This document shows, in pieces, positions 1 through 64,000 of a DNA stretch of 64,000 nt. Position numbers and translations under genes: made by a program. How positions within the stretch are numbered: position 1 is the stretch's first letter; the number at the start of each line of letters is the position of its first letter. The notes beneath the pieces are model-generated. The model was not told the origin of the DNA and did no database searches. It worked only from the letters and a program-made list of their open reading frames with translations. The DNA is from Glutamicibacter creatinolyticus (GTDB lineage Bacteria; Actinomycetota; Actinomycetes; Actinomycetales; Micrococcaceae), in the NCBI RefSeq assembly GCF_006094275.1, contig NZ_CP034412.1:1736001-1800000 (forward strand), given 5' to 3'.

Positions 1-2
1 AC

Positions 3-83
3 GCCGGTCACTACGTGGTGGACGAGGCGCCCAACGCGGCCATCAAACTCATCATGGACTTCTTCGGGGAACAGACACCGTGA
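3..83 (+). CDS. alpha/beta hydrolase, C-terminal end only
   Basis: Only the last 26 codons of a gene that begins left of the window are present, ending in TGA at 81-83. The peptide contains GHYVVDEAP followed by an amphipathic helix. That pattern is typical of the end of alpha/beta-fold hydrolases, where the His of the G-H-[FY] motif is the catalytic triad histidine and the last helix closes the fold. Substrate cannot be told from this fragment. The family call is inference from a short C-terminal signature. Confidence 0.5.
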   Translation, partial: AGHYVVDEAPNAAIKLIMDFFGEQTP

Positions 84-126
84 ACCGTTGCCATGTAGGG
101 GGTGTCGAGGCGTGATGGGTAAGAGG

Positions 127-357
127 TTAGCTGTCCTTGTTGCGCTTTCGCCCCGTTACCGAAAATTGCCAGCTCGAAAAAACAATGGCGATCATCAGTC
201 CGAGCATTGACAATAAGACCATATATAGACCCCACGGATCAGGTATACGCTCGTTCCACGCAAGGACCATGGAAAGTACGAGCGCGATACCCATTACTAC
301 TGTCCAGGTTTGATTCTTCTTCATCCCGAACCACGCTACCCCATCACTTCCGCTCAC
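127..357 (-). CDS. small two-helix membrane protein, unknown
   Basis: A 76-residue frame starting with GTG at 357; an in-frame ATG at 324 (Met12, followed by KKNQTW) may be the true start. Two hydrophobic stretches of about 18-20 residues (roughly 18-36 and 43-62) are separated by a short polar turn with a Pro-rich segment, and the tail is basic (GRKRNKDS). This fits a small inner-membrane protein. I recognise no family. No convincing ribosome-binding site is visible for either start. It lies in AT-richer DNA than pdxS and thrS, so it may be a recent arrival. Confidence 0.4.
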   Translation of the reverse strand: MSGSDGVAWFGMKKNQTWTVVMGIALVLSMVLAWNERIPDPWGLYMVLLSMLGLMIAIVFSSWQFSVTGRKRNKDS

Positions 358-758
358 GAGGATTATCAGGTGGCTACTAGAAACGAACTGCCCTTCAGTT
401 CAATGACTCCGAAGGCCAGACGCGAAGGACATGGCCCATAGCCGTCTCAGCTCCTACCCTGCCGTAACGATAGCGACGCGCCGCTTGCATTTTGCCACTA
501 CCGGCGACCGACAAAACATGCTCATAGAAGGCTAAAGATCGCAGCAATTCCAACAACTTATACGAAATGGACCATAGTGCCCTGCACCGTCTTCTCCCCG
601 CTAAAGATGTCGTACAGGCGATTCCGGATCTCCCGTCAAAAGGAAAGACTTCCGGTCGTTTTCATTCCAGACGCGTCGAATGGTGCCACCGAGGTGAGGA
701 GCGATGAGCACATTACCTCAGCCCTTTTAATTATCAAATAAGTACCTGGGTCAAAATA
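358..758. other. non-coding or decayed stretch
   Basis: About 400 bases between the small membrane protein and the pdxS terminator, visibly lower in GC than the flanks. No intact gene is supported. One minus-strand frame near 560-630 reads like a protein end (...RNRLYDIFSGEK...) but is closed by stops on both sides, as expected of a decayed gene. I see no tRNA or repeat here. Confidence 0.4.
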
Positions 759-815
759 CGCCACGGAGCCCATGCTTTCCGGTTTCGGCAGCGTGGGCTC
801 CGTGGCGTCGTTTTT
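759..815. terminator. bidirectional terminator after pdxS
   Basis: A perfect 14-bp inverted repeat, CGCCACGGAGCCCA at 759-772 and its complement at 794-807, is followed on the plus side by TCGTTTTT and on the minus side by TATTTTGA. It sits directly downstream of pdxS (minus strand). Confidence 0.85.
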
Positions 816-821
816 CAGTGC

Positions 822-1730
822 TTACCAGCCGCGCTCGGAGAGGCGGTGCGGTACCGGCACGTCGGCGACGTTGATGCCGACCATGGCCTCACCCAGGCCG
901 CGGGAGATCTTGGCCAGTTCATCCGGGTTGTCGTAGAAGGTGGTGGCCTTCACGATGGCCTCGGCACGCTGGGCCGGGTTGCCGGACTTGAAGATGCCCG
1001 AGCCGACGAACACGCCGTCCGCGCCCAGCTGCATCATCATCGCGGCGTCGGCCGGGGTGGCGATGCCACCGGCGGTGAACAGCACGACCGGCAGCTTGCC
1101 GGTGGTGGCCACCTCCTTGACCAGGTCGTACGGGGCCTGCAGCTCCTTGGCGGCCACGTACAGCTCGTCCTCCGGCAGCGCGCGCAGCTTGGCGATCTCG
1201 GTGCGGATCTTGCGCATGTGCCCGGTGGCGTTGGAGACATCGCCGGTGCCGGCCTCACCCTTAGAGCGGATCATGGCAGCGCCCTCGTTGATCCGGCGCA
1301 GCGCCTCCCCCAGGTTGGTGGCGCCGCAGACGAACGGCACGGTGAAGGGCCACTTGTCGATGTGGTTCTCGTAGTCGGCCGGGGACAGCACCTCGGACTC
1401 GTCGATGTAGTCAACGCCCAGGGACTGCAGGATCTGCGCCTCTACGAAGTGGCCGATGCGGGCCTTGGCCATCACCGGGATCGAAACGGTTTCGATGATC
1501 CCGTCGATCATGTCCGGGTCGCTCATGCGCGAGACCCCGCCCTCGGCGCGGATGTCGGCCGGAACGCGTTCCAGTGCCATGACGGCCACGGCGCCTGCGT
1601 CCTCGGCAATGCGGGCCTGCTCGGGGGTGACCACATCCATGATGACCCCGCCCTTGAGCATTTCGGCCATGCCGCGCTTCACGCGGTCCGAACCGGTCTG
1701 GGCCGACGGGGTCTGATCTGGGTTAGACAT
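822..1730 (-). CDS. pdxS: pyridoxal 5'-phosphate synthase, lyase subunit PdxS
   Basis: PdxS makes pyridoxal 5'-phosphate directly from ribose 5-phosphate (or ribulose 5-phosphate), glyceraldehyde 3-phosphate and ammonia; the ammonia normally comes from the glutaminase PdxT in a cytoplasmic 12+12 complex. The 302-residue product is full length for the family. The two active-site lysines are visible in [10 protein letters not shown] (Lys89) and [12 protein letters not shown] (Lys157). The ATG is preceded by AAAGG. Nothing resembling pdxT follows; a strong terminator closes the unit, so pdxT must lie elsewhere. The upstream region carries three copies of a TGACG...AACA motif. Function is very secure from sequence. 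Confidence 0.97.
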
Positions 1731-1789
1731 TCTGGCGTTTTCCTTTCCAACACTGAACGCACTTCTGAGCTACGCCAGTAATCGTAGGA

Positions 1790-1872
1790 TGACGCGTAAC
1801 ATTTCCCTCCGGTGTTGCGTCATATTCGCCAACCCGTAGATTTATCTCCCGATTCCCCTGCGTGACGTAACA
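1790..1872. promoter_or_regulatory. three related TGACG-AACA motifs upstream of pdxS
   Basis: TGACGCGTAACA (1790-1801, plus), TGACGCAACA (1813-1822, read on minus) and TGACGTAACA (1863-1872, plus) lie within 83 bases, 60-140 bases upstream of the pdxS start. The spacing and mixed orientation suggest operator half-sites for a regulator. The regulator is unknown. Confidence 0.4.
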
Positions 1873-1995
1873 ATTCACTCGCGGAAAAAACGCAGGTCAG
1901 ATTCGCTTTGCCGCCTGGCGCGGGAAAGGGCGCAGAATCAAGTCGGGATCCCCTTCGCAGGTTCCGCTGGGCGTCGATCGTGCACCGGGAACACC

Positions 1996-2040
1996 GCGGG
2001 CCCGGAACCGCCAACTGATGGTTGGTGGCTCCGGGCCCGC
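1996..2040. terminator. GC-rich hairpin after the HIT gene
   Basis: GCGGGCCCGGAACCGCCAAC at 1996-2015 pairs with the complementary arm at 2020-2040 around a 4-base loop, with one unpaired base. There is no T-tract on either side, so this is the tail-less actinobacterial hairpin type. It lies just past the HIT gene stop. Confidence 0.6.
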
Positions 2041-2084
2041 GGGTACGCCTTCGCGTGTGAGGCGGTCTGCGCGGCGCGGTGCGT

Positions 2085-2642
2085 CTAGACCTGGTCCCAG
2101 GCGTTGGCGACCTCGCTGCGCACCTCGCCCAGGGTGGCGGAGATGGCCTTGGAGTTGGCGATGATCGGGAAGAAGTTCCCGTCCCCGCCCCAGCGCGGCA
2201 CCACGTGCTGGTGCAGGTGCGCGCTGATGCCCGCTCCCCCGGCCAGGCCCTGGTTCATGCCCAGGTTGAAGCCCTTGGCGTTGGAGACCTGACGCAGCAC
2301 CCGCATCGAATGCTGGGCCAGGGCGCCCATTTCCGCGGTCTCCTCGGCGGTGATGTCATCGTAGTTCGGCACGTGGCGGTACGGGCAGATCAGCAGGTGC
2401 CCGGGGTTGTACGGGTAGAGGTTCAGCAGCACGAAGCAGCTCTGGCCGCGGTGCACGATCAGGGACTGCTCGTCGCTGCGGGTCGGGGCGGCACAGAACG
2501 GGCAGTCGTCCTTGTCCTGGAACTGGTGCTGCCCGCCCTTGACGTAGGCCATCCGGTAGGGGGTCCACAGCCGCTGGAACGAATCCGGCACCCCGGCCAG
2601 CTCGAAATCGTCGGTGACCTTTTCATCGTCCGGATACTGCAT
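2085..2642 (-). CDS. HIT-family nucleotide hydrolase/phosphorylase
   Basis: A 185-residue histidine-triad protein. The catalytic triad is HLHQHVVP (residues 142-149), where the middle His attacks the alpha-phosphate of a nucleotide substrate. An N-terminal CPFC (47-50) probably helps bind zinc. The layout matches the actinobacterial group that includes the Ap4A phosphorylase of mycobacteria; that activity is a family-based guess. It follows thrS on the same strand after 117 bases containing a strong hairpin, the usual thrS-HIT order in actinobacteria. The ATG at 2642 is preceded by GGGAAGGGG, slightly distant. Confidence 0.88.
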   Translation of the reverse strand: MQYPDDEKVTDDFELAGVPDSFQRLWTPYRMAYVKGGQHQFQDKDDCPFCAAPTRSDEQSLIVHRGQSCFVLLNLYPYNPGHLLICPYRHVPNYDDITAEETAEMGALAQHSMRVLRQVSNAKGFNLGMNQGLAGGAGISAHLHQHVVPRWGGDGNFFPIIANSKAISATLGEVRSEVANAWDQV

Positions 2643-2678
2643 CCCGTGGGACCCCTTCCCTCACCCGGCCGGCAGCGC

Positions 2679-2719
2679 TGCCCGGGCGGCAGGCACGGTG
2701 GCCTGCCAGCGCCCGGGCA
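2679..2719 (-). terminator. hairpin between thrS and the HIT gene
   Basis: TGCCCGGGCG...CAGGC pairs with GCCTG...GCGCCCGGGCA across 2679-2719, a long GC-only stem in the thrS-HIT gap. It may terminate or attenuate transcription leaving thrS. No T-run is visible. Confidence 0.5.
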
Positions 2720-2759
2720 ACGTGGCCCGCACGGGTTGCGTGCGTGTTGAAACGGCGTG

Positions 2760-4772
2760 CTAGTTGTTGTTCTCGCGGTTGGCGATGGCGTTGACGATGC
2801 GGGAGACCGCCTCGTCGACGGACACCCCGTTGTCCTGGCTGCCGTCGCGGAAGCGGAAGGAGACCGCCCCGGCCTCGGCGTCCTCGCCGCCGGCGATGAG
2901 CACGAACGGGATCTTTTCCTTGGACGCGTTGCGGATCTTCTTCGGGAAGCGGTCCGAGGAGTCGTCCAGTTCCACGCGCACGCCATGGGACTTCAGCTTG
3001 GCCACGACCTCGCCCAGGTAGTCGTTGAACGCCTCGGCGACCGGGATCGCGCGCACCTGCACCGGCGCCAGCCAGGCCGGGAAGGCGCCGGCGTAGTGCT
3101 CGGTGAGCACGCCCAGGAAGCGTTCGATGGAGCCGAACTTCGCGGCGTGGATCATCACCGGTTCCTGGCGCGAGCCGTCGGCGGCCTGGTACTCCAGCCC
3201 GAAGCGGGCCGGCTGGTTGAAGTCGTACTGCACGGTGCCCATCTGCCAGGTGCGCCCGATGGCGTCCTTGGCCTGGACCGAGATCTTCGGCCCGTAGTAG
3301 GCCGCGCCGCCCGGGTCCGGGACCAGCTCGACGCCGGTGGCGGTGGCGACCTTCTCCAGCACGGCGGTCGCCTCGGCCCACTGCTCGTCGGAGCCGATGA
3401 ACTTGTCGCTGTCATCGCGGGTGGACAGCTCCAGGTAGAAGTCATCCATCCCGAAGTCGCGCAGCAGCGAGAGCATGAAGTTCAGCAGGTGCTCGACCTC
3501 GGCCGGGGCCTGCTCCTTGGTGACGTAGGAGTGCGAGTCGTCCTGCGCGAAGCCGCGCACGCGGGTCAGCCCGTGCACCACGCCGGACTTCTCGTAGCGG
3601 TAGACGTGCCCGAACTCGAACAAACGCAGCGGCAGTTCGCGGTAGCTGCGTCCGCGGGAGCGGAAGATCAGGTTGTGCATCGGGCAGTTCATCGCCTTCA
3701 GGCGGTACTCCTGGCCCTGGCGGGTGATGTTGCCGTCCTCGTCGCGCTCCTCGTCGATCTGCAGCGGCGGGAACATGGTGTCGGCGTAGTACGGCAGGTG
3801 CCCGGAGGTGTGGAACAGCCCGTCCTTGGAGATGTGCGGGGTGCCCACGTACTGGAAGCCCTCTTCGATGTGGCGGTCGCGCACGTAGTCTTCCATCTCG
3901 CGCTTGATGATCCCGCCCTTGGGGTGGAAGACCGGCAGGCCCGAGCCCAGCTCATCGGGGAAGGAGAACAGGTCCAGTTCGGCGCCCAGCTTGCGGTGGT
4001 CGCGGCGCTCGGCCTCGGCCAGGCGCTCCTGGTAGGCCTTCAGGTCCTCCTTGGTGGGCCAGGCGGTGCCGTAGATGCGCTGCAGCTGCTTGTTCTTCTC
4101 GCTGCCCAGCCAGTAGGCGGCGGCCGAGCGGGTGAGCGCGAACGCGTTCTTGATCAGCTTGGTGTTCGGCAGGTGCGGGCCGCGGCACAGGTCCTTCCAG
4201 AGCGTTTCCCCGCTCTTGCGGTCCACGTTGTCGTAGATGGTGGTTTCCCCGGCGCCGACCTCCACCGAGACGCCTTCGCCGGTGGTGTCATCGGCGTCGG
4301 CCTTGGCCAGCAGCTCGCACTTGTAGGGCTCGTCGGCCATTTCGGCCTTGGCCTCCGCGGGGGTGACCACGCGGCGTTCGAAGCGCTGGTTCTGGTTGAC
4401 GATCTTGAGCATCATCTTTTCCAGCTGCTTCAGGTCCTCGGGGGTGAAGGGCTCCTCCACGTCGAAGTCGAAGTAGAACCCGTCGGTGATGTAGGGCCCG
4501 ATGCCCAGCTTGGCGTCGGGGCGCAGCTGCTGCACGGCCTGCGCCATCACGTGGGCGGTGGAGTGGCGCAGCACCTCCAGGCCTTCGGGATCGGCGATGG
4601 TCACGCGGGTGACGGTGGCGCCTTCGTGCAGTTCGCGGGACAGGTCGCGCAGTTCGCCGTCGACGTGCATGACCACCACGTCTTTTTGGTCGGCGTAGTA
4701 CTGGGCACCGGTCGTCCCCGCGTCCACCTGTACCTGCTCGCCGTCGATGGTGAGAGTCAGCTGCTCGCTCAT
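2760..4772 (-). CDS. thrS: threonine--tRNA ligase
   Basis: Charges tRNA-Thr in the cytosol. From the ATG at 4772 ([11 protein letters not shown]) the protein has 670 residues: a TGS domain (about 1-65), the editing domain with the [10 protein letters not shown] HxxxH signature, the class II catalytic core with the zinc-binding Cys in AMNCPMHN, and the C-terminal anticodon-binding domain ending ...[12 protein letters not shown]. The frame stays open to 4844, but the extra 24 residues are not family-like and the TGS fold begins at MSEQ. The purine-rich GAAAGG upstream sits rather far from this ATG. No T-box antiterminator structure could be recognised in the leader. Confidence 0.97.
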
Positions 4773-4880
4773 GAGATCGGGTTCTACCTTTCGTAACGAA
4801 AATGGCTTCATAGCTTGCGGCATACCTTGGCCACAGCCAGCCACGACCCAGTTTAGTTCAGCCGGCCGGCGGCGTCCTGC

Positions 4881-5528
4881 TCACTTCGGGGTTTGTGGCG
4901 AATCGGGGCCTTGATGTGACTTGTTCAACAGTTCATCGGCCGAGAGCAGGGCGGAGAAGTGCCACAGTTCGCGCGCCGGCTCGGGTTGGGCGCTGGGGAT
5001 CCTGCCGGCCTTCAGATCCTGGCGGAAGGCCGGGATCAGCGCCTCGATGCGGCGCACCAGCTCATCGGCCTCGTCGCGGGTGAGCATCAGGTTGCTGGTG
5101 CTCAGCAGCGCCTTGGCCTCGATGTCACCGTCGGAGGCGTAGTGCTGCTGGGCGTGGGCCAGGGCGGCGGCCAGGCGGCGCTGCTCGTCGTGGGCGATCT
5201 GGCCGAGGTAGGCGTTCATGGCGCTGGTGGATCCGGTGCCCGCGTGCTCGGCGGGTTCGCCGGTGGTGTAGGCGTCCCCCGCCGGGCGCCAGACCCGGTC
5301 GCGCTTGTCGCGGGCCAGCTCCGGGGCCTCGGCGATCATCCCGGCCTTGGCCAGTTCGCGCAGGTGGAAGCTGATCTTGTTGGCGGCCACCCCCAGCGCC
5401 TCGGCCAGGTCGGCGGCGCGGGCCGATTCCATGGCGGCCAGCGTGTCGAAGATCTGCCGGCGCAGCGGGTTGGCCATGGCCTTGAGCATCGGGGTGGTCA
5501 GGGTGACGTTGCGTGGGGCCTCGCTCAT
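4881..5528 (-). CDS. ArsR-type winged-helix transcriptional regulator
   Basis: A 215-residue DNA-binding protein. The N-terminal winged helix contains LKAMANPLRRQIFDTL and the recognition helix AANKISFHLRELAKAGMI, both typical of ArsR/HTH_20 repressors; no Cys metal site is seen. The ATG at 5528 is chosen; an upstream TTG (5552) lies inside the operator. It is divergent from an MFS transporter with only 80 bases between starts, and a perfect 16-bp inverted repeat lies in between. It probably represses both itself and the transporter. Effector unknown, likely a substrate of the pump. Confidence 0.85.
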   Translation of the reverse strand: MSEAPRNVTLTTPMLKAMANPLRRQIFDTLAAMESARAADLAEALGVAANKISFHLRELAKAGMIAEAPELARDKRDRVWRPAGDAYTTGEPAEHAGTGSTSAMNAYLGQIAHDEQRRLAAALAHAQQHYASDGDIEAKALLSTSNLMLTRDEADELVRRIEALIPAFRQDLKAGRIPSAQPEPARELWHFSALLSADELLNKSHQGPDSPQTPK

Positions 5529-5550
5529 GGCAACAGCATAGCAATCCCCC

Positions 5551-5588
5551 AAATAATATTGCGCAAATTCTATTGCGCAATATTATTT
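5551..5588. promoter_or_regulatory. operator: 16-bp perfect inverted repeat
   Basis: AAATAATATTGCGCAA at 5551-5566 and its exact complement at 5573-5588, separated by ATTCTA. Each arm holds the palindrome TTGCGCAA. It is an AT-rich island in GC-rich DNA, between the divergent regulator and MFS starts, and overlaps where their promoters must be. A dimeric ArsR-type repressor is the obvious ligand. Confidence 0.8.
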
Positions 5589-5607
5589 GCGAGCCTATGG
5601 TGGTGTC

Positions 5608-7086
5608 ATGACCTCGACCCCAGCCCCGGCCGCCGGCACCACCGCCGGTGAGCCACTGCCCCCTTCCGCGAACCCCGGCGCGCGGCCCGGGACCGTGCGG
5701 GCGCCGGAGAACGCCGCGCCGACCCTGCCGCCGCTGCGCCGCCAGGGCCCCTACCGCCACTGGTGGGCGGCGGACACCTCCGCCCTGCTGGCCGGATCGG
5801 TGTACCAGTTCGTGATCCCGCTGCTGCTGCTGGCCGTGACCGGCTCCCCCGCCCAGGCCGGACTGCTGGCCGCCCTGGGCATGGCCGCCCGGGTGGGGCT
5901 GACCCTGTGGGGCGGTTCCCTGGCCGACCGGATGAACCGGTCCACGCTGATCGTGCTCGGCGGGTTGACCGGGGCCGGGCTGACCGCCGCGCTGGGCCTG
6001 CTGGCCGCGGGCGAATCGCTGGGCGTCGCGGCACTGTGCCTCGGGCACATCGTGCTGGAACTGCGCGGCGGGCTCTTTGGCACCGCCACCAACGCGGCGC
6101 TGAAGGACGTGGTCCATCCGCTGCAGCTGGGCCGGGCGATGGCCGCGAACCAGGGCCGGGATGCGGCGCTGAGCCTGGGCGGGGCGCCGCTGGGCGGGCT
6201 GCTGCTGGGGCTCGGGGCCGGGCCGGCGCTTGGATTCGTCGCCCTGTTCCAGCTGCTCTCGGCCGGCTTCGGGCGGCTGATCGCCCCCAGCGTGAAGGCC
6301 GCCGAAGAGCACGCCGCCGCCGACCCGGCCCAGGCGCCCAGCACGCAAGGGGTGCTGGGGGGTCTGCGCTGGTGCTTTGCCCGCCCGCAGCTGCGGATCA
6401 TGCTCTGGCTGATCGTGGCGGTGAACCTGGGCACGAACGGTTCGGTGACCACCCTGGTCTACGGGTTGCGCGACCGCGGGCAGTCCCCGGTGAGCATCGG
6501 GCTGGTCAGCGCCTGCATGGGGGTGGGGCTGCTGCTGGGATCGGTGTTCGCCACCTGGCTGATCGACCGGGTGCCCACCGGGTGGCTCTCCTGCCTGTCG
6601 CTCAGCGCCCTGGGACTGTTCCTGGCGCTCATCTCCGCCCACGCCGGCCTGTGGTGGATCGGCGGGATGCTGGCGGCCGCGTTCGTGGGGGTGCCGGCCC
6701 TGAACGCGGCGGTCGGCGGCTACTTCATGGCGATCGCCCCGCGGGACATGGCCGGGCGGGCGAACGCGGTGATGCTGTTCATGGCGCTGCTGGCCATGCC
6801 GCTGGGGCCGCTGCTGGCCGGGGCCGGGGTGCAGCTGGCCGGGATGGCGCCCACGATCCGCTTCTTCGCCGCCATCGTGCTGCTGGCCGCCCTTGGCGCC
6901 TGGCTCAGCCCGCACATCCGCTCCATCCCCGGGCCCGAGCACTGGCAGCACTCGGGCCCGGACACCGCACCGACCGGCGCCTCGGCGAGCGCGAAGGCCA
7001 AGCGTCCTGCACGCGGTGGGCGGCCGGCGAGCGCTGCTGGGCGCGGACGCGGCCTGGAGCCCCATGGACAGTGGATCTACCTCTAG
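5608..7086 (+). CDS. MFS transporter
   Basis: A 492-residue inner-membrane permease of the major facilitator superfamily. A proline-rich cytoplasmic N-terminus (about 1-45) is followed by roughly 12 hydrophobic helices, with GGSLADRMNR in the first loop matching the MFS G-x-x-x-D-R-x-G/N-R motif between helices 2 and 3. The tail after about 445 is polar and Arg-rich. The ATG at 5608 is preferred over the TTG at 5587, which lies in the operator. It shares an intergenic operator with the ArsR-type gene, pointing to a substrate-inducible exporter. Substrate unknown. Confidence 0.85.
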   Translation: MTSTPAPAAGTTAGEPLPPSANPGARPGTVRAPENAAPTLPPLRRQGPYRHWWAADTSALLAGSVYQFVIPLLLLAVTGSPAQAGLLAALGMAARVGLTLWGGSLADRMNRSTLIVLGGLTGAGLTAALGLLAAGESLGVAALCLGHIVLELRGGLFGTATNAALKDVVHPLQLGRAMAANQGRDAALSLGGAPLGGLLLGLGAGPALGFVALFQLLSAGFGRLIAPSVKAAEEHAAADPAQAPSTQGVLGGLRWCFARPQLRIMLWLIVAVNLGTNGSVTTLVYGLRDRGQSPVSIGLVSACMGVGLLLGSVFATWLIDRVPTGWLSCLSLSALGLFLALISAHAGLWWIGGMLAAAFVGVPALNAAVGGYFMAIAPRDMAGRANAVMLFMALLAMPLGPLLAGAGVQLAGMAPTIRFFAAIVLLAALGAWLSPHIRSIPGPEHWQHSGPDTAPTGASASAKAKRPARGGRPASAAGRGRGLEPHGQWIYL

Positions 7087-7366
7087 ATCCCCTGGGGGCG
7101 TTCGGCGCTGCGGCGCAGGATAGAAGCCTCATAGGATCGAAAGCGCAGTGAGCCAGCGATGGCCCGGCCTCGGGGTCCCCAGGGGAGATGCCGACACCGG
7201 GCCTCACCGGTGGATGTGCGCCACCGGGTGTGGTGCGCCGATCCAGCGGCGCTCCAGCGGGTTCTGGTCGCTAGCCGTCGGCAATGTCGGGACCTTCGGT
7301 GCGGCCCTTCCCCGGCAGGGGTCAGTGGCTCTTCCGTCCCGGGGTTCGCTTGCCTACTGTGGGGGT

Positions 7367-7807
7367 ATGAGCAAGCCTGCCCCGCCAACCATCAGCGCCA
7401 TTACCCTCGGGGTGCGTGATGTGGGTGTCTCCCTGAAGTTCTACACCGAGGGCCTGGGCTTTGAGCTGGTGCAGCCGGCCCATGAGCAGATCGCGTTCGT
7501 GCGGGCCGGGCACGGGCTGATGCTGGCGCTGTGGGATGTGGCGCAAATGCCCAGCGAGTACGGGCAGGTGGGGCATTCGCAGTTGGCTCCCCCGGTGTCG
7601 CTGGGTCACAACGTGGGGTCCGACCGGGAGGTGGAGGCGCATTACCGGCGAGCGCTAAAGGCCGGGGCCAGCCCGGTCAATGCGCCGGCGAAGCAGCCCT
7701 GGGGTGGGATGAGCGCCTGCGTGGCGGACCCGGACGGGTTCCGCTGGGACTTCGTGCACAACCCGACGTTCGTGGTGGAGGCCGACGGGCGGATCTCCGC
7801 GGTCTGA
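7367..7807 (+). CDS. VOC (glyoxalase-fold) family protein
   Basis: A 146-residue protein with the beta-alpha-beta-beta-beta pattern of the vicinal oxygen chelate family. The first module begins ITLGVRDVGVSLKFYTEGLGFELV, and the second ends ACVADPDGFRWDFVHNP, a typical metal-site end of the fold. The ATG at 7367 has GGGGG directly upstream. Members are metal-dependent lyases, dioxygenases or binding proteins; the substrate cannot be assigned. It stands alone between the MFS gene and a HAD hydrolase. The 280 bases upstream (7087-7366) hold nothing I can name. Confidence 0.85.
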   Translation: MSKPAPPTISAITLGVRDVGVSLKFYTEGLGFELVQPAHEQIAFVRAGHGLMLALWDVAQMPSEYGQVGHSQLAPPVSLGHNVGSDREVEAHYRRALKAGASPVNAPAKQPWGGMSACVADPDGFRWDFVHNPTFVVEADGRISAV

Positions 7808-7918
7808 GCGGCAGCTGGCCTATGCTGGGGGTTTAGCCCCGTGTGCCCACCCCCGTGCCCGCTGCCCTGCCCGGGCCTCCCGTGGGGGCGCGGGAGCACG
7901 GTTTTGCAGGAAGGACCC

Positions 7919-8605
7919 ATGCCCTCCCACGTCTACTTCGACTTCTTCGGCACCCTGGTCGACTATGACCCCTCCATCCACCCGGCCGGGTACAACGCGC
8001 CGTTCGAGTTCGCGCGGCGGGCCGGGGCCGGGGTCAAGGCCCGGGACTGTGACCGGCTGTGGGACCGGGCCTGGGCGGAGCTGGACGGGCAAGCCCAGCG
8101 CAGCGAACGCGAATGCTCAATGCAGCAGATCGCCACCCGCTACTGGCAACTGCTCGGCGCCCCGGGGATTGCCGAGGGTGAGATCTCCCGCCTGGTCGAG
8201 GAGTACCTGCAGGCCTGGAGCGCGCGGATCGTCCCGGCGCCCGCGGTGGCCGAGTGCCTGGCGCAGCTGAGCACCGCAGGGCATCACCTGGCGGTGGTCA
8301 GCAACACCCACCACCGCCCGCTGGTGCCCCGCCTGCTGGCCCGGTTCGGGCTGGATGAGCACATCAGCGACGTGTTCACCTCCATCGAGCTGGGCTGGCG
8401 CAAGCCCAATGCGCGGATCTTCCAGGCGGCGCTGGACCGGCATGGCATCACCCCGGCCGAGGCGGCGTTCGTCGGGGACAACTGGGTGGCGGACATCGAA
8501 GGTCCCCGCAGACTGGGGATGGCCGCGTTCTACGTGGGTCCGGCCACGGCCCGGCGTCCGGCCATCACCCTGGCGCAGCTGCCCAGGCTGCTGCGCCACA
8601 GCTAG
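7919..8605 (+). CDS. HAD-family hydrolase
   Basis: A 228-residue haloacid-dehalogenase-superfamily protein, probably a small-molecule phosphatase. Motif I is DFFGTLVDYD near the N-terminus with the nucleophilic Asp, motif II is VVSNTH, motif III is the Lys in GWRKPNARIF, and motif IV is VGDNWVADIEG. A helical cap domain lies between motifs I and II. AGGAAGGA lies about 7 bases before the ATG at 7919, fixing the start. It converges with dnaE2 across a GC-rich hairpin. The substrate is not predictable. Confidence 0.9.
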   Translation: MPSHVYFDFFGTLVDYDPSIHPAGYNAPFEFARRAGAGVKARDCDRLWDRAWAELDGQAQRSERECSMQQIATRYWQLLGAPGIAEGEISRLVEEYLQAWSARIVPAPAVAECLAQLSTAGHHLAVVSNTHHRPLVPRLLARFGLDEHISDVFTSIELGWRKPNARIFQAALDRHGITPAEAAFVGDNWVADIEGPRRLGMAAFYVGPATARRPAITLAQLPRLLRHS

Positions 8606-8606
8606 G

Positions 8607-8638
8607 CGCCCGGTCCCCTTCGGGGGGATCGCCGGGCG
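8607..8638. terminator. convergent hairpin between HAD gene and dnaE2
   Basis: CGCCCGG (8607-8613) pairs with CCGGGCG (8632-8638), enclosing an inner TCCCC-ttc-GGGGGA stem. It sits in the 42-base gap between two convergent genes. Confidence 0.6.
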
Positions 8639-8647
8639 GTCCCTCCC

Positions 8648-11600
8648 CTAGGCTCCGCGCTGGTCCAGCCCCTCGGCCTGCATGCGCCGGGCCAACTGCC
8701 CCACGGTTTCGGTGACCGGTTCGGCCGGTCGCATCCCGCGGGCGCGGGGCCGCTGCGGGTCCTGCAGGTAGCCGGCCGGCGGCCAGGTGTCGGGCTGGTG
8801 CAGGTCCCAGGCGTTCAGGGCCTGCACGGAGATGCCGCGCGGGCCGGTGCGCCGGGTGGTGCCGTGGATGAGCAGCATCCGGGTGTTGAACAGCAGCGGG
8901 CCGGTGCGCTGCTGCACGTCGTGGAAGAAGGTCGCGTCGATGCAGCCGGTGCCGTCGTCCACCGAGATGAACACCACCCGCTTGCCCCCGCGCATCGGCG
9001 GGGTCTGGGTGGCCACGCGCACCCCGGCGACCAGCACCTCCGACCCGTTGCGCAGCTCCAGCAGCTCCACCGCCCGGGTCATCGGCAGGTGGGCCAGGGC
9101 CTGGTTGTAGGAGTCGATGAGGTGTTCGCTCACGTCCAGGTGCATCAGGTCCAGTTCGGTGCGCACCTTCTGGCTGGGGCTCAGCTCGGTGCCGGTGGCG
9201 CGAATCGGCTCCAGCTCCCCCAGCGGCAGGGCCAGCTGTCCGGGGCCGGGACGGTACTTGACCGGTAGGGTGCTGTGCGCCATGGACTGGGTGTGGGCGA
9301 TGGTGTCGGCCCGGGTGGTGCCGGCCAGCAGGGAGTCGAACACCCCCAGCGCGGCCAGGTTCTGGTAGGTGCGCCGGGAAAGCCCGGCCCGGTGGCGCAC
9401 ATCGGCCAGCGACTCGTAGGGCTGGCCGGCGACCAGGCGCTGCACCTCGCGTTCGCTCATCTGGTGGATGTCGCGGAAGGCCAGGCGCACCCCGTACTGT
9501 CCGGGGCGCACCGTGCCGGCGGCGCGCGGAACCACCGGGGCGGTGCGCGCACCCCCGTCGTAGATGCGTTCGACCCGGTAGTGCCCGGTGGAGCGGTTCA
9601 CGTCCAGCGGCAGGATCGGGATGTTCATCCGCCGGGCCTCGGAGACCAGCAGCCGCTTGGGGTACATGCCCGGGTCGTGTTCCCAGATGCCGGCCAGGAA
9701 CGCCTCGGGGTGATGCGCCTTCAGCCAGGCCGAATGGTAGGTGGGCACCGCGAACGCGGCCCCGTGCGCCTTGCAGAAGCCGAAGGAGCCGAACCCGGCC
9801 AGCACCGCCCACACCTCGTCGATGGTCTGCTGGCCGTAGCCGCGCTGGGTGGCCGCGGTGCGGAAGAAGCGTTCGACCTCCGGTTCGCGCTGCGGGTTGC
9901 CCAGGTGGCGGCGGTAGACGTCGGCCATCCCCAGGTCGCAGCCGGTCATCACGTTCAGGATGCGCAGCACCTGTTCGTGGAAGACGGTCACCCCGTGGGT
10001 TTCGGCCAGCGCCGGCACCAGGTCCGGGTGCAGGTACTGGGCCGGGGCGAAGCCGTGGCGGTGCTCCAGGTAGGGCTTGACCATGTTCGACTGCATCGGC
10101 CCGGGCCGGAAGAGCGAGATGTCGATGATCAGGTCGTTGAATTCGCGCGGGGCCAGCTTGCCGATCAGTTCGCGCTGGCCCGGGGATTCGATCTGGAAGC
10201 AGCCCAGGGTGTGGGTGGAGCGGATCAGCTCGAAGGTGATCTCATCATCCAGGGGCACCTTGGTGAAGTCGATGTGCCCGTCCTGCTGGATGTACTCCTC
10301 GTTCCGGTGTCCGCCGGCGCGGGCCACGGCCTGCCGGTTGGGGTGCAGGCGCTTGATCTCCTCCAGGGTGTAGGCGATCGCCGACTGCATGCGCACCCCG
10401 AGCACGTCGAGCTTAATCAGCCCCATCAAATCCATGTCGTGCTTGTCGAACTGGCTCATCGGCAGCCCGATGCCCGAGGGCTGCACGGCGGTGCGTTCCA
10501 GCAGCGTGGCATCGGAGAGGATCACCCCGCACGGGTGCATGGAAATGTGCCGCGGCAGCCTGTCCAGCCGTTCGGTGACGTCCACCAGCTGGTCCAGCTG
10601 CCGGTTGCCGCTGATCCGCCCGGCCAGGGCCGCCAGTTCGGGTTTCTCGGCCAGCGCCTCGCGGAAGGAGGAGGCGGAGAAGCGCCACAGCTGCTTGGCG
10701 ATCTCATCGACCTGCTCCTGCTCGATGCCCAGCGCCGCCCCGGCATCACGCACCGCACCGCGGGCGCGGTAGGCGTTTTGCATGCTCATCAGGCTCACCC
10801 GTTCGGCGCCGAAGGTGTCAAAGATCTTGTGGTAGATCTCGTGGCGGCGCGCGGATTCCACGTCAATGTCGATATCGGGCAGGGTGGTACGGGTATCGGA
10901 GAGGAAGCGCTCAAAGACCAGGTCGTGCTGCAGCGGGTTGACGTGGCTGATGCCCAGCAGGAAGTTCACCAGCGAGGAGGCCCCGGAGCCGCGGGCCGAG
11001 ACCCGCACCCCCATGTCGGTGATCAGCCGCACGGTCTCGGCGACGGTCAGGAAGTAGCCGGCGAACCCCAGCCGGGAGATCACCCCCAGCTCCAATTCCA
11101 GCCGGGACTCGATGACCCCTTGATCGGTGTGCGGCAGCATCCGGGGCACCGCGGCGTGCACCCGCTGGCGCAGCTGGTGCTGGGCGTCCCCGGTGATCCC
11201 GATGATCCGGTGCTCGGGGATCACCGGCCGCTTCCATCCCAGGTCCTGGCCGGGATCCAGGGCGGCCCAGGCGGCCACCTGCTCGGTGGCGTGCAGCAGC
11301 CGGGAAGCCCAGCCGCGCTCGGTGGCCCGGGCGATGTCCCCGGCCAGGCGGTGCATCTCCTGCGGGGTTTTCAGCCAGCCCTGCCCGGTGGGCTGCAGCT
11401 CATCAAGCGCATCCAGGCTGTGCAGCACCCGGGCCGAATCCAGGATGTCGGCGGTGACCGCCCCGTCCGGGCCGGCATAGCGCACGGCATTGCTCAGCAC
11501 CGGGGTGATGCCCAGCTCCCCGGCCAGGCGCACCAGCTTGCTGGCATGGCCCAGGCAGTAGCGCTGCCCCTCGGCCGAGAGGTGGGTGGTGACCTCCACG

Positions 11601-12091
11601 CGCAGCAGCCTGCCGGCCAGTTTCCGCCACTGGGCCAGCAGCTGGCGGGCGGCGGTGTAGTTGCGGGCCTCGATGGCCTTGCCCACCTCGGATTCGGCGC
11701 CCAGCAGCACCATCAGGTTGCCGCCGGCCAGGTGCTCGCGCAGCTGGGTGCGGTTCAGTCCCACGCTCTTGCGGTGGGTGTGCGCGGCGCTGACCGCCCG
11801 GCACAGGGCCGCGTACCCGGCGCCCCGGCTGTTGCCCCGCGCCAGCAGCAGAATGCGTCCACCGGCGCGTCCCTGCCGGTCAAGAACCGCCAGGTTGACC
11901 CCCAGGATCGGCCTCAGCCCGTGCTCCAGGCAGGCACCTACGTGCTTCACCGCGCCATAGAGCCCGTCCCGGTCGCACAACCCCAACGCCCAGGCACCAT
12001 CGGCCTTGGCCTGGGCGGCCAGCAGCACCGGGGTGTCGACCCCGTAGTGGGCGCTGTAGGCCGAGACGACGTTCAGGTGGGTGAAACTCAT
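8648..12091 (-). CDS. dnaE2: error-prone DNA polymerase III alpha subunit (DnaE2/ImuC type)
   Basis: A 1147-residue C-family polymerase used for translesion synthesis after DNA damage. It begins with a PHP domain (FTHLNVVSAYS) in which the usual HxH is HxN, so the metal site looks degenerate as in many DnaE2 proteins. The palm carries the catalytic Asp pair in LPDIDIDVES. Finger, beta-binding and helix-hairpin-helix regions follow, then an OB fold (GSEVLVAGVRV...FISVDDGTG). The ATG at 12091 follows AAGGAA. A likely SOS box 37 bases upstream and a DUF6504 gene alongside support an SOS mutagenesis role. No imuB-like gene is adjacent. Confidence 0.9.
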   Translation of the reverse strand: MSFTHLNVVSAYSAHYGVDTPVLLAAQAKADGAWALGLCDRDGLYGAVKHVGACLEHGLRPILGVNLAVLDRQGRAGGRILLLARGNSRGAGYAALCRAVSAAHTHRKSVGLNRTQLREHLAGGNLMVLLGAESEVGKAIEARNYTAARQLLAQWRKLAGRLLRVEVTTHLSAEGQRYCLGHASKLVRLAGELGITPVLSNAVRYAGPDGAVTADILDSARVLHSLDALDELQPTGQGWLKTPQEMHRLAGDIARATERGWASRLLHATEQVAAWAALDPGQDLGWKRPVIPEHRIIGITGDAQHQLRQRVHAAVPRMLPHTDQGVIESRLELELGVISRLGFAGYFLTVAETVRLITDMGVRVSARGSGASSLVNFLLGISHVNPLQHDLVFERFLSDTRTTLPDIDIDVESARRHEIYHKIFDTFGAERVSLMSMQNAYRARGAVRDAGAALGIEQEQVDEIAKQLWRFSASSFREALAEKPELAALAGRISGNRQLDQLVDVTERLDRLPRHISMHPCGVILSDATLLERTAVQPSGIGLPMSQFDKHDMDLMGLIKLDVLGVRMQSAIAYTLEEIKRLHPNRQAVARAGGHRNEEYIQQDGHIDFTKVPLDDEITFELIRSTHTLGCFQIESPGQRELIGKLAPREFNDLIIDISLFRPGPMQSNMVKPYLEHRHGFAPAQYLHPDLVPALAETHGVTVFHEQVLRILNVMTGCDLGMADVYRRHLGNPQREPEVERFFRTAATQRGYGQQTIDEVWAVLAGFGSFGFCKAHGAAFAVPTYHSAWLKAHHPEAFLAGIWEHDPGMYPKRLLVSEARRMNIPILPLDVNRSTGHYRVERIYDGGARTAPVVPRAAGTVRPGQYGVRLAFRDIHQMSEREVQRLVAGQPYESLADVRHRAGLSRRTYQNLAALGVFDSLLAGTTRADTIAHTQSMAHSTLPVKYRPGPGQLALPLGELEPIRATGTELSPSQKVRTELDLMHLDVSEHLIDSYNQALAHLPMTRAVELLELRNGSEVLVAGVRVATQTPPMRGGKRVVFISVDDGTGCIDATFFHDVQQRTGPLLFNTRMLLIHGTTRRTGPRGISVQALNAWDLHQPDTWPPAGYLQDPQRPRARGMRPAEPVTETVGQLARRMQAEGLDQRGA

Positions 12092-12127
12092 GGGCGGGCA
12101 TTCCTTCAAAACTTTCCAGACCCCTAT

Positions 12128-12143
12128 TAGAACAAAGTTTCGA
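12128..12143. promoter_or_regulatory. probable LexA/SOS box upstream of dnaE2
   Basis: TAGAACAAAGTTTCGA matches the actinobacterial consensus TCGAAC-N4-GTTCGA at 10 of 12 defined positions. It lies 37 bases before the dnaE2 start, a usual distance for LexA repression. Confidence 0.65.
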
Positions 12144-12201
12144 ACGGTTGGCACACGCCCTACTCAGCCGCCCCTCCCGAAGGCGCCACCACCCCTAAGC
12201 G

Positions 12202-12516
12202 CTACGCGCTCAGCGGCAGCTCCTGGTGCACCCGGATCAATCGCCAGCGCGCCGATTGCGGGTCAAAGCTGACATCGATGGTCCGCCCCTGGCTGCGGGA
12301 GGAGCCCAGGGCGATCTGCAGCCGCCAAATCTCGTAGTCAACCACCCCGGCGCCGGTGCCGCGCGGAACGCGCATACCCTCGTCCCACCACTTGCGGCGC
12401 TCGAACCAGCGGTGCGGTTCGGCCACCAGGCGATACTCATGCCCCTTCCAGCGCACCCGCAACGGCACCCCGGCCGGAGTGCACGCAACCTCGATCGCCT
12501 CGGTGAACATGCCCAC
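12202..12516 (-). CDS. DUF6504-like protein of the SOS mutagenesis locus
   Basis: A 104-residue basic protein rich in Trp and Arg (RWKGHEYRLV, HRWFERRKWW, YEIWRLQI). It resembles DUF6504, a small family found beside actinobacterial dnaE2/imuB genes; its biochemical role is unknown. AGGAG lies 6 bases before the GTG at 12516, so GTG is preferred to the ATG two codons on. It is transcribed toward dnaE2 and has a perfect SOS box upstream. Co-regulation with dnaE2 is a sound inference; any role in polymerase recruitment is speculation. Confidence 0.75.
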   Translation of the reverse strand: MGMFTEAIEVACTPAGVPLRVRWKGHEYRLVAEPHRWFERRKWWDEGMRVPRGTGAGVVDYEIWRLQIALGSSRSQGRTIDVSFDPQSARWRLIRVHQELPLSA

Positions 12517-12550
12517 GGTTGACTCCTAACTGCTGCTCCATCAATTGTAT

Positions 12551-12566
12551 TCGAACACGTGTTCGA
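12551..12566. promoter_or_regulatory. perfect LexA/SOS box
   Basis: TCGAACACGTGTTCGA is an exact match to TCGAAC-N4-GTTCGA. It lies 35 bases upstream of the DUF6504 start and also upstream of the divergent gene at 12700, so it could control both. Confidence 0.92.
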
Positions 12567-12699
12567 TCAGTAGCGACAGTAGTCAGCGCCCCGGACAGTT
12601 TGGGTCGGCCGCCGATGCTGGCCCGCAAACAGGAACTGTAGAGTCATGCTGAGACCGCGGCGGGCTCGCCGCCTGGAGCAGAACATTCGAAAGGCCCCC

Positions 12700-13140
12700 A
12701 TGGGATTATTTGGACGCAAGAGCCGCACCGCGGCTGAGGAGCAACAGCAGCAGCAACTGGCCCAGGGTGAACCCCTGCTCGGCGACGGCTACACGCTGCG
12801 CGCCACCGGGCAGCTGGGCGGGGTGAGGAAACGCACCCCCATCACCGTCGTGGAGCTGAGCACCCAGAGTCTCACCGGCTGGTTCCACTTGGATGAGGCG
12901 CGCAGCTTCTTCACCGAACGCAGCGCCATCCTCGAGTCCTGGAACAACAGCCCGGCGGAGCTCTATCTGGCGACCGTCAAGGCGACGGGCAATGGCTCCC
13001 CGGCCGACGCTGCTCTAGCGGGCCTGGGCGAGGGCCAGGCGGCGCTGCTTCAGCCCACCGGCAGCGGGATGCAGGTTGTGCTGCTGCTGGAGCAGGGCGA
13101 ACTGCAAAGGATCCGCGGCTGGATCGAGCAATTGCCCTAA
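12700..13140 (+). CDS. conserved-looking hypothetical protein
   Basis: A 146-residue cytoplasmic protein starting MGLFGRKSR, with a run of glutamines near residues 15-20 and no membrane segment. The central part (VVELSTQSLTGWFHLDEARSF) is amphipathic. AAAGG stands 6 bases before the ATG at 12700. I recognise no domain. It is divergent from the SOS-controlled DUF6504 gene and shares its intergenic SOS box, so damage induction is possible. The following 180 bases before the dehydrogenase show nothing assignable. Confidence 0.65.
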   Translation: MGLFGRKSRTAAEEQQQQQLAQGEPLLGDGYTLRATGQLGGVRKRTPITVVELSTQSLTGWFHLDEARSFFTERSAILESWNNSPAELYLATVKATGNGSPADAALAGLGEGQAALLQPTGSGMQVVLLLEQGELQRIRGWIEQLP

Positions 13141-13319
13141 CCCTGCGCGCGGTCGTAACACTCTTACGCCCTGAACGGACAAGCACACCGCAGCTCTCGG
13201 AGCACCCCACGCCGGGACGCGGCAAACCTGGGCGCAATGGACACATCCTAGAAACCCGGGCGCGCGACCGATAGCATCGAGAAGACCTGCAACTTTTCAA
13301 TCTAAGGGGACCAAAACAC

Positions 13320-14405
13320 ATGCCTCATAAGGTTAAAGCCGTTATTTCCCGCGTCAAGGATGCCCCTGTCGAGGTCGTGGACATCATCGTCCCGGATCCG
13401 GGGCCCGGTGAAGTCGTCGTCGACGTTCTGACCACCGGGGTGTGCCACACCGACCTGCACTACAAGTTGGGCGGGATTGGCGACGATTACCCGTACCTGC
13501 TGGGCCACGAATCCACTGCGGTGGTTTCCCAGATCGGGCAGAACGTCACCAACGTCAAGGTTGGCGACCGGGTCATCCTGAACTGGCGCGCGGTGTGCGG
13601 CCAGTGCCGCGCCTGCGAAAAGGGCGAACCGCAATACTGCTTCAACACCCACAACGCCACCCAGAAGATGACCCTGGAGGACGGCACCGAGCTGAGCGCC
13701 GCGCTGGGCATCGGCTCGTTCGCCGAGAAGACCCTGGTGGCTGCCGGGCAGTGCACCAAGGTCGACGAGGATGCCGACGCCGCCGCGGTGGGCCTGCTCG
13801 GCTGCGGGGTCATGGCCGGCATTGGCGCGGCCATCAACACCGGTGAGGTCAAGCGCGGTGAGTCCGTGGCCGTGATCGGCTGCGGCGGGGTGGGAGCCGC
13901 GGCCATCGCCGGCGCCCAGCTGGCCGGGGCGACCACCATCATCGCGGTGGACGTCAACCCGGACAAGCTCAAGACCGCTCAGAAGCTGGGTGCCACCCAC
14001 ACCGTGGACTCCAGCAAGCAGGACGCCGTGCAGGCGATCCAGGAACTGACCGGGGGCTTCGGCGCCGATGTGGTCATCGACGCGGTGGGCCGGCCCGAAA
14101 CCTACAAGCAGGCCTTCTACGCCCGCGACCTGGCCGGACGCGTGGTGCTGGTGGGCGTGCCGACCCCGGAGATGACCCTGGAGCTGCCGCTGCTGGACGT
14201 GTTCGGCCGCGGCGGGGCGCTGAAGAGCTCCTGGTACGGGGACTGCCTGCCCAGCCGGGACTTCCCGATGCTGGTGGACCAGTACAAGCTCGGCCGCCTG
14301 GACTTGGACACCTTTGTCTCCGAACGCATCAAGCTGGACGAGATTGAGGCGGCCTTTGACAAGATGCACGAAGGAACCGTGCTGCGATCGGTGGTGGAAC
14401 TCTAA
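13320..14405 (+). CDS. mscR: S-(hydroxymethyl)mycothiol dehydrogenase
   Basis: A zinc- and NAD-dependent medium-chain alcohol dehydrogenase (361 residues) that oxidises the formaldehyde-mycothiol adduct and may also act as S-nitrosomycothiol reductase. The catalytic zinc ligands are in GVCHTDLHY and GHES; structural zinc cysteines are in [15 protein letters not shown]; the NAD site is [11 protein letters not shown]. Length and sequence follow the actinobacterial mycothiol-specific group rather than glutathione enzymes. The ATG follows AAGGGGACC. The stop overlaps the next start (TAATG), so the metallo-hydrolase is translationally coupled. Confidence 0.93.
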
Positions 14406-15034
14406 TGAACGCACAGATTGAAAACGTGATCACCTCGGGGACCTTCAGCCTCGATGGCGGAACCTGGGATGTGGACAACAACGTCTGGATCATCGGCGAC
14501 GCCAAGGAGGTGCTGGTCATCGACCCGGCCCACGAGCCGGAGAAGATCCTCACCGCCCTGGGCGAGCGCAAGGTCAAGGCGGTGCTGCTCACCCACGGCC
14601 ACGATGACCACATCCGCGCCGCCGGGGAGTTCGCCGACAAGGTCGGCGCCCCGCTGTACCTGAACCCGGAGGACTCGATGCTCTGGGACGCGGTCTACCC
14701 GGAGCGCAAGCCAGACGCGGAGATCAAGGACGGGGACCAGTTCTCCATCGCCGGGGTCACCCTGCATGCGATGCATACCCCCGGGCACTCGCCGGGCTCC
14801 ACGTGCTTCCACGTGCCGGAGCTGGATGTGGTGTTCAGTGGTGACACCCTGTTCAGCGGGGGCCCTGGCGCCACCGGGCGCAGCTACTCGAGCTTCGAGA
14901 CGATCATCGAATCAATCCGCGAACGCCTGCTGAACCTGCCGGAAAAGACCGTGGTCTACACCGGGCACGGGCCGAGCACCAGCATCGCGGCCGAGGCCCC
15001 GAACCTGGATGAGTGGATCGCCCGCGGCCACTAG
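14405..15034 (+). CDS. MBL-fold hydrolase paired with mscR
   Basis: A 209-residue metallo-beta-lactamase-fold protein with the metal motif THGHDDH (residues 63-69), a second His in HTPGHSPGS, and the Asp in FSGDTLF. Its ATG overlaps the mscR stop by one base. Homologues sit beside mycothiol formaldehyde dehydrogenases in many actinobacteria, so hydrolysis of the S-formyl-mycothiol product is the likely job, completing conversion of formaldehyde to formate. That specific activity is inferred from context. A T-tailed terminator follows. Confidence 0.88.
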   Translation: MNAQIENVITSGTFSLDGGTWDVDNNVWIIGDAKEVLVIDPAHEPEKILTALGERKVKAVLLTHGHDDHIRAAGEFADKVGAPLYLNPEDSMLWDAVYPERKPDAEIKDGDQFSIAGVTLHAMHTPGHSPGSTCFHVPELDVVFSGDTLFSGGPGATGRSYSSFETIIESIRERLLNLPEKTVVYTGHGPSTSIAAEAPNLDEWIARGH

Positions 15035-15058
15035 GTCCTGGGGCAACATTCCGCGCTA

Positions 15059-15110
15059 AACCTGCCGTCGCGCCATGGCTGACCCGCCATCGCCCGACGG
15101 CAGGTTTTTG
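15059..15110 (+). terminator. intrinsic terminator after mscR-MBL pair
   Basis: AACCTGCCGTCG (15059-15070) pairs with CGACGGCAGGTT (15095-15106), then TTTGC. Standard hairpin plus T-run. Confidence 0.85.
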
Positions 15111-15173
15111 CTTTGGTGACTCCCCAGTGGGTCCGGCCCGCGCGCCCGGCGCTGAAAGTGCGCGGGACCCGGT

Positions 15174-15179
15174 CATAAT
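15174..15179 (+). promoter_or_regulatory. -10 element of a probable leaderless gene
   Basis: CATAAT ends 6 bases before the ATG at 15186. No ribosome-binding site is present, which places the likely transcription start at the initiation codon. Confidence 0.45.
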
Positions 15180-15185
15180 GACAAT

Positions 15186-15461
15186 ATGTCAACGAACCTT
15201 CCCGGTACGAAACCGCGGCCTCGCGGGGCCGCCATCCTGATGCTGAGCGGAGTCCTGTGCCTGATCGCCGGGCTGGTCATGAAGTGGTGGGATGCCCGCC
15301 AGCTGCGCGAATTCGGCTGGTTCGCCTACGCGCCGCTGAGTGAGACCACGTATTTTCCCGGCCCCACGCCGATGGCGGTGGCCGCCATGGTGCTGCTCTT
15401 TGCCGGGGTGGCGACATTCTTCCTGGGGCTGGGCATCCGGCTGGGCCGGCGCCGGCGCTAG
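15186..15461 (+). CDS. small membrane protein, unknown
   Basis: A 91-residue protein with a basic N-terminus (KPRPRG), one hydrophobic helix at about 14-32 (AAILMLSGVLCLIAGLVM), a polar segment, and a second helix at about 62-82 followed by an Arg-rich tail (GRRRR). Both ends are therefore probably cytoplasmic. No family is recognised. A -10 box ends 6 bases before the ATG and there is no Shine-Dalgarno, suggesting a leaderless mRNA. It converges with the SRAP gene. Confidence 0.6.
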   Translation: MSTNLPGTKPRPRGAAILMLSGVLCLIAGLVMKWWDARQLREFGWFAYAPLSETTYFPGPTPMAVAAMVLLFAGVATFFLGLGIRLGRRRR

Positions 15462-15501
15462 CCACGGCCGCTGCCTCGGGCGCCCGCCGGGCCGGAATGG
15501 G

Positions 15502-16233
15502 CTAGAACAGCTGGGAGGTATTGGGTTCGACCAGTTCCGGTGAGTTGTTGCGGACGTTGCCCACGGCGGAGTCCACCTCATGCATGGCCCACTGGGAGGC
15601 AACGTCGAAGGCCTGCTCGCGCAGCTGCTCAATCAGCCCCGCCCCGTCCTCGTCCATGGGGGCCAGCCACCGGGCCATCATGTCCTTGTCCATGGGAATC
15701 GGCAGGCGGTCGTGCAGGCCAGCCAGTTCCCCCAGCACCCCGGGCTCCGATTCCTCGGGCGATTCCATGGTGAGGATGGAGGTGGACAGGATCCAGCTGC
15801 CGTCCTCGTCCTTCCACCACTCATACAGGCCGGCAAAGAAGATCAGGCTTCCGTCCCCGGTGTGCACGAAGTACGGTCGTTTCTTGCCCCCGGGCTCCTT
15901 CTTCCACTCGTAGTAGCCTTCCACGGGCACCGCGGCCCGGCGTTTCTTCACCGCGGCCCGAAAGGTCGGTTTGCTTTCGGCGGTCTCGCTGCGGGCGTTG
16001 AAGGCCCGCACCCCGACCGACAGGTCCTTGGCCCAGCCGGGAACCAGGCCCCACCGGGCCACGTGGACTTGTCGATGCAACTGCCCGTCGATCAGCCGCT
16101 CCAGGACGATCGGCACATCGGTGGTCGGCGCAACATTCCAGGACTGGCGCAATTCCAGGTTCGCATCCGCTTCGGCTTCCGCTTCGGCCACCAGATCCCC
16201 GATGGCCTTGGCCATGACGTATCTTCCGCACAT
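15502..16233 (-). CDS. SRAP-domain abasic-site protein (HMCES/YedK family)
   Basis: SRAP proteins form a covalent thiazolidine link with abasic sites in single-stranded DNA, shielding them from breakage. Catalytic residues are all present in this 243-residue protein: Cys2 exposed after Met removal (MCGRYV), Asn79 (FNARSET), Glu105 (PVEGYYEW) and His174 (LHDRLP). The first 19 coding bases and 6 upstream bases form one copy of a 25-bp direct repeat; the other copy is at 18947-18971. An element has integrated at the start codon, so upstream DNA, including the AGAAGGGAA Shine-Dalgarno, is now element-derived. The coding sequence remains intact. Confidence 0.95.
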   Translation of the reverse strand: MCGRYVMAKAIGDLVAEAEAEADANLELRQSWNVAPTTDVPIVLERLIDGQLHRQVHVARWGLVPGWAKDLSVGVRAFNARSETAESKPTFRAAVKKRRAAVPVEGYYEWKKEPGGKKRPYFVHTGDGSLIFFAGLYEWWKDEDGSWILSTSILTMESPEESEPGVLGELAGLHDRLPIPMDKDMMARWLAPMDEDGAGLIEQLREQAFDVASQWAMHEVDSAVGNVRNNSPELVEPNTSQLF

Positions 16234-16239
16234 GGGAAC
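16215..16239. repeat. attL: 25-bp direct repeat copy 1
   Basis: TGACGTATCTTCCGCACATG plus GGAAC, identical to 18947-18971. Flanking bases differ on both sides, so 25 bp is the exact duplicated core. It covers the SRAP start codon (minus strand). Confidence 0.9.
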
Positions 16240-16325
16240 TTCCCTTCTTCGTGCCGTCCTAAAAGGTTCTACAGCCCCAGAATATCGGCTAAGTCGATGC
16301 CTGCCCGCACGAAGTCAGCAGTCGC

Positions 16326-16348
16326 TAGTGTAGCCACTGGTGTAGCCG
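16326..16348 (+). repeat. arm-type repeats near attL
   Basis: TAGTGTAGCCA (16326-16336) and GGTGTAGCCG (16339-16348) are tandem copies of a motif that recurs as GTGTGGCCA and TAGTGTAGCCA near attR (18841-18860). Such repeats flank att cores as integrase arm-binding sites. Confidence 0.55.
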
Positions 16349-16493
16349 CTTGCCTATTGGTGACCGACTGCGCCCAGCTGTAACTGTGACTACCCTAGCG
16401 CGACACCATCAAGTAGCGAACTAGGAGCAATTCGCGTCCGTCTTTGGGGGGGCCCTAGACTCAAATACAATCACTTGCACCACCGGAGCCACC

Positions 16494-16994
16494 ATGAAGA
16501 AATCAATCATCACCACAGCCACCGCTGTGCTGGCTTCTCTCGCGCTCGCGGGCTGCTCCGCGGGCAATCAATCAGCAGACCCTGCACCAAGGGTCACAGC
16601 GACGTCCAGCGCCCCAAAGGCAACGCCTACTCCAAATGCTTCCAGCTCGACAAGTGCGAGTCCGTCAAAAAGTCCGGTAGCCTACCCCACTGATTCGGAT
16701 GGCGTGCAAGTCTTGCCGCCGGAGATTAGGGCGCAGAATGGGTACCTCGATAATAACGGTGCCAATAGCTTTGAAGGGTGGGCTAAAGGTACACCGCAAC
16801 GCGCCACAATCACATGGGAGTCGGACGGGACCAACAGGATTAGGATCTCTGTTGCCGATGGTGATTGGAGCAAAACAGAACTGCCATCTTACGCGGATTC
16901 CGTGATGTCCGCCTATGGATGCAAAGAGGGAATCGATCGGGTAACGGTTCAGACGGAAGATTCCAGCCTGAGCGCGTCAAGCTCGGCCTGTTAA
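16494..16994 (+). CDS. element-borne lipoprotein A
   Basis: A 166-residue secreted lipoprotein. The signal peptide is basic, then hydrophobic, then the lipobox LALAGC (Cys at about 21), which directs lipidation and anchoring on the outer face of the membrane. A Ser/Thr/Pro/Ala linker (about 25-65) leads to a domain of about 100 residues ending in Cys, which could disulphide-bond with the single internal Cys (YGCKEG). The lipobox region (AGCSAGNQSA) closely resembles that of lipoprotein B (AGCTAGNESA). GGAG precedes the ATG by 5 bases. No known domain; a role in surface exclusion is speculation. Confidence 0.75.
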   Translation: MKKSIITTATAVLASLALAGCSAGNQSADPAPRVTATSSAPKATPTPNASSSTSASPSKSPVAYPTDSDGVQVLPPEIRAQNGYLDNNGANSFEGWAKGTPQRATITWESDGTNRIRISVADGDWSKTELPSYADSVMSAYGCKEGIDRVTVQTEDSSLSASSSAC

Positions 16995-17001
16995 CGCAAA
17001 G

Positions 17002-17036
17002 AACCGCCTCACCCTTTCATGAGGTGAGGCGGTTTT
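17002..17036 (+). terminator. terminator after lipoprotein A
   Basis: AACCGCCTCAC (17002-17012) pairs with GTGAGGCGGTT (17024-17034), followed by TTG. Confidence 0.8.
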
Positions 17037-17143
17037 GTTGCTCCTGCACTTTCGCCCATAAATATACCCGCTAAGTTCTTATATCTGGAATCTTAGCGTA
17101 TGTAATATTCATGTAAGGCAAACAAAGAAAGAAGGTAGCAACT

Positions 17144-17272
17144 ATGGGAGACTTCGGAAAGCTGCTAACGGGGATAGGAACTCTATTAGTAGGAATCGCG
17201 GCACTCATAGCCGCATTCAAGCAGTCCGAAAGAGACAAGCTTGAACCGACTCTCAGCCCCGGCAAGGGCTGA
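17144..17272 (+). CDS. 42-residue single-helix membrane protein
   Basis: ATG at 17144 preceded by AAGAAGG at good distance; stop TGA at 17270-17272. The peptide begins MGDFGKLLTG, has one hydrophobic helix (IGTLLVGIAALIAAF, about 11-25) and a charged tail (KQSERDKLEP). The strong ribosome-binding site and clean helix make a real gene likely. It resembles the small holin-like or membrane-anchored peptides seen in mobile elements, but no family is recognised. The next small membrane gene starts 33 bases downstream. Confidence 0.55.
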   Translation: MGDFGKLLTGIGTLLVGIAALIAAFKQSERDKLEPTLSPGKG

Positions 17273-17305
17273 AGGCTAGCCTCCCTCCTACTATTGCACA
17301 CCATC

Positions 17306-17461
17306 ATGAAATTGAAAACGCTAGTAGCCGTAACCGTGATTATCGCCCTCGTAAGCGTGCTCGTTCGACTGCCGCCACTCGCCCGGCTGCTGTTCGGAGT
17401 TGGCGCTCTCGCTTTCGGTAACGCGGCCATCGTTACGGCGGTTAGGAAACCCCGAAAGTGA
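17306..17461 (+). CDS. 51-residue two-helix membrane protein
   Basis: ATG at 17306 (MKLKTLVAV), stop TGA at 17459-17461, which overlaps the GTG of the following HTH gene (GTGA). Two hydrophobic segments, about 5-20 and 28-45, are separated by RLPPLAR; the tail is basic (RKPRK). The ATG lacks a strong Shine-Dalgarno, but the stop-start overlap with the HTH gene implies coupled translation. Unknown function. Confidence 0.5.
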   Translation: MKLKTLVAVTVIIALVSVLVRLPPLARLLFGVGALAFGNAAIVTAVRKPRK

Positions 17462-17682
17462 CTATCCGTTACTTGACCATCGCGGGCATCGCGAGCCGGC
17501 TCGGCATCTCACCCACGTCAGCGAAGAAGTATGCGGACGATGGACGGTTGCCTGAACCGGACGCGGTGACCGGCGACGGCCCCCGCGCAGTTCGCGGGTG
17601 GCTCCCCGAAACCATCGACGCTTGGAACGCCACCCGACCAGGCCACGGCGGCAGACCCCGCAAGACCGATCGCGAAGACTGA
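17458..17682 (+). CDS. excisionase/AlpA-like HTH protein
   Basis: A 74-residue DNA-binding protein starting at GTG 17458. Its N-terminal half, TIAGIASRLGISPTSAKKYA followed by DDGRLPEPDAV, is a MerR/AlpA-type winged helix-turn-helix, the fold of recombination directionality factors (Xis) and small element regulators. The remainder (RGWLPETIDAWNATRPG) matches the wing-and-helix ending of that fold. It is translationally coupled to the 51-residue membrane gene. In an element with integrase and att sites, excision control or repression of element genes is likely. Confidence 0.75.
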   Translation: MTIRYLTIAGIASRLGISPTSAKKYADDGRLPEPDAVTGDGPRAVRGWLPETIDAWNATRPGHGGRPRKTDRED

Positions 17683-17743
17683 CCAACTCGCGAACCGTCC
17701 ACCGCGCCCCATACACTGGCCGCAAACCCACTTGGAGGAACCT

Positions 17744-18247
17744 GTGAAGAAACTCGTTACTGTGGGCACGCTGGTGGCCGCTCTCGCACTCGCCGGATGC
17801 ACGGCAGGGAACGAGTCGGCAGAGTCTACGCCAAGCCCCACCGCTACGATCAGCGCGTCCGATACAACGTCGGCATCGCCTGATGAATCGTTTGAGGCTA
17901 GCGCAAAAAAGACTGCCACCCCTAACGATGGCAAAGCATGGGCTGACAAGATGATCAATCTGTTCTTGAACGGCAATAGCAAATCGAAGTTCTCAGACTT
18001 CAGCAAAGAAATTCCGCATCACTACATCACCGAATGGGGGCAGGAATCCAAGGGTGTTATGTCGGTGACTGTTTCCGGCAAGAACTGGAATCAGTGTGAT
18101 CTGGATGAACTAGCGGTTACCGTCATGAGCACGGCAGGGCATGAAACCCCCGAGATGAAAAAAGTTGTTACTTACTCTGGAACAAAGGGGCTAGTCGGCG
18201 CTACAGGCCGCGACGGGATGAACTTCGGAACGCCTTCAAGTTGCTAG
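17744..18247 (+). CDS. element-borne lipoprotein B
   Basis: A 167-residue lipoprotein from the GTG at 17744, which has GGAGGAA 3 bases upstream; an earlier TTG is unlikely. Signal peptide (KKLVTVGTLVAALALAGC), lipobox Cys at about 19, Ser/Thr-rich linker (about 25-60), then a domain of about 100 residues (WADKMINLF, GVMSVTVSGKNW) ending in SSC. Lipoprotein A shares the lipobox context and also ends in Cys, so the two are probably paralogous or share a duplicated export module. No domain is recognised. Confidence 0.75.
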   Translation: MKKLVTVGTLVAALALAGCTAGNESAESTPSPTATISASDTTSASPDESFEASAKKTATPNDGKAWADKMINLFLNGNSKSKFSDFSKEIPHHYITEWGQESKGVMSVTVSGKNWNQCDLDELAVTVMSTAGHETPEMKKVVTYSGTKGLVGATGRDGMNFGTPSSC

Positions 18248-18262
18248 CTACTTAAGCGCGAA

Positions 18263-18304
18263 AATCGTCCCGCATGACCTAAAGATTATGCGGGGCGATT
18301 CCGG
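18263..18304 (+). terminator. terminator after lipoprotein B
   Basis: AATCGTCCCGCAT (18263-18275) pairs with ATGCGGGGCGATT (18288-18300) with one G-U pair, just upstream of CCGGTTTTC. Confidence 0.75.
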
Positions 18305-18308
18305 TTTT

Positions 18309-18824
18309 CTAGCGGCGCTTGTTCAGGTACTCCTGCCAAGCAGGGCTGGATGTTGATTTGGGGCATGACAGATATAGGTTCCCTCTGACGGAGCGGAGTT
18401 CGTAATCGTCCCGTGCCGCTTCGATGGCCACCTTGTTGAAGCCTTGCAGCTGCCATGACAGGCCAGCCGCGTACCCAACCTCACTGAAGACTAGACCTAG
18501 TAACGGTATGAGGTACGACTTCACGTGGTTCACTTGCCCGCTATAGGTGTTTGGGGCTACAATGCGCGGCACGATCTTTTCGAGCCACTAGGTGAGCCAC
18601 TTTTCGACTGTCATGCTGGAGCTGGCAACGTCACCGTATTTGGCTACGGTGCCTTTCCATTCTTGCAGTTCTTGTCGTGCCCGCGTTTTGTTTTTGCAAC
18701 GGACTTCTTTGCGTCTGCGTTTTCCGTCCAGCCCAGGCGGGAGTTCTACTGTAGCCGTCCAGAATCCTCGACCGTCCTAATGTAGGCCGCCTTCACCTTT
18801 ACCTTTACCTTTACCTCTAGCCAT
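18309..18824 (-). pseudogene. tyrosine-recombinase integrase remnant
   Basis: Reading from an ATG at 18824, the minus strand encodes an arm-binding N-terminus (MARGKGKGKGEGGLH, then DGRGFWTATVELPPGLDGK) and a core-binding SAM-like domain (MTVEKWLT, then WLEKIVPRIVAPNTYSGQV). Two in-frame TAG codons interrupt it, at 18777-18779 and 18588-18590. After SYLIPLLG the sequence no longer resembles an integrase and ends at 18309, so the catalytic domain with the Arg/His/Tyr residues is gone. Intact relatives are about 380 residues. The N-terminal part from an intact ATG is too short to act alone. Confidence 0.75.
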
Positions 18825-18840
18825 TTTTCCCCTATTGCAG

Positions 18841-18891
18841 GTGTGGCCATAGTGTAGCCATACCTAGTCATTATTAGTCATTTCCAGTCAT
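18841..18891 (+). repeat. arm-type and tandem repeats near attR
   Basis: GTGTGGCCA (18841-18849) and TAGTGTAGCCA (18850-18860) match the left-end arm repeats. Three AGTCA copies follow at about 18866, 18876 and 18886 with 10-base spacing, roughly one helical turn, as expected for cooperatively bound recombination proteins. Confidence 0.5.
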
Positions 18892-18965
18892 GACACTAAG
18901 CGTTTTCCCGCATGATTATGCGGAAGTTCTGTTCTCCACCATTTTTTGACGTATCTTCCGCACAT
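18888..18965 (-). pseudogene. orphan SRAP start at attR
   Basis: The attR copy recreates the SRAP start (MCGRYV) under the original chromosomal upstream DNA. It then runs into element sequence and stops after 25 residues. It is a by-product of integration, not a functional gene, but it marks where the native SRAP promoter now points. Confidence 0.7.
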
Positions 18966-18971
18966 GGGAAC
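18947..18971. repeat. attR: 25-bp direct repeat copy 2
   Basis: Identical to 16215-16239; marks the right end of the integrative element, 31 bases before the mycoredoxin start. Confidence 0.9.
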
Positions 18972-19001
18972 AAGTCTGCCAGCAAAATGGTTCAATGAGG
19001 T

Positions 19002-19274
19002 ATGAGCAACCCAGTAAATTATGACCAGTACATCCCGGAATCCGGGTCGGTAACCATGTTCACCACCAGCTGGTGCGGTTACTGCCGCAACCTCAAGCGC
19101 ATGATGGACCAGAAGGGTGTGAAGTACACCGAGGTGAACATCGAAGAGGTGGAAGGCACCGCCCAGATCGTCGAGTCCTTCAATGGCGGCAACCAGACCG
19201 TGCCGACCCTGGTGTTCTCCGACGGCAGCGCAGCCACCAATCCGCGCATCGAAGAGGTCCTGGAACGCGCCTAA
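19002..19274 (+). CDS. mrx1: mycoredoxin (mycothiol-dependent glutaredoxin-like)
   Basis: A 90-residue thioredoxin-fold protein with the active site WCGYC (Cys25, Cys28), a cis-Pro in QTVPTL and a GSAATNPR helix cap. Mycoredoxins reduce mixed disulphides between mycothiol and proteins or arsenate. The Trp-Cys-Gly-Tyr-Cys motif and length match Mrx1. It lies immediately right of attR and was presumably divergent from the SRAP gene before the element entered. The ribosome-binding site (GAGGT) is close to the ATG. A perfect 15-bp terminator follows. Confidence 0.88.
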   Translation: MSNPVNYDQYIPESGSVTMFTTSWCGYCRNLKRMMDQKGVKYTEVNIEEVEGTAQIVESFNGGNQTVPTLVFSDGSAATNPRIEEVLERA

Positions 19275-19303
19275 CGGCGTCGGTGATTGATCAGAGAACT
19301 TAG

Positions 19304-19349
19304 CGCAATGCCCAGCAGCCCGCACCGCGGCCTGCTGGGCATTGCGTTA
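19304..19349 (+). terminator. terminator after mycoredoxin
   Basis: CGCAATGCCCAGCAG (19304-19318) pairs perfectly with 19332-19346, followed by TTAT. Confidence 0.8.
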
Positions 19350-19384
19350 TCCGACCGTAGCTGGCTGACCCCGGGTCGGCGTTG

Positions 19385-20140
19385 CTAACTAAGTGTCTTC
19401 TCCCCCACCTGGTCCAACTGGTATCTGGTGGAGTACTCCTTTAGTAGAGCTCGGGTGAAGTCCTCGACACTGAGCCCGGGAACCAGGTCATCAGCCGCCC
19501 CAATGGTCGATGGATCCATGGGGATCTGCATCCGCTGGTAGACCTCGTCGAGCACGGCACGGATGGGAGCCGATTCGCTGATGACGAAGACCGATGAAAA
19601 AAGCCACGCCCCGGCCACCACCCGTTGGGCCGTTCCGATGAGTTTCACCGGGGCGTCGACTCGTGCGCCTGGGCCGGGCACCCCGTGCACGGAGTGCTCT
19701 CCGGCACAGTATTCGCCAGCCAGTTCCCCCATTCGCGCCTGGACTCCCAGCCGCTGCAGCGCCCTGGCATACAGTTCCCCGAAATCGGTGAACCGGGCCT
19801 GGTGTCCCATCATTGCCTCGGCTTCGGCCTCAATGTGATCCACAATCAGCGTGCCGCGGTGGTAGGCCGCCGCCCGCCCACCGGCCTGGCGCACCACGGG
19901 CGTGAACCCATGACGTTGCGCCGCTTCCACGGCCGCCTGATAGCCCTCGAGCCGGACATCACGCTGCCCGAAGGCCAGGGTCGGATCGGGACGGTAGATG
20001 CGCAGCAGTGCGGGCATCTGACCGGCGCGCACCTCACGCAGCAGCTGCACCCCGCGCTCCAGGTCCGCAGCCGGATCCCCGCTCGGTTCCTCGATGAGCA
20101 CACGCAGCCGTGCCGGCTGACCTTCGCTAGCTAAACCCAT
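19385..20140 (-). CDS. lipoate/biotin protein ligase family protein
   Basis: A 251-residue protein of the LplA/LipB/BirA fold. The substrate-pocket signature VVRQAGGRAAAYHRGTLIVD corresponds to the RR[T/S]GGG.A.Y...GNL motif, and a lysine (PVKLIGTAQRVV) occupies the catalytic Lys position (K-[IL]-G-[ST]-[AS]-Q). It would attach lipoate, or octanoate, to acyl-carrier lysines of 2-oxoacid dehydrogenases. Exact acyl donor unknown. TAGAAT stands 7 bases before the ATG at 20140 with no Shine-Dalgarno, so the mRNA may be leaderless. Confidence 0.85.
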   Translation of the reverse strand: MGLASEGQPARLRVLIEEPSGDPAADLERGVQLLREVRAGQMPALLRIYRPDPTLAFGQRDVRLEGYQAAVEAAQRHGFTPVVRQAGGRAAAYHRGTLIVDHIEAEAEAMMGHQARFTDFGELYARALQRLGVQARMGELAGEYCAGEHSVHGVPGPGARVDAPVKLIGTAQRVVAGAWLFSSVFVISESAPIRAVLDEVYQRMQIPMDPSTIGAADDLVPGLSVEDFTRALLKEYSTRYQLDQVGEKTLS

Positions 20141-20238
20141 GATGTCGATTCTACTGCCAGCCCGCACTACCGATCCGGAGGTGACAAGGAATGCCCCGAC
20201 CAGGACCGCATCGTTTACCGGTCGGTACGGTTCTGCGC

Positions 20239-20244
20239 GATAAT
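20239..20244 (+). promoter_or_regulatory. -10 element that may decide the kinase start
   Basis: GATAAT lies 7 bases before a GTG at 20252 and overlaps the ATG at 20243. If it is the -10 box, transcription would start at the GTG, giving a leaderless mRNA three codons shorter. Confidence 0.4.
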
Positions 20245-20866
20245 GGTCAGCGTGCCTCTTTCAACAACCCCGGTGATACTTATTGGCGGAGCCTCCGGCT
20301 CGGGCAAGTCCTATCTGGCTTCCCGCTACGGCAGGCCGCACCTGCCCCTGGATTCCTTCTACCGCCAGATCAGCGAAGACGGCCAACCGGAAATCTTCCC
20401 CCGCACCCAGTACGGCGAAATCGACTGGGACCATCCGGGAACCTGGAACCGCGCAGCGGCACTGGAGGCGATCGGCGAGCTGCTGGAAACCGGGTCAACG
20501 AACGTGCCGGACTATTCGATCGCCACCTCCAGCTACAGCGGGTACCTGCGGATCACCGGGGCCGGACCAATTGTTGCCGAGGGGATCTTCCTGGCTGAAC
20601 TACTGCAGCCGCTGCGGGAGATGGGGGTAAACGTACAGGCCTACTACGTAGATGAGCCGGCCCTGGTCACCGCCCTGCGCCGCTTCGTCCGCGACGTCTC
20701 CGAACGTCGAAAACCGGTGGGTTTCCTCATCAAGCGCGGCTACGCCCTTTACCGCTCCCACAGCGCCAACCGTGAGGCCTACCGGGCCCAGGGATTCACC
20801 CTGCTGCCCAAGCCCACGATCAAGCAGCTGCTAGCCGACCTGGCGCAGGACCCCTCACGCAGCTAA
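20243..20866 (+). CDS. uridine kinase-like P-loop protein
   Basis: A 207-residue P-loop protein with Walker A GGASGSGKS (about 15-23) and LPLDSFYRQI, the Asp-x-[FY]-Y segment that binds nucleoside in uridine/cytidine kinases. A later VAEGIFL plays the role of the kinase Walker-B region. It is shorter and more divergent than classical Udk, so substrate (uridine versus another small molecule) is open. Start is ATG 20243 or GTG 20252; a -10 box favours the latter. Its stop overlaps the stop of the convergent thioesterase. Confidence 0.75.
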   Translation: MVSVPLSTTPVILIGGASGSGKSYLASRYGRPHLPLDSFYRQISEDGQPEIFPRTQYGEIDWDHPGTWNRAAALEAIGELLETGSTNVPDYSIATSSYSGYLRITGAGPIVAEGIFLAELLQPLREMGVNVQAYYVDEPALVTALRRFVRDVSERRKPVGFLIKRGYALYRSHSANREAYRAQGFTLLPKPTIKQLLADLAQDPSRS

Positions 20867-21681
20867 AGCGGGCGAACCGTGAGGATCTGTTCGCTGTGCC
20901 CGAAAGGGCCCTGCTCGTCATGCAGGACCGCGGAGGTCAGCCCGATCCCGTCGGCGCCGTAGCTCTGCTGAGCCTGCAGCCCCAGCCACTGGCCCACCGG
21001 TTCACGGTACATGTGGATCTGCAGGTCCACGTTCGGGAACATCCAGCTGTTCGGGCCGGGTTCGGATCGTGGCGCCACACCGTTGGCGGTGTCCACCATT
21101 CCCAGCAGCCGCACCATGTCCGGGGAGCTGACCCCGTCCACCAGGCTGAACGGATTGCGCAGCCAGACGATGCCCTTGCCCGGCCGGTGCCCGGCCGCCG
21201 CACGCATTTCAACTCCACGAATGTAGCCGCCAGGCCACTGGGATACCGCGTCGTAGGGCTCGCACTCCTGCGGGCCGGGCACCCGCGCGTCCTCGCTCCC
21301 GGCCACTGCCGAGGAATCCCCGGTAGCCAGGCGCCAGGCCCGGGCAACGATGCTGGTCCGCCCGTTGGTCACCATCTCGGCTTCAATCAGCTCAATCGTG
21401 CGTCCAGGACGAATCATGCGGGTATTGATTTCGAACTCACCGGCGTGGATCAGGCCGTGGATCTCCAGGCTCACCCGGGCCAGTCGCATGTCATCCCGGG
21501 GCTGGAAGTTCAGCATTTCATGCACCAGGACACCGGTGGCCGGGGCCATATGCTGCTCATGTTCATTCCAGGCGCCCTGGGCATGAATCGTGGAGCGGTA
21601 TCGCCCCTCCCCCAGCGGTTCGTAGTAGAAGTCACCGGTAGCCAGGATTTGTTCGAGCTCTTCGCCGACCTGATGAGTCAT
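20863..21681 (-). CDS. acyl-CoA thioesterase family protein (double hotdog)
   Basis: A 272-residue protein with two hotdog modules, the TesB-like/4HBT_3 architecture. The first covers about 1-115 (RLARVSLEIHGLIHAGEF...GRTIELIEAEM) and the second about 165-270 (MVRLLGMVDTANGV...WMFPNVDLQIHMYREPVGQWLGL...). Such enzymes cleave acyl-CoA to free acid in the cytosol; chain length preference is unknown. Ends converge and overlap by 4 bases with the kinase gene. A typical Shine-Dalgarno is not obvious before the ATG at 21681. Confidence 0.82.
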   Translation of the reverse strand: MTHQVGEELEQILATGDFYYEPLGEGRYRSTIHAQGAWNEHEQHMAPATGVLVHEMLNFQPRDDMRLARVSLEIHGLIHAGEFEINTRMIRPGRTIELIEAEMVTNGRTSIVARAWRLATGDSSAVAGSEDARVPGPQECEPYDAVSQWPGGYIRGVEMRAAAGHRPGKGIVWLRNPFSLVDGVSSPDMVRLLGMVDTANGVAPRSEPGPNSWMFPNVDLQIHMYREPVGQWLGLQAQQSYGADGIGLTSAVLHDEQGPFGHSEQILTVRPL

Positions 21682-21746
21682 CGCATTACCTCATTGAAAT
21701 GTTCCGATACGTGCTGCAACTCACCCTACCCGAACCGGCTTCGGCG

Positions 21747-22325
21747 CTAGGCATCACCATGTGAGCAGTGAATTTGCTGCCCAGTGGTGTCAAGAATGCT
21801 CAGCAGCTCGGCCACCCCGCCCACCGCCCAAAACGAATGCGGCGTCATCGTGTCGAACTGGGCGGCCTGTCCCGCCTTGACGTGGTAAACGCGCTCGCCG
21901 AGTCGCAGCTTCACTTCGCCGCGCAGCACCGTGAACCAGTCCTTGCCCGGGTGAACGCGTGGTTCGGGTTCACTGCCGCCTTCTCGCGGGTCGATGCGCA
22001 TCTTGACGACCATGGACCCGTGCAGGCCGTCGGGTTCGGACAAGCGCCAGGTTGTCAGGCCCGGAACACTGACCGGTTCGGGGCGAATGAGCGCGTCCTG
22101 CTCCGCCGGGGGCGCCACCAATTCATCAAGGGTGGTGTCCAGGGCCTGGGCAAGCGGCACCAACTGATCAAGGGCCATGCGGCGATTGCCGGTCTCCAGG
22201 CGGCTGAGGGTCGAGACGCTCATTTGTGCCCGGGTCGCCAAGGACTCCAGGGACCACCCCTTGGCTTTGCGGAGTCCCCGAATCCGAAGCCTGACGACAG
22301 AATCCACATCCATTTCTTGCGTCAT
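21747..22325 (-). CDS. XRE-family regulator with cupin sensor domain
   Basis: A 192-residue regulator. The N-terminal Cro/C1 HTH is RLRIRGLRKAKGWSLESLA to LSRLETGNRRM (about 10-60). The C-terminal cupin barrel has RVHPGKDWFTVLRGEVKLRL and ends near TPHSFWAVGG, a small-molecule or metal pocket. Start ATG 22325 is chosen; an in-frame Met four codons on is also possible. It is divergent from a thioredoxin-reductase-like gene with 81 bases between starts, a common pairing in which the regulator controls the flavoenzyme. Effector unknown. Confidence 0.87.
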   Translation of the reverse strand: MTQEMDVDSVVRLRIRGLRKAKGWSLESLATRAQMSVSTLSRLETGNRRMALDQLVPLAQALDTTLDELVAPPAEQDALIRPEPVSVPGLTTWRLSEPDGLHGSMVVKMRIDPREGGSEPEPRVHPGKDWFTVLRGEVKLRLGERVYHVKAGQAAQFDTMTPHSFWAVGGVAELLSILDTTGQQIHCSHGDA

Positions 22326-22406
22326 AGGCAAAACTATATCCGATGAGAGCAAAAAATGGTTAGCGTGGCATTGTCCCGCTCCCCCACCTATAGAACGGAT
22401 CAAACC

Positions 22407-23351
22407 ATGGAACATTTCGATGTAGTGGTGATCGGCGGCGGAGCCGCCGGCTTGGCCGCCGCTTCAACCCTGGCCCGCTCACTACGCTCGGTGCTCGTCT
22501 GTGACGCCGGTGAACCGCGCAATGCAACATCGGCAGCAGCACACAACATCCTCGGACACGACGGCGCTTCACCGCAGCAGGTGCTGCAGCTGGCGCGAGA
22601 CCAAGCGATCAATTATGGAGTGAAACTGAGCGGCTTAGCGGTCACGGGCCTGGAAGGATCCCTGAACCAGGGATTTACGGTACGCACCGAGTCCGAACAC
22701 TTTGGCGCCCGCCGCATCGTCCTTGCCACCGGGCTACGGGACACTCTGCCAAAAATCCCGGGACTTGGGCAGGGCTGGGGAAGGAGCGTACTGCATTGCC
22801 CGTACTGCCATGGCTGGGAAGTGCGCGGACAACGGATCGCGATACTGGGTGTCAGCGTGATGAGCTCACATCAGGCCCAGCTCTTCTCCCAGCTCAGCAA
22901 GCACGTCACTTACTTGAATCATGATCCCTCGACACTCGCTGAAGATCAGCGGACCACGCTGGAAGCCTTGGGCATTGAGGTCGTCGATTCGGCGGTCCAG
23001 GCATTGGACGTCCACGATGATGGCGCGCTGCATGGGATTACGTTGTCCAACGGGATGGTTCTTGACGTAGATGCGGCGGTGGTGGCCAGCAGTATGCACG
23101 CAAATGCGGAACTCTACTTGAGGCTGGGCGGCCATTTGGCCCAGAATCCAATGGGCGAATACATTGCCACCGACCAGATGGGCGCCACTGATATTCCCGG
23201 CGTTTATGCCGCAGGCAATGTTGCCAACCTGGGCGCCATGATCCTGGCTTCAGCCGCCGCCGGAGTCAGTGCGGGCGCCGCAATCAATTTTGCGTTCATC
23301 CAGGAGGCCGCGGAAAAGGCACTCATTGAGCGCGGCCAGCTCTCAGGTTGA
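22407..23351 (+). CDS. thioredoxin reductase-like FAD/NAD(P) oxidoreductase
   Basis: A 314-residue two-dinucleotide-fold enzyme. The FAD Rossmann motif is VVIGGGAAGLAAA (about 7-19), the redox pair is CPYCHGWE, and the C-terminal FAD motif is TDIPGVYAAGN. The CxxC resembles thioredoxin reductase, but the HGWE extension belongs to the subgroup found next to XRE-cupin regulators, whose partner is often unknown. The ATG at 22407 is preferred over a GTG 17 codons upstream. Probably controlled by the divergent XRE-cupin gene. Confidence 0.87.
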   Translation: MEHFDVVVIGGGAAGLAAASTLARSLRSVLVCDAGEPRNATSAAAHNILGHDGASPQQVLQLARDQAINYGVKLSGLAVTGLEGSLNQGFTVRTESEHFGARRIVLATGLRDTLPKIPGLGQGWGRSVLHCPYCHGWEVRGQRIAILGVSVMSSHQAQLFSQLSKHVTYLNHDPSTLAEDQRTTLEALGIEVVDSAVQALDVHDDGALHGITLSNGMVLDVDAAVVASSMHANAELYLRLGGHLAQNPMGEYIATDQMGATDIPGVYAAGNVANLGAMILASAAAGVSAGAAINFAFIQEAAEKALIERGQLSG

Positions 23352-23366
23352 GCATGTTGACCCTCA

Positions 23367-23396
23367 CCCGCTGTTCGCCGGGCGACGAACAGCGGG
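23367..23396 (+). terminator. hairpin after the flavoenzyme gene
   Basis: CCCGCTGTTCG (23367-23377) pairs with CGAACAGCGGG (23386-23396). No T-tract. Confidence 0.55.
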
Positions 23397-24010
23397 CGAA
23401 GGCCAGCGGATCCCCTTCTCCAGCTACAGTCAGGCACTTCACAGCCTGCGTCGCGTAAGGCGCTGGCTTGGGGGTTCGCTGCTGACAACGCGCAAAGAAA
23501 GGTCCTTGAGGACTGCGGAATAACATCTGTGAAGAAATTACTGCTAAGCTTGGATGGTTATCCCGTGCATCGAGACTGTTCGACAGCTTCGAAGCACATG
23601 CGACTCGGCCCGGGGCACACCGCGGGTCAGGTACAGCAGCAGTTCAGTCCAACGTGTTCCACACATGTTCGGACCCTTAATTGAATCGAATCTTTAATCT
23701 CTTTTTCACCACTGTCTTTCGGGCCACCTCCTGCTAGTTCCCTGAACAAGGGTATTTCCGCGCAGCCCGCACCCTCTCACTTCGTGGTGGCAGACTACTT
23801 CAGAACCCAGATCAGATTCGGCAACCTCGCTTTCAAACGCGCTCCCCTGCGGTCATTGCTTCGTCCAAAGATCAGCAATCGATTACCGATGTTGGTGCCC
23901 TATGCACTATCTGCCGGGGTCGAGTCCAGGGATAATCCCCAAGTTTCGTGTCGCGGTCGCGGCACGGTTTCATCGGCCACGTTGGTGGCCAAAACACCTA
24001 AGGAAACAAC
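23397..24010. other. long intergenic/5' leader before the cold-shock gene
   Basis: About 610 bases with no supported gene. A 51-codon GTG frame at about 23530 has no ribosome-binding site or family resemblance. The last few hundred bases may be a long mRNA leader for the cold-shock gene, as is common for csp genes, but I could not identify a clear promoter or conserved structure. Confidence 0.3.
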
Positions 24011-24214
24011 ATGGCCACTGGCACTGTGAAATGGTTCAACGCCGAAAAGGGCTTCGGCTTCATCGCTCCGGCTGACGGCTCCGCCGACGTCTTCGCTCAC
24101 TACAGCGCAATCCAGAGCTTCGGATTCCGTTCGCTGGAAGAAGGCCAGACCGTAGAGTACAGCGTTGAGCAGGGCCCGAAGGGCCTGCAGGCAACCAACA
24201 TTCAGGCTCGCTAA
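24011..24214 (+). CDS. cspA: cold-shock protein (CspA family)
   Basis: A 67-residue single-domain OB-fold protein, the standard length for CspA. RNP1 is KGFGFIAP and RNP2 is DVFAHYSAI, the aromatic surface that binds single-stranded RNA and melts structure in the cold. AAGGAAAC precedes the ATG at 24011. A perfect 15-bp terminator follows. The upstream region is unusually long and gene-free, consistent with leader-based control. Confidence 0.95.
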
Positions 24215-24224
24215 AGCTTGAGCC

Positions 24225-24262
24225 GTGTGGGAGCCAGGAGTTCATCCTGGCTCCCACACTCA
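24225..24262 (+). terminator. terminator after cspA
   Basis: GTGTGGGAGCCAGGA (24225-24239) pairs perfectly with 24245-24259, followed by TCATTT. It also overlaps the end of the convergent FAD gene. Confidence 0.85.
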
Positions 24263-24263
24263 T

Positions 24264-25496
24264 TTAAGTCTGCTGTCGTCCTGAAACGAGCGCAGGCTCC
24301 GGCGGTTTTTCGCGCAACAGACCAACGCCGATCAGACGCGCCGGAATCCTCGCCAACTGTGGAATTCTGCGCAGCACCCATCCTATGGCGCTTGGCAGTT
24401 CGACCTCGGAATCACTGTCCAGGATCTGTACCAGGCCCCGGTGCAGAATACGCTGAACCGACTGCACCACCATCGTCGGCAGTTCTCGTCGGCGCTGAAC
24501 TGCAGCCACGTCGCGATCGGTAATCCTGCCCGTTGCCAACGGAACAGCAAGCCGCCGTGCGGCGCATACCGCATCCTGCACTGCCAAGTTCACCCCCACG
24601 CCTCCAACCGGACTCATCGCATGAGCTGAATCCCCGATGCACAATAATCCGCGCCTCCACCATTTATTGGCCCGGTTCAGCAGCACCTCCAACAGCTTCA
24701 GATCTTCAAGTTCCAGGTCCTGGACTGCCGATTCCAGGTCTGGAACGGCCGCAGTGACCTGACGACGGAACTCCTCAATGCCTTGACGCCGCAGCTTGGT
24801 GTCATCCCCCTTTTTGAGCAGCATCGCCGTTTGGACATAGTTTCCCCGGGGTATGAGCACGAAGACGCGATTGGGCGAGAACACCGGCAACAGCGTGTTG
24901 CTGGCCTGCATTGACCCCTTGATGCGGAACCACCAGACATCGACCGGTACTCGGTATTCCCTTAAAGACAGTCCCGCTTGACGGCGCACGGTAGACCAGC
25001 GTCCGTCCGCGGCGATCGTGAGCAGCGCCCTGAGCTGCCCCTCCCCGGTCTCGCTGCGGTACTGGACTCCGACAACTTGGCCGGATTCAATCACCACGTC
25101 GGTCACTTCGCAATTCATCCGCAGCTCGAAGTTCTCCTCCTGCTCCCCCGCACGGGCCAACAGGCTCAAAAAATCCCACTGCGGCGCCATGGCGATAAAT
25201 GGGTAGGGATGCTTCAGCCCGGCAAGGTCAACCACCCTGACGTCGTGCCCCCGGCGATCCGGGATGCTGGCACCAAAGACCTTCGAATAGGGAATCTTCT
25301 CGAATTCGCCCATCAGACCCAGCTGATCCAGAAGTTCCAGGGTCGAGGGATGAATCGTGTCCCCCCGGAAGTCGCGCAGGAAATCACCGTGCTTCTCCAA
25401 AACGACGACCTTCACCCCGCAACGCGCCAGCAGGAGTCCGGCAACCATTCCCGCCGGACCGCCACCGACAATGATGCAGTCGGGATTTTCTGCCAT
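24264..25496 (-). CDS. FAD-dependent aromatic hydroxylase-type oxidoreductase
   Basis: A 410-residue group A flavoprotein monooxygenase. The FAD motif is IIVGGGPAGMVAGLLLA, the DG motif is AADGRWSTVRR, and the GD motif is GLLCIGDSAHAMSPVGGVGVNLAVQDA. These three motifs define the p-hydroxybenzoate hydroxylase fold, which uses NAD(P)H and O2 to hydroxylate aromatic or polyketide-like substrates. GAGGGAG precedes the ATG at 25496. An MFS exporter lies 90 bases upstream on the same strand, so the pair may inactivate and export a drug-like compound; that is inference. Confidence 0.88.
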   Translation of the reverse strand: MAENPDCIIVGGGPAGMVAGLLLARCGVKVVVLEKHGDFLRDFRGDTIHPSTLELLDQLGLMGEFEKIPYSKVFGASIPDRRGHDVRVVDLAGLKHPYPFIAMAPQWDFLSLLARAGEQEENFELRMNCEVTDVVIESGQVVGVQYRSETGEGQLRALLTIAADGRWSTVRRQAGLSLREYRVPVDVWWFRIKGSMQASNTLLPVFSPNRVFVLIPRGNYVQTAMLLKKGDDTKLRRQGIEEFRRQVTAAVPDLESAVQDLELEDLKLLEVLLNRANKWWRRGLLCIGDSAHAMSPVGGVGVNLAVQDAVCAARRLAVPLATGRITDRDVAAVQRRRELPTMVVQSVQRILHRGLVQILDSDSEVELPSAIGWVLRRIPQLARIPARLIGVGLLREKPPEPALVSGRQQT

Positions 25497-25586
25497 AACC
25501 ACTCCCTCGCCTCGCAACCTGTTTCAACTCTCGCACCGAAAAGCGGCTCGCGGAAGCCCGGAAAGGTGCTTCCATCCAGGGGAAGG

Positions 25587-26831
25587 TCAGCTCAGGGTCT
25601 GGCTGAAATGGAGGGGAATGTTAACCAGCAGCACCACCGCGACCAGGCCCAGCAACACGAGCCCCAGGCCGCCGAAACCGAGCCACACGAGGATGGGGCC
25701 GGCGACCAGTCCCCCGGCCGCACCGCTGAGGTTCATCAGCAAATCCGAGGTGCCCTGCAGCTGCGGACGATGGGCAATGTCAACCGCCCCGCTTACCATG
25801 GCCGCGCCGGCCACGGTGGAAGCGCTCCATCCCAGGCCCAGGCAGACCAAAGCCGCGGTGATCAGCGCATAGCTCTCCATGCCGAACCACACCAGGATGC
25901 TCGCGGTAATGAAAAGCAGTTGGCCGGCATACACTACGGGGCGTGCGCCGACCCGGTCGGTCAACCAGCCGAAGACTGGGGAGAGCGCGTACATTCCGGC
26001 AACGTGGGCTGAAATGGTGACTCCTATCAGGGTCAGCGTTGAGCCGTGGTGCTGCAGGTGGATCGGGGTCATCGACATCAACGCAACCATGTGGGCATGG
26101 CTCATCGCGACCGTGATGACTGCTCCCCGGGCGGCCAGGGAGGTGCGCAGAATGGAGAACCCACTGGTTCGCGATACCGCTCCGGTTCCGGGGTTCCCCT
26201 CCCGGTGCTGGGCCACGAGCATCGGGTCGGGGCGCAGGCCAAACCAGTAGATCCCCAATCCCACCCCTTGGGCCACCATGGCGATGAGGAAGCCACCGGT
26301 GAACTGCGGCAGATTCAGGGCCCGGGAGATCACTTCGCCCGGCTCAAACAAGTTCGGCCCGGTAACGGCACCAATCGTCGTCGCCCAGACAACCAGGGAG
26401 AGATCCCGTCCCCGAGTCCTGTCACTGGACAGGTCGGTGGCGGCGAACCGGGATTGCAGGTTGAGGGCGCTTCCGGTTCCCAGCACTCCCATCCCCAGTA
26501 ACACCACCGGCCACCAGGCAAGAAGCGTTCCGGCCAGGATGGTCAGCACTCCCACGATGGCGATCAGTGCCCCGGTGGCCAATGAAACCCTGCGTCCCCG
26601 ACGCTGGGCAAGAATGGCCAGGGGTATGGCCATCACAGCAGCCCCGATGGTGTTCATGGTTGCTGCCATGCCCGCCAGGGCGTCGGTTCCGGCAACGTCC
26701 ACGATCAGCAGGGAACCGAGAGTCAGGGTGGCTCCGGCACCCAGACCGCCCAAGACCTGCCCCAGCGCGAGGACCGAGATTGAGCGGCGGCGCACAGCCT
26801 GAACCTGCTGTTCGGTCCATGTGATGCTCAT
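25587..26831 (-). CDS. MFS transporter
   Basis: A 414-residue major facilitator permease with about 12 hydrophobic helices. The first cytoplasmic loop shows LAQRRGRRVSL, and the second half carries GWLTDRVGARPVVYAG, a good copy of the MFS loop motif (GxLxDRxGxR). The ATG at 26831 is preferred to one three codons upstream. It is transcribed toward the FAD hydroxylase and probably cotranscribed with it. Substrate unknown. The region upstream (26832-27076) contains no supported gene. Confidence 0.87.
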   Translation of the reverse strand: MSITWTEQQVQAVRRRSISVLALGQVLGGLGAGATLTLGSLLIVDVAGTDALAGMAATMNTIGAAVMAIPLAILAQRRGRRVSLATGALIAIVGVLTILAGTLLAWWPVVLLGMGVLGTGSALNLQSRFAATDLSSDRTRGRDLSLVVWATTIGAVTGPNLFEPGEVISRALNLPQFTGGFLIAMVAQGVGLGIYWFGLRPDPMLVAQHREGNPGTGAVSRTSGFSILRTSLAARGAVITVAMSHAHMVALMSMTPIHLQHHGSTLTLIGVTISAHVAGMYALSPVFGWLTDRVGARPVVYAGQLLFITASILVWFGMESYALITAALVCLGLGWSASTVAGAAMVSGAVDIAHRPQLQGTSDLLMNLSGAAGGLVAGPILVWLGFGGLGLVLLGLVAVVLLVNIPLHFSQTLS

Positions 26832-27076
26832 AAGCCTCATTTCAGCACTGATGGTTCGGGGCCGATAGTAATACCTGTCATGATCCTAGCGGCCCCGGCG
26901 CCACCAGGAACACCGCTGTCGTTGTTGCGGGCGCATCGGTCGCGGTTGAAGCAGCCGTCCATGGACCTGTCCGGCTACACGGTGGCAGATCAGCCTGGGG
27001 GCCGTGCTATTGGCGGGCCCATTAAGCTGGGTTCGTCCTCCGCCCCTTTGAAAGCCAATGGCGTCGGTACACGCAA

Positions 27077-27114
27077 GGCCCGAAACCTCCCGATATTTTC
27101 GGGGGCCTCGGGCC
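27077..27114 (-). terminator. terminator after nrdF
   Basis: GGCCCGA-aa-CCTCCCGA pairs with TTCGGGGG-cc-TCGGGCC across 27077-27114, a two-part stem 50 bases past the nrdF stop. Confidence 0.65.
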
Positions 27115-27163
27115 CTGTTGCCGGTGCAGCTAGCCGCTGATCAGCTGGCTCGTTGTCTGGCTC

Positions 27164-28327
<1,164 letters not shown>

Positions 28328-30466
28328 TTAGAGCATGCACGAGACGCAGTTGTCGACCTCGGTGCCTTCCAGGGCCAGCTGGCGCAGGCGGATGTAGTAC
28401 AGGGTCTTGATGCCCTTGCGCCATGCGTAGATCTGGGCCTTGTTGATGTCGCGGGTGGTGATCGTGTCCTTGAAGAACAGGGTCAGCGACAGGCCCTGGT
28501 CCACGTGCTGGGTGGCAGCGGCGTAGGTGTCGATGATCTTCTCGTAGCCGATCTCATACGCGTCCTGGTAGTACTCCAGGTTCTCGTTGTTCATGAACGG
28601 CGCCGGGTAGTAGACGCGGCCGATCTTGCCTTCCTTGCGGATCTCGATCTTCGAGGCCACCGGATGGATGGAGGAAGTCGAGTTGTTGATGTAGGAGATC
28701 GATCCGGTCGGCGGGATCGCCTGCAGGTTCTGGTTGTAGATGCCGTGCTCCATGATGGAGGCCTTCAGCTTCTTCCAGTCTTCCTGGGTAGGGATCTGGA
28801 TGTCGGCGAACAGTTCACGAACACGCTCGGTAGCCGGCTCCCACACCTGGTCGGTGTACTTGTCGAAGAACTCTCCCGAGGCGTACTTCGAGTTCTCGAA
28901 GCCGTCGAACGTCTCGCCACGCTCGATCGCGATTTTGTTCGAGGCGCTCAGGGCGTGGAACACCACGGTGTAGAAGTAGATGTTGGTGAAGTCCAAGCCT
29001 TCTTCGGAACCGTAGTGCACGTGCTCACGGGCCAGGTAGCCGTGCAGGTTCATCTGTCCCAGGCCGATGGCGTGAGAACGCGAGTTGCCGTCGGCAATGG
29101 AGGGAACCGAGTTGATGTCGGACATGTCCGAGACCGCGGTCAGCGCACGGATGGCGATGTCCACCGAGCCGGCCAAGTCCTTGCCGTCCATGGCCTTGGC
29201 GATGTTCATCGAGCCCAGGTTGCAGGAGATGTCCTTGCCGACACGGGCGTAGCTCAGGTCATCGTTGTATTCCGACGGCGAGGAGACCTGCAGGATTTCC
29301 GAGCACAGGTTGGACATGGTAATCCGTCCGGCGATCGGGTTGGCCCGGTTCACGGTGTCTTCGAACATCAAGTACGGGTACCCGGATTCGAACTGGATCT
29401 CGGCGATGGTGGTGAAGAAGTCGCGGGCGTTGATCTTCGTCTTCTTGATGCGCGAGTCATCAATCATCTCGTAGTACTTCTCGGTCACCGAGATTTCGCT
29501 GAACGGCACCCCGTAGACGCGCTGCACGTCGTAGGGGCTGAACAGGTACATGTCCTCGTTCTTGCGTGCCAGCTCAAAGGTGATGTCCGGAACGACCACG
29601 CCGAGCGAGAGGGTCTTGATGCGGATCTTCTCGTCCGCGTTCTCGCGCTTGGTGTCCAGGAAGCGCAGGATGTCCGGGTGGTGCGCGTTCAGGTAGACGG
29701 CACCGGCACCCTGGCGGGCACCGAGCTGGTTGGCGTAGGAGAAGGAGTCTTCCAGCAGCTTCATGACTGGAATGACGCCGGAGGACTGGTTCTCGATCTG
29801 CTTGATCGGGGCCCCGTACTCACGCAGGTTGGTCAGCGCCAGGGCGACACCGCCGCCGCGCTTGGACAGCTGCAGCGAAGAGTTCACCGCGCGGGCGATG
29901 GACTCCATGTTGTCTTCGATGCGCAGCAGGAAGCAGGAGACCAGTTCGCCACGCTGCGCCTTGCCGGCGTTCAGGAAGGTGGGGGTTGCCGGCTGGAAAC
30001 GGCCGGAGATGATCTCATCGACCAGCTTTTCGGCCAGCTGCTCATCCCCGCGGGCCAGGTGCAGGGCCACCATGCACACGCGGTCTTCGTAGCGTTCCAG
30101 GTAACGCTTGCCGTCAAAGGTCTTCAGCGTGTAGGAGGTGTAGAACTTGAAAGCGCCCAGGAAGGTCTGGAAGCGGAACTTGTGGTTGTAGGCGCGCTTG
30201 TAGAGACCGCGGATGAAGTTCATCGAATACTGATCGAGGGTTTCCCGCTCGTAGTAATCGTTCTTCACCAGGTATTCGAGCTTCTCATCCAGGTCGTGGA
30301 AGAACACGGTGTTATTGTTGACGTGGTCCAGGAAGTACTGGCGCGCCGCGTAACGGTCGACCTCGAACTGGATCTTGCCATCGGGACCGTAGAGGTTCAG
30401 CATGGCGTTCAGGTCGTTGTAGCTCAGTCCCTGCAGGTTCGCAGGAAGCTCCTTGGCATCCTTCAT
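28328..30466 (-). CDS. nrdE: class Ib ribonucleotide reductase, large (catalytic) subunit
   Basis: NrdE makes deoxyribonucleotides in the cytosol. From the ATG at 30466 it has 712 residues, normal for NrdE. Visible features include the Cys in [15 protein letters not shown], the radical-site segment NLCSEI, and the redox-active C-terminal pair in NCVSCML that is reduced by NrdH. The nrdI stop and this ATG share a base (TGATG), giving translational coupling; an in-frame TTG ten codons upstream is therefore unlikely to be the start. Confidence 0.97.
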
Positions 30467-30948
30467 CAGGTCCGCTTCTGAGACTTTAGTGTCCAAAAGG
30501 TATCAAGCCCTTCTTTGACTTTGTGGACGTCTTCCGACGTCCCCATCAATTCAAATGTGTATAGAACCGGCACCTGGCATTTGGCTGCGACGCGTTTAGC
30601 CGCCAGACAATATGTGGTGCCGAAGTTGGTGTTGCCCGAGCCGATGACTCCCTGAAGAAGCCGGCGGTTCTGTTCATTCCTCAAGAAATTCAGAATTTGC
30701 GGTAGAACTGCCCGTTTTCCGTTCTCTCCCCCATAAGTGGGAATCACCAGAACGTAGGGCTTGGTGGCAATGAGTTCTGGTTCGCGCGCAAACAAGGGGA
30801 TGCGCGCCGAACCGATATTCAGTTTTTGCACAAACCGGTGCGTGTACTCCGACGCAGAAGAGAAGTAAATCAACTTCTGGTCGGTGTACTGCACGGCGTG
30901 GCTAGCCTCATCCAACTGCTGATTCTCGGCCAGCGCTGATGGTGGCAA
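30466..30948 (-). CDS. nrdI: flavodoxin-like NrdI
   Basis: NrdI is an FMN protein that supplies the oxidant to assemble the manganese-tyrosyl radical cofactor of NrdF. Characteristic segments are [25 protein letters not shown] and [16 protein letters not shown]. The first in-frame codon with a good Shine-Dalgarno is a TTG at 30948 (GGAGG 8 bases upstream), giving 160 residues. The N-terminal 20 residues before [10 protein letters not shown] are extra relative to short NrdI proteins. The stop overlaps nrdE. Confidence 0.94.
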
Positions 30949-31011
30949 GTCGATCGCCTCCGCTTACTAGTTGAGACGAGTAAAACCCGTGGTTGTTTCG
31001 AGTGGCTGAGC

Positions 31012-31242
31012 CTAGTTTGCCTGGGCCAGAGTCTCGATCTTGTCCGGGCGGAAGCCGGACCAGTGGTCGTTGTCGGTGATGACGACAGGGGCCTGCATGT
31101 AGCCCAGGTTGCGCACACGCTCCAGCGCGGCGGCGTCCTGGGAGATGTCGACCTTGTTGTACACGATGCCCTTCTTATCCAGGGCTCGATAAGTGGCGTT
31201 GCACTGCACGCAGGATGGCTTGGTGTATACCGTGACGGTCAT
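31012..31242 (-). CDS. nrdH: glutaredoxin-like NrdH
   Basis: NrdH is the thioredoxin-reductase-dependent electron donor for NrdE. The 76-residue protein from the ATG at 31242 (MTVTVYTKPSCVQC) has the CVQC active site, the cis-Pro in QAPVVI and the SGFRPDKI ending diagnostic of NrdH. It is first in the operon, 63 bases before nrdI. A NrdR-like box lies about 135 bases upstream. Confidence 0.95.
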   Translation of the reverse strand: MTVTVYTKPSCVQCNATYRALDKKGIVYNKVDISQDAAALERVRNLGYMQAPVVITDNDHWSGFRPDKIETLAQAN

Positions 31243-31376
31243 GTCCCTGTTCCCCTTTGGAAAGTCCCTTTTTGGCTCTGCGACACCCTTCAAGGGTTCG
31301 TCACGCGGCCGCCTCTCAAATGCCCCGAAACCGTGTTATCGAGGTGTTTCCGGCGCCTAACGCGCCATCGGGTTCA

Positions 31377-31392
31377 ATACTACATCTTGTGT
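31377..31392. promoter_or_regulatory. NrdR-like box upstream of nrdHIEF
   Basis: Read on the minus strand, ACACAAGATGTAGTAT matches the NrdR consensus acaCwAtATaTwGtgt at 13 of 16 positions. NrdR repressors normally use two such boxes; a second, about 35 bases away (around 31412-31427), is only weakly similar. Confidence 0.6.
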
Positions 31393-31452
31393 TGGCCCGT
31401 GCAAGCAGCCACAACATGATGTATTACAAGTATGTCATTCGGCCATTGTCAA

Positions 31453-31534
31453 GTCCACACGTCTTGTGGATAAGAGCCCCGGTTTAAACCGCGATTTCTC
31501 GGGGTCGGCCCCATCTTGTCCACAGCCGGTGGAC
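31453..31534. promoter_or_regulatory. DnaA-box-like pairs upstream of the nrd operon
   Basis: TGTGGATAA (31465-31473) is an exact DnaA box read on the minus strand and faces TCCACA (31454-31459) across 5 bases. TTGTCCACA (31516-31524), the actinobacterial form, lies inside GTCCAC-agccg-GTGGAC (31518-31534). Two inverted pairs about 60 bases apart suggest a DnaA-ATP site or another dyad-binding regulator. Confidence 0.55.
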
Positions 31535-31854
31535 GGCTCGATGTGCGTTAAAAATTCTTTGTGTGAGCCTCCTTTCGGCGTGTTGGGCGAGCCTGCGGCG
31601 GACACACTATCTAGTGCCGGGCGACGGCTGCCGGACCTATCCCTAGTGTCATCCCCGGCACCGACGTTTAGGCTTCAATATCGCCGAATGTGGGAAACTA
31701 TTCCGCACCCGTTTTCGCCGCCACAGACCGCCCGCCACCGACTGATCGGGGCCAACCGCCCTTGCCTGACACAGACTGATACCAGTGCACGAGAGTGTGC
31801 GGGCATGCGGAAGGCCGCGGGGCTCGAGACAAGTGTCCCCAGCCCGCGCGACCT
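31535..31854. other. intergenic region between nrdH promoter and pdxY
   Basis: About 320 bases lie between the DnaA-like sites and the end of the pyridoxal kinase gene. A plus-strand open frame crosses it but has no ribosome-binding site or family resemblance. CACTA-tc-TAGTG near 31605-31616 is a short palindrome of unknown meaning. Confidence 0.3.
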
Positions 31855-32655
31855 CTAGAACAGCGGATGGTTGCCGGAGAGCGCGCTCGAGGTTCCCAGC
31901 ACCGCCTGCTCCACTGCCGGCAGCAGCTCGCTGCCGCGCAGCAGTTCACCGATCATCAGCCCGGCGAAGCAGTCTCCCGCGCCCTTGGCGGTGCTGGTGA
32001 CCCTGGCGGTGTCCACCTGCTCGAAATGCTCATCGTCCAGGGCGATCAGGCAGCCGATGAGGGACGGATCATCGGTGGGCGCGGAGGTGAGCACCACGTA
32101 GCGGCAGCCGACCTCCATCAAGTCCAGGCAGGCGTTCGCCGCGTCCTGCTCGTCGTAGATCGGCTCCCCGCTGAACAGCGCCAGCTCAAAGCGGTTCGGG
32201 GTGCTCAGCCAAGCGATCGGCAGCAGGTGCTCCCGGTAGCCGTCGGCAACGTCCTGGTGGGTGTAGAGCCCCACATCGTCATCACCCATGGCCGGGTCCA
32301 GGATCAGCTTCAGCTGCGGGTAGAGCTCACGGGCCCGGACATACCAGGCGGCGATGATCTCGGCCTGCCGGGCCTCACCCAGGTAGCCGACGAACACGTA
32401 CTGGGTGTCATCGAGCACCTGGCGGGCCAGCAGGTCGTCAAGGAACCCGGTCAGCCAGGTCTCGGGCACCGGGCCCCCGGCCAGGCTCGGGTAGTGCGGC
32501 AGGTTGCTGAGCACCACGGTGGGCACCTGCACGCAGCGGTGCCCGGCCGCCTCGATCATCCGGGCCACGGTGTTGTTTCCCACCGCGCCGTAGGCCAGCT
32601 GGGATCCGATCACCACGGCCTTGACCGGGCGCCGGTCCAGTTCCAGCCCGCTCAC
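31855..32655 (-). CDS. pdxY: pyridoxal kinase (PdxY/PdxK family)
   Basis: A 266-residue ribokinase-fold enzyme that phosphorylates pyridoxal in PLP salvage. Features: VIGSQLAYGAVGNNTVARMIE near the start, the Mg-ATP segment LILDPAMGDDDVGLY, and the catalytic anion-hole GAGDCFAGLM near the end. The start is the GTG at 32655, which overlaps the stop of the upstream PLP-homeostasis gene (GTGA). The pair forms a PLP salvage and handling operon. PdxY versus PdxK assignment is not certain. Confidence 0.9.
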   Translation of the reverse strand: MSGLELDRRPVKAVVIGSQLAYGAVGNNTVARMIEAAGHRCVQVPTVVLSNLPHYPSLAGGPVPETWLTGFLDDLLARQVLDDTQYVFVGYLGEARQAEIIAAWYVRARELYPQLKLILDPAMGDDDVGLYTHQDVADGYREHLLPIAWLSTPNRFELALFSGEPIYDEQDAANACLDLMEVGCRYVVLTSAPTDDPSLIGCLIALDDEHFEQVDTARVTSTAKGAGDCFAGLMIGELLRGSELLPAVEQAVLGTSSALSGNHPLF

Positions 32656-33404
32656 TGCGCGGGCCGGTCCGGGTAGTGGCGGGCGCCGAAGATTCCCTGG
32701 CCCACGCGCACCACGGTGGCGCCTTCGGCGATGGCCAGCTCGAAGTCCCCGCTCATGCCCATGGACAGCTGTGTGAAGCGTTCCGGGTTGGGCGCGGCGT
32801 CGCGCACCGACTCGGCGCACTCGCGCAGCCGCCGGAAACTGGCCCGCACCATCGCCTGGTCGGTGGAGTGGGCCGCCATGGTCATCAGCCCGCGCAGTTC
32901 CAGGCGGTCCAGGGGCTGTAGCGCGGCGGCCAGTTCGGCGGCCTCGTCGGCCTGGATCCCGGATTTGGTGTCCTCGCCGGACGTGTTGACCTGGATGTAG
33001 ACCTCCAGGGTCCGCTCGGCGGCCTCCAGCTGGCGCTGCAGGGTCTCGGCCAGGCGCAGCGAGTCCAGGGCGTGGAACTCGTGGGCGAAACGGGCCACGA
33101 ACTTGGCCTTGTTGCGCTGCAGGGGCCCGATGATGGCGTAGCGCAGGTGGGTCAGGTCCGCCAGCTCCTCGCTCTTGGCCAGGGCTTCCTGCACCTTGTT
33201 CTCCCCCAGCGTGTCAACGCCGGCGGCGATGGCCAGGCGCAACCGCTGGGAGGGGATGGTCTTGGTTACCGGCAGCAGCCGTACGTCCTTCGGGTCCCGG
33301 CCGGCCGCGGTGGCCGCCGCGGCGATGCGCTGGTGAACCGCCTGCAGGTTGTGGGTGAAATCCTCGATGGTCGCGGCGTGCGCCGCAGCTGGTTGCGATG
33401 TCAT
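32652..33404 (-). CDS. PLP homeostasis protein (YggS/PROSC family), copy 1
   Basis: A 250-residue single-domain TIM-barrel protein that binds PLP and buffers its free level. The PLP lysine is in LLPVTKTIP, followed by LGENKVQEA, the phosphate-site LQRNKAKFV, VNTSGEDTKSG and SMGMSGDFELAIAEGATVVRVGQGIFG. It is coupled by a 4-base overlap to pyridoxal kinase. A second, clearly diverged copy lies at 36689-37468. In copy 1 the usual IGHLQ-NK motif reads IGPLQRNK. Confidence 0.93.
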   Translation of the reverse strand: MTSQPAAAHAATIEDFTHNLQAVHQRIAAAATAAGRDPKDVRLLPVTKTIPSQRLRLAIAAGVDTLGENKVQEALAKSEELADLTHLRYAIIGPLQRNKAKFVARFAHEFHALDSLRLAETLQRQLEAAERTLEVYIQVNTSGEDTKSGIQADEAAELAAALQPLDRLELRGLMTMAAHSTDQAMVRASFRRLRECAESVRDAAPNPERFTQLSMGMSGDFELAIAEGATVVRVGQGIFGARHYPDRPAQ

Positions 33405-33512
33405 GAAAGCGTACAGGCCTCTTCTTCAACGTAGTCGATCTGAACGTCCGCAAAACGTGGTGCCCCGGCGGGCACGGTCCTGCTTAAGCATAGGCTCCTA
33501 CGGGCGTGGGCT

Positions 33513-34748
33513 TCACATTTGACGCAGCAGCCCGCCGATGTCCGGACGGGTGTCGATGATGCTGCGGATCGGGCCCAACACGGCGGCGACACTGGCCCGC
33601 CGGGTGAGCGCGTCGCGCACGGCGGCCCAGGCGGCGCTGCGCCGGAACATCAGCCGGGCCAGCCGGCGCGAGTTGTCCTGGGCGGCCAGCACGCGGGGCC
33701 TTGCGGCCTTCAGGTAGCCCGCGAGCAGCTGCGGCAGCGGGTAGCGGCCGTGTTCGGCCAGGGCGCCGGCCAGCAGCCAGGCCGAATCCAGGGCCATCCC
33801 GGCCCCGATCCCGGCGGTGGGCAGGAAGCCGGCGGCCGCGTCCCCGAGCAGCACCACCGGCCCGCTGACCCACCGGCTGGCCCGCACGTCCTCCAGGTTC
33901 CAGTAGTAGGGGTGCTGCTGGGACATCAGCGTGTCCCCGACGGTGCGAAATTCCTGCGGGATGGCCCCGGTGCCGCGGTAGACGGTGTCCAGGAAGCCGG
34001 CCGGCCCGGCCTGGCACAGGGCGCTGGGCCCGCCCAGGAAGAAGCCGGTGGCGCCGGGGACCGGGTAGGCGCCCATGAAGTAGCCGTTGCCCCACAGTTC
34101 ACTGCCGGTGGCTGGCGATGCGGGTTCAGCTGCCCCGCCGGGCTCAACGCTGCGCCGGCCTTCGGTTTCCTCCCACACCACCCAGCCGCCCCAGCCGGTG
34201 TTCAGCCGTTGGGTGGGTACCCGCAGCAGGGTTCGGGTGGAGGAGTTCATGCCTTCGGCAACGATCACCAGGTCAAAGCGCTGGGTCCATTGCCGTTCGG
34301 GGTTCTGCAGCGTCACCGAGGCCTGCTCCCCCTGGACCTGCAGGTCGGTGAGGAGCGTGTTGTAGGAGGCCGGGACCGCCGCGGAGCGCAGCAGCTGCAG
34401 CAGCCCGGCGCGGCCGATGCCGCGGTAGCTGCCGGCGGCGCCCATCAGCTCGCCCAGCCGGTCCTCGCGCAGCAGTGCGCCGTGCCGGTCGTAGAGCCGG
34501 TAGTTGGCCAGCTCGATGCTGTGCCGCCGGTAGGCTTCGGTGAGCCCCAGGGCGTGGAAGAGGTCCTCGGCCAGCGGGAAGAGGGCGAGCATGTATCCGG
34601 CCGGGGCGTGGGCGCCGGCGCGTTCAATCAGGGTGACCCGGTGCCCGCTGCGCTGCAGCAGCCCGGCCACGGCACTGCCGGCGATTCCCGCGCCGCAGAC
34701 CAGCACGTCCAGTGGCGTGCTGGTCTGCGGCAGCTGGTGCTCGGTCAT
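33513..34748 (-). CDS. FAD-dependent monooxygenase
   Basis: A 411-residue group A flavoprotein. The FAD motif is VLVCGAGIAGSAVAGLL, and the GD motif is VVLLGDAAAGFLPTAGIGAGMALDSAWLLAGAL. The DG motif is atypical: VAEGMNSSTR where Asp is usual. The C-terminal 80 residues are Arg-rich and may touch the membrane. It probably hydroxylates a small organic substrate that cannot be named. It lies alone between the PLP operon and poxB on the same strand. Confidence 0.82.
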   Translation of the reverse strand: MTEHQLPQTSTPLDVLVCGAGIAGSAVAGLLQRSGHRVTLIERAGAHAPAGYMLALFPLAEDLFHALGLTEAYRRHSIELANYRLYDRHGALLREDRLGELMGAAGSYRGIGRAGLLQLLRSAAVPASYNTLLTDLQVQGEQASVTLQNPERQWTQRFDLVIVAEGMNSSTRTLLRVPTQRLNTGWGGWVVWEETEGRRSVEPGGAAEPASPATGSELWGNGYFMGAYPVPGATGFFLGGPSALCQAGPAGFLDTVYRGTGAIPQEFRTVGDTLMSQQHPYYWNLEDVRASRWVSGPVVLLGDAAAGFLPTAGIGAGMALDSAWLLAGALAEHGRYPLPQLLAGYLKAARPRVLAAQDNSRRLARLMFRRSAAWAAVRDALTRRASVAAVLGPIRSIIDTRPDIGGLLRQM

Positions 34749-34798
34749 GGCGGTGCCGGTTGGGGCTAGCGGGGATTGGTGCGGGGCATGGCGGTGTC

Positions 34799-36523
34799 CT
34801 AGAACATCCGGCGCCAGTTCGTCTTGGCCAGATCCAGCAGTTCGTCGCCGCGACCGGACATCACGGTCTTGATGGCGAACAGGGCGAAGCCCTTGGCCTG
34901 TTCGAACTTGATGGTCGGCGGCATGCTCAGCTCCTGGCGGTCGGTGAGCACATCGAGCACCACCGGTCCGTCGTGGGCCAGCATCTGCTCGACCGCGTCG
35001 GGCAGGTCCGCCGAGTCGGTGACCCGGATGCCCTTGATGCCCATGGCCTCGGCCACGGCGGCGAAGTCCGGGTTCTCCAGCGTGGTGCCGTAGGTGAGGT
35101 AGCCGGCGGCCTTCATCTCCAGCTCCACGAAGTTCAGCGAGGAGTTGTTGAACACCACGGTCTTCACGTTCAGCCCGTTCTGCTTCACGGTCAGCAGCTC
35201 ACCGAGCAGCATCGTCAGCCCGCCGTCACCGGCCAGCGCGATGGACTGGCGCTTGCGGTCCACGGCCTGCGCGCCGATGGCGTGCGAGAGCGCGTTGGCC
35301 ATCGACCCGTGGTTGAAGGAGCCCAGCAGCCGGCGCTTGCCGTTCATGCTCAGGTAGCGCGCCGCCCACACGGTCGGTGAGCCGACGTCCGCGGTGAACA
35401 CCGCGTCCTCGCTGGCCGCCTGGTCGACCAGGCGGGCCAGGTACTGCGGGTGGATCGCGTCCCCGCGCTTGGAGGGGGTGGCCAGCTCGTCCAGCTTTTC
35501 GCGGGTCTTGGCGAAGTGCTTGGTCGACTCGTCCAGGTGCTTGCGGTGCTTGGAGCGCGGCAGCACCTCGGACAGGGCCCGGGCGGTGTCCTTCACGGTG
35601 CCCACCAGGGGGATGTCCACCTTGGTGCGCCGCCCGATCTGTTCACCGCGCAGGTCCACCTGGATGGTGGTGGCCTCCTCGGGCAGGAACTGCTGGTACG
35701 GGAAGTCGGTGCCCAGCATCAGCAGCACGTCGCAGTCCTCGATGGCGCGGTAGCCCGAGGCGAAGCCGATCAGCCCGGTCAGGCCCACGTCGAACGGGTT
35801 GTCGTAGGAGATGTGGTCCTTGCCGCGCAGCGCGTGCACCACCGGGGCGGCGAGCTTGTCGGCCAGCTCCATCACCTCGGCGTGGGCTCCGGCGCTGCCG
35901 GCACCGGCCAGGATGGTGACCTTCTTGGAGCCGCCAAGCACCTGGGCGGCGCGTTCGATCTCCGCCTCGCTGGGCAGCACCCGCGGTTCGGTCTTGGCGA
36001 TCTTGCGCGGGGTGATGCGCGGCATGTCCTGCAGGGCCACGTCCCCGGCGATCACCAGGACCGCCACCCCGCGCTTTTCAATGGCCTCGCGCATTGCGAT
36101 GTTCATGATGCGCGGCATCTGCGAGGCGTCGGAGACCTGCTCGACGTACACCGAGCATTCGCGGAACACGTCGGTGGGGTGGGTTTCCTGGAAGTAGTTG
36201 GAGCCGATTTCCTCGGTGGGGATGTGGGCGGCGATGGCCAGTACCGGCACGCGGGAGCGGTTGGCGTCGTACAGCCCGTTGATCAGGTGCAGGTTGCCCG
36301 GCCCGCAGGAGCCGACGCAGACTGCCAGCTCCCCGGTGATCTCGGCTTCGGCGGCGGCGGCGAACGCGGCGGCCTCCTCATGGCGGGTGTGCACCCATTC
36401 GATGCGCCCGTTTTCCCGCAACGCGTCGGTCAGGCCGTTGAGCGAATCGCCGGGGATCCCGTACATCCGCTTCACGCCCTGGACTTCGAGCTGGCTAATG
36501 ATGTTCTGCGCGACCGTAGGCAT
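34799..36523 (-). CDS. poxB: pyruvate dehydrogenase (quinone) / pyruvate oxidase
   Basis: A 574-residue thiamin-diphosphate and FAD enzyme that oxidises pyruvate to acetate and CO2, passing electrons to membrane quinones. The N-terminal domain has the catalytic Glu in VHTRHEEAAAFAA. The C-terminal ThDP motif starts ALAGDGGLTMLLGEL and ends FNNSSLNFV. The C-terminus (FALFAIKTVMSGRGDELLDL) would form the membrane-binding helix released on activation. GGAGG precedes the ATG at 36523. PoxB normally serves stationary-phase or low-oxygen carbon overflow. Confidence 0.94.
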   Translation of the reverse strand: MPTVAQNIISQLEVQGVKRMYGIPGDSLNGLTDALRENGRIEWVHTRHEEAAAFAAAAEAEITGELAVCVGSCGPGNLHLINGLYDANRSRVPVLAIAAHIPTEEIGSNYFQETHPTDVFRECSVYVEQVSDASQMPRIMNIAMREAIEKRGVAVLVIAGDVALQDMPRITPRKIAKTEPRVLPSEAEIERAAQVLGGSKKVTILAGAGSAGAHAEVMELADKLAAPVVHALRGKDHISYDNPFDVGLTGLIGFASGYRAIEDCDVLLMLGTDFPYQQFLPEEATTIQVDLRGEQIGRRTKVDIPLVGTVKDTARALSEVLPRSKHRKHLDESTKHFAKTREKLDELATPSKRGDAIHPQYLARLVDQAASEDAVFTADVGSPTVWAARYLSMNGKRRLLGSFNHGSMANALSHAIGAQAVDRKRQSIALAGDGGLTMLLGELLTVKQNGLNVKTVVFNNSSLNFVELEMKAAGYLTYGTTLENPDFAAVAEAMGIKGIRVTDSADLPDAVEQMLAHDGPVVLDVLTDRQELSMPPTIKFEQAKGFALFAIKTVMSGRGDELLDLAKTNWRRMF

Positions 36524-36688
36524 AGTGCCTCCTCATTTTCGCCGGCGGACGATTTCCACCGTTTGCCTCACTGCTGAGCCTACGACGCATTGCGCCCAGG
36601 TGCCACGTTTGGCCACAAATCTCACACCCCCGTGTGCATAAGGCCGCATGTCACCGGTGGAACTCCTAGGTCGGATCGGGGGTGGCGG

Positions 36689-37468
36689 CTAGCCGGCGAA
36701 GCCGGGCCAGTAGTGGCTGTCGGGCAGGGCGCGGGCCCCGAAGATCGCCTGGCCGACCCGCACCACGCTCGCGCCCTCGGCGATGGCCAGTTCAAAGTCC
36801 CCGCTCATCCCCATGGACAGTTCATCCAGGCCCACCGTGTCCGGGGCCTGCTGGCGCAGCCGCTCACGCAGTTCGCGCAGGCGCACGAAGCAGGCGCGCA
36901 CCCGTTCGGTGTCGCTGGAGAAGATCGCCAGGGTCATCAGCCCGCGCACCCGCAGCCGGTCAAAGGCCGGCAGCTGGGTGAGGAAAGGCGCGGTGTCCTC
37001 GGGCGCCAGTCCGAACTTGGATTCCTCGGCGGACGTGTTCACCTGGACGAACACATCCAGCGTCCTGTCCTCCAGTTCCAGCCGCCGCTGCAGGGCGGTG
37101 GCCTGGCGCAGGTTGTCCAGCGCCTGGAATTCGTGGGCGAAGCGGGCCACGTACTTGGCCTTGTTGGTTTGCAGGTGCCCAATGACCGAGAACTTCAGGT
37201 TCGGGATGTCGGCCAGGTTCTCCGCCTTGCGCGCGGCCTCCTGCACCTTGTTCTCCCCCAGGTAGTCCATGCCCGCGCCGATCGCGATGCGCAGGCGTTC
37301 CTCCGGCACGGTCTTGGACACCGGCAGCAGGCGCACCGAGCCCGGCTCGCGCCCGGCGGCGCGTTCGGCTTCGGCGATGCGTTCGCGCACCGAGGCCAGG
37401 TTGTGCTGGAAGTCCTGCAGGGTCTGCGCGTGCGCGGCGGCGCTGGAACCTGGCTGGGGTGCTGTCAT
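36689..37468 (-). CDS. PLP homeostasis protein (YggS/PROSC family), copy 2
   Basis: A 259-residue paralogue of the gene at 32652-33404, with the same landmarks: LLPVSKTVP with the PLP lysine, LGENKVQEAARK, VIGHLQTNKAKYV, VNTSAEESKFG, and SMGMSGDFELAIAEGASVVRVGQAIFG. The copies are strongly similar over their whole length but diverged at many positions, so the duplication is old. This copy keeps the standard IGHLQTNK. It stands alone, divergent from a cupin gene, not with pyridoxal kinase. Division of labour between copies is unknown. Confidence 0.92.
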   Translation of the reverse strand: MTAPQPGSSAAAHAQTLQDFQHNLASVRERIAEAERAAGREPGSVRLLPVSKTVPEERLRIAIGAGMDYLGENKVQEAARKAENLADIPNLKFSVIGHLQTNKAKYVARFAHEFQALDNLRQATALQRRLELEDRTLDVFVQVNTSAEESKFGLAPEDTAPFLTQLPAFDRLRVRGLMTLAIFSSDTERVRACFVRLRELRERLRQQAPDTVGLDELSMGMSGDFELAIAEGASVVRVGQAIFGARALPDSHYWPGFAG

Positions 37469-37644
37469 GATGCGTGCTTCCTTCCCACGATGCTGGCCAC
37501 GGTGCGGGCCCGGCGGACCCGCCCACTGCCCTTCAGTCTAGGCGTCCCCGGCGAAGAACCGGTTCCCCACGGCGGCGGGGCTAAGCTGTGGGAAGAGCCG
37601 GCAGACCCTGCCGGCACGCCGTAGGCCCTGAGATGGAGGAAGCC

Positions 37645-38250
37645 TTGTCCGCCAAAGACCCGCAGACCATCGATGTGCGCCAGATCCCCAAGCCGCAGCG
37701 CCACGCCCGGATTTTCGAGCTTTTCGCCCGGTTGCAGACCGGTGAACAGCTGGTGCTGCTGGCCGATCATGAACCGCAGAACCTGCGCCGCGAGTTCGAG
37801 CGGGACCAGCCCGGCGCCTTTGACTGGCAGGCCCGGGCGCTGGATTCCGGACAGTGGCGGGTGCTGCTCACCCGGCTGGCCGCCACGCCGCTGCCCCGGG
37901 TGCTGGCCAACACCACCGGGCTGGCCGCGGCGGCCCAGGGCAGCGGGGCGATCTGGAAGCTGGAGCCCGAACAACGGGATCTGGATGCGAACATCATCGC
38001 GCTGGGCCCCTGGGAGCAGATCGGCGAACACCAGGGCCCGGACCTGGACGTGCTGATCCACGTGTTTTCCGGCTCCGGGGTGCTGTACACCGAAACCGGC
38101 AACGTGCCGCTGGCGGTGGGCGACGTGCTCTACCTGCCGGCCCGGTCGCGGCGCCGCTTCGTGGCCGCGGATGCGGGACTACGCTACTTCTCGGTGCACC
38201 AGCGCAAGAAGACCCTGGGCCTGATGCCCACCCTGCGCCCTTCGACGTAG
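37645..38250 (+). CDS. DUF2249 plus cupin domain protein
   Basis: A 201-residue protein. The N-terminal part (IDVRQIPKPQRHARIFELFARLQTGEQLVLLADHEPQNLRREFE) is a DUF2249 module, a small TusA-like fold often in proteins handling nitrogen oxides or haem. The C-terminal half is a cupin barrel (DVLIHVFSGSGVLYTETGNVPLAVGDVLYLPA). GGAGGA with optimal spacing points to the TTG at 37645 rather than the ATG at 37633. It is divergent from the PLPHP copy 2. Role unknown; ligand binding or regulation is likely. Confidence 0.75.
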   Translation: MSAKDPQTIDVRQIPKPQRHARIFELFARLQTGEQLVLLADHEPQNLRREFERDQPGAFDWQARALDSGQWRVLLTRLAATPLPRVLANTTGLAAAAQGSGAIWKLEPEQRDLDANIIALGPWEQIGEHQGPDLDVLIHVFSGSGVLYTETGNVPLAVGDVLYLPARSRRRFVAADAGLRYFSVHQRKKTLGLMPTLRPST

Positions 38251-38276
38251 AGGCGCCCCCTGGCCGGCGGAGCGGG

Positions 38277-39458
38277 CTACTGGTCCGGATCCCACTGCCC
38301 GGTCTGCAAAAAGTGCTCCAGCACCGCGGTGTGGTGTCCGGGCTGCAGGTCATTGGCCTGCAGCCACGCGTCATCGTAGTAGGTGTTCTGGTAGCGCTCG
38401 CCCCTGTCGCAGATCAGCGTCACCACGCTGCCCTGCTCGCCGTTGCGCAGCATCCGGGCGATCACCTCGAAGGCGGCGTACAGGTTCGTGCCGGTGGAGG
38501 CCCCGGCCCAGTGCCGGGTCTTGGCCCGCAACAGGCGCATGGCGGCGATGGACCCGGCGTCGGGAACCTGCAGCATCTGGTCGATCACCCCGGGCACGAA
38601 GGACGGTTCGACCACCGGGCGCCCGATGCCCTCGATGCGTGAGCCGATGCCGGTGGCGTAGTTCATGTCCCGGCGCCGCCAGCCCTCATAGAAGGCCGAG
38701 TTCTCCGGGTCGGCGACGGCGACCTTCGTGGCGTGGCGCCGATAGCGCACATAGCGCCCGAAGGTGGCGCTGGTGCCGCCGGTGCCGGCGCTGATCACGA
38801 TCCAGGAGGGAATCGGGTGGCGTTCGGCGGACATCTGGGAGAACACCGATTCGGCGATGTTGTTGTTGCCCCGCCAGTCGGTGGCCCGTTCGGCGTAGGA
38901 GAACTGGTCCAGGTAGTACCCGTTGCTCTCCGCGGCCAGCTCACGGGCCGACTGGTAGACGGCCGCCGGCCCATCCACGAAGTGGCAGTGCCCGCCGTAG
39001 AACTCAATCAGCTCCACCTTCTCACTGCTGGTTCCGTGCGGCACCACGGCTATGAACGGCAGCCCGAGCATGCGGGCGAAGTAGGCCTCGGAGACCGCGG
39101 TGGACCCGCTGGAGGCCTCCACCAGGGTGGTGTCCTTCCCGATGTGGCCGTTGACCAAGCCGTAGAGGATCAGCGAACGCGCCAGGCGGTGCTTCAGCGA
39201 ACCCGTGGGGTGCACCGATTCGTCCTTCAGGTACAGGTCGATGCCCCACTGGGCGGGCAGCGGGAAGACGTGCAGGTGGGTGTCGGCGCTGCGGTTGGCG
39301 TCGGCGTCAAGCAGCGCAATGGCTTCGCGGACCCAGTGGGCGCCCTCGGAGAGTTCTTCGTTCACTTGATCAACACTAGCCGTTTGCCGCCAATCCGTCA
39401 GCGGCACGCCGTGTTTCGGCCCCGTGCCCACGCTGCGGTGGTATGTTGTGACAACCAT
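38277..39458 (-). CDS. PLP-dependent L-cysteine desulfhydrase (Cds1-like)
   Basis: A 393-residue fold-type II PLP enzyme of the cysteine synthase family. The PLP Lys is Lys89 in HPTGSLKHR, and the phosphate loop is ISAGTGGTSATFG. The long C-terminus (GASTGTNLYAAF...CDRGERYQNTYYDDAWL) matches the actinobacterial Cds1 group, which breaks cysteine to H2S, pyruvate and ammonia rather than making it. The first ~28 residues look unlike the family and there is no clear Shine-Dalgarno, so the true start may be internal. It is divergent from a membrane-protein gene. Confidence 0.82.
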   Translation of the reverse strand: MVVTTYHRSVGTGPKHGVPLTDWRQTASVDQVNEELSEGAHWVREAIALLDADANRSADTHLHVFPLPAQWGIDLYLKDESVHPTGSLKHRLARSLILYGLVNGHIGKDTTLVEASSGSTAVSEAYFARMLGLPFIAVVPHGTSSEKVELIEFYGGHCHFVDGPAAVYQSARELAAESNGYYLDQFSYAERATDWRGNNNIAESVFSQMSAERHPIPSWIVISAGTGGTSATFGRYVRYRRHATKVAVADPENSAFYEGWRRRDMNYATGIGSRIEGIGRPVVEPSFVPGVIDQMLQVPDAGSIAAMRLLRAKTRHWAGASTGTNLYAAFEVIARMLRNGEQGSVVTLICDRGERYQNTYYDDAWLQANDLQPGHHTAVLEHFLQTGQWDPDQ

Positions 39459-39496
39459 CAGCTCACTAGGCAGGATCTATTGAGGACAGGAACGTC

Positions 39497-40294
39497 TTGA
39501 GCACCAGCACCCCACAGGTTTCCACGACCCTGGCCCTGTGCTGCGCAGCGCTGGTTTTCGCCGGTGCCCTCTGGGCGCTGCTGGCCCACGGGCTGGCCTT
39601 TGCCACCCGGCTCGGCCCGCACGGCGTCGGCGTGCTCTATGCCCAGCATGGCGCCCCTGCCGCGTCGGCGGACTGGATCTGGGTGCCGCTGCTGCTGGGG
39701 CTCGGGCTGTATGCCCTGTACCAGTGCCGGGAGCCTCAGCGCCAGGCCCTGCTGCACTACCGAATCCGCTTCCTGGTCGCCGCAGCGGCCCTGCTGGCCG
39801 GGTTGTGGCTGCAGCTGCTGGATGCGCGGCAGCTCGGCGCGGCGCTGGTGATCGGGCTGCTGCTGCTGGCCGATCTGTTCCTGGTCCTGCGCCGGATCAG
39901 CCGCAAGGTGCTCTACACCTCGGCGGATCGGTGGATTACCCGGGCCACGATGGGACTGTTCTTCGGCACGACGCTGGTGATGGTCCTGACGAATTTCACC
40001 GCCTGGGTTCCCACGCTCGGTGTCGAGGCCCTGGCCCGGCCAGTGCATGCGGCCACGGCGCTGCTGGTACTGCTCACCTGCCTGGCGGTCAGCGCGATGA
40101 CGTTCTTTAACCCCATGGGGATCTATGTGAACCTCGGCGCCGCCTGGATGGCCCTGTGGATTGCCGTGGCCGCCTATGACGGTCCTCGGGCCTCCGCCCC
40201 GGTCGCGATCTGCGCCACCATCGGCACCGCGCTGCTACTGATTTGCCTGCTCAGCAGCGTGCGCATCCGGGTTCGTCAACTCACCGGCGACTGA
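39497..40294 (+). CDS. polytopic membrane protein, unknown
   Basis: A 265-residue protein with about 7 hydrophobic helices: about 10-35, 60-78, 88-105, 112-130, 148-170, 180-200, 208-225 and a final 235-255. Only short loops separate them. The TTG at 39497 has AGGAA 4 bases upstream. I recognise no transporter or enzyme motif. The only context is its shared divergent promoter region with the Cds1-like gene. Confidence 0.65.
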   Translation: MSTSTPQVSTTLALCCAALVFAGALWALLAHGLAFATRLGPHGVGVLYAQHGAPAASADWIWVPLLLGLGLYALYQCREPQRQALLHYRIRFLVAAAALLAGLWLQLLDARQLGAALVIGLLLLADLFLVLRRISRKVLYTSADRWITRATMGLFFGTTLVMVLTNFTAWVPTLGVEALARPVHAATALLVLLTCLAVSAMTFFNPMGIYVNLGAAWMALWIAVAAYDGPRASAPVAICATIGTALLLICLLSSVRIRVRQLTGD

Positions 40295-40498
40295 GCTTTC
40301 GCGCCTGCCGATCTGGCCCATGGCACACCGGCCTTGGTCTTCCCCCGGTGTTCGCCCACAGCGGGATTACTGGGAGTTTTCCATAATGAGCCGGTGTTGC
40401 CTTGAGTCGGAACAACGCGCTGGCTAGGGTGTAATCAGTAGCTTTCGTGGTGTCCCCATCATGGAAGCGCTGGGGAATCCAAAGGAAAGAGGGAACGT

Positions 40499-40855
40499 AT
40501 GTCCAAGACCAAGAAGAGCTTCAAAGAAGTCGAGAAGTCGCTGAAGAAGCTCGCCAAGAACGCGAAGACTGAAATCCCCCAGGAACTGAAGGAAAGCTGG
40601 AGCAAGGCCATTGCCGGTGTTGATGCTGGGGCCATCAGCGACGCAGGCGCCAATCTGGTCAGCAACGTGACCGGGAACTCCAAGGCCGCCAAGCGCACCC
40701 GCAGCTCCGTCGAGGATGCCGTGAACCGCGCGCAGAAGGCCTTGAACACCCAGAAGAAGGGCTCCAAGGGACGCAAGTTCCTGATGTTCCTTGTTGTGGC
40801 CGGTGTAGCCGTCGCCGCCGCCGTGGCCGCCAACAAGAAGACCGCCACCAGCTAA
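40499..40855 (+). CDS. Lys-rich protein with C-terminal membrane anchor
   Basis: A 118-residue protein. The first 50 residues are a charged, heptad-like helix (KKSFKEVEKSLKKLAKNAKTEI). The middle is Ala/Asn/Ser-rich, then a basic stretch (KKGSKGRK) precedes one membrane helix (FLMFLVVAGVAVAAAVAA), with a short Lys tail. It would be a tail-anchored protein with a basic cytoplasmic coiled coil. AGAGGGAA precedes the ATG. Similar Lys/Ala-rich proteins in actinobacteria bind DNA or the envelope, but the role here is unknown. Confidence 0.65.
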   Translation: MSKTKKSFKEVEKSLKKLAKNAKTEIPQELKESWSKAIAGVDAGAISDAGANLVSNVTGNSKAAKRTRSSVEDAVNRAQKALNTQKKGSKGRKFLMFLVVAGVAVAAAVAANKKTATS

Positions 40856-40878
40856 TTCCCACACCCAGTTTTGGCTCA

Positions 40879-40907
40879 CGCCCCGGAACGCTCTTCGTTC
40901 CGGGGCG
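40879..40907. terminator. convergent terminator
   Basis: CGCCCCGGAACG (40879-40890) pairs with CGTTCCGGGGCG (40896-40907) around CTCTT; it lies between convergent genes. Confidence 0.8.
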
Positions 40908-40953
40908 TTCGCGTCTACCCCGCCGGGCCGGCGACGCAAAGCGTCCCGGGCCC

Positions 40954-41154
40954 CTATTTCTTTCCGTACTTCCGGTGTGCCGCCTGTCGGCTAATGCCCA
41001 AAACCGTCGCGATCCCCGACCAGCTCATCCCCGCGGTGCGGGCGCTGCGAACCGCGGCGGCCTCACGACGGGCCAGCTCCTTTTTCTGGGCCACGATGTC
41101 ACCCAGCTCCCGGATGGGGTCCCGTCCGTCATCCTGGCGCAGATCCGTTTTCAT
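40954..41154 (-). CDS. small helix-turn-helix protein
   Basis: A 66-residue protein from the ATG at 41154 (MKTDLRQDDG), with AGAAGG upstream at about 9 bases. The N-terminal half is a charged helix (IRELGDIVAQKKELARREAAAVRSAR). The C-terminal half is a clear HTH (GMSWSGIATVLGISRQAAHRKY), like the DNA-binding end of sigma-region-4/AsnC-type proteins. Such small proteins are common and uncharacterised in actinobacteria. The frame can start 14 codons earlier at a GTG without ribosome-binding site. Confidence 0.7.
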   Translation of the reverse strand: MKTDLRQDDGRDPIRELGDIVAQKKELARREAAAVRSARTAGMSWSGIATVLGISRQAAHRKYGKK

Positions 41155-41317
41155 TTCCCTGTACCCTTCTGCCAAGTTGTGAATTAAAGGTGACACGGCT
41201 TGCCACGGCCGTCAATGGATGTTGACAACCATGCCCGATGGCTCCGAAACGCCGACGATCAACCGGCGATGGCACCGCAGGCGATGGCCGCATGAACGAA
41301 GGACGCCGACGCGTCGA

Positions 41318-41323
41318 TAGGAT
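41318..41323 (+). promoter_or_regulatory. -10 element of probable leaderless ABC-F gene
   Basis: TAGGAT ends 6 bases before the GTG at 41330; the only purine patch (GGAG) is too close to act as Shine-Dalgarno. The transcription start would coincide with the GTG. Confidence 0.4.
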
Positions 41324-41329
41324 GGAGCG

Positions 41330-43012
41330 GTGGCACACATCGACGTATCCGACATCCAGTACTTCCTTTCCGACGGCACCCAACTCCTTGGCGGGGTCAG
41401 CTTCAAGGTCACCGAAGGTTCCAAAACGGCCCTGATCGGCCCCAACGGCACCGGCAAGACGACGCTGTTCAAGATCATCGCCGGAGACCTCAAAGCCGAT
41501 GACGGCGCGGTCAGCCGTTCCGGAAGCCTCGGTATCATGCGTCAGTTCATCGGCCAAGTCCGCGACGAAAGCACCGTGCGGGATCTGCTGCTTTCCACCG
41601 CCACACCGCAGCTGTCGGCCATTGCCGAGCGGGTGGCCACCCTGGAAGCCAAAATGCTGGAGTCGGAAGACGAAAAAGTCCACATGAAGTACGCCGAGGC
41701 GATCATCGAATGGGGTGACGCCGGCGGATATGAGCTGGAAACCGCCTGGGACAAGGTCTGCATGGCCGCTCTGGGGGTGGAATTCGATGCGGCGGCAGGA
41801 CGCCTGGCCTCCACGCTCTCCGGCGGTGAGCAAAAGCGTCTGGTTCTGGAGGCGTTGTTTGCCGGACCCGATGACCTGTTGCTGCTTGATGAACCGGATA
41901 ACTATCTGGATGTGCCGGGGAAACAGTGGTTGGAGCAGCGGCTGAACGAATCGGCGAAGACGGTGCTGTTCATCAGCCACGACCGGGAGCTGCTGGATAA
42001 CGCCGCCACTCGGATTGCCACCCTTGAACCCGGGCACAGCGGCGCCACGGCGTGGGTGCATGGCGGCTCCTTCGGCAGTTATGTCGAGGCCCGCCGCGAA
42101 CGCAACGAACGCTTCGAAGAGCTGCGCAAGCGCTGGGACGAGGAGCATGCCAAGCTCAAGGAGCTGGTGAACATGTACAAGACGAAGGCCGCGTTCCGTT
42201 CGGACATGGCCAACCGCTATCACGCGGCACAAACCCGGCTGGAAAAGTTCCTGCAGGACGGTCCCCCGCAGGCAATTCCGCTGGAACAAAACGTGCAGAT
42301 GCGCCTCAAGGGCGGGCGGACCGCCAAGCGTGCCGTGGTGGCCGAGCGGCTGGAACTCACGGGCCTGATGAAACCCTTCAGCAACGAGATCTGGTTTGGC
42401 GACCGGGTGGCCATTCTGGGATCCAATGGGTCGGGCAAATCCCACTTCCTGCGGTTGCTCGCCTCCGGTGGCACTGATCCAGAACGCGAACACCTCCCGG
42501 TCTCGGACGTCGAGATCGCTCCGGTCAACCATGCGGGCACGGTGAAACTTGGGGCACGAATCCGCCCTGGCTACTTCGCCCAGACGCACACGCGCCCGGA
42601 TCTGTTCGGCCGCACGCTGCTGGAGATCCTGCATCGCGGCGACGAGCACCGCAGCGGGCTGCCCCGCGAAGCCGCAGCCGCCGCCCTTGACGGCTACGGC
42701 CTGGCCGGACAGTCGGAGCAAAAGTTCGAATCCCTCTCCGGTGGGCAGCAGGCACGCTTCCAGATTCTGCTGCTGCAGTTATCCGGTGCCACCCTGTTGC
42801 TGCTCGATGAGCCCACCGACAACCTGGACCTGCATTCCGGGGAAGCACTGGAACGCGCCATCAACGCCTTCGAGGGCACGGTGGTGGCCGTAACCCACGA
42901 CCGCTGGTTTGCCAGGTCCTTCGATCGGTTCTGGGTGTTTGGGGCCGACGGACGGATCTACGAGTCCGACACCCCGGTATGGGATGAGCAGCGAGTGCAA
43001 CGCCAACGCTGA
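41330..43012 (+). CDS. ABC-F type ATP-binding protein
   Basis: A 560-residue soluble protein with two ABC cassettes and no membrane domain. Cassette 1 has Walker A GPNGTGKTT (37-45), signature LSGGEQKRL and Walker B LLLLDEPDNYLD. Cassette 2 has GSNGSGKSH, LSGGQQARF and LLLLDEPTDNLD. The linker between them is a long charged helix pair (RRERNERFEELRKRWDEEHAKLKEL). ABC-F proteins act on ribosomes, either in translation control or antibiotic protection. Which applies cannot be decided from sequence. The start GTG is probably leaderless. Confidence 0.92.
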   Translation: MAHIDVSDIQYFLSDGTQLLGGVSFKVTEGSKTALIGPNGTGKTTLFKIIAGDLKADDGAVSRSGSLGIMRQFIGQVRDESTVRDLLLSTATPQLSAIAERVATLEAKMLESEDEKVHMKYAEAIIEWGDAGGYELETAWDKVCMAALGVEFDAAAGRLASTLSGGEQKRLVLEALFAGPDDLLLLDEPDNYLDVPGKQWLEQRLNESAKTVLFISHDRELLDNAATRIATLEPGHSGATAWVHGGSFGSYVEARRERNERFEELRKRWDEEHAKLKELVNMYKTKAAFRSDMANRYHAAQTRLEKFLQDGPPQAIPLEQNVQMRLKGGRTAKRAVVAERLELTGLMKPFSNEIWFGDRVAILGSNGSGKSHFLRLLASGGTDPEREHLPVSDVEIAPVNHAGTVKLGARIRPGYFAQTHTRPDLFGRTLLEILHRGDEHRSGLPREAAAAALDGYGLAGQSEQKFESLSGGQQARFQILLLQLSGATLLLLDEPTDNLDLHSGEALERAINAFEGTVVAVTHDRWFARSFDRFWVFGADGRIYESDTPVWDEQRVQRQR

Positions 43013-43023
43013 GTCGGCGCTTT

Positions 43024-43044
43024 CTGTCACATTGAGGGTGACAG
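43024..43044 (+). terminator. hairpin after ABC-F gene
   Basis: CTGTCAC (43024-43030) pairs with GTGACAG (43038-43044), 12 bases after the stop; weak T content. The remaining ~250 bases to 43296 show nothing assignable. Confidence 0.5.
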
Positions 43045-43296
43045 GGGTGATTTGTGGGGTGAATATTCCGCTGACCACGGTTTTCTCCACAATTTGAGGA
43101 ACACTTAGAAGTGAGTGGTACACATGGGGGAGCCATTTGTTCGCAAATGACTCAAGTACCGGACGTCAGCCACAACTCGCTCAGGTCGGCGTCATGCTGG
43201 GTCCAGCCGCACCGTGCGTGCTGGACCCTAGCCATTCTGCCCGCCTGCCGGAACCGGGAAGTCTCCCTTTCTTCACAGATCGGTCAAGAACGGCAT

Positions 43297-44199
43297 CTAG
43301 AATTCGTCGATCACAATCTTCTTCATCCCCATGAGTTTTTCGAACGCACCGGGCCGTTGCATCAGCTCCCCCATGTTCTGGGGGACAATCTGCCAGCTGA
43401 CACCGAACCTGTCGGTCAACCAGCCGCATTGCTCAGCCTCAGGGACGGCCGAGAGCGCCTCCCAGAGCGCGTCGATTTCAAACTGGTCACGGCAGGCAAC
43501 TTCCAGGGAAACTCCGGGCGTGAAGGTAAAAGCCATCTCCACTCCGGAATCCATGGCCGAGAACGTCTGACCCTTGAGAGTGAAGTCGCTGTACATCACC
43601 GACTCCGTGGTGACCGGCGGATTGGCCTCGGGATAGTGGAAGCGCTGCCCCGGCTTGCTGTCGCTGAAAGTGGCCACGTAGAAGTCCGCGGCTTCGGCGG
43701 CCTGGTTCTGGGCCGGTCCGCAGAACATGAGGCACGGAGTCAAGAACTGGGGCACCGTCTCCCCCTGTGCCGCCAGGGTCAACTGCCAGCTCACCCCGTA
43801 GCGGTCCTCCACCCACCCGTACCGGGGACTGAACTCATACTCGTCCAGCTCCATCATGACCTGTCCGCCCTCGCTCAGCCGCTGCCATGCCTGGTCCAGC
43901 GCGGTCTGGGTTTGTCCCGGATCTCCCCCGAAGAACGCCGGGTGGAAATTGGCGGTGAAGGAAATGGCGGGATTGGGCCGAAAATTGTCATCGGCGTTCA
44001 CCAGGGTAATCTTTGTGCCGTTGACATCAACGGCGACCGTCAGCGGTTCCCCTGCCAACGGTTGCTGGAAGTCCAGCAGGCCCTGGTTCGGGTACCGCGA
44101 CTCAACCTCACTGGTGGTGCGCGGAAAAATCCCTGCGTAGAAATCCCCGACTTCCTGCGCATTGCCGTTGCACCAAATATTTGGAACGATATGGGCCAT
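43297..44199 (-). CDS. tandem PhnB-like VOC protein
   Basis: A 300-residue protein made of two PhnB/3-demethylubiquinone-like VOC modules. Module 1 runs about 1-140 (IVPNIWCNGNAQEVGDFY...GGQVMMELDEYEFSPRYGWVEDRYGVSWQL). Module 2 runs about 150-290 (LTPCLMFCGPAQNQAAEAADFY...EQCGWLTDRFGVSWQI). The repeated GW-[VL]-x-DR-[FY]-GVSWQ ending shows internal duplication. GGGAGG precedes the ATG at 44199. Substrate unknown; this family is generally uncharacterised. Confidence 0.85.
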   Translation of the reverse strand: MAHIVPNIWCNGNAQEVGDFYAGIFPRTTSEVESRYPNQGLLDFQQPLAGEPLTVAVDVNGTKITLVNADDNFRPNPAISFTANFHPAFFGGDPGQTQTALDQAWQRLSEGGQVMMELDEYEFSPRYGWVEDRYGVSWQLTLAAQGETVPQFLTPCLMFCGPAQNQAAEAADFYVATFSDSKPGQRFHYPEANPPVTTESVMYSDFTLKGQTFSAMDSGVEMAFTFTPGVSLEVACRDQFEIDALWEALSAVPEAEQCGWLTDRFGVSWQIVPQNMGELMQRPGAFEKLMGMKKIVIDEF

Positions 44200-44376
44200 T
44201 GCTGCCTCCCGGCTTTCCCGACCACAGGCCTGTTGAACAAACGCCAGCCCTCCTGACGCCATCGGGCCGCGGGCTGCAAGGCCCGGACCTGCGCAGTCCT
44301 TAGCCTACCGAGAACGCCGAAAGGCCGGTACCCTCTGAGGGAAAATCGCTGCCCACCGAGCCGGGACAGCCAGGGA

Positions 44377-45252
44377 TCAGCCTCTGCCGTCCGGTCGGGC
44401 TTTGCTCTGAGCGGCGGTGCGGCCGGTAAAGCCATCCATGGACCGGTAGATTCCCAGCGGCCCTCCGGCCAGCCGGTCCCACAGCGAAGTGGGCAGCAGC
44501 CCACGCAGCACTTGGCCCAGCTTGCTTGTCCACGGCATTAACACAATCGGGGTGCCACGCAGCATCGCTTCCCACGCCTTCCTCGCAACCTGTTCTGGGG
44601 ACAAAATCGGCGTGAACAGCATCTTGTTGACCCCGGCGAACATCCCCGTGGAGACATAGGTGGGGCAGAATGAAGTGATCTTCACCTGGTGTGCCCGGGC
44701 CCGCTCCAACTCCAAACGAACCGAATCGCTCCAGGTCAACACAGCCGCCTTGGAGGCCGCGTAAACGCTCATGTTCGGGTTGGAGACCAGGGCCGCCGCC
44801 GAGGCGATCGTCAGGATCCGCCCCGGGCCGCGGCTGGCCAGCATCCCGGGAAGGAAGTGGGAGGCCAGGTACATCGGAGCTAGGGTGTTCACCGCAAGGG
44901 TGGCCTCAATGTGGTCGGGCTCCTGGTCCGTGAAGGCTCCGCCGGTCACGACCCCGGCATTGTTGATGAGCACTTGCACCCCACCATGGTGGCGTACCTT
45001 CTCGGCGGCGCGCTCGATCGATGCGCGACTGCTCAAGTCGACCACTTGAGCATGGATTGTCACCTGCGGATGCTGCTGGCGCAACTCATCGGCGGTGCAC
45101 TGCAGCAATTCTTCATTGATGTCCCAGAGGAACAGTGACTGAACCCCCTCCGCCGCGGCCGTCCGGGCAAAGATGGCGCCCATGCCTTGGGCGGCACCGG
45201 TGATCAGCACCGTCATCCCCCGCACCGATTCCAAGGAGTCTTGGTGATTCAT
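44377..45252 (-). CDS. short-chain dehydrogenase/reductase
   Basis: A 291-residue classical SDR. Cofactor motif TGAAQGMG, then NNAG, then the active site SAA...YAASK (Ser, Tyr, Lys). The 60-residue C-terminal extension (SPEQVARKAWEAMLRGTPIVLMPWTSKLGQVLRGLLP) is the kind seen in lipid- or fatty-alcohol-oriented SDRs and may lie on the membrane. Substrate unknown. It is divergent from the Lrp gene across 272 bases. ATTACGTCACAGTAAC near 45330-45346 contains facing TTAC/GTAA halves and might be an operator. Confidence 0.87.
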   Translation of the reverse strand: MNHQDSLESVRGMTVLITGAAQGMGAIFARTAAAEGVQSLFLWDINEELLQCTADELRQQHPQVTIHAQVVDLSSRASIERAAEKVRHHGGVQVLINNAGVVTGGAFTDQEPDHIEATLAVNTLAPMYLASHFLPGMLASRGPGRILTIASAAALVSNPNMSVYAASKAAVLTWSDSVRLELERARAHQVKITSFCPTYVSTGMFAGVNKMLFTPILSPEQVARKAWEAMLRGTPIVLMPWTSKLGQVLRGLLPTSLWDRLAGGPLGIYRSMDGFTGRTAAQSKARPDGRG

Positions 45253-45524
45253 CCTCAGTCCTTCCCCCGCTTTCGATCAGCGGATCTTGTCGCAGGCGTC
45301 TACGCCTGGCGGAGCCGGGCATCACCTTCTATGTAGATTACGTCACAGTAACCCATGGATGACATTGAGACATGGCCGGGGCGGCCCTTCGCCCCTGACC
45401 CAGGGCCAGAGACCCCACCGAGCGGTGCAGAGAATGCAGCCCACGCGCTATTCGGGAGAGGACTTTCCCACCGGAACGGTAATCTGGGGTGAGACCCAAG
45501 CCACCAACTGCGAGGACCGACCCC

Positions 45525-46004
45525 GTGCGACTTGATCGATTGGATGCCCAGCTGATCCAATTACTCACCGACTCCCCCATGCTGCCAGCCATGGAGTGCG
45601 CTCGTCGGCTGGGGGTCGCCCGCGGAACCGTGACCAGCCGCCTGTCCCGACTCCAGGACAACGGGGTCATCGAGGCGATCGTTCCACGGATCCAGCCGGC
45701 CGGTTTCGAATACCAGCTGGTGGCATTCTGCTCCGTGGAGATCAACCAGAAGTTCGGACACGAGCGGGTCACCGGTGCCCTGGCGCGCAGCATCCCGGAA
45801 ATTATGGACATGTACACGGTCACCGGCGACTTTGACCTGCAGCTGCGGGTCGTGGCGCGCAACGCCTCGGAACTTCAGGATGTCTTCGACCGCATTGCGC
45901 AGGTGCCGGGGGTCGCCCGAACCTCCTCCGCGCTGGCCCTGCGCGAGCATTTTCAGGGCCGCACCCTCCCGCTCGTCCAGGCTCAGGCAGACCGGGAAGA
46001 TTAA
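45525..46004 (+). CDS. Lrp/AsnC family regulator
   Basis: A 159-residue amino-acid-responsive regulator. The HTH is LDAQLIQLLTDSPMLPAMECARRLGVARGTVTSRLSRLQDNGVI (first ~50 residues), followed by the RAM/ACT ligand domain (VAFCSVEINQ...GDFDLQLRVVARNASELQDVFDRIAQVPGV). The GTG at 45525 has GAGGA about 8 bases upstream and gives a family-length start; a GTG 12 codons earlier lacks one. Directly downstream lie an aminotransferase and an amino-acid permease, its likely targets. Confidence 0.88.
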   Translation: MRLDRLDAQLIQLLTDSPMLPAMECARRLGVARGTVTSRLSRLQDNGVIEAIVPRIQPAGFEYQLVAFCSVEINQKFGHERVTGALARSIPEIMDMYTVTGDFDLQLRVVARNASELQDVFDRIAQVPGVARTSSALALREHFQGRTLPLVQAQADRED

Positions 46005-46014
46005 CAGGTTCTAG

Positions 46015-46031
46015 CTATACAGTCTGTATAG
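46015..46031. promoter_or_regulatory. perfect palindrome CTATACAG-t-CTGTATAG
   Basis: An 8-1-8 palindrome begins 11 bases after the Lrp stop, in a short AT-rich window that also contains a TATAGT -10-like hexamer. It may be the operator of a promoter for the aminotransferase-permease pair. Confidence 0.5.
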
Positions 46032-46132
46032 TGAAATACCTCCGCCGTAGCCAGAAGTTGGCCAATTCGCACAGTGTGGTGCGCACCACTTGCAGTGGGC
46101 GCAATGAGACTTCTACCATCACAGTTCGTGAT

Positions 46133-46149
46133 CCTGTTCACCGAACAGG
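46133..46149 (+). terminator. small hairpin in the aminotransferase leader
   Basis: CCTGTTC-acc-GAACAGG followed by GCTTTAATT. It lies within the 385-base gap between Lrp and the aminotransferase; it could end the Lrp transcript or attenuate the leader. The rest of 46032-46389 holds no supported gene. Confidence 0.5.
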
Positions 46150-46389
46150 GCTTTAATTACGGCCAAGCACGAGGATCAGAATCCGGGGAATGAGCACGCA
46201 ATTCCAGCTCTCGACCACATTTGGTGTCCGCGTTGGCGCGCGGCACCGATACGGCAGTCATCCCCCGGCCCGGCACTGGTTGATGTCCTAGTCTCGCGGC
46301 CGCGTCCAAACGCTTCCCACCTGCCACTGCCCGTACCGCCGCCACCGCGGCCACCGGGAGGGCGCATGTTCCATTCAGAGAGGAATGTC

Positions 46390-47457
46390 ATGACCATCCA
46401 CCACCGCCCAGGCCTGGAGCTGGTACCTGCCTACCGTCAGGGAAAGGCTGCCGCCCCGGGAGCCTCCAAGCTTTCCTCGAATGAATCTCCGCACCCTCCG
46501 CTGCCCTCGGTCGTCAAGGCGGTGGGCCAGGAGCTGGACATGATTCACCGCTACCCGAACATGGGGGCGACCGACGTCATTGCCGCGCTGGCGCAAAAGA
46601 ACGGCGTCCAGCCGCAGAACATCACCCTGGGCTCCGGTTCGGTGGAGGTGGCAGCCCAGCTGATCCACGCAGTCGCCGGTCCCGGCGACGAAGTGATGTT
46701 CGCCTGGCGCTCCTTTGAGGCCTACCCCTCCCTGGTCCGCGTTTCCGGCGCCGTGCCGGTGCAGGTGCCGTTGGATGAGAACTACGGCCATGACCTGCCG
46801 GCCATGCTCGATGCCATCACCGACCGCACCCGTCTGATTTTCATCTGCAACCCGAACAACCCGACGGGCACCGTCTTGGAGGCCGAGGCGCTTGAGAAGT
46901 TCGTCGCCGCCGTTCCGCGCAATGTGCTGGTGGTCATCGATGAGGCGTACGTGCATTTTGACCGTTCAGAGGTTCGAGCCGACGGGCTGGCCCTATTCGC
47001 CAAGTACCCGCACGTGGCCGTGCTGCACACCTTCTCCAAGGCCTACGGCCTGGCGGGTCTGCGCATCGGCTACGCGATCAGCCCAGAGCCGGTGGCTGAA
47101 AACCTGCGCAAAGTCGCCGTCCCGTTCGGCGTGACCAACCTGGCCCAGGCCGCGGCGGTGGCCTCCCTGGCCGCCGAGGACGAACTGGCGCTGCGGATCA
47201 ACGAGGTCGTTGAACAGCGTGAGCGGCTCTACCAGGGCCTGATCGCCGCCGGTTACCCGGCCGTGCCGTCCCAGGCGAACTTCGTGTGGGTACCGGCCGG
47301 TGAGGGCACCAGTGAGCTGGAGGCAACCCTGGACGCCGGCGGTGTGGTTGTGCGCGCCTTCCCGGGCGAGGGGCTGCGGATTTCCTCGGGGACCGCCGAG
47401 GACGTGGACCGGGTGCTGGCCGCCCTGGCTCCCAAACTGTCCGGGGTCAACGCATGA
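46390..47457 (+). CDS. class I/II aminotransferase (HisC/aromatic type)
   Basis: A 355-residue fold-type I PLP enzyme. PLP Lys217 is in HTFSKAYGLAGLR, with NPNNPTG and VVIDEAYVHF before it and the substrate Arg in GLRISSG. The sequence matches the histidinol-phosphate/aromatic aminotransferase (HisC/Pat) group, which transaminates histidinol phosphate or aromatic amino acids. No his genes are nearby. GAGAGGAA precedes the ATG at 46390. The permease start overlaps its stop (ATGA), so uptake and transamination of an aromatic or related amino acid is the likely pathway. Confidence 0.88.
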   Translation: MTIHHRPGLELVPAYRQGKAAAPGASKLSSNESPHPPLPSVVKAVGQELDMIHRYPNMGATDVIAALAQKNGVQPQNITLGSGSVEVAAQLIHAVAGPGDEVMFAWRSFEAYPSLVRVSGAVPVQVPLDENYGHDLPAMLDAITDRTRLIFICNPNNPTGTVLEAEALEKFVAAVPRNVLVVIDEAYVHFDRSEVRADGLALFAKYPHVAVLHTFSKAYGLAGLRIGYAISPEPVAENLRKVAVPFGVTNLAQAAAVASLAAEDELALRINEVVEQRERLYQGLIAAGYPAVPSQANFVWVPAGEGTSELEATLDAGGVVVRAFPGEGLRISSGTAEDVDRVLAALAPKLSGVNA

Positions 47458-48857
47458 ACGGGGCTGATGTGAAACACAGGACCACCACCAAGAGCACTGA
47501 CTCCAATGCGCTGCATTCGGGTCTGACCCGCTCCCAGATTTCCATGATGGGCCTGGGCGGGGCCATCGGCGCGGGTCTGTTCGTCGGCTCGGGCCAGGCG
47601 ATCTCCATCGCAGGGCCCGCCGTGCTGATCTCCTACCTGCTGGCCGGGACGATTGTCATTGTCATCATGGCCATGCTCGCCGAAATGGTGGCCGCCAACC
47701 CGTCCGCCGGTGCCTTCAGCACGTTCGCGCACAAGGCCCTGGGCCGCAGTGCCGGCAGCACCGTGGGCTGGCTGTACTGGATCCAGCTGGTGGTGGTGAT
47801 TGCCGCCGAAGCCACCGGCGCCGCCGCGATGCTGGTGATCTGGTTCCCCGGCATCCCCCAGTGGGCGTGGGTACTGGCCTTCGTGGTGCTGTTCACCGGC
47901 ATCAACCTGCTGGGCGTGGGCAACTACGGCAAGTTCGAATTCTGGTTCGCGTTCATCAAGGTCGCCGCCATCCTGGCCTTCCTGGTGCTCGGTGCCCTGG
48001 TGATCGTGGGCGTGATCCCCATCAACCAGCCCATTGGCTTCGCAAACTTCACCGCCCATGGCGGGTTCGCACCAGCCGGCATGGCTGGCATCGCCGCGGC
48101 GCTGCTGATCGTGATCTTCTCCTTTGGCGGTACCGAGGTCGTTTCGATCGCGGCGGCCGAGTCCGATGACCCGGCCGGCAACATCAAGCGCACCGTCTCG
48201 CAGGTGATGCTGCGCATCCTGTTCTTCTACCTCGGTTCGATCATCGTGATCGTGGCCGTGCTGCCATGGAACTCACCGGAGATTGTCGAGGGCCCGTTCG
48301 CCGCCGTGCTGTCGGTGCTCCACGTGCCGGGGGTCGAACTGATGATGTCGCTGCTGATCGTGGTGGCCCTGCTCTCGGCCATGAACGCGAACATCTACGG
48401 CGCCTCGCGCATGCTCTACTCGCTGGGTACCCGCAAGATGGCCCCCACCGCAGTCACCCACGTGACCGGCAAGGGTGTTCCGGCCAACGCGGTGGTCTGG
48501 TCGGTGTCCTTCTCGTTCATTGCGGTGGGCCTGAACTGGATCTGGCCCGATGCGGTCATGCCGCTGCTGCTGAACGTGGTCGGCTCAACCATCATCGTGA
48601 TTTGGTCGTTCATTGCGGTGACCCAGTTCGTGCTGCGCCGCCGGGCAGATCGCGAGAACCTGCAGATGCCGCTGCGCCTGTGGGGCTTCCCGTACCTGTC
48701 GTTGGCCACCATTGCGGCGATGGCGGCCGTGGTGGGCATTGCAATGACTGACGCGACCGCGCGCACCCAGTTGCTGCTGACCCTGGGGTTGACCGGTCTG
48801 CTTTGGCTGGTCTCCAAGCTCAGCTACCGCAACCGTCAGCCACAGAACGTCGCCTAG
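47454..48857 (+). CDS. APC-superfamily amino acid permease
   Basis: A 467-residue transporter with 12 predicted membrane helices. The N-terminus has the AAT-family signature SMMGLGGAIGAGLFVGSG, and the third-helix region is AEMVAANPSAGAFSTFA. The middle contains FSFGGTEVVSIAAAESDDP, the conserved family loop. These match the aromatic/GABA/proline-type permeases (GabP/AroP group), proton symporters in the inner membrane. Overlap with the aminotransferase (ATGA) and an upstream Lrp gene argue for catabolic uptake of one amino acid. Which one is not certain. Confidence 0.9.
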   Translation: MNGADVKHRTTTKSTDSNALHSGLTRSQISMMGLGGAIGAGLFVGSGQAISIAGPAVLISYLLAGTIVIVIMAMLAEMVAANPSAGAFSTFAHKALGRSAGSTVGWLYWIQLVVVIAAEATGAAAMLVIWFPGIPQWAWVLAFVVLFTGINLLGVGNYGKFEFWFAFIKVAAILAFLVLGALVIVGVIPINQPIGFANFTAHGGFAPAGMAGIAAALLIVIFSFGGTEVVSIAAAESDDPAGNIKRTVSQVMLRILFFYLGSIIVIVAVLPWNSPEIVEGPFAAVLSVLHVPGVELMMSLLIVVALLSAMNANIYGASRMLYSLGTRKMAPTAVTHVTGKGVPANAVVWSVSFSFIAVGLNWIWPDAVMPLLLNVVGSTIIVIWSFIAVTQFVLRRRADRENLQMPLRLWGFPYLSLATIAAMAAVVGIAMTDATARTQLLLTLGLTGLLWLVSKLSYRNRQPQNVA

Positions 48858-48885
48858 CTGTCGATTCCCAACAGGTGAATTGCTG

Positions 48886-48918
48886 AAGGCTCCATCGCAA
48901 ATTGCGGTGGGGCCTTTC
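48886..48918 (+). terminator. terminator after the permease
   Basis: AGGCTCCATCGCA pairs with TGCGGTGGGGCCT (two wobbles) around AAT, followed by TTCT. Confidence 0.7.
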
Positions 48919-48962
48919 TGCATGTGTGGGACGGGTGAGGCCGCAGATGCGGGGCGCCGGGA

Positions 48963-49676
48963 TTATTGGGCCGCGGCTTGTTGGCGGCGCACCATTTCGT
49001 TGATCCATTCCGGGGCGAACGGTGAGGTGCAGCCCGGGGAGGTGGGGTAGTCGGCTAGGACCTGCAGACTGTTTCCGATGGCCAGGGCCCGTTCGCGGTG
49101 CTCTGGGTGGTTGATGCCGATCTGGGCCAGTGTGGTGTTCATGGACCACTGCAGACGTTCTGGCGCGGCAGCCATCTGCTCCTCGATGGTGTCCAACAAG
49201 GCCGCAAGGTCCAGCAGTTGTGGGGCCTTGATGACCTGGTGGGCCGTCAGCTCCCAGCCTGCGCTGGCAGTTACGGGATCGCGGTCCGCGATCCACAACT
49301 GCCGCAGCGGTTCGAGGAACTTGCCCTTCTTCACCACGTAGTTCAGCAACCAGTCCTGCACCTTGGGAACCCTGGCCTCGCGCAGCCAAGCATCGAGCTG
49401 CTCCTGGCTGAAGGCCTTGGGGCGGCAGATGAGGAGCGCCAGCAGCCGCATGGTGCTCTCCCCGCTTTGCCAGAGCTCCTCGGCCAGCTCCTGGTTCGTT
49501 TTCAGGGTCTTCGCCATCGCCCGCAATTTGGTCAGGTTGATGCCGAAGTCATTGCCCTGCTTTTCATTGACGGCCCGCATCCGAGGATCCTCAAGACGCT
49601 GAATTTCGTCCCGAATCGCCACCATGCTGCTGCCCGGGTGAAGTTCGTCCCGTTTGGTCATGCCGTGCTCGCTCAC
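48963..49676 (-). CDS. AlkD-like DNA alkylation repair protein
   Basis: A 237-residue all-helical HEAT-repeat protein of the AlkD-like DNA-glycosylase family. Signature segments are NDFGINLTKLRAMAK near residue 42 and AKTLKTNQELAEELWQSGESTMRLLA. Five to six helical repeats follow (VQDWLLNYVVKKGKF, RDPVTASAGWELTAHQVI). AlkD excises bulky alkylated bases without flipping them. This member is a more distant relative, so the activity is inferred. AGGAG precedes the GTG at 49676 by 5 bases. Confidence 0.82.
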   Translation of the reverse strand: MSEHGMTKRDELHPGSSMVAIRDEIQRLEDPRMRAVNEKQGNDFGINLTKLRAMAKTLKTNQELAEELWQSGESTMRLLALLICRPKAFSQEQLDAWLREARVPKVQDWLLNYVVKKGKFLEPLRQLWIADRDPVTASAGWELTAHQVIKAPQLLDLAALLDTIEEQMAAAPERLQWSMNTTLAQIGINHPEHRERALAIGNSLQVLADYPTSPGCTSPFAPEWINEMVRRQQAAAQ

Positions 49677-49767
49677 CGTTTCTCCTCGTCGTACGTTACC
49701 CGTGGCTGCTTCACGATCCCGGTCTGGGGCCCGTCCCCCAACTTTATCGCCGCGCTCGACGGTGCTC

Positions 49768-50208
49768 CTAGGCGAACAAAATATCGTCCACAGTACTCAG
49801 CCAGCGACGCTGAAACACGGTTTCGACCGCGCGCGGAGAGTAGCGTTCCCTCACCCACTCGACGGCGCACCCGCAACGCATCCCGGCAAGCATGACCATG
49901 GCCGTCAGCGCCGTACCGGTACGTCCAATACCTCCGCGGCAACTAATGAGCACCCGCTCCTCGGCGCAGCGCTCGAACGCCGTTCGCAGCTCGTTGAGCG
50001 CTTGCCCGGTGTCGGTGGGGGCCCGAAAATCCGGCCATTTGATCCATCGTTGGTGCGGATCATCCTGAACCGGCCTGCGCCCAGCCAGGCGGACCAGCAG
50101 CTCAGGCGGTGGGGTCAATTGGAACGCGATTCGCCTGGGAAGCCCACGGACCATACTGCCGTTGGGCAGCACCAGGACGCCTTCGAGTGATTCGTCCCAG
50201 GCCACCAT
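49768..50208 (-). CDS. protein-tyrosine/dual-specificity phosphatase-like
   Basis: A 146-residue Cys-based phosphatase. The P-loop is CRGGIGRTG (Cys90, Arg96), fitting C-x5-R followed by Thr, and the general acid loop is WPD (58-60). Both are required for catalysis and both are present. It is compact, like actinobacterial or viral-type DSPs. It may dephosphorylate proteins or phosphoinositides; the substrate is unknown. The ATG at 50208 has no Shine-Dalgarno, but TAAGCT stands 7 bases upstream, so translation may be leaderless. The open frame continues upstream without family-like residues. Confidence 0.83.
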   Translation of the reverse strand: MVAWDESLEGVLVLPNGSMVRGLPRRIAFQLTPPPELLVRLAGRRPVQDDPHQRWIKWPDFRAPTDTGQALNELRTAFERCAEERVLISCRGGIGRTGTALTAMVMLAGMRCGCAVEWVRERYSPRAVETVFQRRWLSTVDDILFA

Positions 50209-50792
50209 GCAGCAGAGCTTAGCAAGAGATGGCGCACGGGCGACATGGGCCCGGATGCCCACAGGGCAAGACCTTCCCCGGAGGCCGGGAGCATGACGCT
50301 ATTCGTGATAAATCAGGCCACCAATTTGACAGCGTGCCATCTGAGAATCGGGTACGGAATATTGCCTGGACCCCTCCGGCATTCGTCAGCTGCATTGCGC
50401 TCCAGCAGGTTCTGGATTTCAATCGTATTCTGTAATCTGATTCCACACATTTGCACCAAAACATTATCCGAATATTCGTCCATATACCGTGGATCACCTA
50501 TCAAATACAGGGTGTCAATGCCCTACTCAGCACGGAATTTCTACGTCGATCAGCGCGTCGCCCGCATGGATCATGCGCATATTTCCGCAGGTGCGGAGCC
50601 GACTTCTGCTAGACTGAAAGAAATTGGCTCCCAGAATTGGTGAGATTTTTCCTCGGCAAGTGACCACTTTTTGTTGCGTTTAGCCGAGATGGCGGCTGGT
50701 GCCTGTTCTTCCGCGCGGCGAACATCAGTCGGATTTTTTGTTTGGTTTGCCGCGCGACGAATGAGATCAGGCTCTAAGCCGGAGAGGTACTA
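50209..50792. other. AT-richer intergenic region and structured tmm leader
   Basis: About 580 bases upstream of tmm. Open frames here (for example a 132-codon plus-strand frame) have no ribosome-binding site and no family. The last 150 bases contain two stems: CTCGGC/GCCGAG (50652-50688) and CGCGCGGCGAAC/GTTTGCCGCGCG (50712-50756, one mismatch) with a T-run in the loop. They look like a structured mRNA leader. Confidence 0.45.
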
Positions 50793-52196
50793 TTGGCACA
50801 ACGCGTCGCAATTATCGGTGCAGGACCCAGCGGAATGGCGCAACTTCGAGCGTTCGAATCCGCGAAGAAAAAGGGAGCAGAAATCCCGGAAATCGTCTGC
50901 TTCGAGAAGCAGGATGACTGGGGTGGGCAGTGGAACTTCACCTGGCGAACCGGGCTGGACCGCCACGGTGAACCGGTGCACTCAAGCATGTACCGGCATC
51001 TGTGGTCCAACGGGCCGAAGGAAGCACTGGAGTTCGCAGAATACACCTTTGATGAACACTTCGGTCGGCCGATTTCCTCCTACCCGCCTCGCGCTGTGCT
51101 GTGGGACTACATCAACGGTCGCGCCGAAAAGTCCGGGGTGAAGCAGTTTGTCCGCTTCAGCACGATCGTACGGTGGATCGACTTCGATGAAAGCAGTCAG
51201 AAGTTCACCCTGACCGTTGAGGACCTGAAATCGGGTACGACCGAGACCAGTGAATTCGATCAGGTGATTGTCGGTTCCGGACACTTCAGTTTTCCAAATG
51301 TTCCCGACTTTGAGGGGATTGAGACTTTCCCGGGTCAGCTGCTGCACGCCCACGACTTCCGCGGCGCGGAGGGCTTGGCCGACAAGGATGTCCTGCTGAT
51401 CGGTGCGAGCTACTCTGCCGAAGACATCGGGGTGCAAACCTTTAAGATGGGTGCCCGCTCGGTCACCATGAGCTACCGCAGTGCCCCCATGGGCTTTGAC
51501 TGGCCAGAGGGCATGGAGGAACTGCCGCTGGTGGAGCGGTTCGAAGGATCCACCGCCCACTTCAGCAACGGCGAATCACGGCGCTTCGATGCCGTGGTGC
51601 TGTGTACCGGCTACCTGCACCACTATCCGTTTCTTCCTTCCCACCTGGCGCTGTCCTCCCCCAACAACCTCTACCCGGATACGCTGTACCGCGGGGTGGT
51701 CAGCGAAGCGAACAACAAGTTGTTCTACCTCGGCTCGCAGGATCAGTGGTTCACGTTCAACATGTTTGACGCCCAGGCGTGGTACGTGCGCGATGTGATC
51801 CTGGGGCGTGCGCAGCTGCCGGGGAAGGCCGAGCAGCGCCGCAGCATCGAGACCTGGCTCGATCGGCTTCACAGCCTGGAATCGGCCGCTGATGAGGTTT
51901 ATTTCCAGGCCGACTACATCCGGGATCTGATCGAGCAAACCGATTACCCGATGTTCGATCTGGATGAGGTTTCACGCATCTTCCTGTCCTGGAAGAACGA
52001 CAAGCAGCACAACATCCTCAATTACCGAGATCAGGTGTACCCATCGGTGATGACCGGAACCATGGCGGCCGTGCACCACACTCCGTGGTTGCGCGAGCTC
52101 AATGACTCGTTGGAGCGCTACCTGTCGGTGCCCGAGGAAGACGATCTGGAAAAGATCATGCGCGGGGCCGACCAGGACGTTCAGGCCCGCAGCTAG
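50793..52196 (+). CDS. tmm: trimethylamine monooxygenase (Tmm-like FMO)
   Basis: A 467-residue class B flavin monooxygenase. It has FAD motif GAGPSG (9-14), NADPH motif GASYSAE (204-210) and the FMO signature FPGQLLHAHDF (179-189, FxGxxxHxxxF). Flanks such as EIPEIVCFEKQDDWGGQWNF, TWRTGLD...EPVHSSMYRHLWSNGPKE and SYPPRAVLWDYINGR follow bacterial Tmm, which oxidises trimethylamine to the N-oxide (TMAO). GGAGAGG stands 5 bases before the TTG at 50793. An OpuC-type compatible-solute transporter is convergent downstream. TMAO as an osmolyte or nitrogen/carbon source is plausible; other methylamines are possible. Confidence 0.88.
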   Translation: MAQRVAIIGAGPSGMAQLRAFESAKKKGAEIPEIVCFEKQDDWGGQWNFTWRTGLDRHGEPVHSSMYRHLWSNGPKEALEFAEYTFDEHFGRPISSYPPRAVLWDYINGRAEKSGVKQFVRFSTIVRWIDFDESSQKFTLTVEDLKSGTTETSEFDQVIVGSGHFSFPNVPDFEGIETFPGQLLHAHDFRGAEGLADKDVLLIGASYSAEDIGVQTFKMGARSVTMSYRSAPMGFDWPEGMEELPLVERFEGSTAHFSNGESRRFDAVVLCTGYLHHYPFLPSHLALSSPNNLYPDTLYRGVVSEANNKLFYLGSQDQWFTFNMFDAQAWYVRDVILGRAQLPGKAEQRRSIETWLDRLHSLESAADEVYFQADYIRDLIEQTDYPMFDLDEVSRIFLSWKNDKQHNILNYRDQVYPSVMTGTMAAVHHTPWLRELNDSLERYLSVPEEDDLEKIMRGADQDVQARS

Positions 52197-52238
52197 CGCG
52201 GCCACAGGCTCACGCGTTCGCTCGTTGGCCAACGCATA

Positions 52239-52279
52239 AGGCCCTGACGAACCACCCGCGGGGTGATTCGTCAGGGCCT
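52239..52279. terminator. convergent terminator between tmm and the ABC transporter
   Basis: AGGCCCTGACGAA-cc-ACCC pairs with GGGTGATTCGTCAGGGCCT (52261-52279) across GCGG; a strong stem shared by both convergent units. Confidence 0.85.
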
Positions 52280-52300
52280 GTGACAGTGGCCTAGGGGAAG

Positions 52301-53212
52301 CTAGCCCAGATCCGCCTTGCGCAGCCATTCTCGGGCGATCTCCGAGGCGGGCAACTGGTCCGCCACACTGCGCCGGTTCATGTTCAGCAGGTCCTCGGGT
52401 TGCATGGCGGCACTGACCTTGTTGATCACGTCCTCTGCTCCCTGATCCACGTTGTCACTGGCCAGCGGGACCACGTGGGAGGCCAGGAACAGCCCTTTGG
52501 TGTCCTTGATCGACACCAGCTTGTTCTGGGCGATGGTTGGGTCGGCTGTGTAGATGATGGCCAGCTGAATGGAACCGTCATTCAGTGCCTTGACGGTCAG
52601 CGGGCCACCGCTGTCCTCGATCGGGGTGAAGCCCACATCGACGCCGTAGGTTTCTTTCAGGCCCTTCGGTCCGTTGGGGCGTTCCTCGGCCTCGGAATTC
52701 GCCCCCATGGTCATTGGCTCGGTGACCTTGGCCAGGTCGTCAATTGTCTCGACTCCCCAACGCTCGGCAAACTCCTTGGTGACCGTGTAGGAGTCCTGGT
52801 CGGTGGCCGGGGACTGTTCCAGCACGCGCAGCCCCTCCGGGGCCGCCTTCTTCAATGACTCATAGACGTCATCGGACAGCCGTGCCTCGGTGTCCGGCTC
52901 CCAGTACTGCAGCAGCGGACCGGTGTACTCCGGGAAAAGATCGATGTCTCCGGACTCCAGCTCCGGAACGTAGACCTCACGCTGTCCAATGCGGAACTGG
53001 CGGTCCACGCTGTAGCCCTCGGCCTCCAGTGCCTGGGCATAGACTTCAGAAATGATTTCGCTGGAGTAGTAGTCCTGTGAGCCGATGACAATCGGCTCGC
53101 CCTTCCCGGAGGCTGGGGACTCGCCGGAATCCAGTGGATCACCGGAGCCGCAACCGGCCAGCGCAAACATTGCGGCCAAACCGATGATTCCGGTTCGGAT
53201 CATTTTCCTCAT
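52301..53212 (-). CDS. OpuC-type compatible-solute binding lipoprotein
   Basis: A 303-residue extracellular substrate-binding lipoprotein. Signal peptide and lipobox LAGC (Cys at about 21), then the OpuAC/OpuCC fold: PIVIGSQDYYSSEIISEVYAQAL, ESGDIDLFPEYTGPLLQYW, and a second lobe (PMTMGANSEAEERPNG...). Aromatic Tyr/Trp residues for a quaternary-ammonium cage are present (FPEYTGPLLQYW). Substrates of this group are glycine betaine, choline, carnitine or similar. It is last in a four-gene operon, 15 bases after a permease gene. Confidence 0.9.
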   Translation of the reverse strand: MRKMIRTGIIGLAAMFALAGCGSGDPLDSGESPASGKGEPIVIGSQDYYSSEIISEVYAQALEAEGYSVDRQFRIGQREVYVPELESGDIDLFPEYTGPLLQYWEPDTEARLSDDVYESLKKAAPEGLRVLEQSPATDQDSYTVTKEFAERWGVETIDDLAKVTEPMTMGANSEAEERPNGPKGLKETYGVDVGFTPIEDSGGPLTVKALNDGSIQLAIIYTADPTIAQNKLVSIKDTKGLFLASHVVPLASDNVDQGAEDVINKVSAAMQPEDLLNMNRRSVADQLPASEIAREWLRKADLG

Positions 53213-53227
53213 GGTTCGATCTTCTCC

Positions 53228-53938
53228 TTATACCTGGCTGCCGTTGCCGGACAGCTCCGATTCCTGTCTTTCACGGGCCGCCGGGCTCGCTTTGCGCCGT
53301 GCACGTCGTTGCCACATAGCCAACAGGATCTCGGCCAGCACGGCAAGCACCGCGACGAGAATGGCTCCGGCGAGCATCTGGGCGTAATCCCTGGTCTTCA
53401 GGCCGGCGAACAGGTAGCGGCCCAGCCCGACGTCGGCCGTGTACGCCGCCAGGGTTGCCGTGGCAATGACCTGCAGCACTGCGGCGCGCACGCCGCCGAT
53501 GATGACCGGAGCGCCCAGGGCCAGCTCGACACGGCGGATGAGCTGGCCTTCGCTCATGCCCACCGCCCGGGCCGCATCCACCACGGTGCGGTTGGCCGAT
53601 TCGACCCCCGCGTAGGCGCCCGCCAAGAGTGAAGGAATCGCCAGGATGATCAGCGCGATGACCGGAGCCTTCAAACCAATCCCGAGCCACAACCCCAATA
53701 GGGTGAGCAGCCCCAGCGTGGGTACGGCACGTGCCGCTCCGAGAACGCCCACAACCAGGGTCCGGCCGCGGCCGGTGTGTCCCACGGCAATCCCGACGGG
53801 CAGGGCAATGACGGCGGCAACCACAACCACCAGCAGCGTGATGAAAACGTGTTCACCCAGCCGGGTGCCGATGCCATTCGCCCCCGACCAGTGGGCGGGC
53901 TCAGCGAGCCACTGCAGTGCATCCAAGAACAAGCTCAT
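53228..53938 (-). CDS. OpuC-type ABC permease 1
   Basis: A 236-residue inner-membrane permease with about 6 helices. The EAA loop AARAVGMSEGQLIRRVELALGAPVIIGGVRAAV lies in the middle, where it contacts the ATPase. The family signature AVPTLGLLTLLGLWLGIG is present. Its Arg-rich C-terminus is cytoplasmic. The start overlaps the end of permease 2 by 4 bases (ATGA). Compatible-solute uptake systems use a pair of such permeases. Confidence 0.9.
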   Translation of the reverse strand: MSLFLDALQWLAEPAHWSGANGIGTRLGEHVFITLLVVVVAAVIALPVGIAVGHTGRGRTLVVGVLGAARAVPTLGLLTLLGLWLGIGLKAPVIALIILAIPSLLAGAYAGVESANRTVVDAARAVGMSEGQLIRRVELALGAPVIIGGVRAAVLQVIATATLAAYTADVGLGRYLFAGLKTRDYAQMLAGAILVAVLAVLAEILLAMWQRRARRKASPAARERQESELSGNGSQV

Positions 53939-54612
53939 GCGCTAACCTCACGGGTGGTGTCCTGGGCCTTGATTGCCACGTGCTGGGAGGCCCAGGGGGT
54001 GGCGATGCGACCCAGCAGGAGCACCAGCCCGTCAAGCACCAAGGCCAGGATGACGGTGGCGATAATCCCGGTCAGCACCGAGGCGGTGATTCCACGCTGG
54101 AAACCGTCCGTGAACAAGGTGCCCAGGCTCGCGATGCCGACCAGCGCCCCAATCGTCACCAGCCCCACCGTGGAGACCACCACCACCCGCATTCCGGAAA
54201 TCAGCACCGGGATAGCCAGCGGCAATTCCACCTTCCAGAACGTCTGACGCGGGGAATGGCCGATCGCCATCGCGGCCTGACGCACCTCAGCAGGCACGGC
54301 ATTAAACGCATCAGCGGCGGTACGCACCATCAATGCGATGCCGTACAGCGTCAACGCCACGATAATCGTCGCCGGGGACCGCAATGAGAACCCGAAGAGT
54401 GCTGGAATGATGATCAGCAGTGGAAGGGCCGGAATCGCGTAAAGCAGGGTCGCGGCCGAGAGCAACGCTCCGCCCAACCGCGGATGACGGTACGCCAGTC
54501 GCCCGAGCGGCACCGCGATCAGCACACTGAGCACGATGGCCGGCACGCTCAGTGCCAGGTGGCGTGCAGTGAGCTCAAAGATCCAAGGCCAGGAATGGCT
54601 CAGCCAGTTCAC
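53935..54612 (-). CDS. OpuC-type ABC permease 2
   Basis: A 225-residue permease with the same architecture as its neighbour: six helices, AIPALPLLIIIPALFGF, and the EAA loop AAMAIGHSPRQTFWKVELPLAIPVLISGM. It overlaps both neighbours by 4 bases, so the three transporter genes are tightly coupled. Together they form the membrane channel of the osmoprotectant transporter. Confidence 0.9.
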   Translation of the reverse strand: MNWLSHSWPWIFELTARHLALSVPAIVLSVLIAVPLGRLAYRHPRLGGALLSAATLLYAIPALPLLIIIPALFGFSLRSPATIIVALTLYGIALMVRTAADAFNAVPAEVRQAAMAIGHSPRQTFWKVELPLAIPVLISGMRVVVVSTVGLVTIGALVGIASLGTLFTDGFQRGITASVLTGIIATVILALVLDGLVLLLGRIATPWASQHVAIKAQDTTREVSA

Positions 54613-55421
54613 GAAGGCAGCACCCCTACCGCCCGGCCCCGGTCATCGACCGCCAGCCGAGTTCCGTTCACCAGCTTTTCGCTCAGTTGGCGGCTGCCGC
54701 GGTGTGCACCGGTGAATTCGCGGACAAAGTCATCGGCCGGATCACTGAGGATTTCGGTGGGTGAACCCGCCTGGGCGATCTGGGCACCCTCGCGCAGGAT
54801 CACCACCTCGTCGGCCAACCGGAATGCCTCGTCGATATCGTGGGTGACCAGCACGATGGTCTTGCCCAGCTGCTGCTGCAGGTGGGCCAGCTCGTCCTGC
54901 AGTTCACGGCGCACAATCGGGTCAACCGCGCCGAACGGCTCATCCATCAGCAGGATGTTCGGATCCGAGGCCAAGGCCCGAGCCACTCCCACGCGCTGCT
55001 GCTGCCCGCCCGAGAGCTGCCCCGGATAGCGTTGGGCCATCTTCTGGTCCAAGCCGACCCGGGAAAGCAGCTCTTCAGCTTCGCCCAACGCCTGACGGCG
55101 GGCAGTCCCGTTGAGCATGGGTACGGTGGCAATGTTCTCCAGCACGGTCCGGTGCGGCAACAGGCCCCCGGCCTGCAGGACGTAGCCGATTGAGCGGCGC
55201 AGGCGCACTGGATCGGCGTCGGCCACGTTCTCGTCATCGATCAGCACACTGCCGGAGGTCGGCTCGACCATCCGGTTCACCATCCGCAGCAAAGTGGTCT
55301 TGCCGCAGCCGGAGGAGCCAACCAGGGCGATCACCTTATGAGAGGGGATCGTGTAGCTGAAATCGCGCACGGCAATGGTGCCGCCCGGGTACTGCATCTG
55401 TACTGCACGAAATTCGATCAT
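54609..55421 (-). CDS. OpuC-type ABC transporter ATP-binding protein
   Basis: A 270-residue ATPase with Walker A GSSGCGKTT, signature LSGGQQQRVGVARAL, Walker B ILLMDEPFGAVDP and the switch His in VLVTHDID. No CBS domains follow, unlike OpuCA with tandem CBS, so any ionic-strength sensing must lie elsewhere. The ATG at 55421 follows GGGGAGAAGGGG; the open frame upstream is not family-like. It is first in the operon. Confidence 0.92.
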   Translation of the reverse strand: MIEFRAVQMQYPGGTIAVRDFSYTIPSHKVIALVGSSGCGKTTLLRMVNRMVEPTSGSVLIDDENVADADPVRLRRSIGYVLQAGGLLPHRTVLENIATVPMLNGTARRQALGEAEELLSRVGLDQKMAQRYPGQLSGGQQQRVGVARALASDPNILLMDEPFGAVDPIVRRELQDELAHLQQQLGKTIVLVTHDIDEAFRLADEVVILREGAQIAQAGSPTEILSDPADDFVREFTGAHRGSRQLSEKLVNGTRLAVDDRGRAVGVLPS

Positions 55422-55629
55422 GCTTCCCCTTCTCCCCTGCTGTAGGCACACAGTCCACGCCCACCTGTGTTCACCCTACCGAGGCGAAGGAACCCAATTC
55501 CAGCCGATGCGTAGTCAAACAGGAAATTCTGAGCGAGCGGCGTGAGCGGCGTCTATCCGGTAAGTATCGAACCTGACAGGAAACCGATTTGGTAACTACC
55601 AAGTGACAGGAGTAGTCTCGATTAAGTCA

Positions 55630-55702
55630 GGGGCTATAGCTCAGTTGGTAGAGCGTTTCGTTCGCAATGAAAAGGTCAGGGGTTCGATTCCCCTTAGCTC
55701 CA
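55630..55702 (+). tRNA. tRNA-Ala (anticodon CGC)
   Basis: A 73-base cloverleaf: acceptor GGGGCTA pairs with TAGCTCC, D-arm GCTCAGTTGGTAGAGC, anticodon stem TTTCG/TGAAA with loop TTCGCAA (anticodon CGC, codon GCG), T-arm with GGTTCGATTCC, discriminator A at 55702. CCA is not encoded. A terminator follows. It stands at the edge of the accessory region and could serve as an attachment site. Confidence 0.93.
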
Positions 55703-55712
55703 CTGCTAAGAA

Positions 55713-55757
55713 ACCCGCCCTCACGAGGTCATCAATGACTGGTGAGGGCGGGTCTTC
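55713..55757 (+). terminator. terminator after tRNA-Ala
   Basis: ACCCGCCCTCAC (55713-55724) pairs with GTGAGGGCGGGT (55742-55753), then CTTCTT. The following 55758-56170 contains no supported gene; a minus-strand frame at 55843-56091 is Cys-rich but unsupported. Confidence 0.75.
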
Positions 55758-56170
55758 TTGATTGTGCCGCCAGTTTCCCGTTCGCCCAAGGGGTTCGAAC
55801 CATAGGCGAACCGGGAATCACCAGGCCTCCCCCGGCAAATACTTAGCGGTACATCGTCCACGAAACTAGCCGGCACTGATCCGCAGCATCATTGGTTCGC
55901 TCCCACGTGAAGCCATCCTCAAAGGCCTCACATACTGGTCCCTCGCTCCTCAAGCAGGGTAAGACGAGGTAGCCGCTTCCCGAGGAATGAGGCGCCAGCC
56001 TGATTTGAGACAAACACGGCGCCCAGGAACATGCTGGGCAATGGGCAACCACGCAAGAAGGGATGGCCCCTCCAGATCGGCCAGTGCCCACGCTGCAACG
56101 ACAACGACGTGAGAACCTAAAACGCGTTCATCGCTACCGCCGACCCGCGCGGGGCGCTAGGGTGGGGAGC

Positions 56171-56518
56171 GTGAAGCAGGCGAGGCCGTTCCTTATTTCA
56201 GGCGCAGTGACAGGGGTGATCATGGTGACCCTCGCGTTCTTCATCGAGGATGCCATGCAGTCGAGAGGCACCTTGTTTGCGGGACTGATCGCAGCGGCGA
56301 CCATTGCTGCGATACCCATCTATGACATCGATTCGTGGCCTCTCGCGAAACGATCGCTCGTGCATTTCTTTGTGATGCTCGTGACCGTGTTGCCGCTGCT
56401 TCTCTTCAGCAGATGGTTCAGCGTACCGCTAGCTATCGGCGTATTCATGCTCTTTGGCATCGGCGGATGGACAATCGGATATTTTGCCCACCGGATCCAG
56501 GAACAGAAGCGGTCCTAA
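56171..56518 (+). CDS. DUF3021-like membrane protein
   Basis: A 115-residue protein with four hydrophobic helices at about 8-25, 34-50, 63-82 and 85-105. The layout (ISGAVTGVIMVTLAFF, GLIAAATIAAIP, then LVHFFVMLVTVLPLLLFSRWF) matches DUF3021 proteins, which often sit beside LytTR regulators; none is seen here. The GTG at 56171 has GGGGAG 2-3 bases upstream and gives a family-like start. The role of the family is unknown. Confidence 0.6.
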   Translation: MKQARPFLISGAVTGVIMVTLAFFIEDAMQSRGTLFAGLIAAATIAAIPIYDIDSWPLAKRSLVHFFVMLVTVLPLLLFSRWFSVPLAIGVFMLFGIGGWTIGYFAHRIQEQKRS

Positions 56519-56871
56519 AACTCGTACAGCCGACAGTGTACGGAACAAAGCTTCGCGGTGACGTGCTGAATGGTCCAAACCAAGAAAACTGCCAGGAAAC
56601 GACAAACCCCGGTTTCGACGAGCGAATGAGGGGCTTTCGTCGTTTAGGCGAAACCCCGTCAGCGCCAGCGCCCTCAGGCAAGGCGTCGCACAGCTACCCA
56701 CTTCTCTCTAAGCATGAGCCCGAACTAGACCCGTGGAGATCGCTTCCTGCGAGATCCTGGGGCACAGCGCGTTGAGAGCATAAGCTACTTAGCTGCAGCT
56801 TCTGCTATTCCTAGCTATATACCTGTGCAAAAAGAAGATGACGCCGGAAACCCGACGTCATCTCTTATTCG
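56519..56871. other. gene-free stretch with two hairpins
   Basis: AAACGAC...CCCC pairs with GGGG...GTCGTTT near 56598-56646. AGATGACGCCGG pairs with CCGACGTCATCT (56836-56863, one mismatch), a likely terminator for the DUF3021-like gene. No coding frame here is convincing. Confidence 0.4.
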
Positions 56872-57306
56872 GTGGGGCTCCTAAAGGCTTACTGCAATCG
56901 AAACGAGACAACTTGTCAACTCAATGGCCTGGTAGCGGAAGCGCAAGCTTCCCTCGGACAGGCTCTACCACTCCGTTCACCATTACCTCGCGGACACCGC
57001 AAGCTTCCGACTCGAACCCAGCAGGAAATCGTGGACAGGTACCAGGCGGGTGAGCGGGTGGTCGATGTCGCTCAAGCTCTCTCGATCAGTAAAACTACCG
57101 TCATCGATCATCTCAACCGAGCAGGCGTTGCGCGTCGGCCTCGTGGCATGAATGACGCACAGACCGACGAAGCCGTTCGGCTCTATGCTTCAGGACAGTC
57201 TCTGGTCCGCGTCGGCGAACGACTCGGCTTTAACACCAGCACCATCCGATCCCGACTCCGGGAGCGAGGTGTCCGTCTTCGTGACGCCCACGGCAGAAAA
57301 CGATAA
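56872..57306 (+). CDS. tandem HTH protein, recombinase-tail-like
   Basis: A 144-residue frame. The last 95 residues contain two helix-turn-helix units: TRTQQEIVDRYQAGERVVDVA with ISKTTVIDHLNRAGV, then DEAVRLYASGQSLVRVGERLG with STIRSRLRERGV. They resemble the DNA-binding tails of serine recombinases and IS-related proteins. The first ~45 residues (VAEAQASLGQA...) look like the linker of such a recombinase, so this may be a truncated recombinase end. No ribosome-binding site is clear; the start is uncertain. Confidence 0.55.
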   Translation: MGLLKAYCNRNETTCQLNGLVAEAQASLGQALPLRSPLPRGHRKLPTRTQQEIVDRYQAGERVVDVAQALSISKTTVIDHLNRAGVARRPRGMNDAQTDEAVRLYASGQSLVRVGERLGFNTSTIRSRLRERGVRLRDAHGRKR

Positions 57307-57414
57307 TGCTCGCTCATGTGCAGCATCCACAATGATCCGCGCCACCCGAGCAACATCTAGCTCCGCATGCACCTCACTGAACACGACAACTCGCTTCTCA
57401 GCATTCTTCTTCAT
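57190..57414 (-). CDS. small recombinase-associated ORF, possibly broken
   Basis: From the ATG at 57414 the first ~38 residues (MKKNAEKRVVVFSEVHAELD then VARVARIIVDAAHERAL) have natural codon use and a compact alpha-beta pattern. They recall small proteins found beside actinobacterial mobile-element recombinases. The rest of the frame runs antisense through the HTH gene and does not look protein-like, so the C-terminus may be lost. Low confidence. Confidence 0.3.
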   Translation of the reverse strand: MKKNAEKRVVVFSEVHAELDVARVARIIVDAAHERALSFSAVGVTKTDTSLPESGSDGAGVKAESFADADQRLS

Positions 57415-57559
57415 TCGTGGTCGACTCGCTGCGGACTCACGGTAGCTCGACAAGCTCGCTCTAAGTCGAAGCCATCGTTGCCGCGAACCCGAGACACTTC
57501 ATGTGCTTGCACATGTGATCTTACAATGGTCCACTGCTTCGCGAAATTTTGTACGCTGT

Positions 57560-57589
57560 ATTGACAAATTTTTAACAAACAGGATATAA
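57560..57589 (+). promoter_or_regulatory. consensus sigma-70-type promoter
   Basis: TTGACA (57560-57565), 18 bases, TATAAT (57584-57589): exact -35 and -10 consensus in an AT-rich island. It points at the beta-helix repeat gene, leaving a leader of about 185 bases. Such perfect promoters are rare in this GC-rich genome and suggest imported DNA. Confidence 0.75.
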
Positions 57590-57659
57590 TGAACAATATC
57601 TGGTTGAGATCGCGCTCTCCTGGACGATCGTTGCCAATTTGCGTTCAGCCTGTCAACAC

Positions 57660-57726
57660 TTCAGGCAACCGGCACACGCCCCTCGCATAACCGCATTGCA
57701 CAAAGGACGCGTACCGGTTGCCTGAA
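57660..57726 (+). repeat. 13-bp inverted repeat in the leader
   Basis: TTCAGGCAACCGG (57660-57672) and its exact complement (57714-57726) enclose a 41-base loop, in the leader between promoter and start codon. It may form a stem that controls translation or a regulator site. Confidence 0.55.
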
Positions 57727-57780
57727 TTCGGTGACCCCGCACACCTCCGGACGAGGTGCAGCACAAGAGGATCACCATCA

Positions 57781-58199
57781 TGACGCACCCCAACGCCACT
57801 AAGCTCGTCCAAGGGCAGCTCTGCAAGCGCCACATCAACCTCGACGACAGCGTCGGTCGCTGGGTCGCCCAGACCGCCCACGTCGCCCCAACGGTCCACA
57901 TCGGCAGCGAGGCAGTGGTCCTCGGCAACGCCCAGATCTCCGGCAACGCCTTTGTCTTCGGCAATGCCCGGATCTCCGGCAACGCCCGGATCTTCGGCGA
58001 TGCCCAGATCTTCGACAAAGCCCGGATCTCCGGCAACGCCCAGATCTTCGACAAAGCCCGGATCTCCGGCAACGCCCAGATCTCCGGCAACGTCTTTGTC
58101 TTCGGCTACGCCCAGATCTCCGACAGAGCCCAGATTCGCGGCAAAGTCCAGATCTCCGGCTACGCCCGGATCCTCGGCAACGCCCAGATTCGCGGCTAG
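57781..58199 (+). CDS. hexapeptide-repeat (YdcK-like) beta-helix protein
   Basis: A 139-residue protein. After ~35 residues (LVQGQLCKRHINLDD...) it is built from about 16 six-residue turns of the form GNA-[QR]-I-[SF] (GNAQISGNAFVFGNARISGN, GDAQIFDKARISG...). These should coil into a left-handed or related beta-helix like YdcK and LbH acyltransferases; no catalytic His loop is seen. The DNA is itself tandemly repeated in 18-base units, so copy number may vary. AGAGG precedes the ATG by 9 bases. It lies beside the Qat operon, on the opposite strand. Function unknown. Confidence 0.8.
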
Positions 58200-58320
58200 A
58201 CGAATTCAGGGGTTCCGGCCGGTGGCTGACCCGCACAGGCCCGCGCCGCGGACTTGTGTGAACGCATTACCGGCATATGCTGAGATGTGCTGTGCTCACG
58301 GCCTCGCACCTGAGCACCCA

Positions 58321-58370
58321 AGGCGGGATGCTATGCAGCAATAGCTGCATAGCATCCCGCCTATTTTATT
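58321..58370 (+). terminator. terminator after the repeat-protein gene
   Basis: AGGCGGGATGCTATGCAG (58321-58338) pairs perfectly with 58345-58362, followed by ATTTTATTT. Confidence 0.88.
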
Positions 58371-58467
58371 TGGCGCGTCGTATTCAAAAGTTGGCAGGCA
58401 CGATAAGACCGACAGAGCCATCACATGCCGACCGTACTCGGCCCGGTCGCTCTGACTCGACCGAGGC

Positions 58468-59238
58468 CTATCCAACTGCCCCGACCATTCGCTGCACCGG
58501 GCGCGGGAGGAGGGTTACGGTGCCGGTCTCGTGTGCTAGCCTCGCGAAGTTTGCCCATACCTGCGTTCGGATCGCCGTGGTAGGGATACCGTAGATAACC
58601 GCCAGCGACTGCTCGACGTTCATGACCGCCCCTGGCTGGCGCGGAGCGGGCGAATCCCGATCCCCTGACGGGTGATCGGTCTCTGTGAGTATCCGATCGA
58701 GCGGGATGTTTGAGACATCAGCCGGGAACCGCGCCCCAGCCGCGTTGACCGAGAACCAGCATCCGAGTTCCACCGCGCGAGTGGTCTGCGCGGGCGTGCC
58801 GCGCCACCAGTGGAGCACTGCACCCTTGATCGGTGTCTGCTCGAGGGCATGTAGGACGCACTCCGCCAGTCCGGCGCTGTGTATGGAGGCAATACGGGGC
58901 GTGCCCTGCATTGCCTCCAGGATGGACGTGAACACCCGTTCCTGCTCATCGAGAGACACTCTGGAACGCCGGTCCAGCCCGATCTCGCTCACGAACGCGG
59001 TCGAGGGAAGCAGTGAGCTGAACTTCTCTTTGTCGAAGTCGCGATGCGCCGCAGCTACCCCAGGATGGCACCCTACGCCCCAGATGGTGACCTGATCGCG
59101 GCGGGATCGAACGGACTCGTACTCGGACAGTGACCTGGTTGCTGCGAACACGACTGCGCCGAGCCGCTCAAGTTCTGCGGCACTGGTCTTCGGGTTGATG
59201 TGCGCGTGTAGATCGAGCGGGGGAAGTTGTGGAGACAT
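58468..59238 (-). CDS. qatD: QatD: TatD-like metal-dependent nuclease
   Basis: A 256-residue TIM-barrel hydrolase of the TatD DNase family, the fourth component of the QatABCD anti-phage system. Metal ligands are visible: HAH (11, 13), Glu85 in SEIGLDRR, His120 in ASIHSAG, His143 in LHWW and Asp188 in TETDHP. The ATG shares a base with the qatC stop (TGATG). The known function in defence is inferred from family and operon; target nucleic acid is not known from sequence. Confidence 0.9.
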   Translation of the reverse strand: MSPQLPPLDLHAHINPKTSAAELERLGAVVFAATRSLSEYESVRSRRDQVTIWGVGCHPGVAAAHRDFDKEKFSSLLPSTAFVSEIGLDRRSRVSLDEQERVFTSILEAMQGTPRIASIHSAGLAECVLHALEQTPIKGAVLHWWRGTPAQTTRAVELGCWFSVNAAGARFPADVSNIPLDRILTETDHPSGDRDSPAPRQPGAVMNVEQSLAVIYGIPTTAIRTQVWANFARLAHETGTVTLLPRPVQRMVGAVG

Positions 59239-60536
59239 CAGAAGAGGCCTCGCAGTTCCTCGACCCCACGATGCAGCAGGGCGAGCGCATCCTGCGGCGC
59301 ATAGTCCTTGGGCAGCGACATCGCCATGACGTCGCGTGCACGAACACCCTTGTCGACGAAGTCCCGGAGAGGCTCAACGATGGACTTCTGCCGGACGAAC
59401 GTGCTGTACCGACCGCCCTGATCGTTCACGAGATACACGGTCGTGTCGGGGACTCCAGAGGCAATGAAGGCCGCACGTCGGACGAGGCATCCGAAGCACA
59501 CGCCACACGACGAGCCTGCCGGCGCGCCGCTGTAGCGCGCGTCCGTGTGCGAGCAAGAGTTGGTGTTGCTGAGGTAGGTCGAGGCGGCTTCGGCACCGAC
59601 TGCGTCTGCCACGCGACGGAACATCTCGCCCTTGGTGAGCGTCTCGAAGGGGTTCTCGATAAGGCCGTGTCCGCCCACGCTCTGCATCAGCGATGAAAGT
59701 TCGCGGAGGAAGCGTGGGTGGGTGGTGTGCGTCGACAGCGCACCTCGGCGGTCGGGGCCGAGTGGCGGGTTGAGCGAGGCGAAGCCGTTCTCTGGGATCC
59801 AGAGTGTCGATCCAGCGCGTTCAGCAACTGCCAGACCCAGCGCCAGGAAGAGGAGCGAACGTGAACGGGTCGAGGTTTCACTTCGGAACGATGAGCCGTC
59901 CAGACGCTTCGATCCACGATGAAGGTGGAACTGGCGGTGCACCTGACCGATGCCGGGTACCAGGTCAAAGATCGTGCCGACGATACCCTGCTGCACCGGG
60001 GAGATCGCGGTTGAGCTGTATTGCGACACCAATGATTGTGAGCGATCTTTGCCCAACTCAACCGCTGACAGGAGCGCACCAGCGGCAGAGTCGGCACCAC
60101 CGCTCAGGAGTACCGTCCGGTCGTGGTGCTGCTCCTCGATTGGAAGCCCAGCCTCACGGGCATCAGGCGCCTGTGTGAAGCTGAACGACCAGTGGTCGCC
60201 CGATAGGAATCCGACGGTACTGGTCAGCTGCTCGGCATGTGACGCCCAGGCACTGGGATCGCCCACCTCGATAGTGAGCTCGAACTCCCTCGCGTTCCAG
60301 CTCGAGCCACCTGCCTCTCGAAGTACGGAGCGGTCTGCGGCAAGTACCCCCAGGGCGATGCGGACAAGGTCAACGTTGCGCGGATTCACCGTGCCAAGTC
60401 CGGTCAGGTGCGGATCGATGCCGCCTGTGAAGGTTGTACGGCCGCTCCGGGTCCACAGAAACACCTCGTCGAAAGTGCCATCCCGCACGGCGTCGTCAGC
60501 AGTAGCCTCGGAGAGGGTGAGCAAGAGCCGGGTCAT
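59238..60536 (-). CDS. qatC: QatC: QueC-like ATP pyrophosphatase-fold protein
   Basis: A 432-residue protein. The N-terminal ~135 residues are specific to QatC. A PP-loop domain follows with LLSGGADSAAGA (SGGxDS at 145-150), then a zinc-type Cys cluster Cys328, Cys344, Cys347, Cys350 (SSCGVCFGC). QueC makes 7-cyano-7-deazaguanine; QatC is thought to use related chemistry in phage defence, on an unknown target. No queD, queE or queF is nearby, and the operon is qat-like, so tRNA queuosine synthesis is unlikely. It overlaps qatB by 4 bases. Confidence 0.92.
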   Translation of the reverse strand: MTRLLLTLSEATADDAVRDGTFDEVFLWTRSGRTTFTGGIDPHLTGLGTVNPRNVDLVRIALGVLAADRSVLREAGGSSWNAREFELTIEVGDPSAWASHAEQLTSTVGFLSGDHWSFSFTQAPDAREAGLPIEEQHHDRTVLLSGGADSAAGALLSAVELGKDRSQSLVSQYSSTAISPVQQGIVGTIFDLVPGIGQVHRQFHLHRGSKRLDGSSFRSETSTRSRSLLFLALGLAVAERAGSTLWIPENGFASLNPPLGPDRRGALSTHTTHPRFLRELSSLMQSVGGHGLIENPFETLTKGEMFRRVADAVGAEAASTYLSNTNSCSHTDARYSGAPAGSSCGVCFGCLVRRAAFIASGVPDTTVYLVNDQGGRYSTFVRQKSIVEPLRDFVDKGVRARDVMAMSLPKDYAPQDALALLHRGVEELRGLF

Positions 60537-61375
60537 GACGTGACTCCGAAGATCTGCCCGATGTCGCGAATGCCGTTCTCAATAGCCTGCGCCATCTGCT
60601 GTTCGGTCGCACCTAATGGGTTCAGGGTTGCCTGGGCCGCGTACTCCGCTGCGACATCGCGAATCTGACGCTCGAGGCCGCGACGCTTCTCAAAGCTGGC
60701 GTCCTTCGCGTACATCGTCGAGGACACCTCGGTCAGTGCGGTCTCCGCGATCGTCGTCTCGATAGACTTCCTGACGACATCTTCTGGCGTCGGCGGACGG
60801 TCGGCAGGGTGCTCCAGGATCCACTCGACCACGCTTGCGACGATGTCGCGTTCCTCAGCATCTGCGACCGTACTGTCGGCCTGGGACTCGAAGGCAGTCT
60901 CAATGATCTTGAGCCCGATAGCGACGGGATCGCCGAGTGCCTGTAACTCGTCATAATTGAGCCCCGCCTCGCGCAGTGCCGCGCGGTTACCGGACGAATA
61001 GGCAAGCGCCAGCCGTCCGGCCCGTCCGGCCGCGCGCGACACACGTCCCACGGATCGAGTTGCGCCGCCTGACGAACGGCCACCGCCCCCGCCTCGGGCA
61101 CCACCGCCACCTCCGCCCGGGCCGTCGCTCCTTCCACCGCGCCCGCGCGAATTGAGCAGCACCCGGAGCGCCGGGCCGAGGTCAACCCTCGGCGCCTGCC
61201 CGGGAATTCCAGGGCGCTTCGGATCAGAGGGTTGGTCTGCCGCGTCTGTGTTGCCAGCGTTGGTTCCGTCGGTACCACCAGTTTCGTCTGTGGCATCAAG
61301 CCATGCCGCGATATTGTCTCGGAGGTCGCCCGCGTCTTTGCCGCCGCTGCCGCCAAATGAGCCGCTAGTTCCCAT
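60533..61375 (-). CDS. qatB: QatB
   Basis: A 280-residue protein of no known enzymatic fold, recognised by position and pattern. It begins MGTSGSFGGSGGK, has a low-complexity Gly/Arg-rich middle (about 75-110), then a helical C-terminal domain (SSGNRAALREAGLNYDELQALGD ... IGLKIIETAFESQ ... VVEWILEHP). QatB proteins in other Qat operons share the MGTS-start and helical end. The start is ATG 61375 or GTG 61381; either overlaps qatA by 11-17 bases. It probably bridges QatA and QatC. Confidence 0.85.
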   Translation of the reverse strand: MGTSGSFGGSGGKDAGDLRDNIAAWLDATDETGGTDGTNAGNTDAADQPSDPKRPGIPGQAPRVDLGPALRVLLNSRGRGGRSDGPGGGGGGARGGGGGRSSGGATRSVGRVSRAAGRAGRLALAYSSGNRAALREAGLNYDELQALGDPVAIGLKIIETAFESQADSTVADAEERDIVASVVEWILEHPADRPPTPEDVVRKSIETTIAETALTEVSSTMYAKDASFEKRRGLERQIRDVAAEYAAQATLNPLGATEQQMAQAIENGIRDIGQIFGVTS

Positions 61376-63248
61376 TGCCACCCCACGCCTTCTCGACTAT
61401 GCCGACCGACGCCTGGAGCTGTTGGTCGTCCGAGCCAACCTTCCAGGCGTCGAGCACTGGTCGGTAGACCGTCTGATCCAGCGGTCGCAGCTTGATGATC
61501 GTTGCGGGTTCGACGTTCGCTGCGGGAAGTCCCTTGAGCGCCGCAACCACATTCGGTGACGTGCTGGGCTGCTGAGCGGCAAGGCGGAGTATACTCTCAA
61601 CGGCGAACTTCTGCAGGCTCGGTTGGTCACGAGTTCGACGTCCAAGATGGTCGACCAGGATCTGGGCGTCGCCTTCCGGCAGTAGTTTCAGAGTGTCGTC
61701 GGTGACGCCCGCGCGGTCGAGTTTGAGGCTCGAGGTCAGTGCGACCGCAAGGTCGCGGAGACGCTCGGGTAGCCCGGTGTCGATGACCTCGATCTTGGCG
61801 AACGACGCCGCCAGGTAGAGGTACCCCGAGATCGCCGAGGCATCGAGCACGGGTGGGAGCTTTGCCCAGCGTCGCAGTGTGTCGCTGAAGTCGTCGTCAC
61901 GCGAAGGCTCCTGCTCCGGCTGAGCTGCAGCAGACTTCTTCTTGACTGGTAGTGCATTCGGGGACTTGTCCTCGGACGGTTCGGGCGTCGCCTCTTTGGT
62001 CTCCTCAATGCGGCCGTTGGCGGCGATGTCGAGCGCATCGAGTTTGTCGCGCAGCTGGTTCGAGGCAAGCCAGCCGAGCACGGTCTTGAAGTCGTCGGTG
62101 AGGATGCGCTCCAAGACCATGAGCTTGGCAACTGCATCCGGTTCCAGCTTGAACCCACGACGCCGAGCGACTGCCTGGCGCACATTCAGGTCGTTCAGGA
62201 ACCGTTTAATGCGTCGTGGATTGCCATGGAACTTCTCGTAGAGGATCGGCGTCAGTCGTGTGGCAGTAACGAGATGCTCCGCCAGCACGCTGCCTTCCTC
62301 GACCTCCAGGTCGTCCAAGCCGCCACCGTCAATACGCAGTTCGTCGCACCTGGCGACGAAGGCCGCGTATGCCGCCTCGTCGCTGCCAAGCTCGGTCTTC
62401 GCCAATAGCAGGAAAAGATACGCCTCGGTGTCGAATCGGCTCAGCGCGGGAAGCGGGATGGTTGTCTGGACTATCTTGTGCAGATAGAGCTTGGCGGGAT
62501 CCTCGTCCCCATTATTTGGCGCAGCCGTCTTGAACTTCTGCTGAATTGCTTCCGCTACGCGGTCCTCATCGGCCGCGATGACAAACGACATTCCCTCAGC
62601 CGAGAGGAATAGACGGATGGCCTCAAGCGTCTCGACCACGGTGTCTGGGAGACAACGGTCGAGATCATCGACGAGCACCACCACACGCGACAGGTGCCCC
62701 AGCGCGGGATCCGCCAGGAGCTTCCCAAAGTCTTCACGGAAGGCAGCCATGCCCTTCTCGCTGTCGAGGCTCTCGGGCTCATCACTGACGAGCCCGAAGA
62801 CGTCGTCGATATCCGGCAGCTGCATCGTGATAGCAGTCCGCGCTGCCATCTTGACCGCCTTCGACCAGTTCACCTTGCGAACGAGCTTCTTGAAGGCATC
62901 GAGACCGGCCTTTCCGACCGGGTCTGCCTCGTTGAACTTCCTGCCGAGTGCGCCCAGCACCTCGGCGATGAGGCTCTCCTTTGGCCCAACTGCCGGGTCA
63001 TAGAGCCACGGCTGCGTCGGGATAACGAGCACCTTGTGGCCGTTATCCCCCGAACGCGTGGTGATCTCGGACTTGATCAACTCAAGCACGCTGGTCTTGC
63101 CGCTACCCCAAGCGCCGGAGAGACCGATTGCTAAGGGATCGAGCCCGTCGTCGAAGATCGCATCTGCAGCCGTCTCCGCCACGGCACGAAAGGCCAGCAG
63201 ATCCTGAGTTGCCGGTTCATCCGACCAGAGCGGGTAGGACCCGGTCAT
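61365..63248 (-). CDS. qatA: QatA: KAP-family P-loop ATPase
   Basis: A 627-residue KAP NTPase, the motor or sensor of the Qat system. Walker A is GAWGSGKTS (45-53), and Walker B is VVVLVDDLDRC (189-199) with a sensor segment FVIAADEDRV just after. The hydrophobic stretch near 130-145 is short, so membrane insertion as in some KAP proteins is doubtful. The C-terminal half is helical, with a charged linker (EETKEATPEPSEDKSPNALP). Its start overlaps the stop of the upstream restriction gene (ATGA), making one five-gene operon. Confidence 0.9.
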   Translation of the reverse strand: MTGSYPLWSDEPATQDLLAFRAVAETAADAIFDDGLDPLAIGLSGAWGSGKTSVLELIKSEITTRSGDNGHKVLVIPTQPWLYDPAVGPKESLIAEVLGALGRKFNEADPVGKAGLDAFKKLVRKVNWSKAVKMAARTAITMQLPDIDDVFGLVSDEPESLDSEKGMAAFREDFGKLLADPALGHLSRVVVLVDDLDRCLPDTVVETLEAIRLFLSAEGMSFVIAADEDRVAEAIQQKFKTAAPNNGDEDPAKLYLHKIVQTTIPLPALSRFDTEAYLFLLLAKTELGSDEAAYAAFVARCDELRIDGGGLDDLEVEEGSVLAEHLVTATRLTPILYEKFHGNPRRIKRFLNDLNVRQAVARRRGFKLEPDAVAKLMVLERILTDDFKTVLGWLASNQLRDKLDALDIAANGRIEETKEATPEPSEDKSPNALPVKKKSAAAQPEQEPSRDDDFSDTLRRWAKLPPVLDASAISGYLYLAASFAKIEVIDTGLPERLRDLAVALTSSLKLDRAGVTDDTLKLLPEGDAQILVDHLGRRTRDQPSLQKFAVESILRLAAQQPSTSPNVVAALKGLPAANVEPATIIKLRPLDQTVYRPVLDAWKVGSDDQQLQASVGIVEKAWGGNGN

Positions 63249-64000
63249 GTGACCCCTCCTTCTTCACCATCAGCAAGACCGCCAATCAGCAGGCCAGCTT
63301 GGTCCGTTGTATGTTTGTAATCGACCGTACCCGTTGGGGCGGCGTCGAAGTGGCGCTCCGCGAAGCGGATTCGCATTGCTTCGTCCCAGTCGAGATCAGC
63401 GAGGTTGCGGGTGTCCTTGGTTTCGCGGACGAGGTACAGCCGCTGGGTGCCGTTTTCGTTGTAAACGATGGCCCAGTCCGGTGAGTACTCCCCGACGGGC
63501 GTGCGCACTCGGAATCGGCGCGGCAGCTTCGTGAAGAGCCTTACGTGCTCACCGTTGTTCTCGAGCTGTGCGGCAAAGGCGCGCTCGACGTGGCTGTCGT
63601 AGTCCACGTGGTCATAAAGGTTGGTGCCACCCTCCGGCGAGGCGATCACGCCGTTCTTTGGGTCAAGGTCTCCGGGCAGCGGCTGCGGTGGATTCTTGGA
63701 TTCAACCTCGAGGAACACGACTTCAGCGTCCCACCACTCAGATTCATCAATAGGCTCATAATTGATGCCCCGAACCATCTGCTCGATCGTCTCAATGCGG
63801 ATGGCATTCGCCACGATCCGTGCCCAACGATCAGGGTCGTCGAGGACATGCCTGGCGTAATCGCGCCCGGGAAAATTCAGGATCTCGCGTACGATCCCGG
63901 CCACAGTCGGTCGGGTGAGCTGTAGCGGGAATTTGCCGTACTGGAGCTGGTCTTCGATGAGTTGCAGGACGTCCGGCAGACGCTGCCCCACGACAACGAT
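63245..64000 (-). CDS. type III restriction endonuclease Res subunit, C-terminal part
   Basis: 251 residues of a larger protein; the frame stays open to the window edge, and a GTG at 63991 is probably not the true start. The C-terminal nuclease domain is clear: HVERAFAAQLENNGEHVRLFTKLP, then PDWAIVYN and YLVRETKDT, a PD-...(E)xK site typical of type III Res enzymes (cleavage 25-27 bp from unmethylated sites). The ATPase/helicase part and the Mod methyltransferase should lie to the right. It is translationally coupled to qatA. Confidence 0.75.
   Translation of the reverse strand: MVVVGQRLPDVLQLIEDQLQYGKFPLQLTRPTVAGIVREILNFPGRDYARHVLDDPDRWARIVANAIRIETIEQMVRGINYEPIDESEWWDAEVVFLEVESKNPPQPLPGDLDPKNGVIASPEGGTNLYDHVDYDSHVERAFAAQLENNGEHVRLFTKLPRRFRVRTPVGEYSPDWAIVYNENGTQRLYLVRETKDTRNLADLDWDEAMRIRFAERHFDAAPTGTVDYKHTTDQAGLLIGGLADGEEGGVT

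Follow-up and report, generated by a model that had tools for sequence, protein, structure and literature searches.

A type III restriction–Qat gene run in Glutamicibacter creatinolyticus, apparently one of a set of restriction-first operons with exchangeable defence cargo

Introduction

Defence genes are known to cluster in bacterial genomes; how whole systems are exchanged without loss of expression is poorly known. Systems embedded in others are cited as cases of "guilt by embedding" in PMC12255303, which describes the RptR island of Escherichia coli, in which DarTG2 lies within a type I system and a single repressed promoter controls both. Literature searches for Qat combined with restriction operons, and for restriction operons with exchangeable cargo, listed no paper recognisable by title and abstract as a description of such an arrangement.

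Qat has been dissected in Pseudomonas aeruginosa (PMC13279940, 2026). According to that report, the QatB-QatC complex suffices against phage lambda, with an essential requirement for the ATP site, for two QatC threonines and for the glycine at position 2 of QatB. In vitro, QatA binds to DNA. Against some phages, neither QatA nor QatD is required, and both the P. aeruginosa and the E. coli systems provide defence when expressed in the absence of linked restriction genes. An earlier note on the DNA analysed here had called the QueC-like chemistry of Qat still open. The view is partly outdated by the QatBC structures published in the same report and by the essential N-terminal glycine of QatB, although the reaction itself could not be reconstituted there. 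Here, we analyse a locus in which a Qat operon directly follows a type III restriction system.

Results

Six overlapping genes form a single run

The window, by which we mean the whole 64,000-nucleotide stretch of DNA analysed, corresponds to bases 1,736,001-1,800,000 of a 3.31-Mb single-contig genome. Six minus-strand genes (mod, res, qatA, qatB, qatC and qatD), located in the window and in the sequence beyond its right end, are arranged in one run (Table 1), in which consecutive reading frames overlap by 17, 4, 11, 4 and 1 bp, respectively. The qatA ATG lies over the res stop codon (ATGA, 63245-63248), qatB and qatC share bases 60533-60536, and qatC and qatD share base 59238. Overlaps of 1-4 bp are common between co-directional bacterial genes. 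The single overlapping run with type III restriction genes described in the earlier note was recovered from the reading frames and from PADLOC and Pfam matches. Of the overlaps of 1-17 bases that it listed, one had to be corrected: qatA and qatB overlap by 17 bp only if qatB starts at an upstream GTG (61381), and by 11 bp if it starts at the ATG (61375) of the conserved MGTS sequence.

Table 1. Positions of the operon genes and of neighbouring features. Coordinates are those of the window, extended beyond its right end where indicated.
Feature	Position	Strand	Basis or remark
mod, upstream of res	66024 to ~68006 (ATG) or 68027 (TTG), extended coordinates	-	ORFs
res, whole gene	to 66040, extended coordinates	-	931 aa
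res, type III restriction endonuclease, 3' part inside the window	63245..64000	-	ORFs, PADLOC, Pfam
qatA, KAP P-loop NTPase, 627 aa	61365..63248	-	PADLOC, Pfam
qatB, 280 aa, N-terminus MGTSGSF	60533..61375	-	Position between qatA and qatC; MGTS start
qatC, QueC-like, 432 aa	59238..60536	-	PADLOC; PDB QatC chains; invariant motifs
qatD, TatD-like nuclease, 256 aa	58468..59238	-	PADLOC, NCBIfam
Small helix-turn-helix ORF, convergent, far side of the island	56872..57306	+	ORF list, tblastn
tRNA-Ala (CGC), left neighbour of the island	55630..55703	+	
tRNA-Ala (GGC), right end of the island, outside the window	70726-70801, extended coordinates		

The sequence to the right of 64 kb contains, as had been anticipated, the helicase part of Res, which is thereby complete at 931 residues, and the upstream Mod, which measures 667 residues from a TTG or 660 from an ATG located 21 bases further on. 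PADLOC identified the two proteins as REase_III (6.2e-167) and MTase_III (1.7e-130). Mod features the PF01555 methylase domain, and Res both the PF04851 helicase and the PF19778 endonuclease domains. An N6/N4 methylase thus adjoins a helicase-endonuclease, as is typical of type III systems.

The gene run resides in an island, the right end of which is marked by tRNA-Ala(GGC), 15 kb to the right of tRNA-Ala(CGC). Besides its own, 17 genomes of the genus were matched and six of these were fetched for comparison. In all six, homology extending from rsfS stops at tRNA-Ala(GGC), and the stretch between both tRNA-Ala genes found no blastn match. A search for direct repeats flanking the island yielded none that was convincing; the G660 island, the operon of which is described below, is flanked by a 40-base repeat (88%). 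By eye, a serine recombinase-like frame is visible at the tRNA-Ala(GGC) end. The same tRNA-Ala(GGC)/rsfS site hosts Qat genes, without restriction genes, in Propionibacterium sp. oral taxon 192 and at one additional locus. Relatives of the small helix-turn-helix ORF were detected by tblastn in 14 other fetched loci, in several of which they are located just past Qat or cargo genes.

The downstream genes encode a Qat system

PADLOC recognised QatA (5.5e-81), QatC (4.3e-67) and QatD (1.3e-37). The same names ranked first in NCBIfam, yet all scores were below the equivalog cut-offs (313.7 of 600 bits for QatA, 245.4 of 280 for QatC and 140.4 of 230 for QatD). The Pfam domains detected along the operon are methylase, helicase, endonuclease, KAP (KAP_NTPase in QatA, 7.5e-45), QueC (weakly) and TatD. 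QatC also aligned to QatC chains in the PDB (9zee_B, 2.2e-42; 9vlk_A, 1.6e-37). The earlier proposal that these are true Qat genes, rather than queuosine or ordinary TatD genes, is therefore borne out by PADLOC, Pfam, NCBIfam and the PDB alignments. A queuosine QueC was set aside, as the Pfam QueC match spanned 68 residues with no more than 23.3 bits (cut-off 22), and threonines replace the Tyr/Asp pair at T269/T271. An ordinary TatD protein was set aside because QatD scored 140.4 bits with the NCBIfam QatD model vs 68.7 with TIGR00010. Type IV CBASS was likewise set aside, since the PADLOC scan of the six operon proteins revealed no CD-NTase or cyclase.

In an alignment of 20 QatC proteins, SGGxDS, T269/T271, H273-P274 and C328/C344/C347/C350 are invariant. 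Of the key motifs reported earlier, SGGxDS and the Cys4 cluster in QatC are thus confirmed by alignment; the QatA Walker A/B motifs and the pattern of metal ligands in QatD were seen by eye in the translations.

QatB was matched by no model in PADLOC, Pfam or NCBIfam, and the sequence search retrieved no QatB chain among solved structures. Residues M1, G2, T3 and S4 are invariant in 23 aligned homologues. In each of 43 homologous QatB frames, G[T/S/H][S/K] comes directly after a candidate start and reads GTS in 27 of them, starts having been selected by us among several in-frame start codons. The AlphaFold2 model (pLDDT 73) comprises ten helices, and the Foldseek hit of highest probability (0.44) was QatB 9y02_A, with E = 2.1 and TM scores of 0.34/0.42. 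QatB is identified by its position, by its MGTS start and, weakly, by its fold.

Related restriction systems are followed by different cargo

Searching 216 genomes of the family with the window Res (E 1e-150) retrieved four proteins, namely, the query itself and those of G025, G660 and G726; Res proteins with 69% identity are also carried by two Rhodococcus plasmids, one of which was examined. In G025, which belongs to another genus of the family, Res and Mod are 92% and 82% identical to the window proteins, and the Qat proteins are distant (45% for QatA, 30-31% for QatB, 48% for QatC and 48% for QatD), but res and qatA overlap by the same 4 bp. In the QatC tree, the G025 protein groups with that of G375, far from the window protein, with full support. 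In G660 (Res 81%), a 4-bp overlap leads into CBASS genes encoding a 4TM effector (2.1e-123) and two cyclases (2.4e-95 and 1.8e-118). In G726 (Res 70%), the overlap is 8 bp from the ATG that we chose, and Qat (QatC 62%) is followed by Gabija GajA/GajB. In the Rhodococcus plasmid, Res is followed, after a gap of 433 nt, by a DUF262 protein (HEC-05, 1e-202). Some of the partner loci are contigs of metagenome-assembled genomes.

DNA alignments revealed that the switch between homologous and unrelated sequences occurs close to the res/qatA boundary. In eight loci whose restriction genes are different or absent, homology to the window on the Qat side begins 0 to +15 bp from the qatA ATG; in three loci with other cargo, that on the restriction side ends 35-60 bp before this ATG. 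G726 matches the window on both sides of the boundary. Three kinds of cargo hence occupy the same overlapping position behind sister restriction systems, and the comparison indicates that the cargo behind res has been swapped, being one Qat in the window, another Qat in the sister genus and CBASS in a third.

The earlier note had regarded the pairing of Qat and type III restriction itself as the peculiarity of the locus. This is not borne out, because each half also occurs with other partners: this restriction system precedes another Qat, CBASS or DUF262 genes, and the Qat lineage of the window is found behind type I or unrelated type III systems.

Qat is coupled to restriction in one actinobacterial branch

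Using peptide patterns of the window QatC, we collected 45 QatC loci, a sample that is biased to close relatives and includes several loci cut by contig ends. A restriction operon is located upstream of qatA, on the same strand, in nine of them, two of which feature type III or type III-like genes (L005 and L006) and seven type I genes. Close Qat operons, the QatC of which is 68-88% identical to that of the window, thus follow unrelated type III or type I systems. In some loci, a small YgjP-like, SIR2-like or helicase gene is interposed between the restriction genes and qatA. Three loci with remnants or marginal matches were noted: one retains only a C-terminal piece of Res (59% identical over 66 residues), which overlaps qatA by 4 bp, one has an HsdM fragment upstream of Qat and one a 29-bit HsdR-like match, the last two having been excluded from the operon count. 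Because the restriction queries came from the QatC loci themselves, PF01420 was used as an independent check: HsdS matches were found in 26 of 42 genomes, and seven of the 42, by our own coordinate mapping, have such a match inside the locus, upstream of qatA and in the same orientation. Among the 16 rows of the QatC tree branch containing the window protein, nine have an upstream restriction operon, one the Res remnant and six none.

We also sampled 396 genomes evenly across the phylum. The QatC family was matched in 18 of these at E 0.001, and in 11, including that of the window, with at least 84 bits. None of the ten other loci of at least 84 bits has restriction genes abutting qatA, though two of them have almost no upstream sequence; in one of the ten, an HsdR-like frame lies about 9 kb upstream of qatA. 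As a control, regions upstream of 17 of 19 Shedu and both HamA matches in the same 396 genomes were searched, yielding one weak restriction-like match (45 bits) in 19 regions. This control is imperfect, as five regions have only 3.5-4.2 kb upstream, the queries were taken from Qat loci, and HamA (two of 396 genomes) is too rare to serve as a control. Restriction coupling, as far as the gene neighbourhoods indicate, is a habit of one actinobacterial branch and not general for Qat.

A conserved leader precedes unrelated restriction operons

The window and G025 share a conserved sequence of about 215 bp upstream of mod, which is also present in L005, the mod and res genes of which are unrelated. 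Searching the 216 family genomes for this leader gave nine matches, of which five, G025 among them, were strong (E 6e-14 or better); with the window and L005, these five amount to seven loci. The four weak matches (E 2e-5 to 1e-3) are absent from the report of a search with a leader HMM. With G025 as the query, blastn did not match the leader of the window genome at E 0.001; a longer local search (5.6e-14) did recover it, as did an HMM built with this sequence included.

The leader heads a restriction operon in all seven independent loci. It is followed by type III genes of the same kind in the window and G025 and by an unrelated type III-like pair in L005. In G705 and G711, an SNF2/DrmD-like helicase and another type III system are found and, further on in G705, qatABCD (QatC 88% identical to that of the window) and an ApeA-like gene. 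Type I systems follow the leader in G020 and G714, with a YobI-like ATPase gene behind that of G020. The first restriction gene starts at the leader ATG in three loci; in the other four, the ATG opens a frame of 27-35 codons, the stop codon of which overlaps the ATG of the first gene.

G025, L005 (a Microbacterium contig) and G020 have in common both the leader and a 3' Abi_C gene (90-93% protein identity) but differ in their contents. For instance, L005 and G025 are 91% identical over the 1.2 kb leading to the mod ATG and 81% identical again from Abi_C onwards, with unrelated restriction genes and different Qat genes in between.

Other explanations of the leader fared poorly. A structured RNA is not supported, as Rfam gave no match in G025 up to E = 1, fold z-scores were -0.71, 0.52 and -0.32, and RNAalifold covariation was unsupportive (term +1.7). 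Searches of plasmids gave no leader match. In viral sequences, a 16-base pattern gave 91 stretches, the best of which scored E 0.053 with the leader HMM; we read these as chance matches. The leader is a putative control region that may function as a promoter.

Discussion

We interpret the locus as a composite anti-phage operon, organized as leader-mod-res-qatA-qatB-qatC-qatD, in an island of about 15 kb ending at a tRNA-Ala gene, and as one of a set of restriction-first operons that appear to carry exchangeable defence cargo. We assign this reading as a whole a probability of roughly 0.6. As in other members of its family, the type III enzyme would methylate host sites and cut unmethylated invading DNA. 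Qat would act as a second layer. In P. aeruginosa (PMC13279940), QatC activates a substrate with ATP and joins it to the QatB glycine exposed on loss of the methionine, the QatBC complex then blocks phage growth, and QatA and QatD widen the phage range; the conserved residues suggest that the same steps may take place here. As the window QatC keeps these motifs, in agreement with those listed in PMC13329287, and aligns with solved QatC proteins, and as QatB starts with MGTS, we infer that the window Qat performs the same N-terminal modification.

The overlaps suggest that all operon genes would be read from the region upstream of mod and that synthesis of the Qat proteins may depend on ribosomes that finish Res; co-expression of res and the qat genes is likely. 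Of the two roles suggested in the earlier note, joint deployment, in the sense of co-expression, is plausible, and mutual backup is conjectural. By comparison of the loci, control region, restriction genes and downstream cargo appear to be separate units exchanged at gene boundaries among actinobacteria. Coupling may mainly offer shared, ready-made expression to any defence system inserted downstream of the restriction genes. The arrangement can be explained without a direct functional link between Res and Qat, and the locus cautions against taking gene neighbourhood by itself as a sign that two defence systems cooperate.

Restriction and Qat genes might also lie side by side by chance on a mobile island, their overlaps reflecting genome compactness, with no shared control or function under selection. 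The absence of the tRNA-Ala island from all six same-genus genomes compared, the close Qat rows that lack an upstream restriction system (6/16) and the uncoupled Qat loci elsewhere in the phylum sample are all consistent with such passive clustering. We nonetheless consider it unlikely, as the same order, with restriction genes first and cargo last on the same strand, overlapping or nearly touching, is seen repeatedly with unrelated restriction types and cargo, the conserved leader precedes seven of seven such operons, and the Shedu/HamA regions, an imperfect control, provided a single weak match (45 bits in 19).

Two further explanations invoke a functional link. Qat could be silenced by the linked restriction enzyme, or await its failure, and fire when a phage blocks restriction. 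PrrC-EcoprrI (PMC2610378) offers a precedent, and the pairing with restriction systems of two types is repeated, but a specific protein contact is hard to square with the exchange of partners on both sides without sequence relation, and the Qat systems of P. aeruginosa and E. coli defend without linked restriction (PMC13279940), which makes such a guard improbable. Alternatively, Res fragments could be bound by QatA and degraded by QatD, so that cutting would feed the Qat layer, as might be imagined from the DNA binding of QatA in vitro (PMC13279940) and the TatD-like nature of QatD. This hand-over of DNA ends seems very improbable, given that QatA and QatD are dispensable against some phages according to the same report and that the slot behind Res is also taken by CBASS, which needs no DNA ends.

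Within our preferred reading of a modular restriction-first operon, the leader can be assigned a more specific part. The 215-bp sequence, with its ribosome-binding site, might be a standard socket: defence operons with restriction first and a second system behind would be swapped between the leader and a 3' anchor (Abi_C, or the ApeA-like gene in a second set), coming under common control on arrival, and the frame of 27-35 codons would be an adaptor in four of the seven loci. We put this forward tentatively, with the odds somewhat against it. Close ideas, i.e., guilt by embedding, the RptR island and PrrC, are already in print, and the leader as a socket is the bolder reading. With near-identical flanks around unrelated restriction and Qat genes, these loci allow the idea of plug-in defence operons under a common control region to be tested, and the leader is a handle for finding further systems.

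The locus resembles known systems to different extents. It shares with type III restriction-modification systems a methylase Mod and a helicase-endonuclease Res in the same operon, and differs in the second defence operon that directly abuts res and varies between sister copies. As in described Qat systems (PMC13279940), gene order and content, the SGGxDS, Thr/Thr (replacing Tyr/Asp) and Cys4 features of QatC and the MGTS start of QatB are retained; in contrast, the window proteins score under the NCBIfam equivalog cut-offs, QatB goes unrecognised by HMMs, and the qat genes are translated behind res. In type IV CBASS with Cap9, a QueC-like enzyme also acts on the N-terminal glycine of a protein (PMC13279940), but the window operon has no CD-NTase, and its QatC has Thr/Thr for the nucleobase-binding Tyr/Asp. 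PrrC, too, forms a second line of defence linked to a restriction system, but is described in PMC2610378 as silenced by its own restriction enzyme, a contact of which there is no indication at the window locus. In the RptR island, as described in PMC12255303, restriction genes and a second defence system are similarly placed under one upstream control region, and the same control element heads different modules. There, the cargo is inserted between hsdS and hsdR and the repressor is encoded first, whereas operons of the window type have their cargo behind the restriction genes, on the 3' side, alternate between type I and type III systems, and show no RptR-like gene at their start.

Genes bordering the Qat and restriction operons

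In four close relatives, an ApeA-like fifth gene lies 3' of qatD, which it overlaps by about one codon. The window lacks this gene; there, qatD adjoins an ORF encoding repeated short peptides. The 105-aa ORF directly upstream of the leader, beyond the window's right end, looks, by eye, like a ribbon-helix-helix protein; its copy in G025, which carries a sister restriction system, is 83% identical and lies approximately 5 kb upstream.

Coordinates of features flanking the operons
Feature	Locus	Position	Strand	Remark
ApeA-like gene	L022	12084-13526
ApeA-like gene	L006	12084-13538
ApeA-like gene	L004	12084-13527		broken frame
ApeA-like gene	L123	13941-15398
105-aa ORF	L002	14417-14734 (68417-68734, extended window coordinates)	-	directly upstream of leader
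18-nt tandem repeat array	window	57842-58219		inside ORF 57756-58199 (+)

Variation among lineages

Within the helicase-plus-type III lineage, the homology break between L123 (4802-5720) and both L006 and L122 is confined to mod, as if the target-recognition part had been swapped. Identity between the G705 and L006 systems is 97% for Res, 91% for the helicase and 64% for Mod.

In another Qat lineage (L073, L032 and L041), qatA is preceded by an ORF of approximately 1190 aa, possibly a relaxase as judged by eye, which suggests a conjugative element. Qat loci of actinobacterial type also occur under the non-actinobacterial titles Stenotrophomonas maltophilia (contig L013) and Patescibacteria (L021). 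Because the rsfS and tRNA-Ala neighbourhood is also present in L013, mislabelling or mixed bins may account for these titles.
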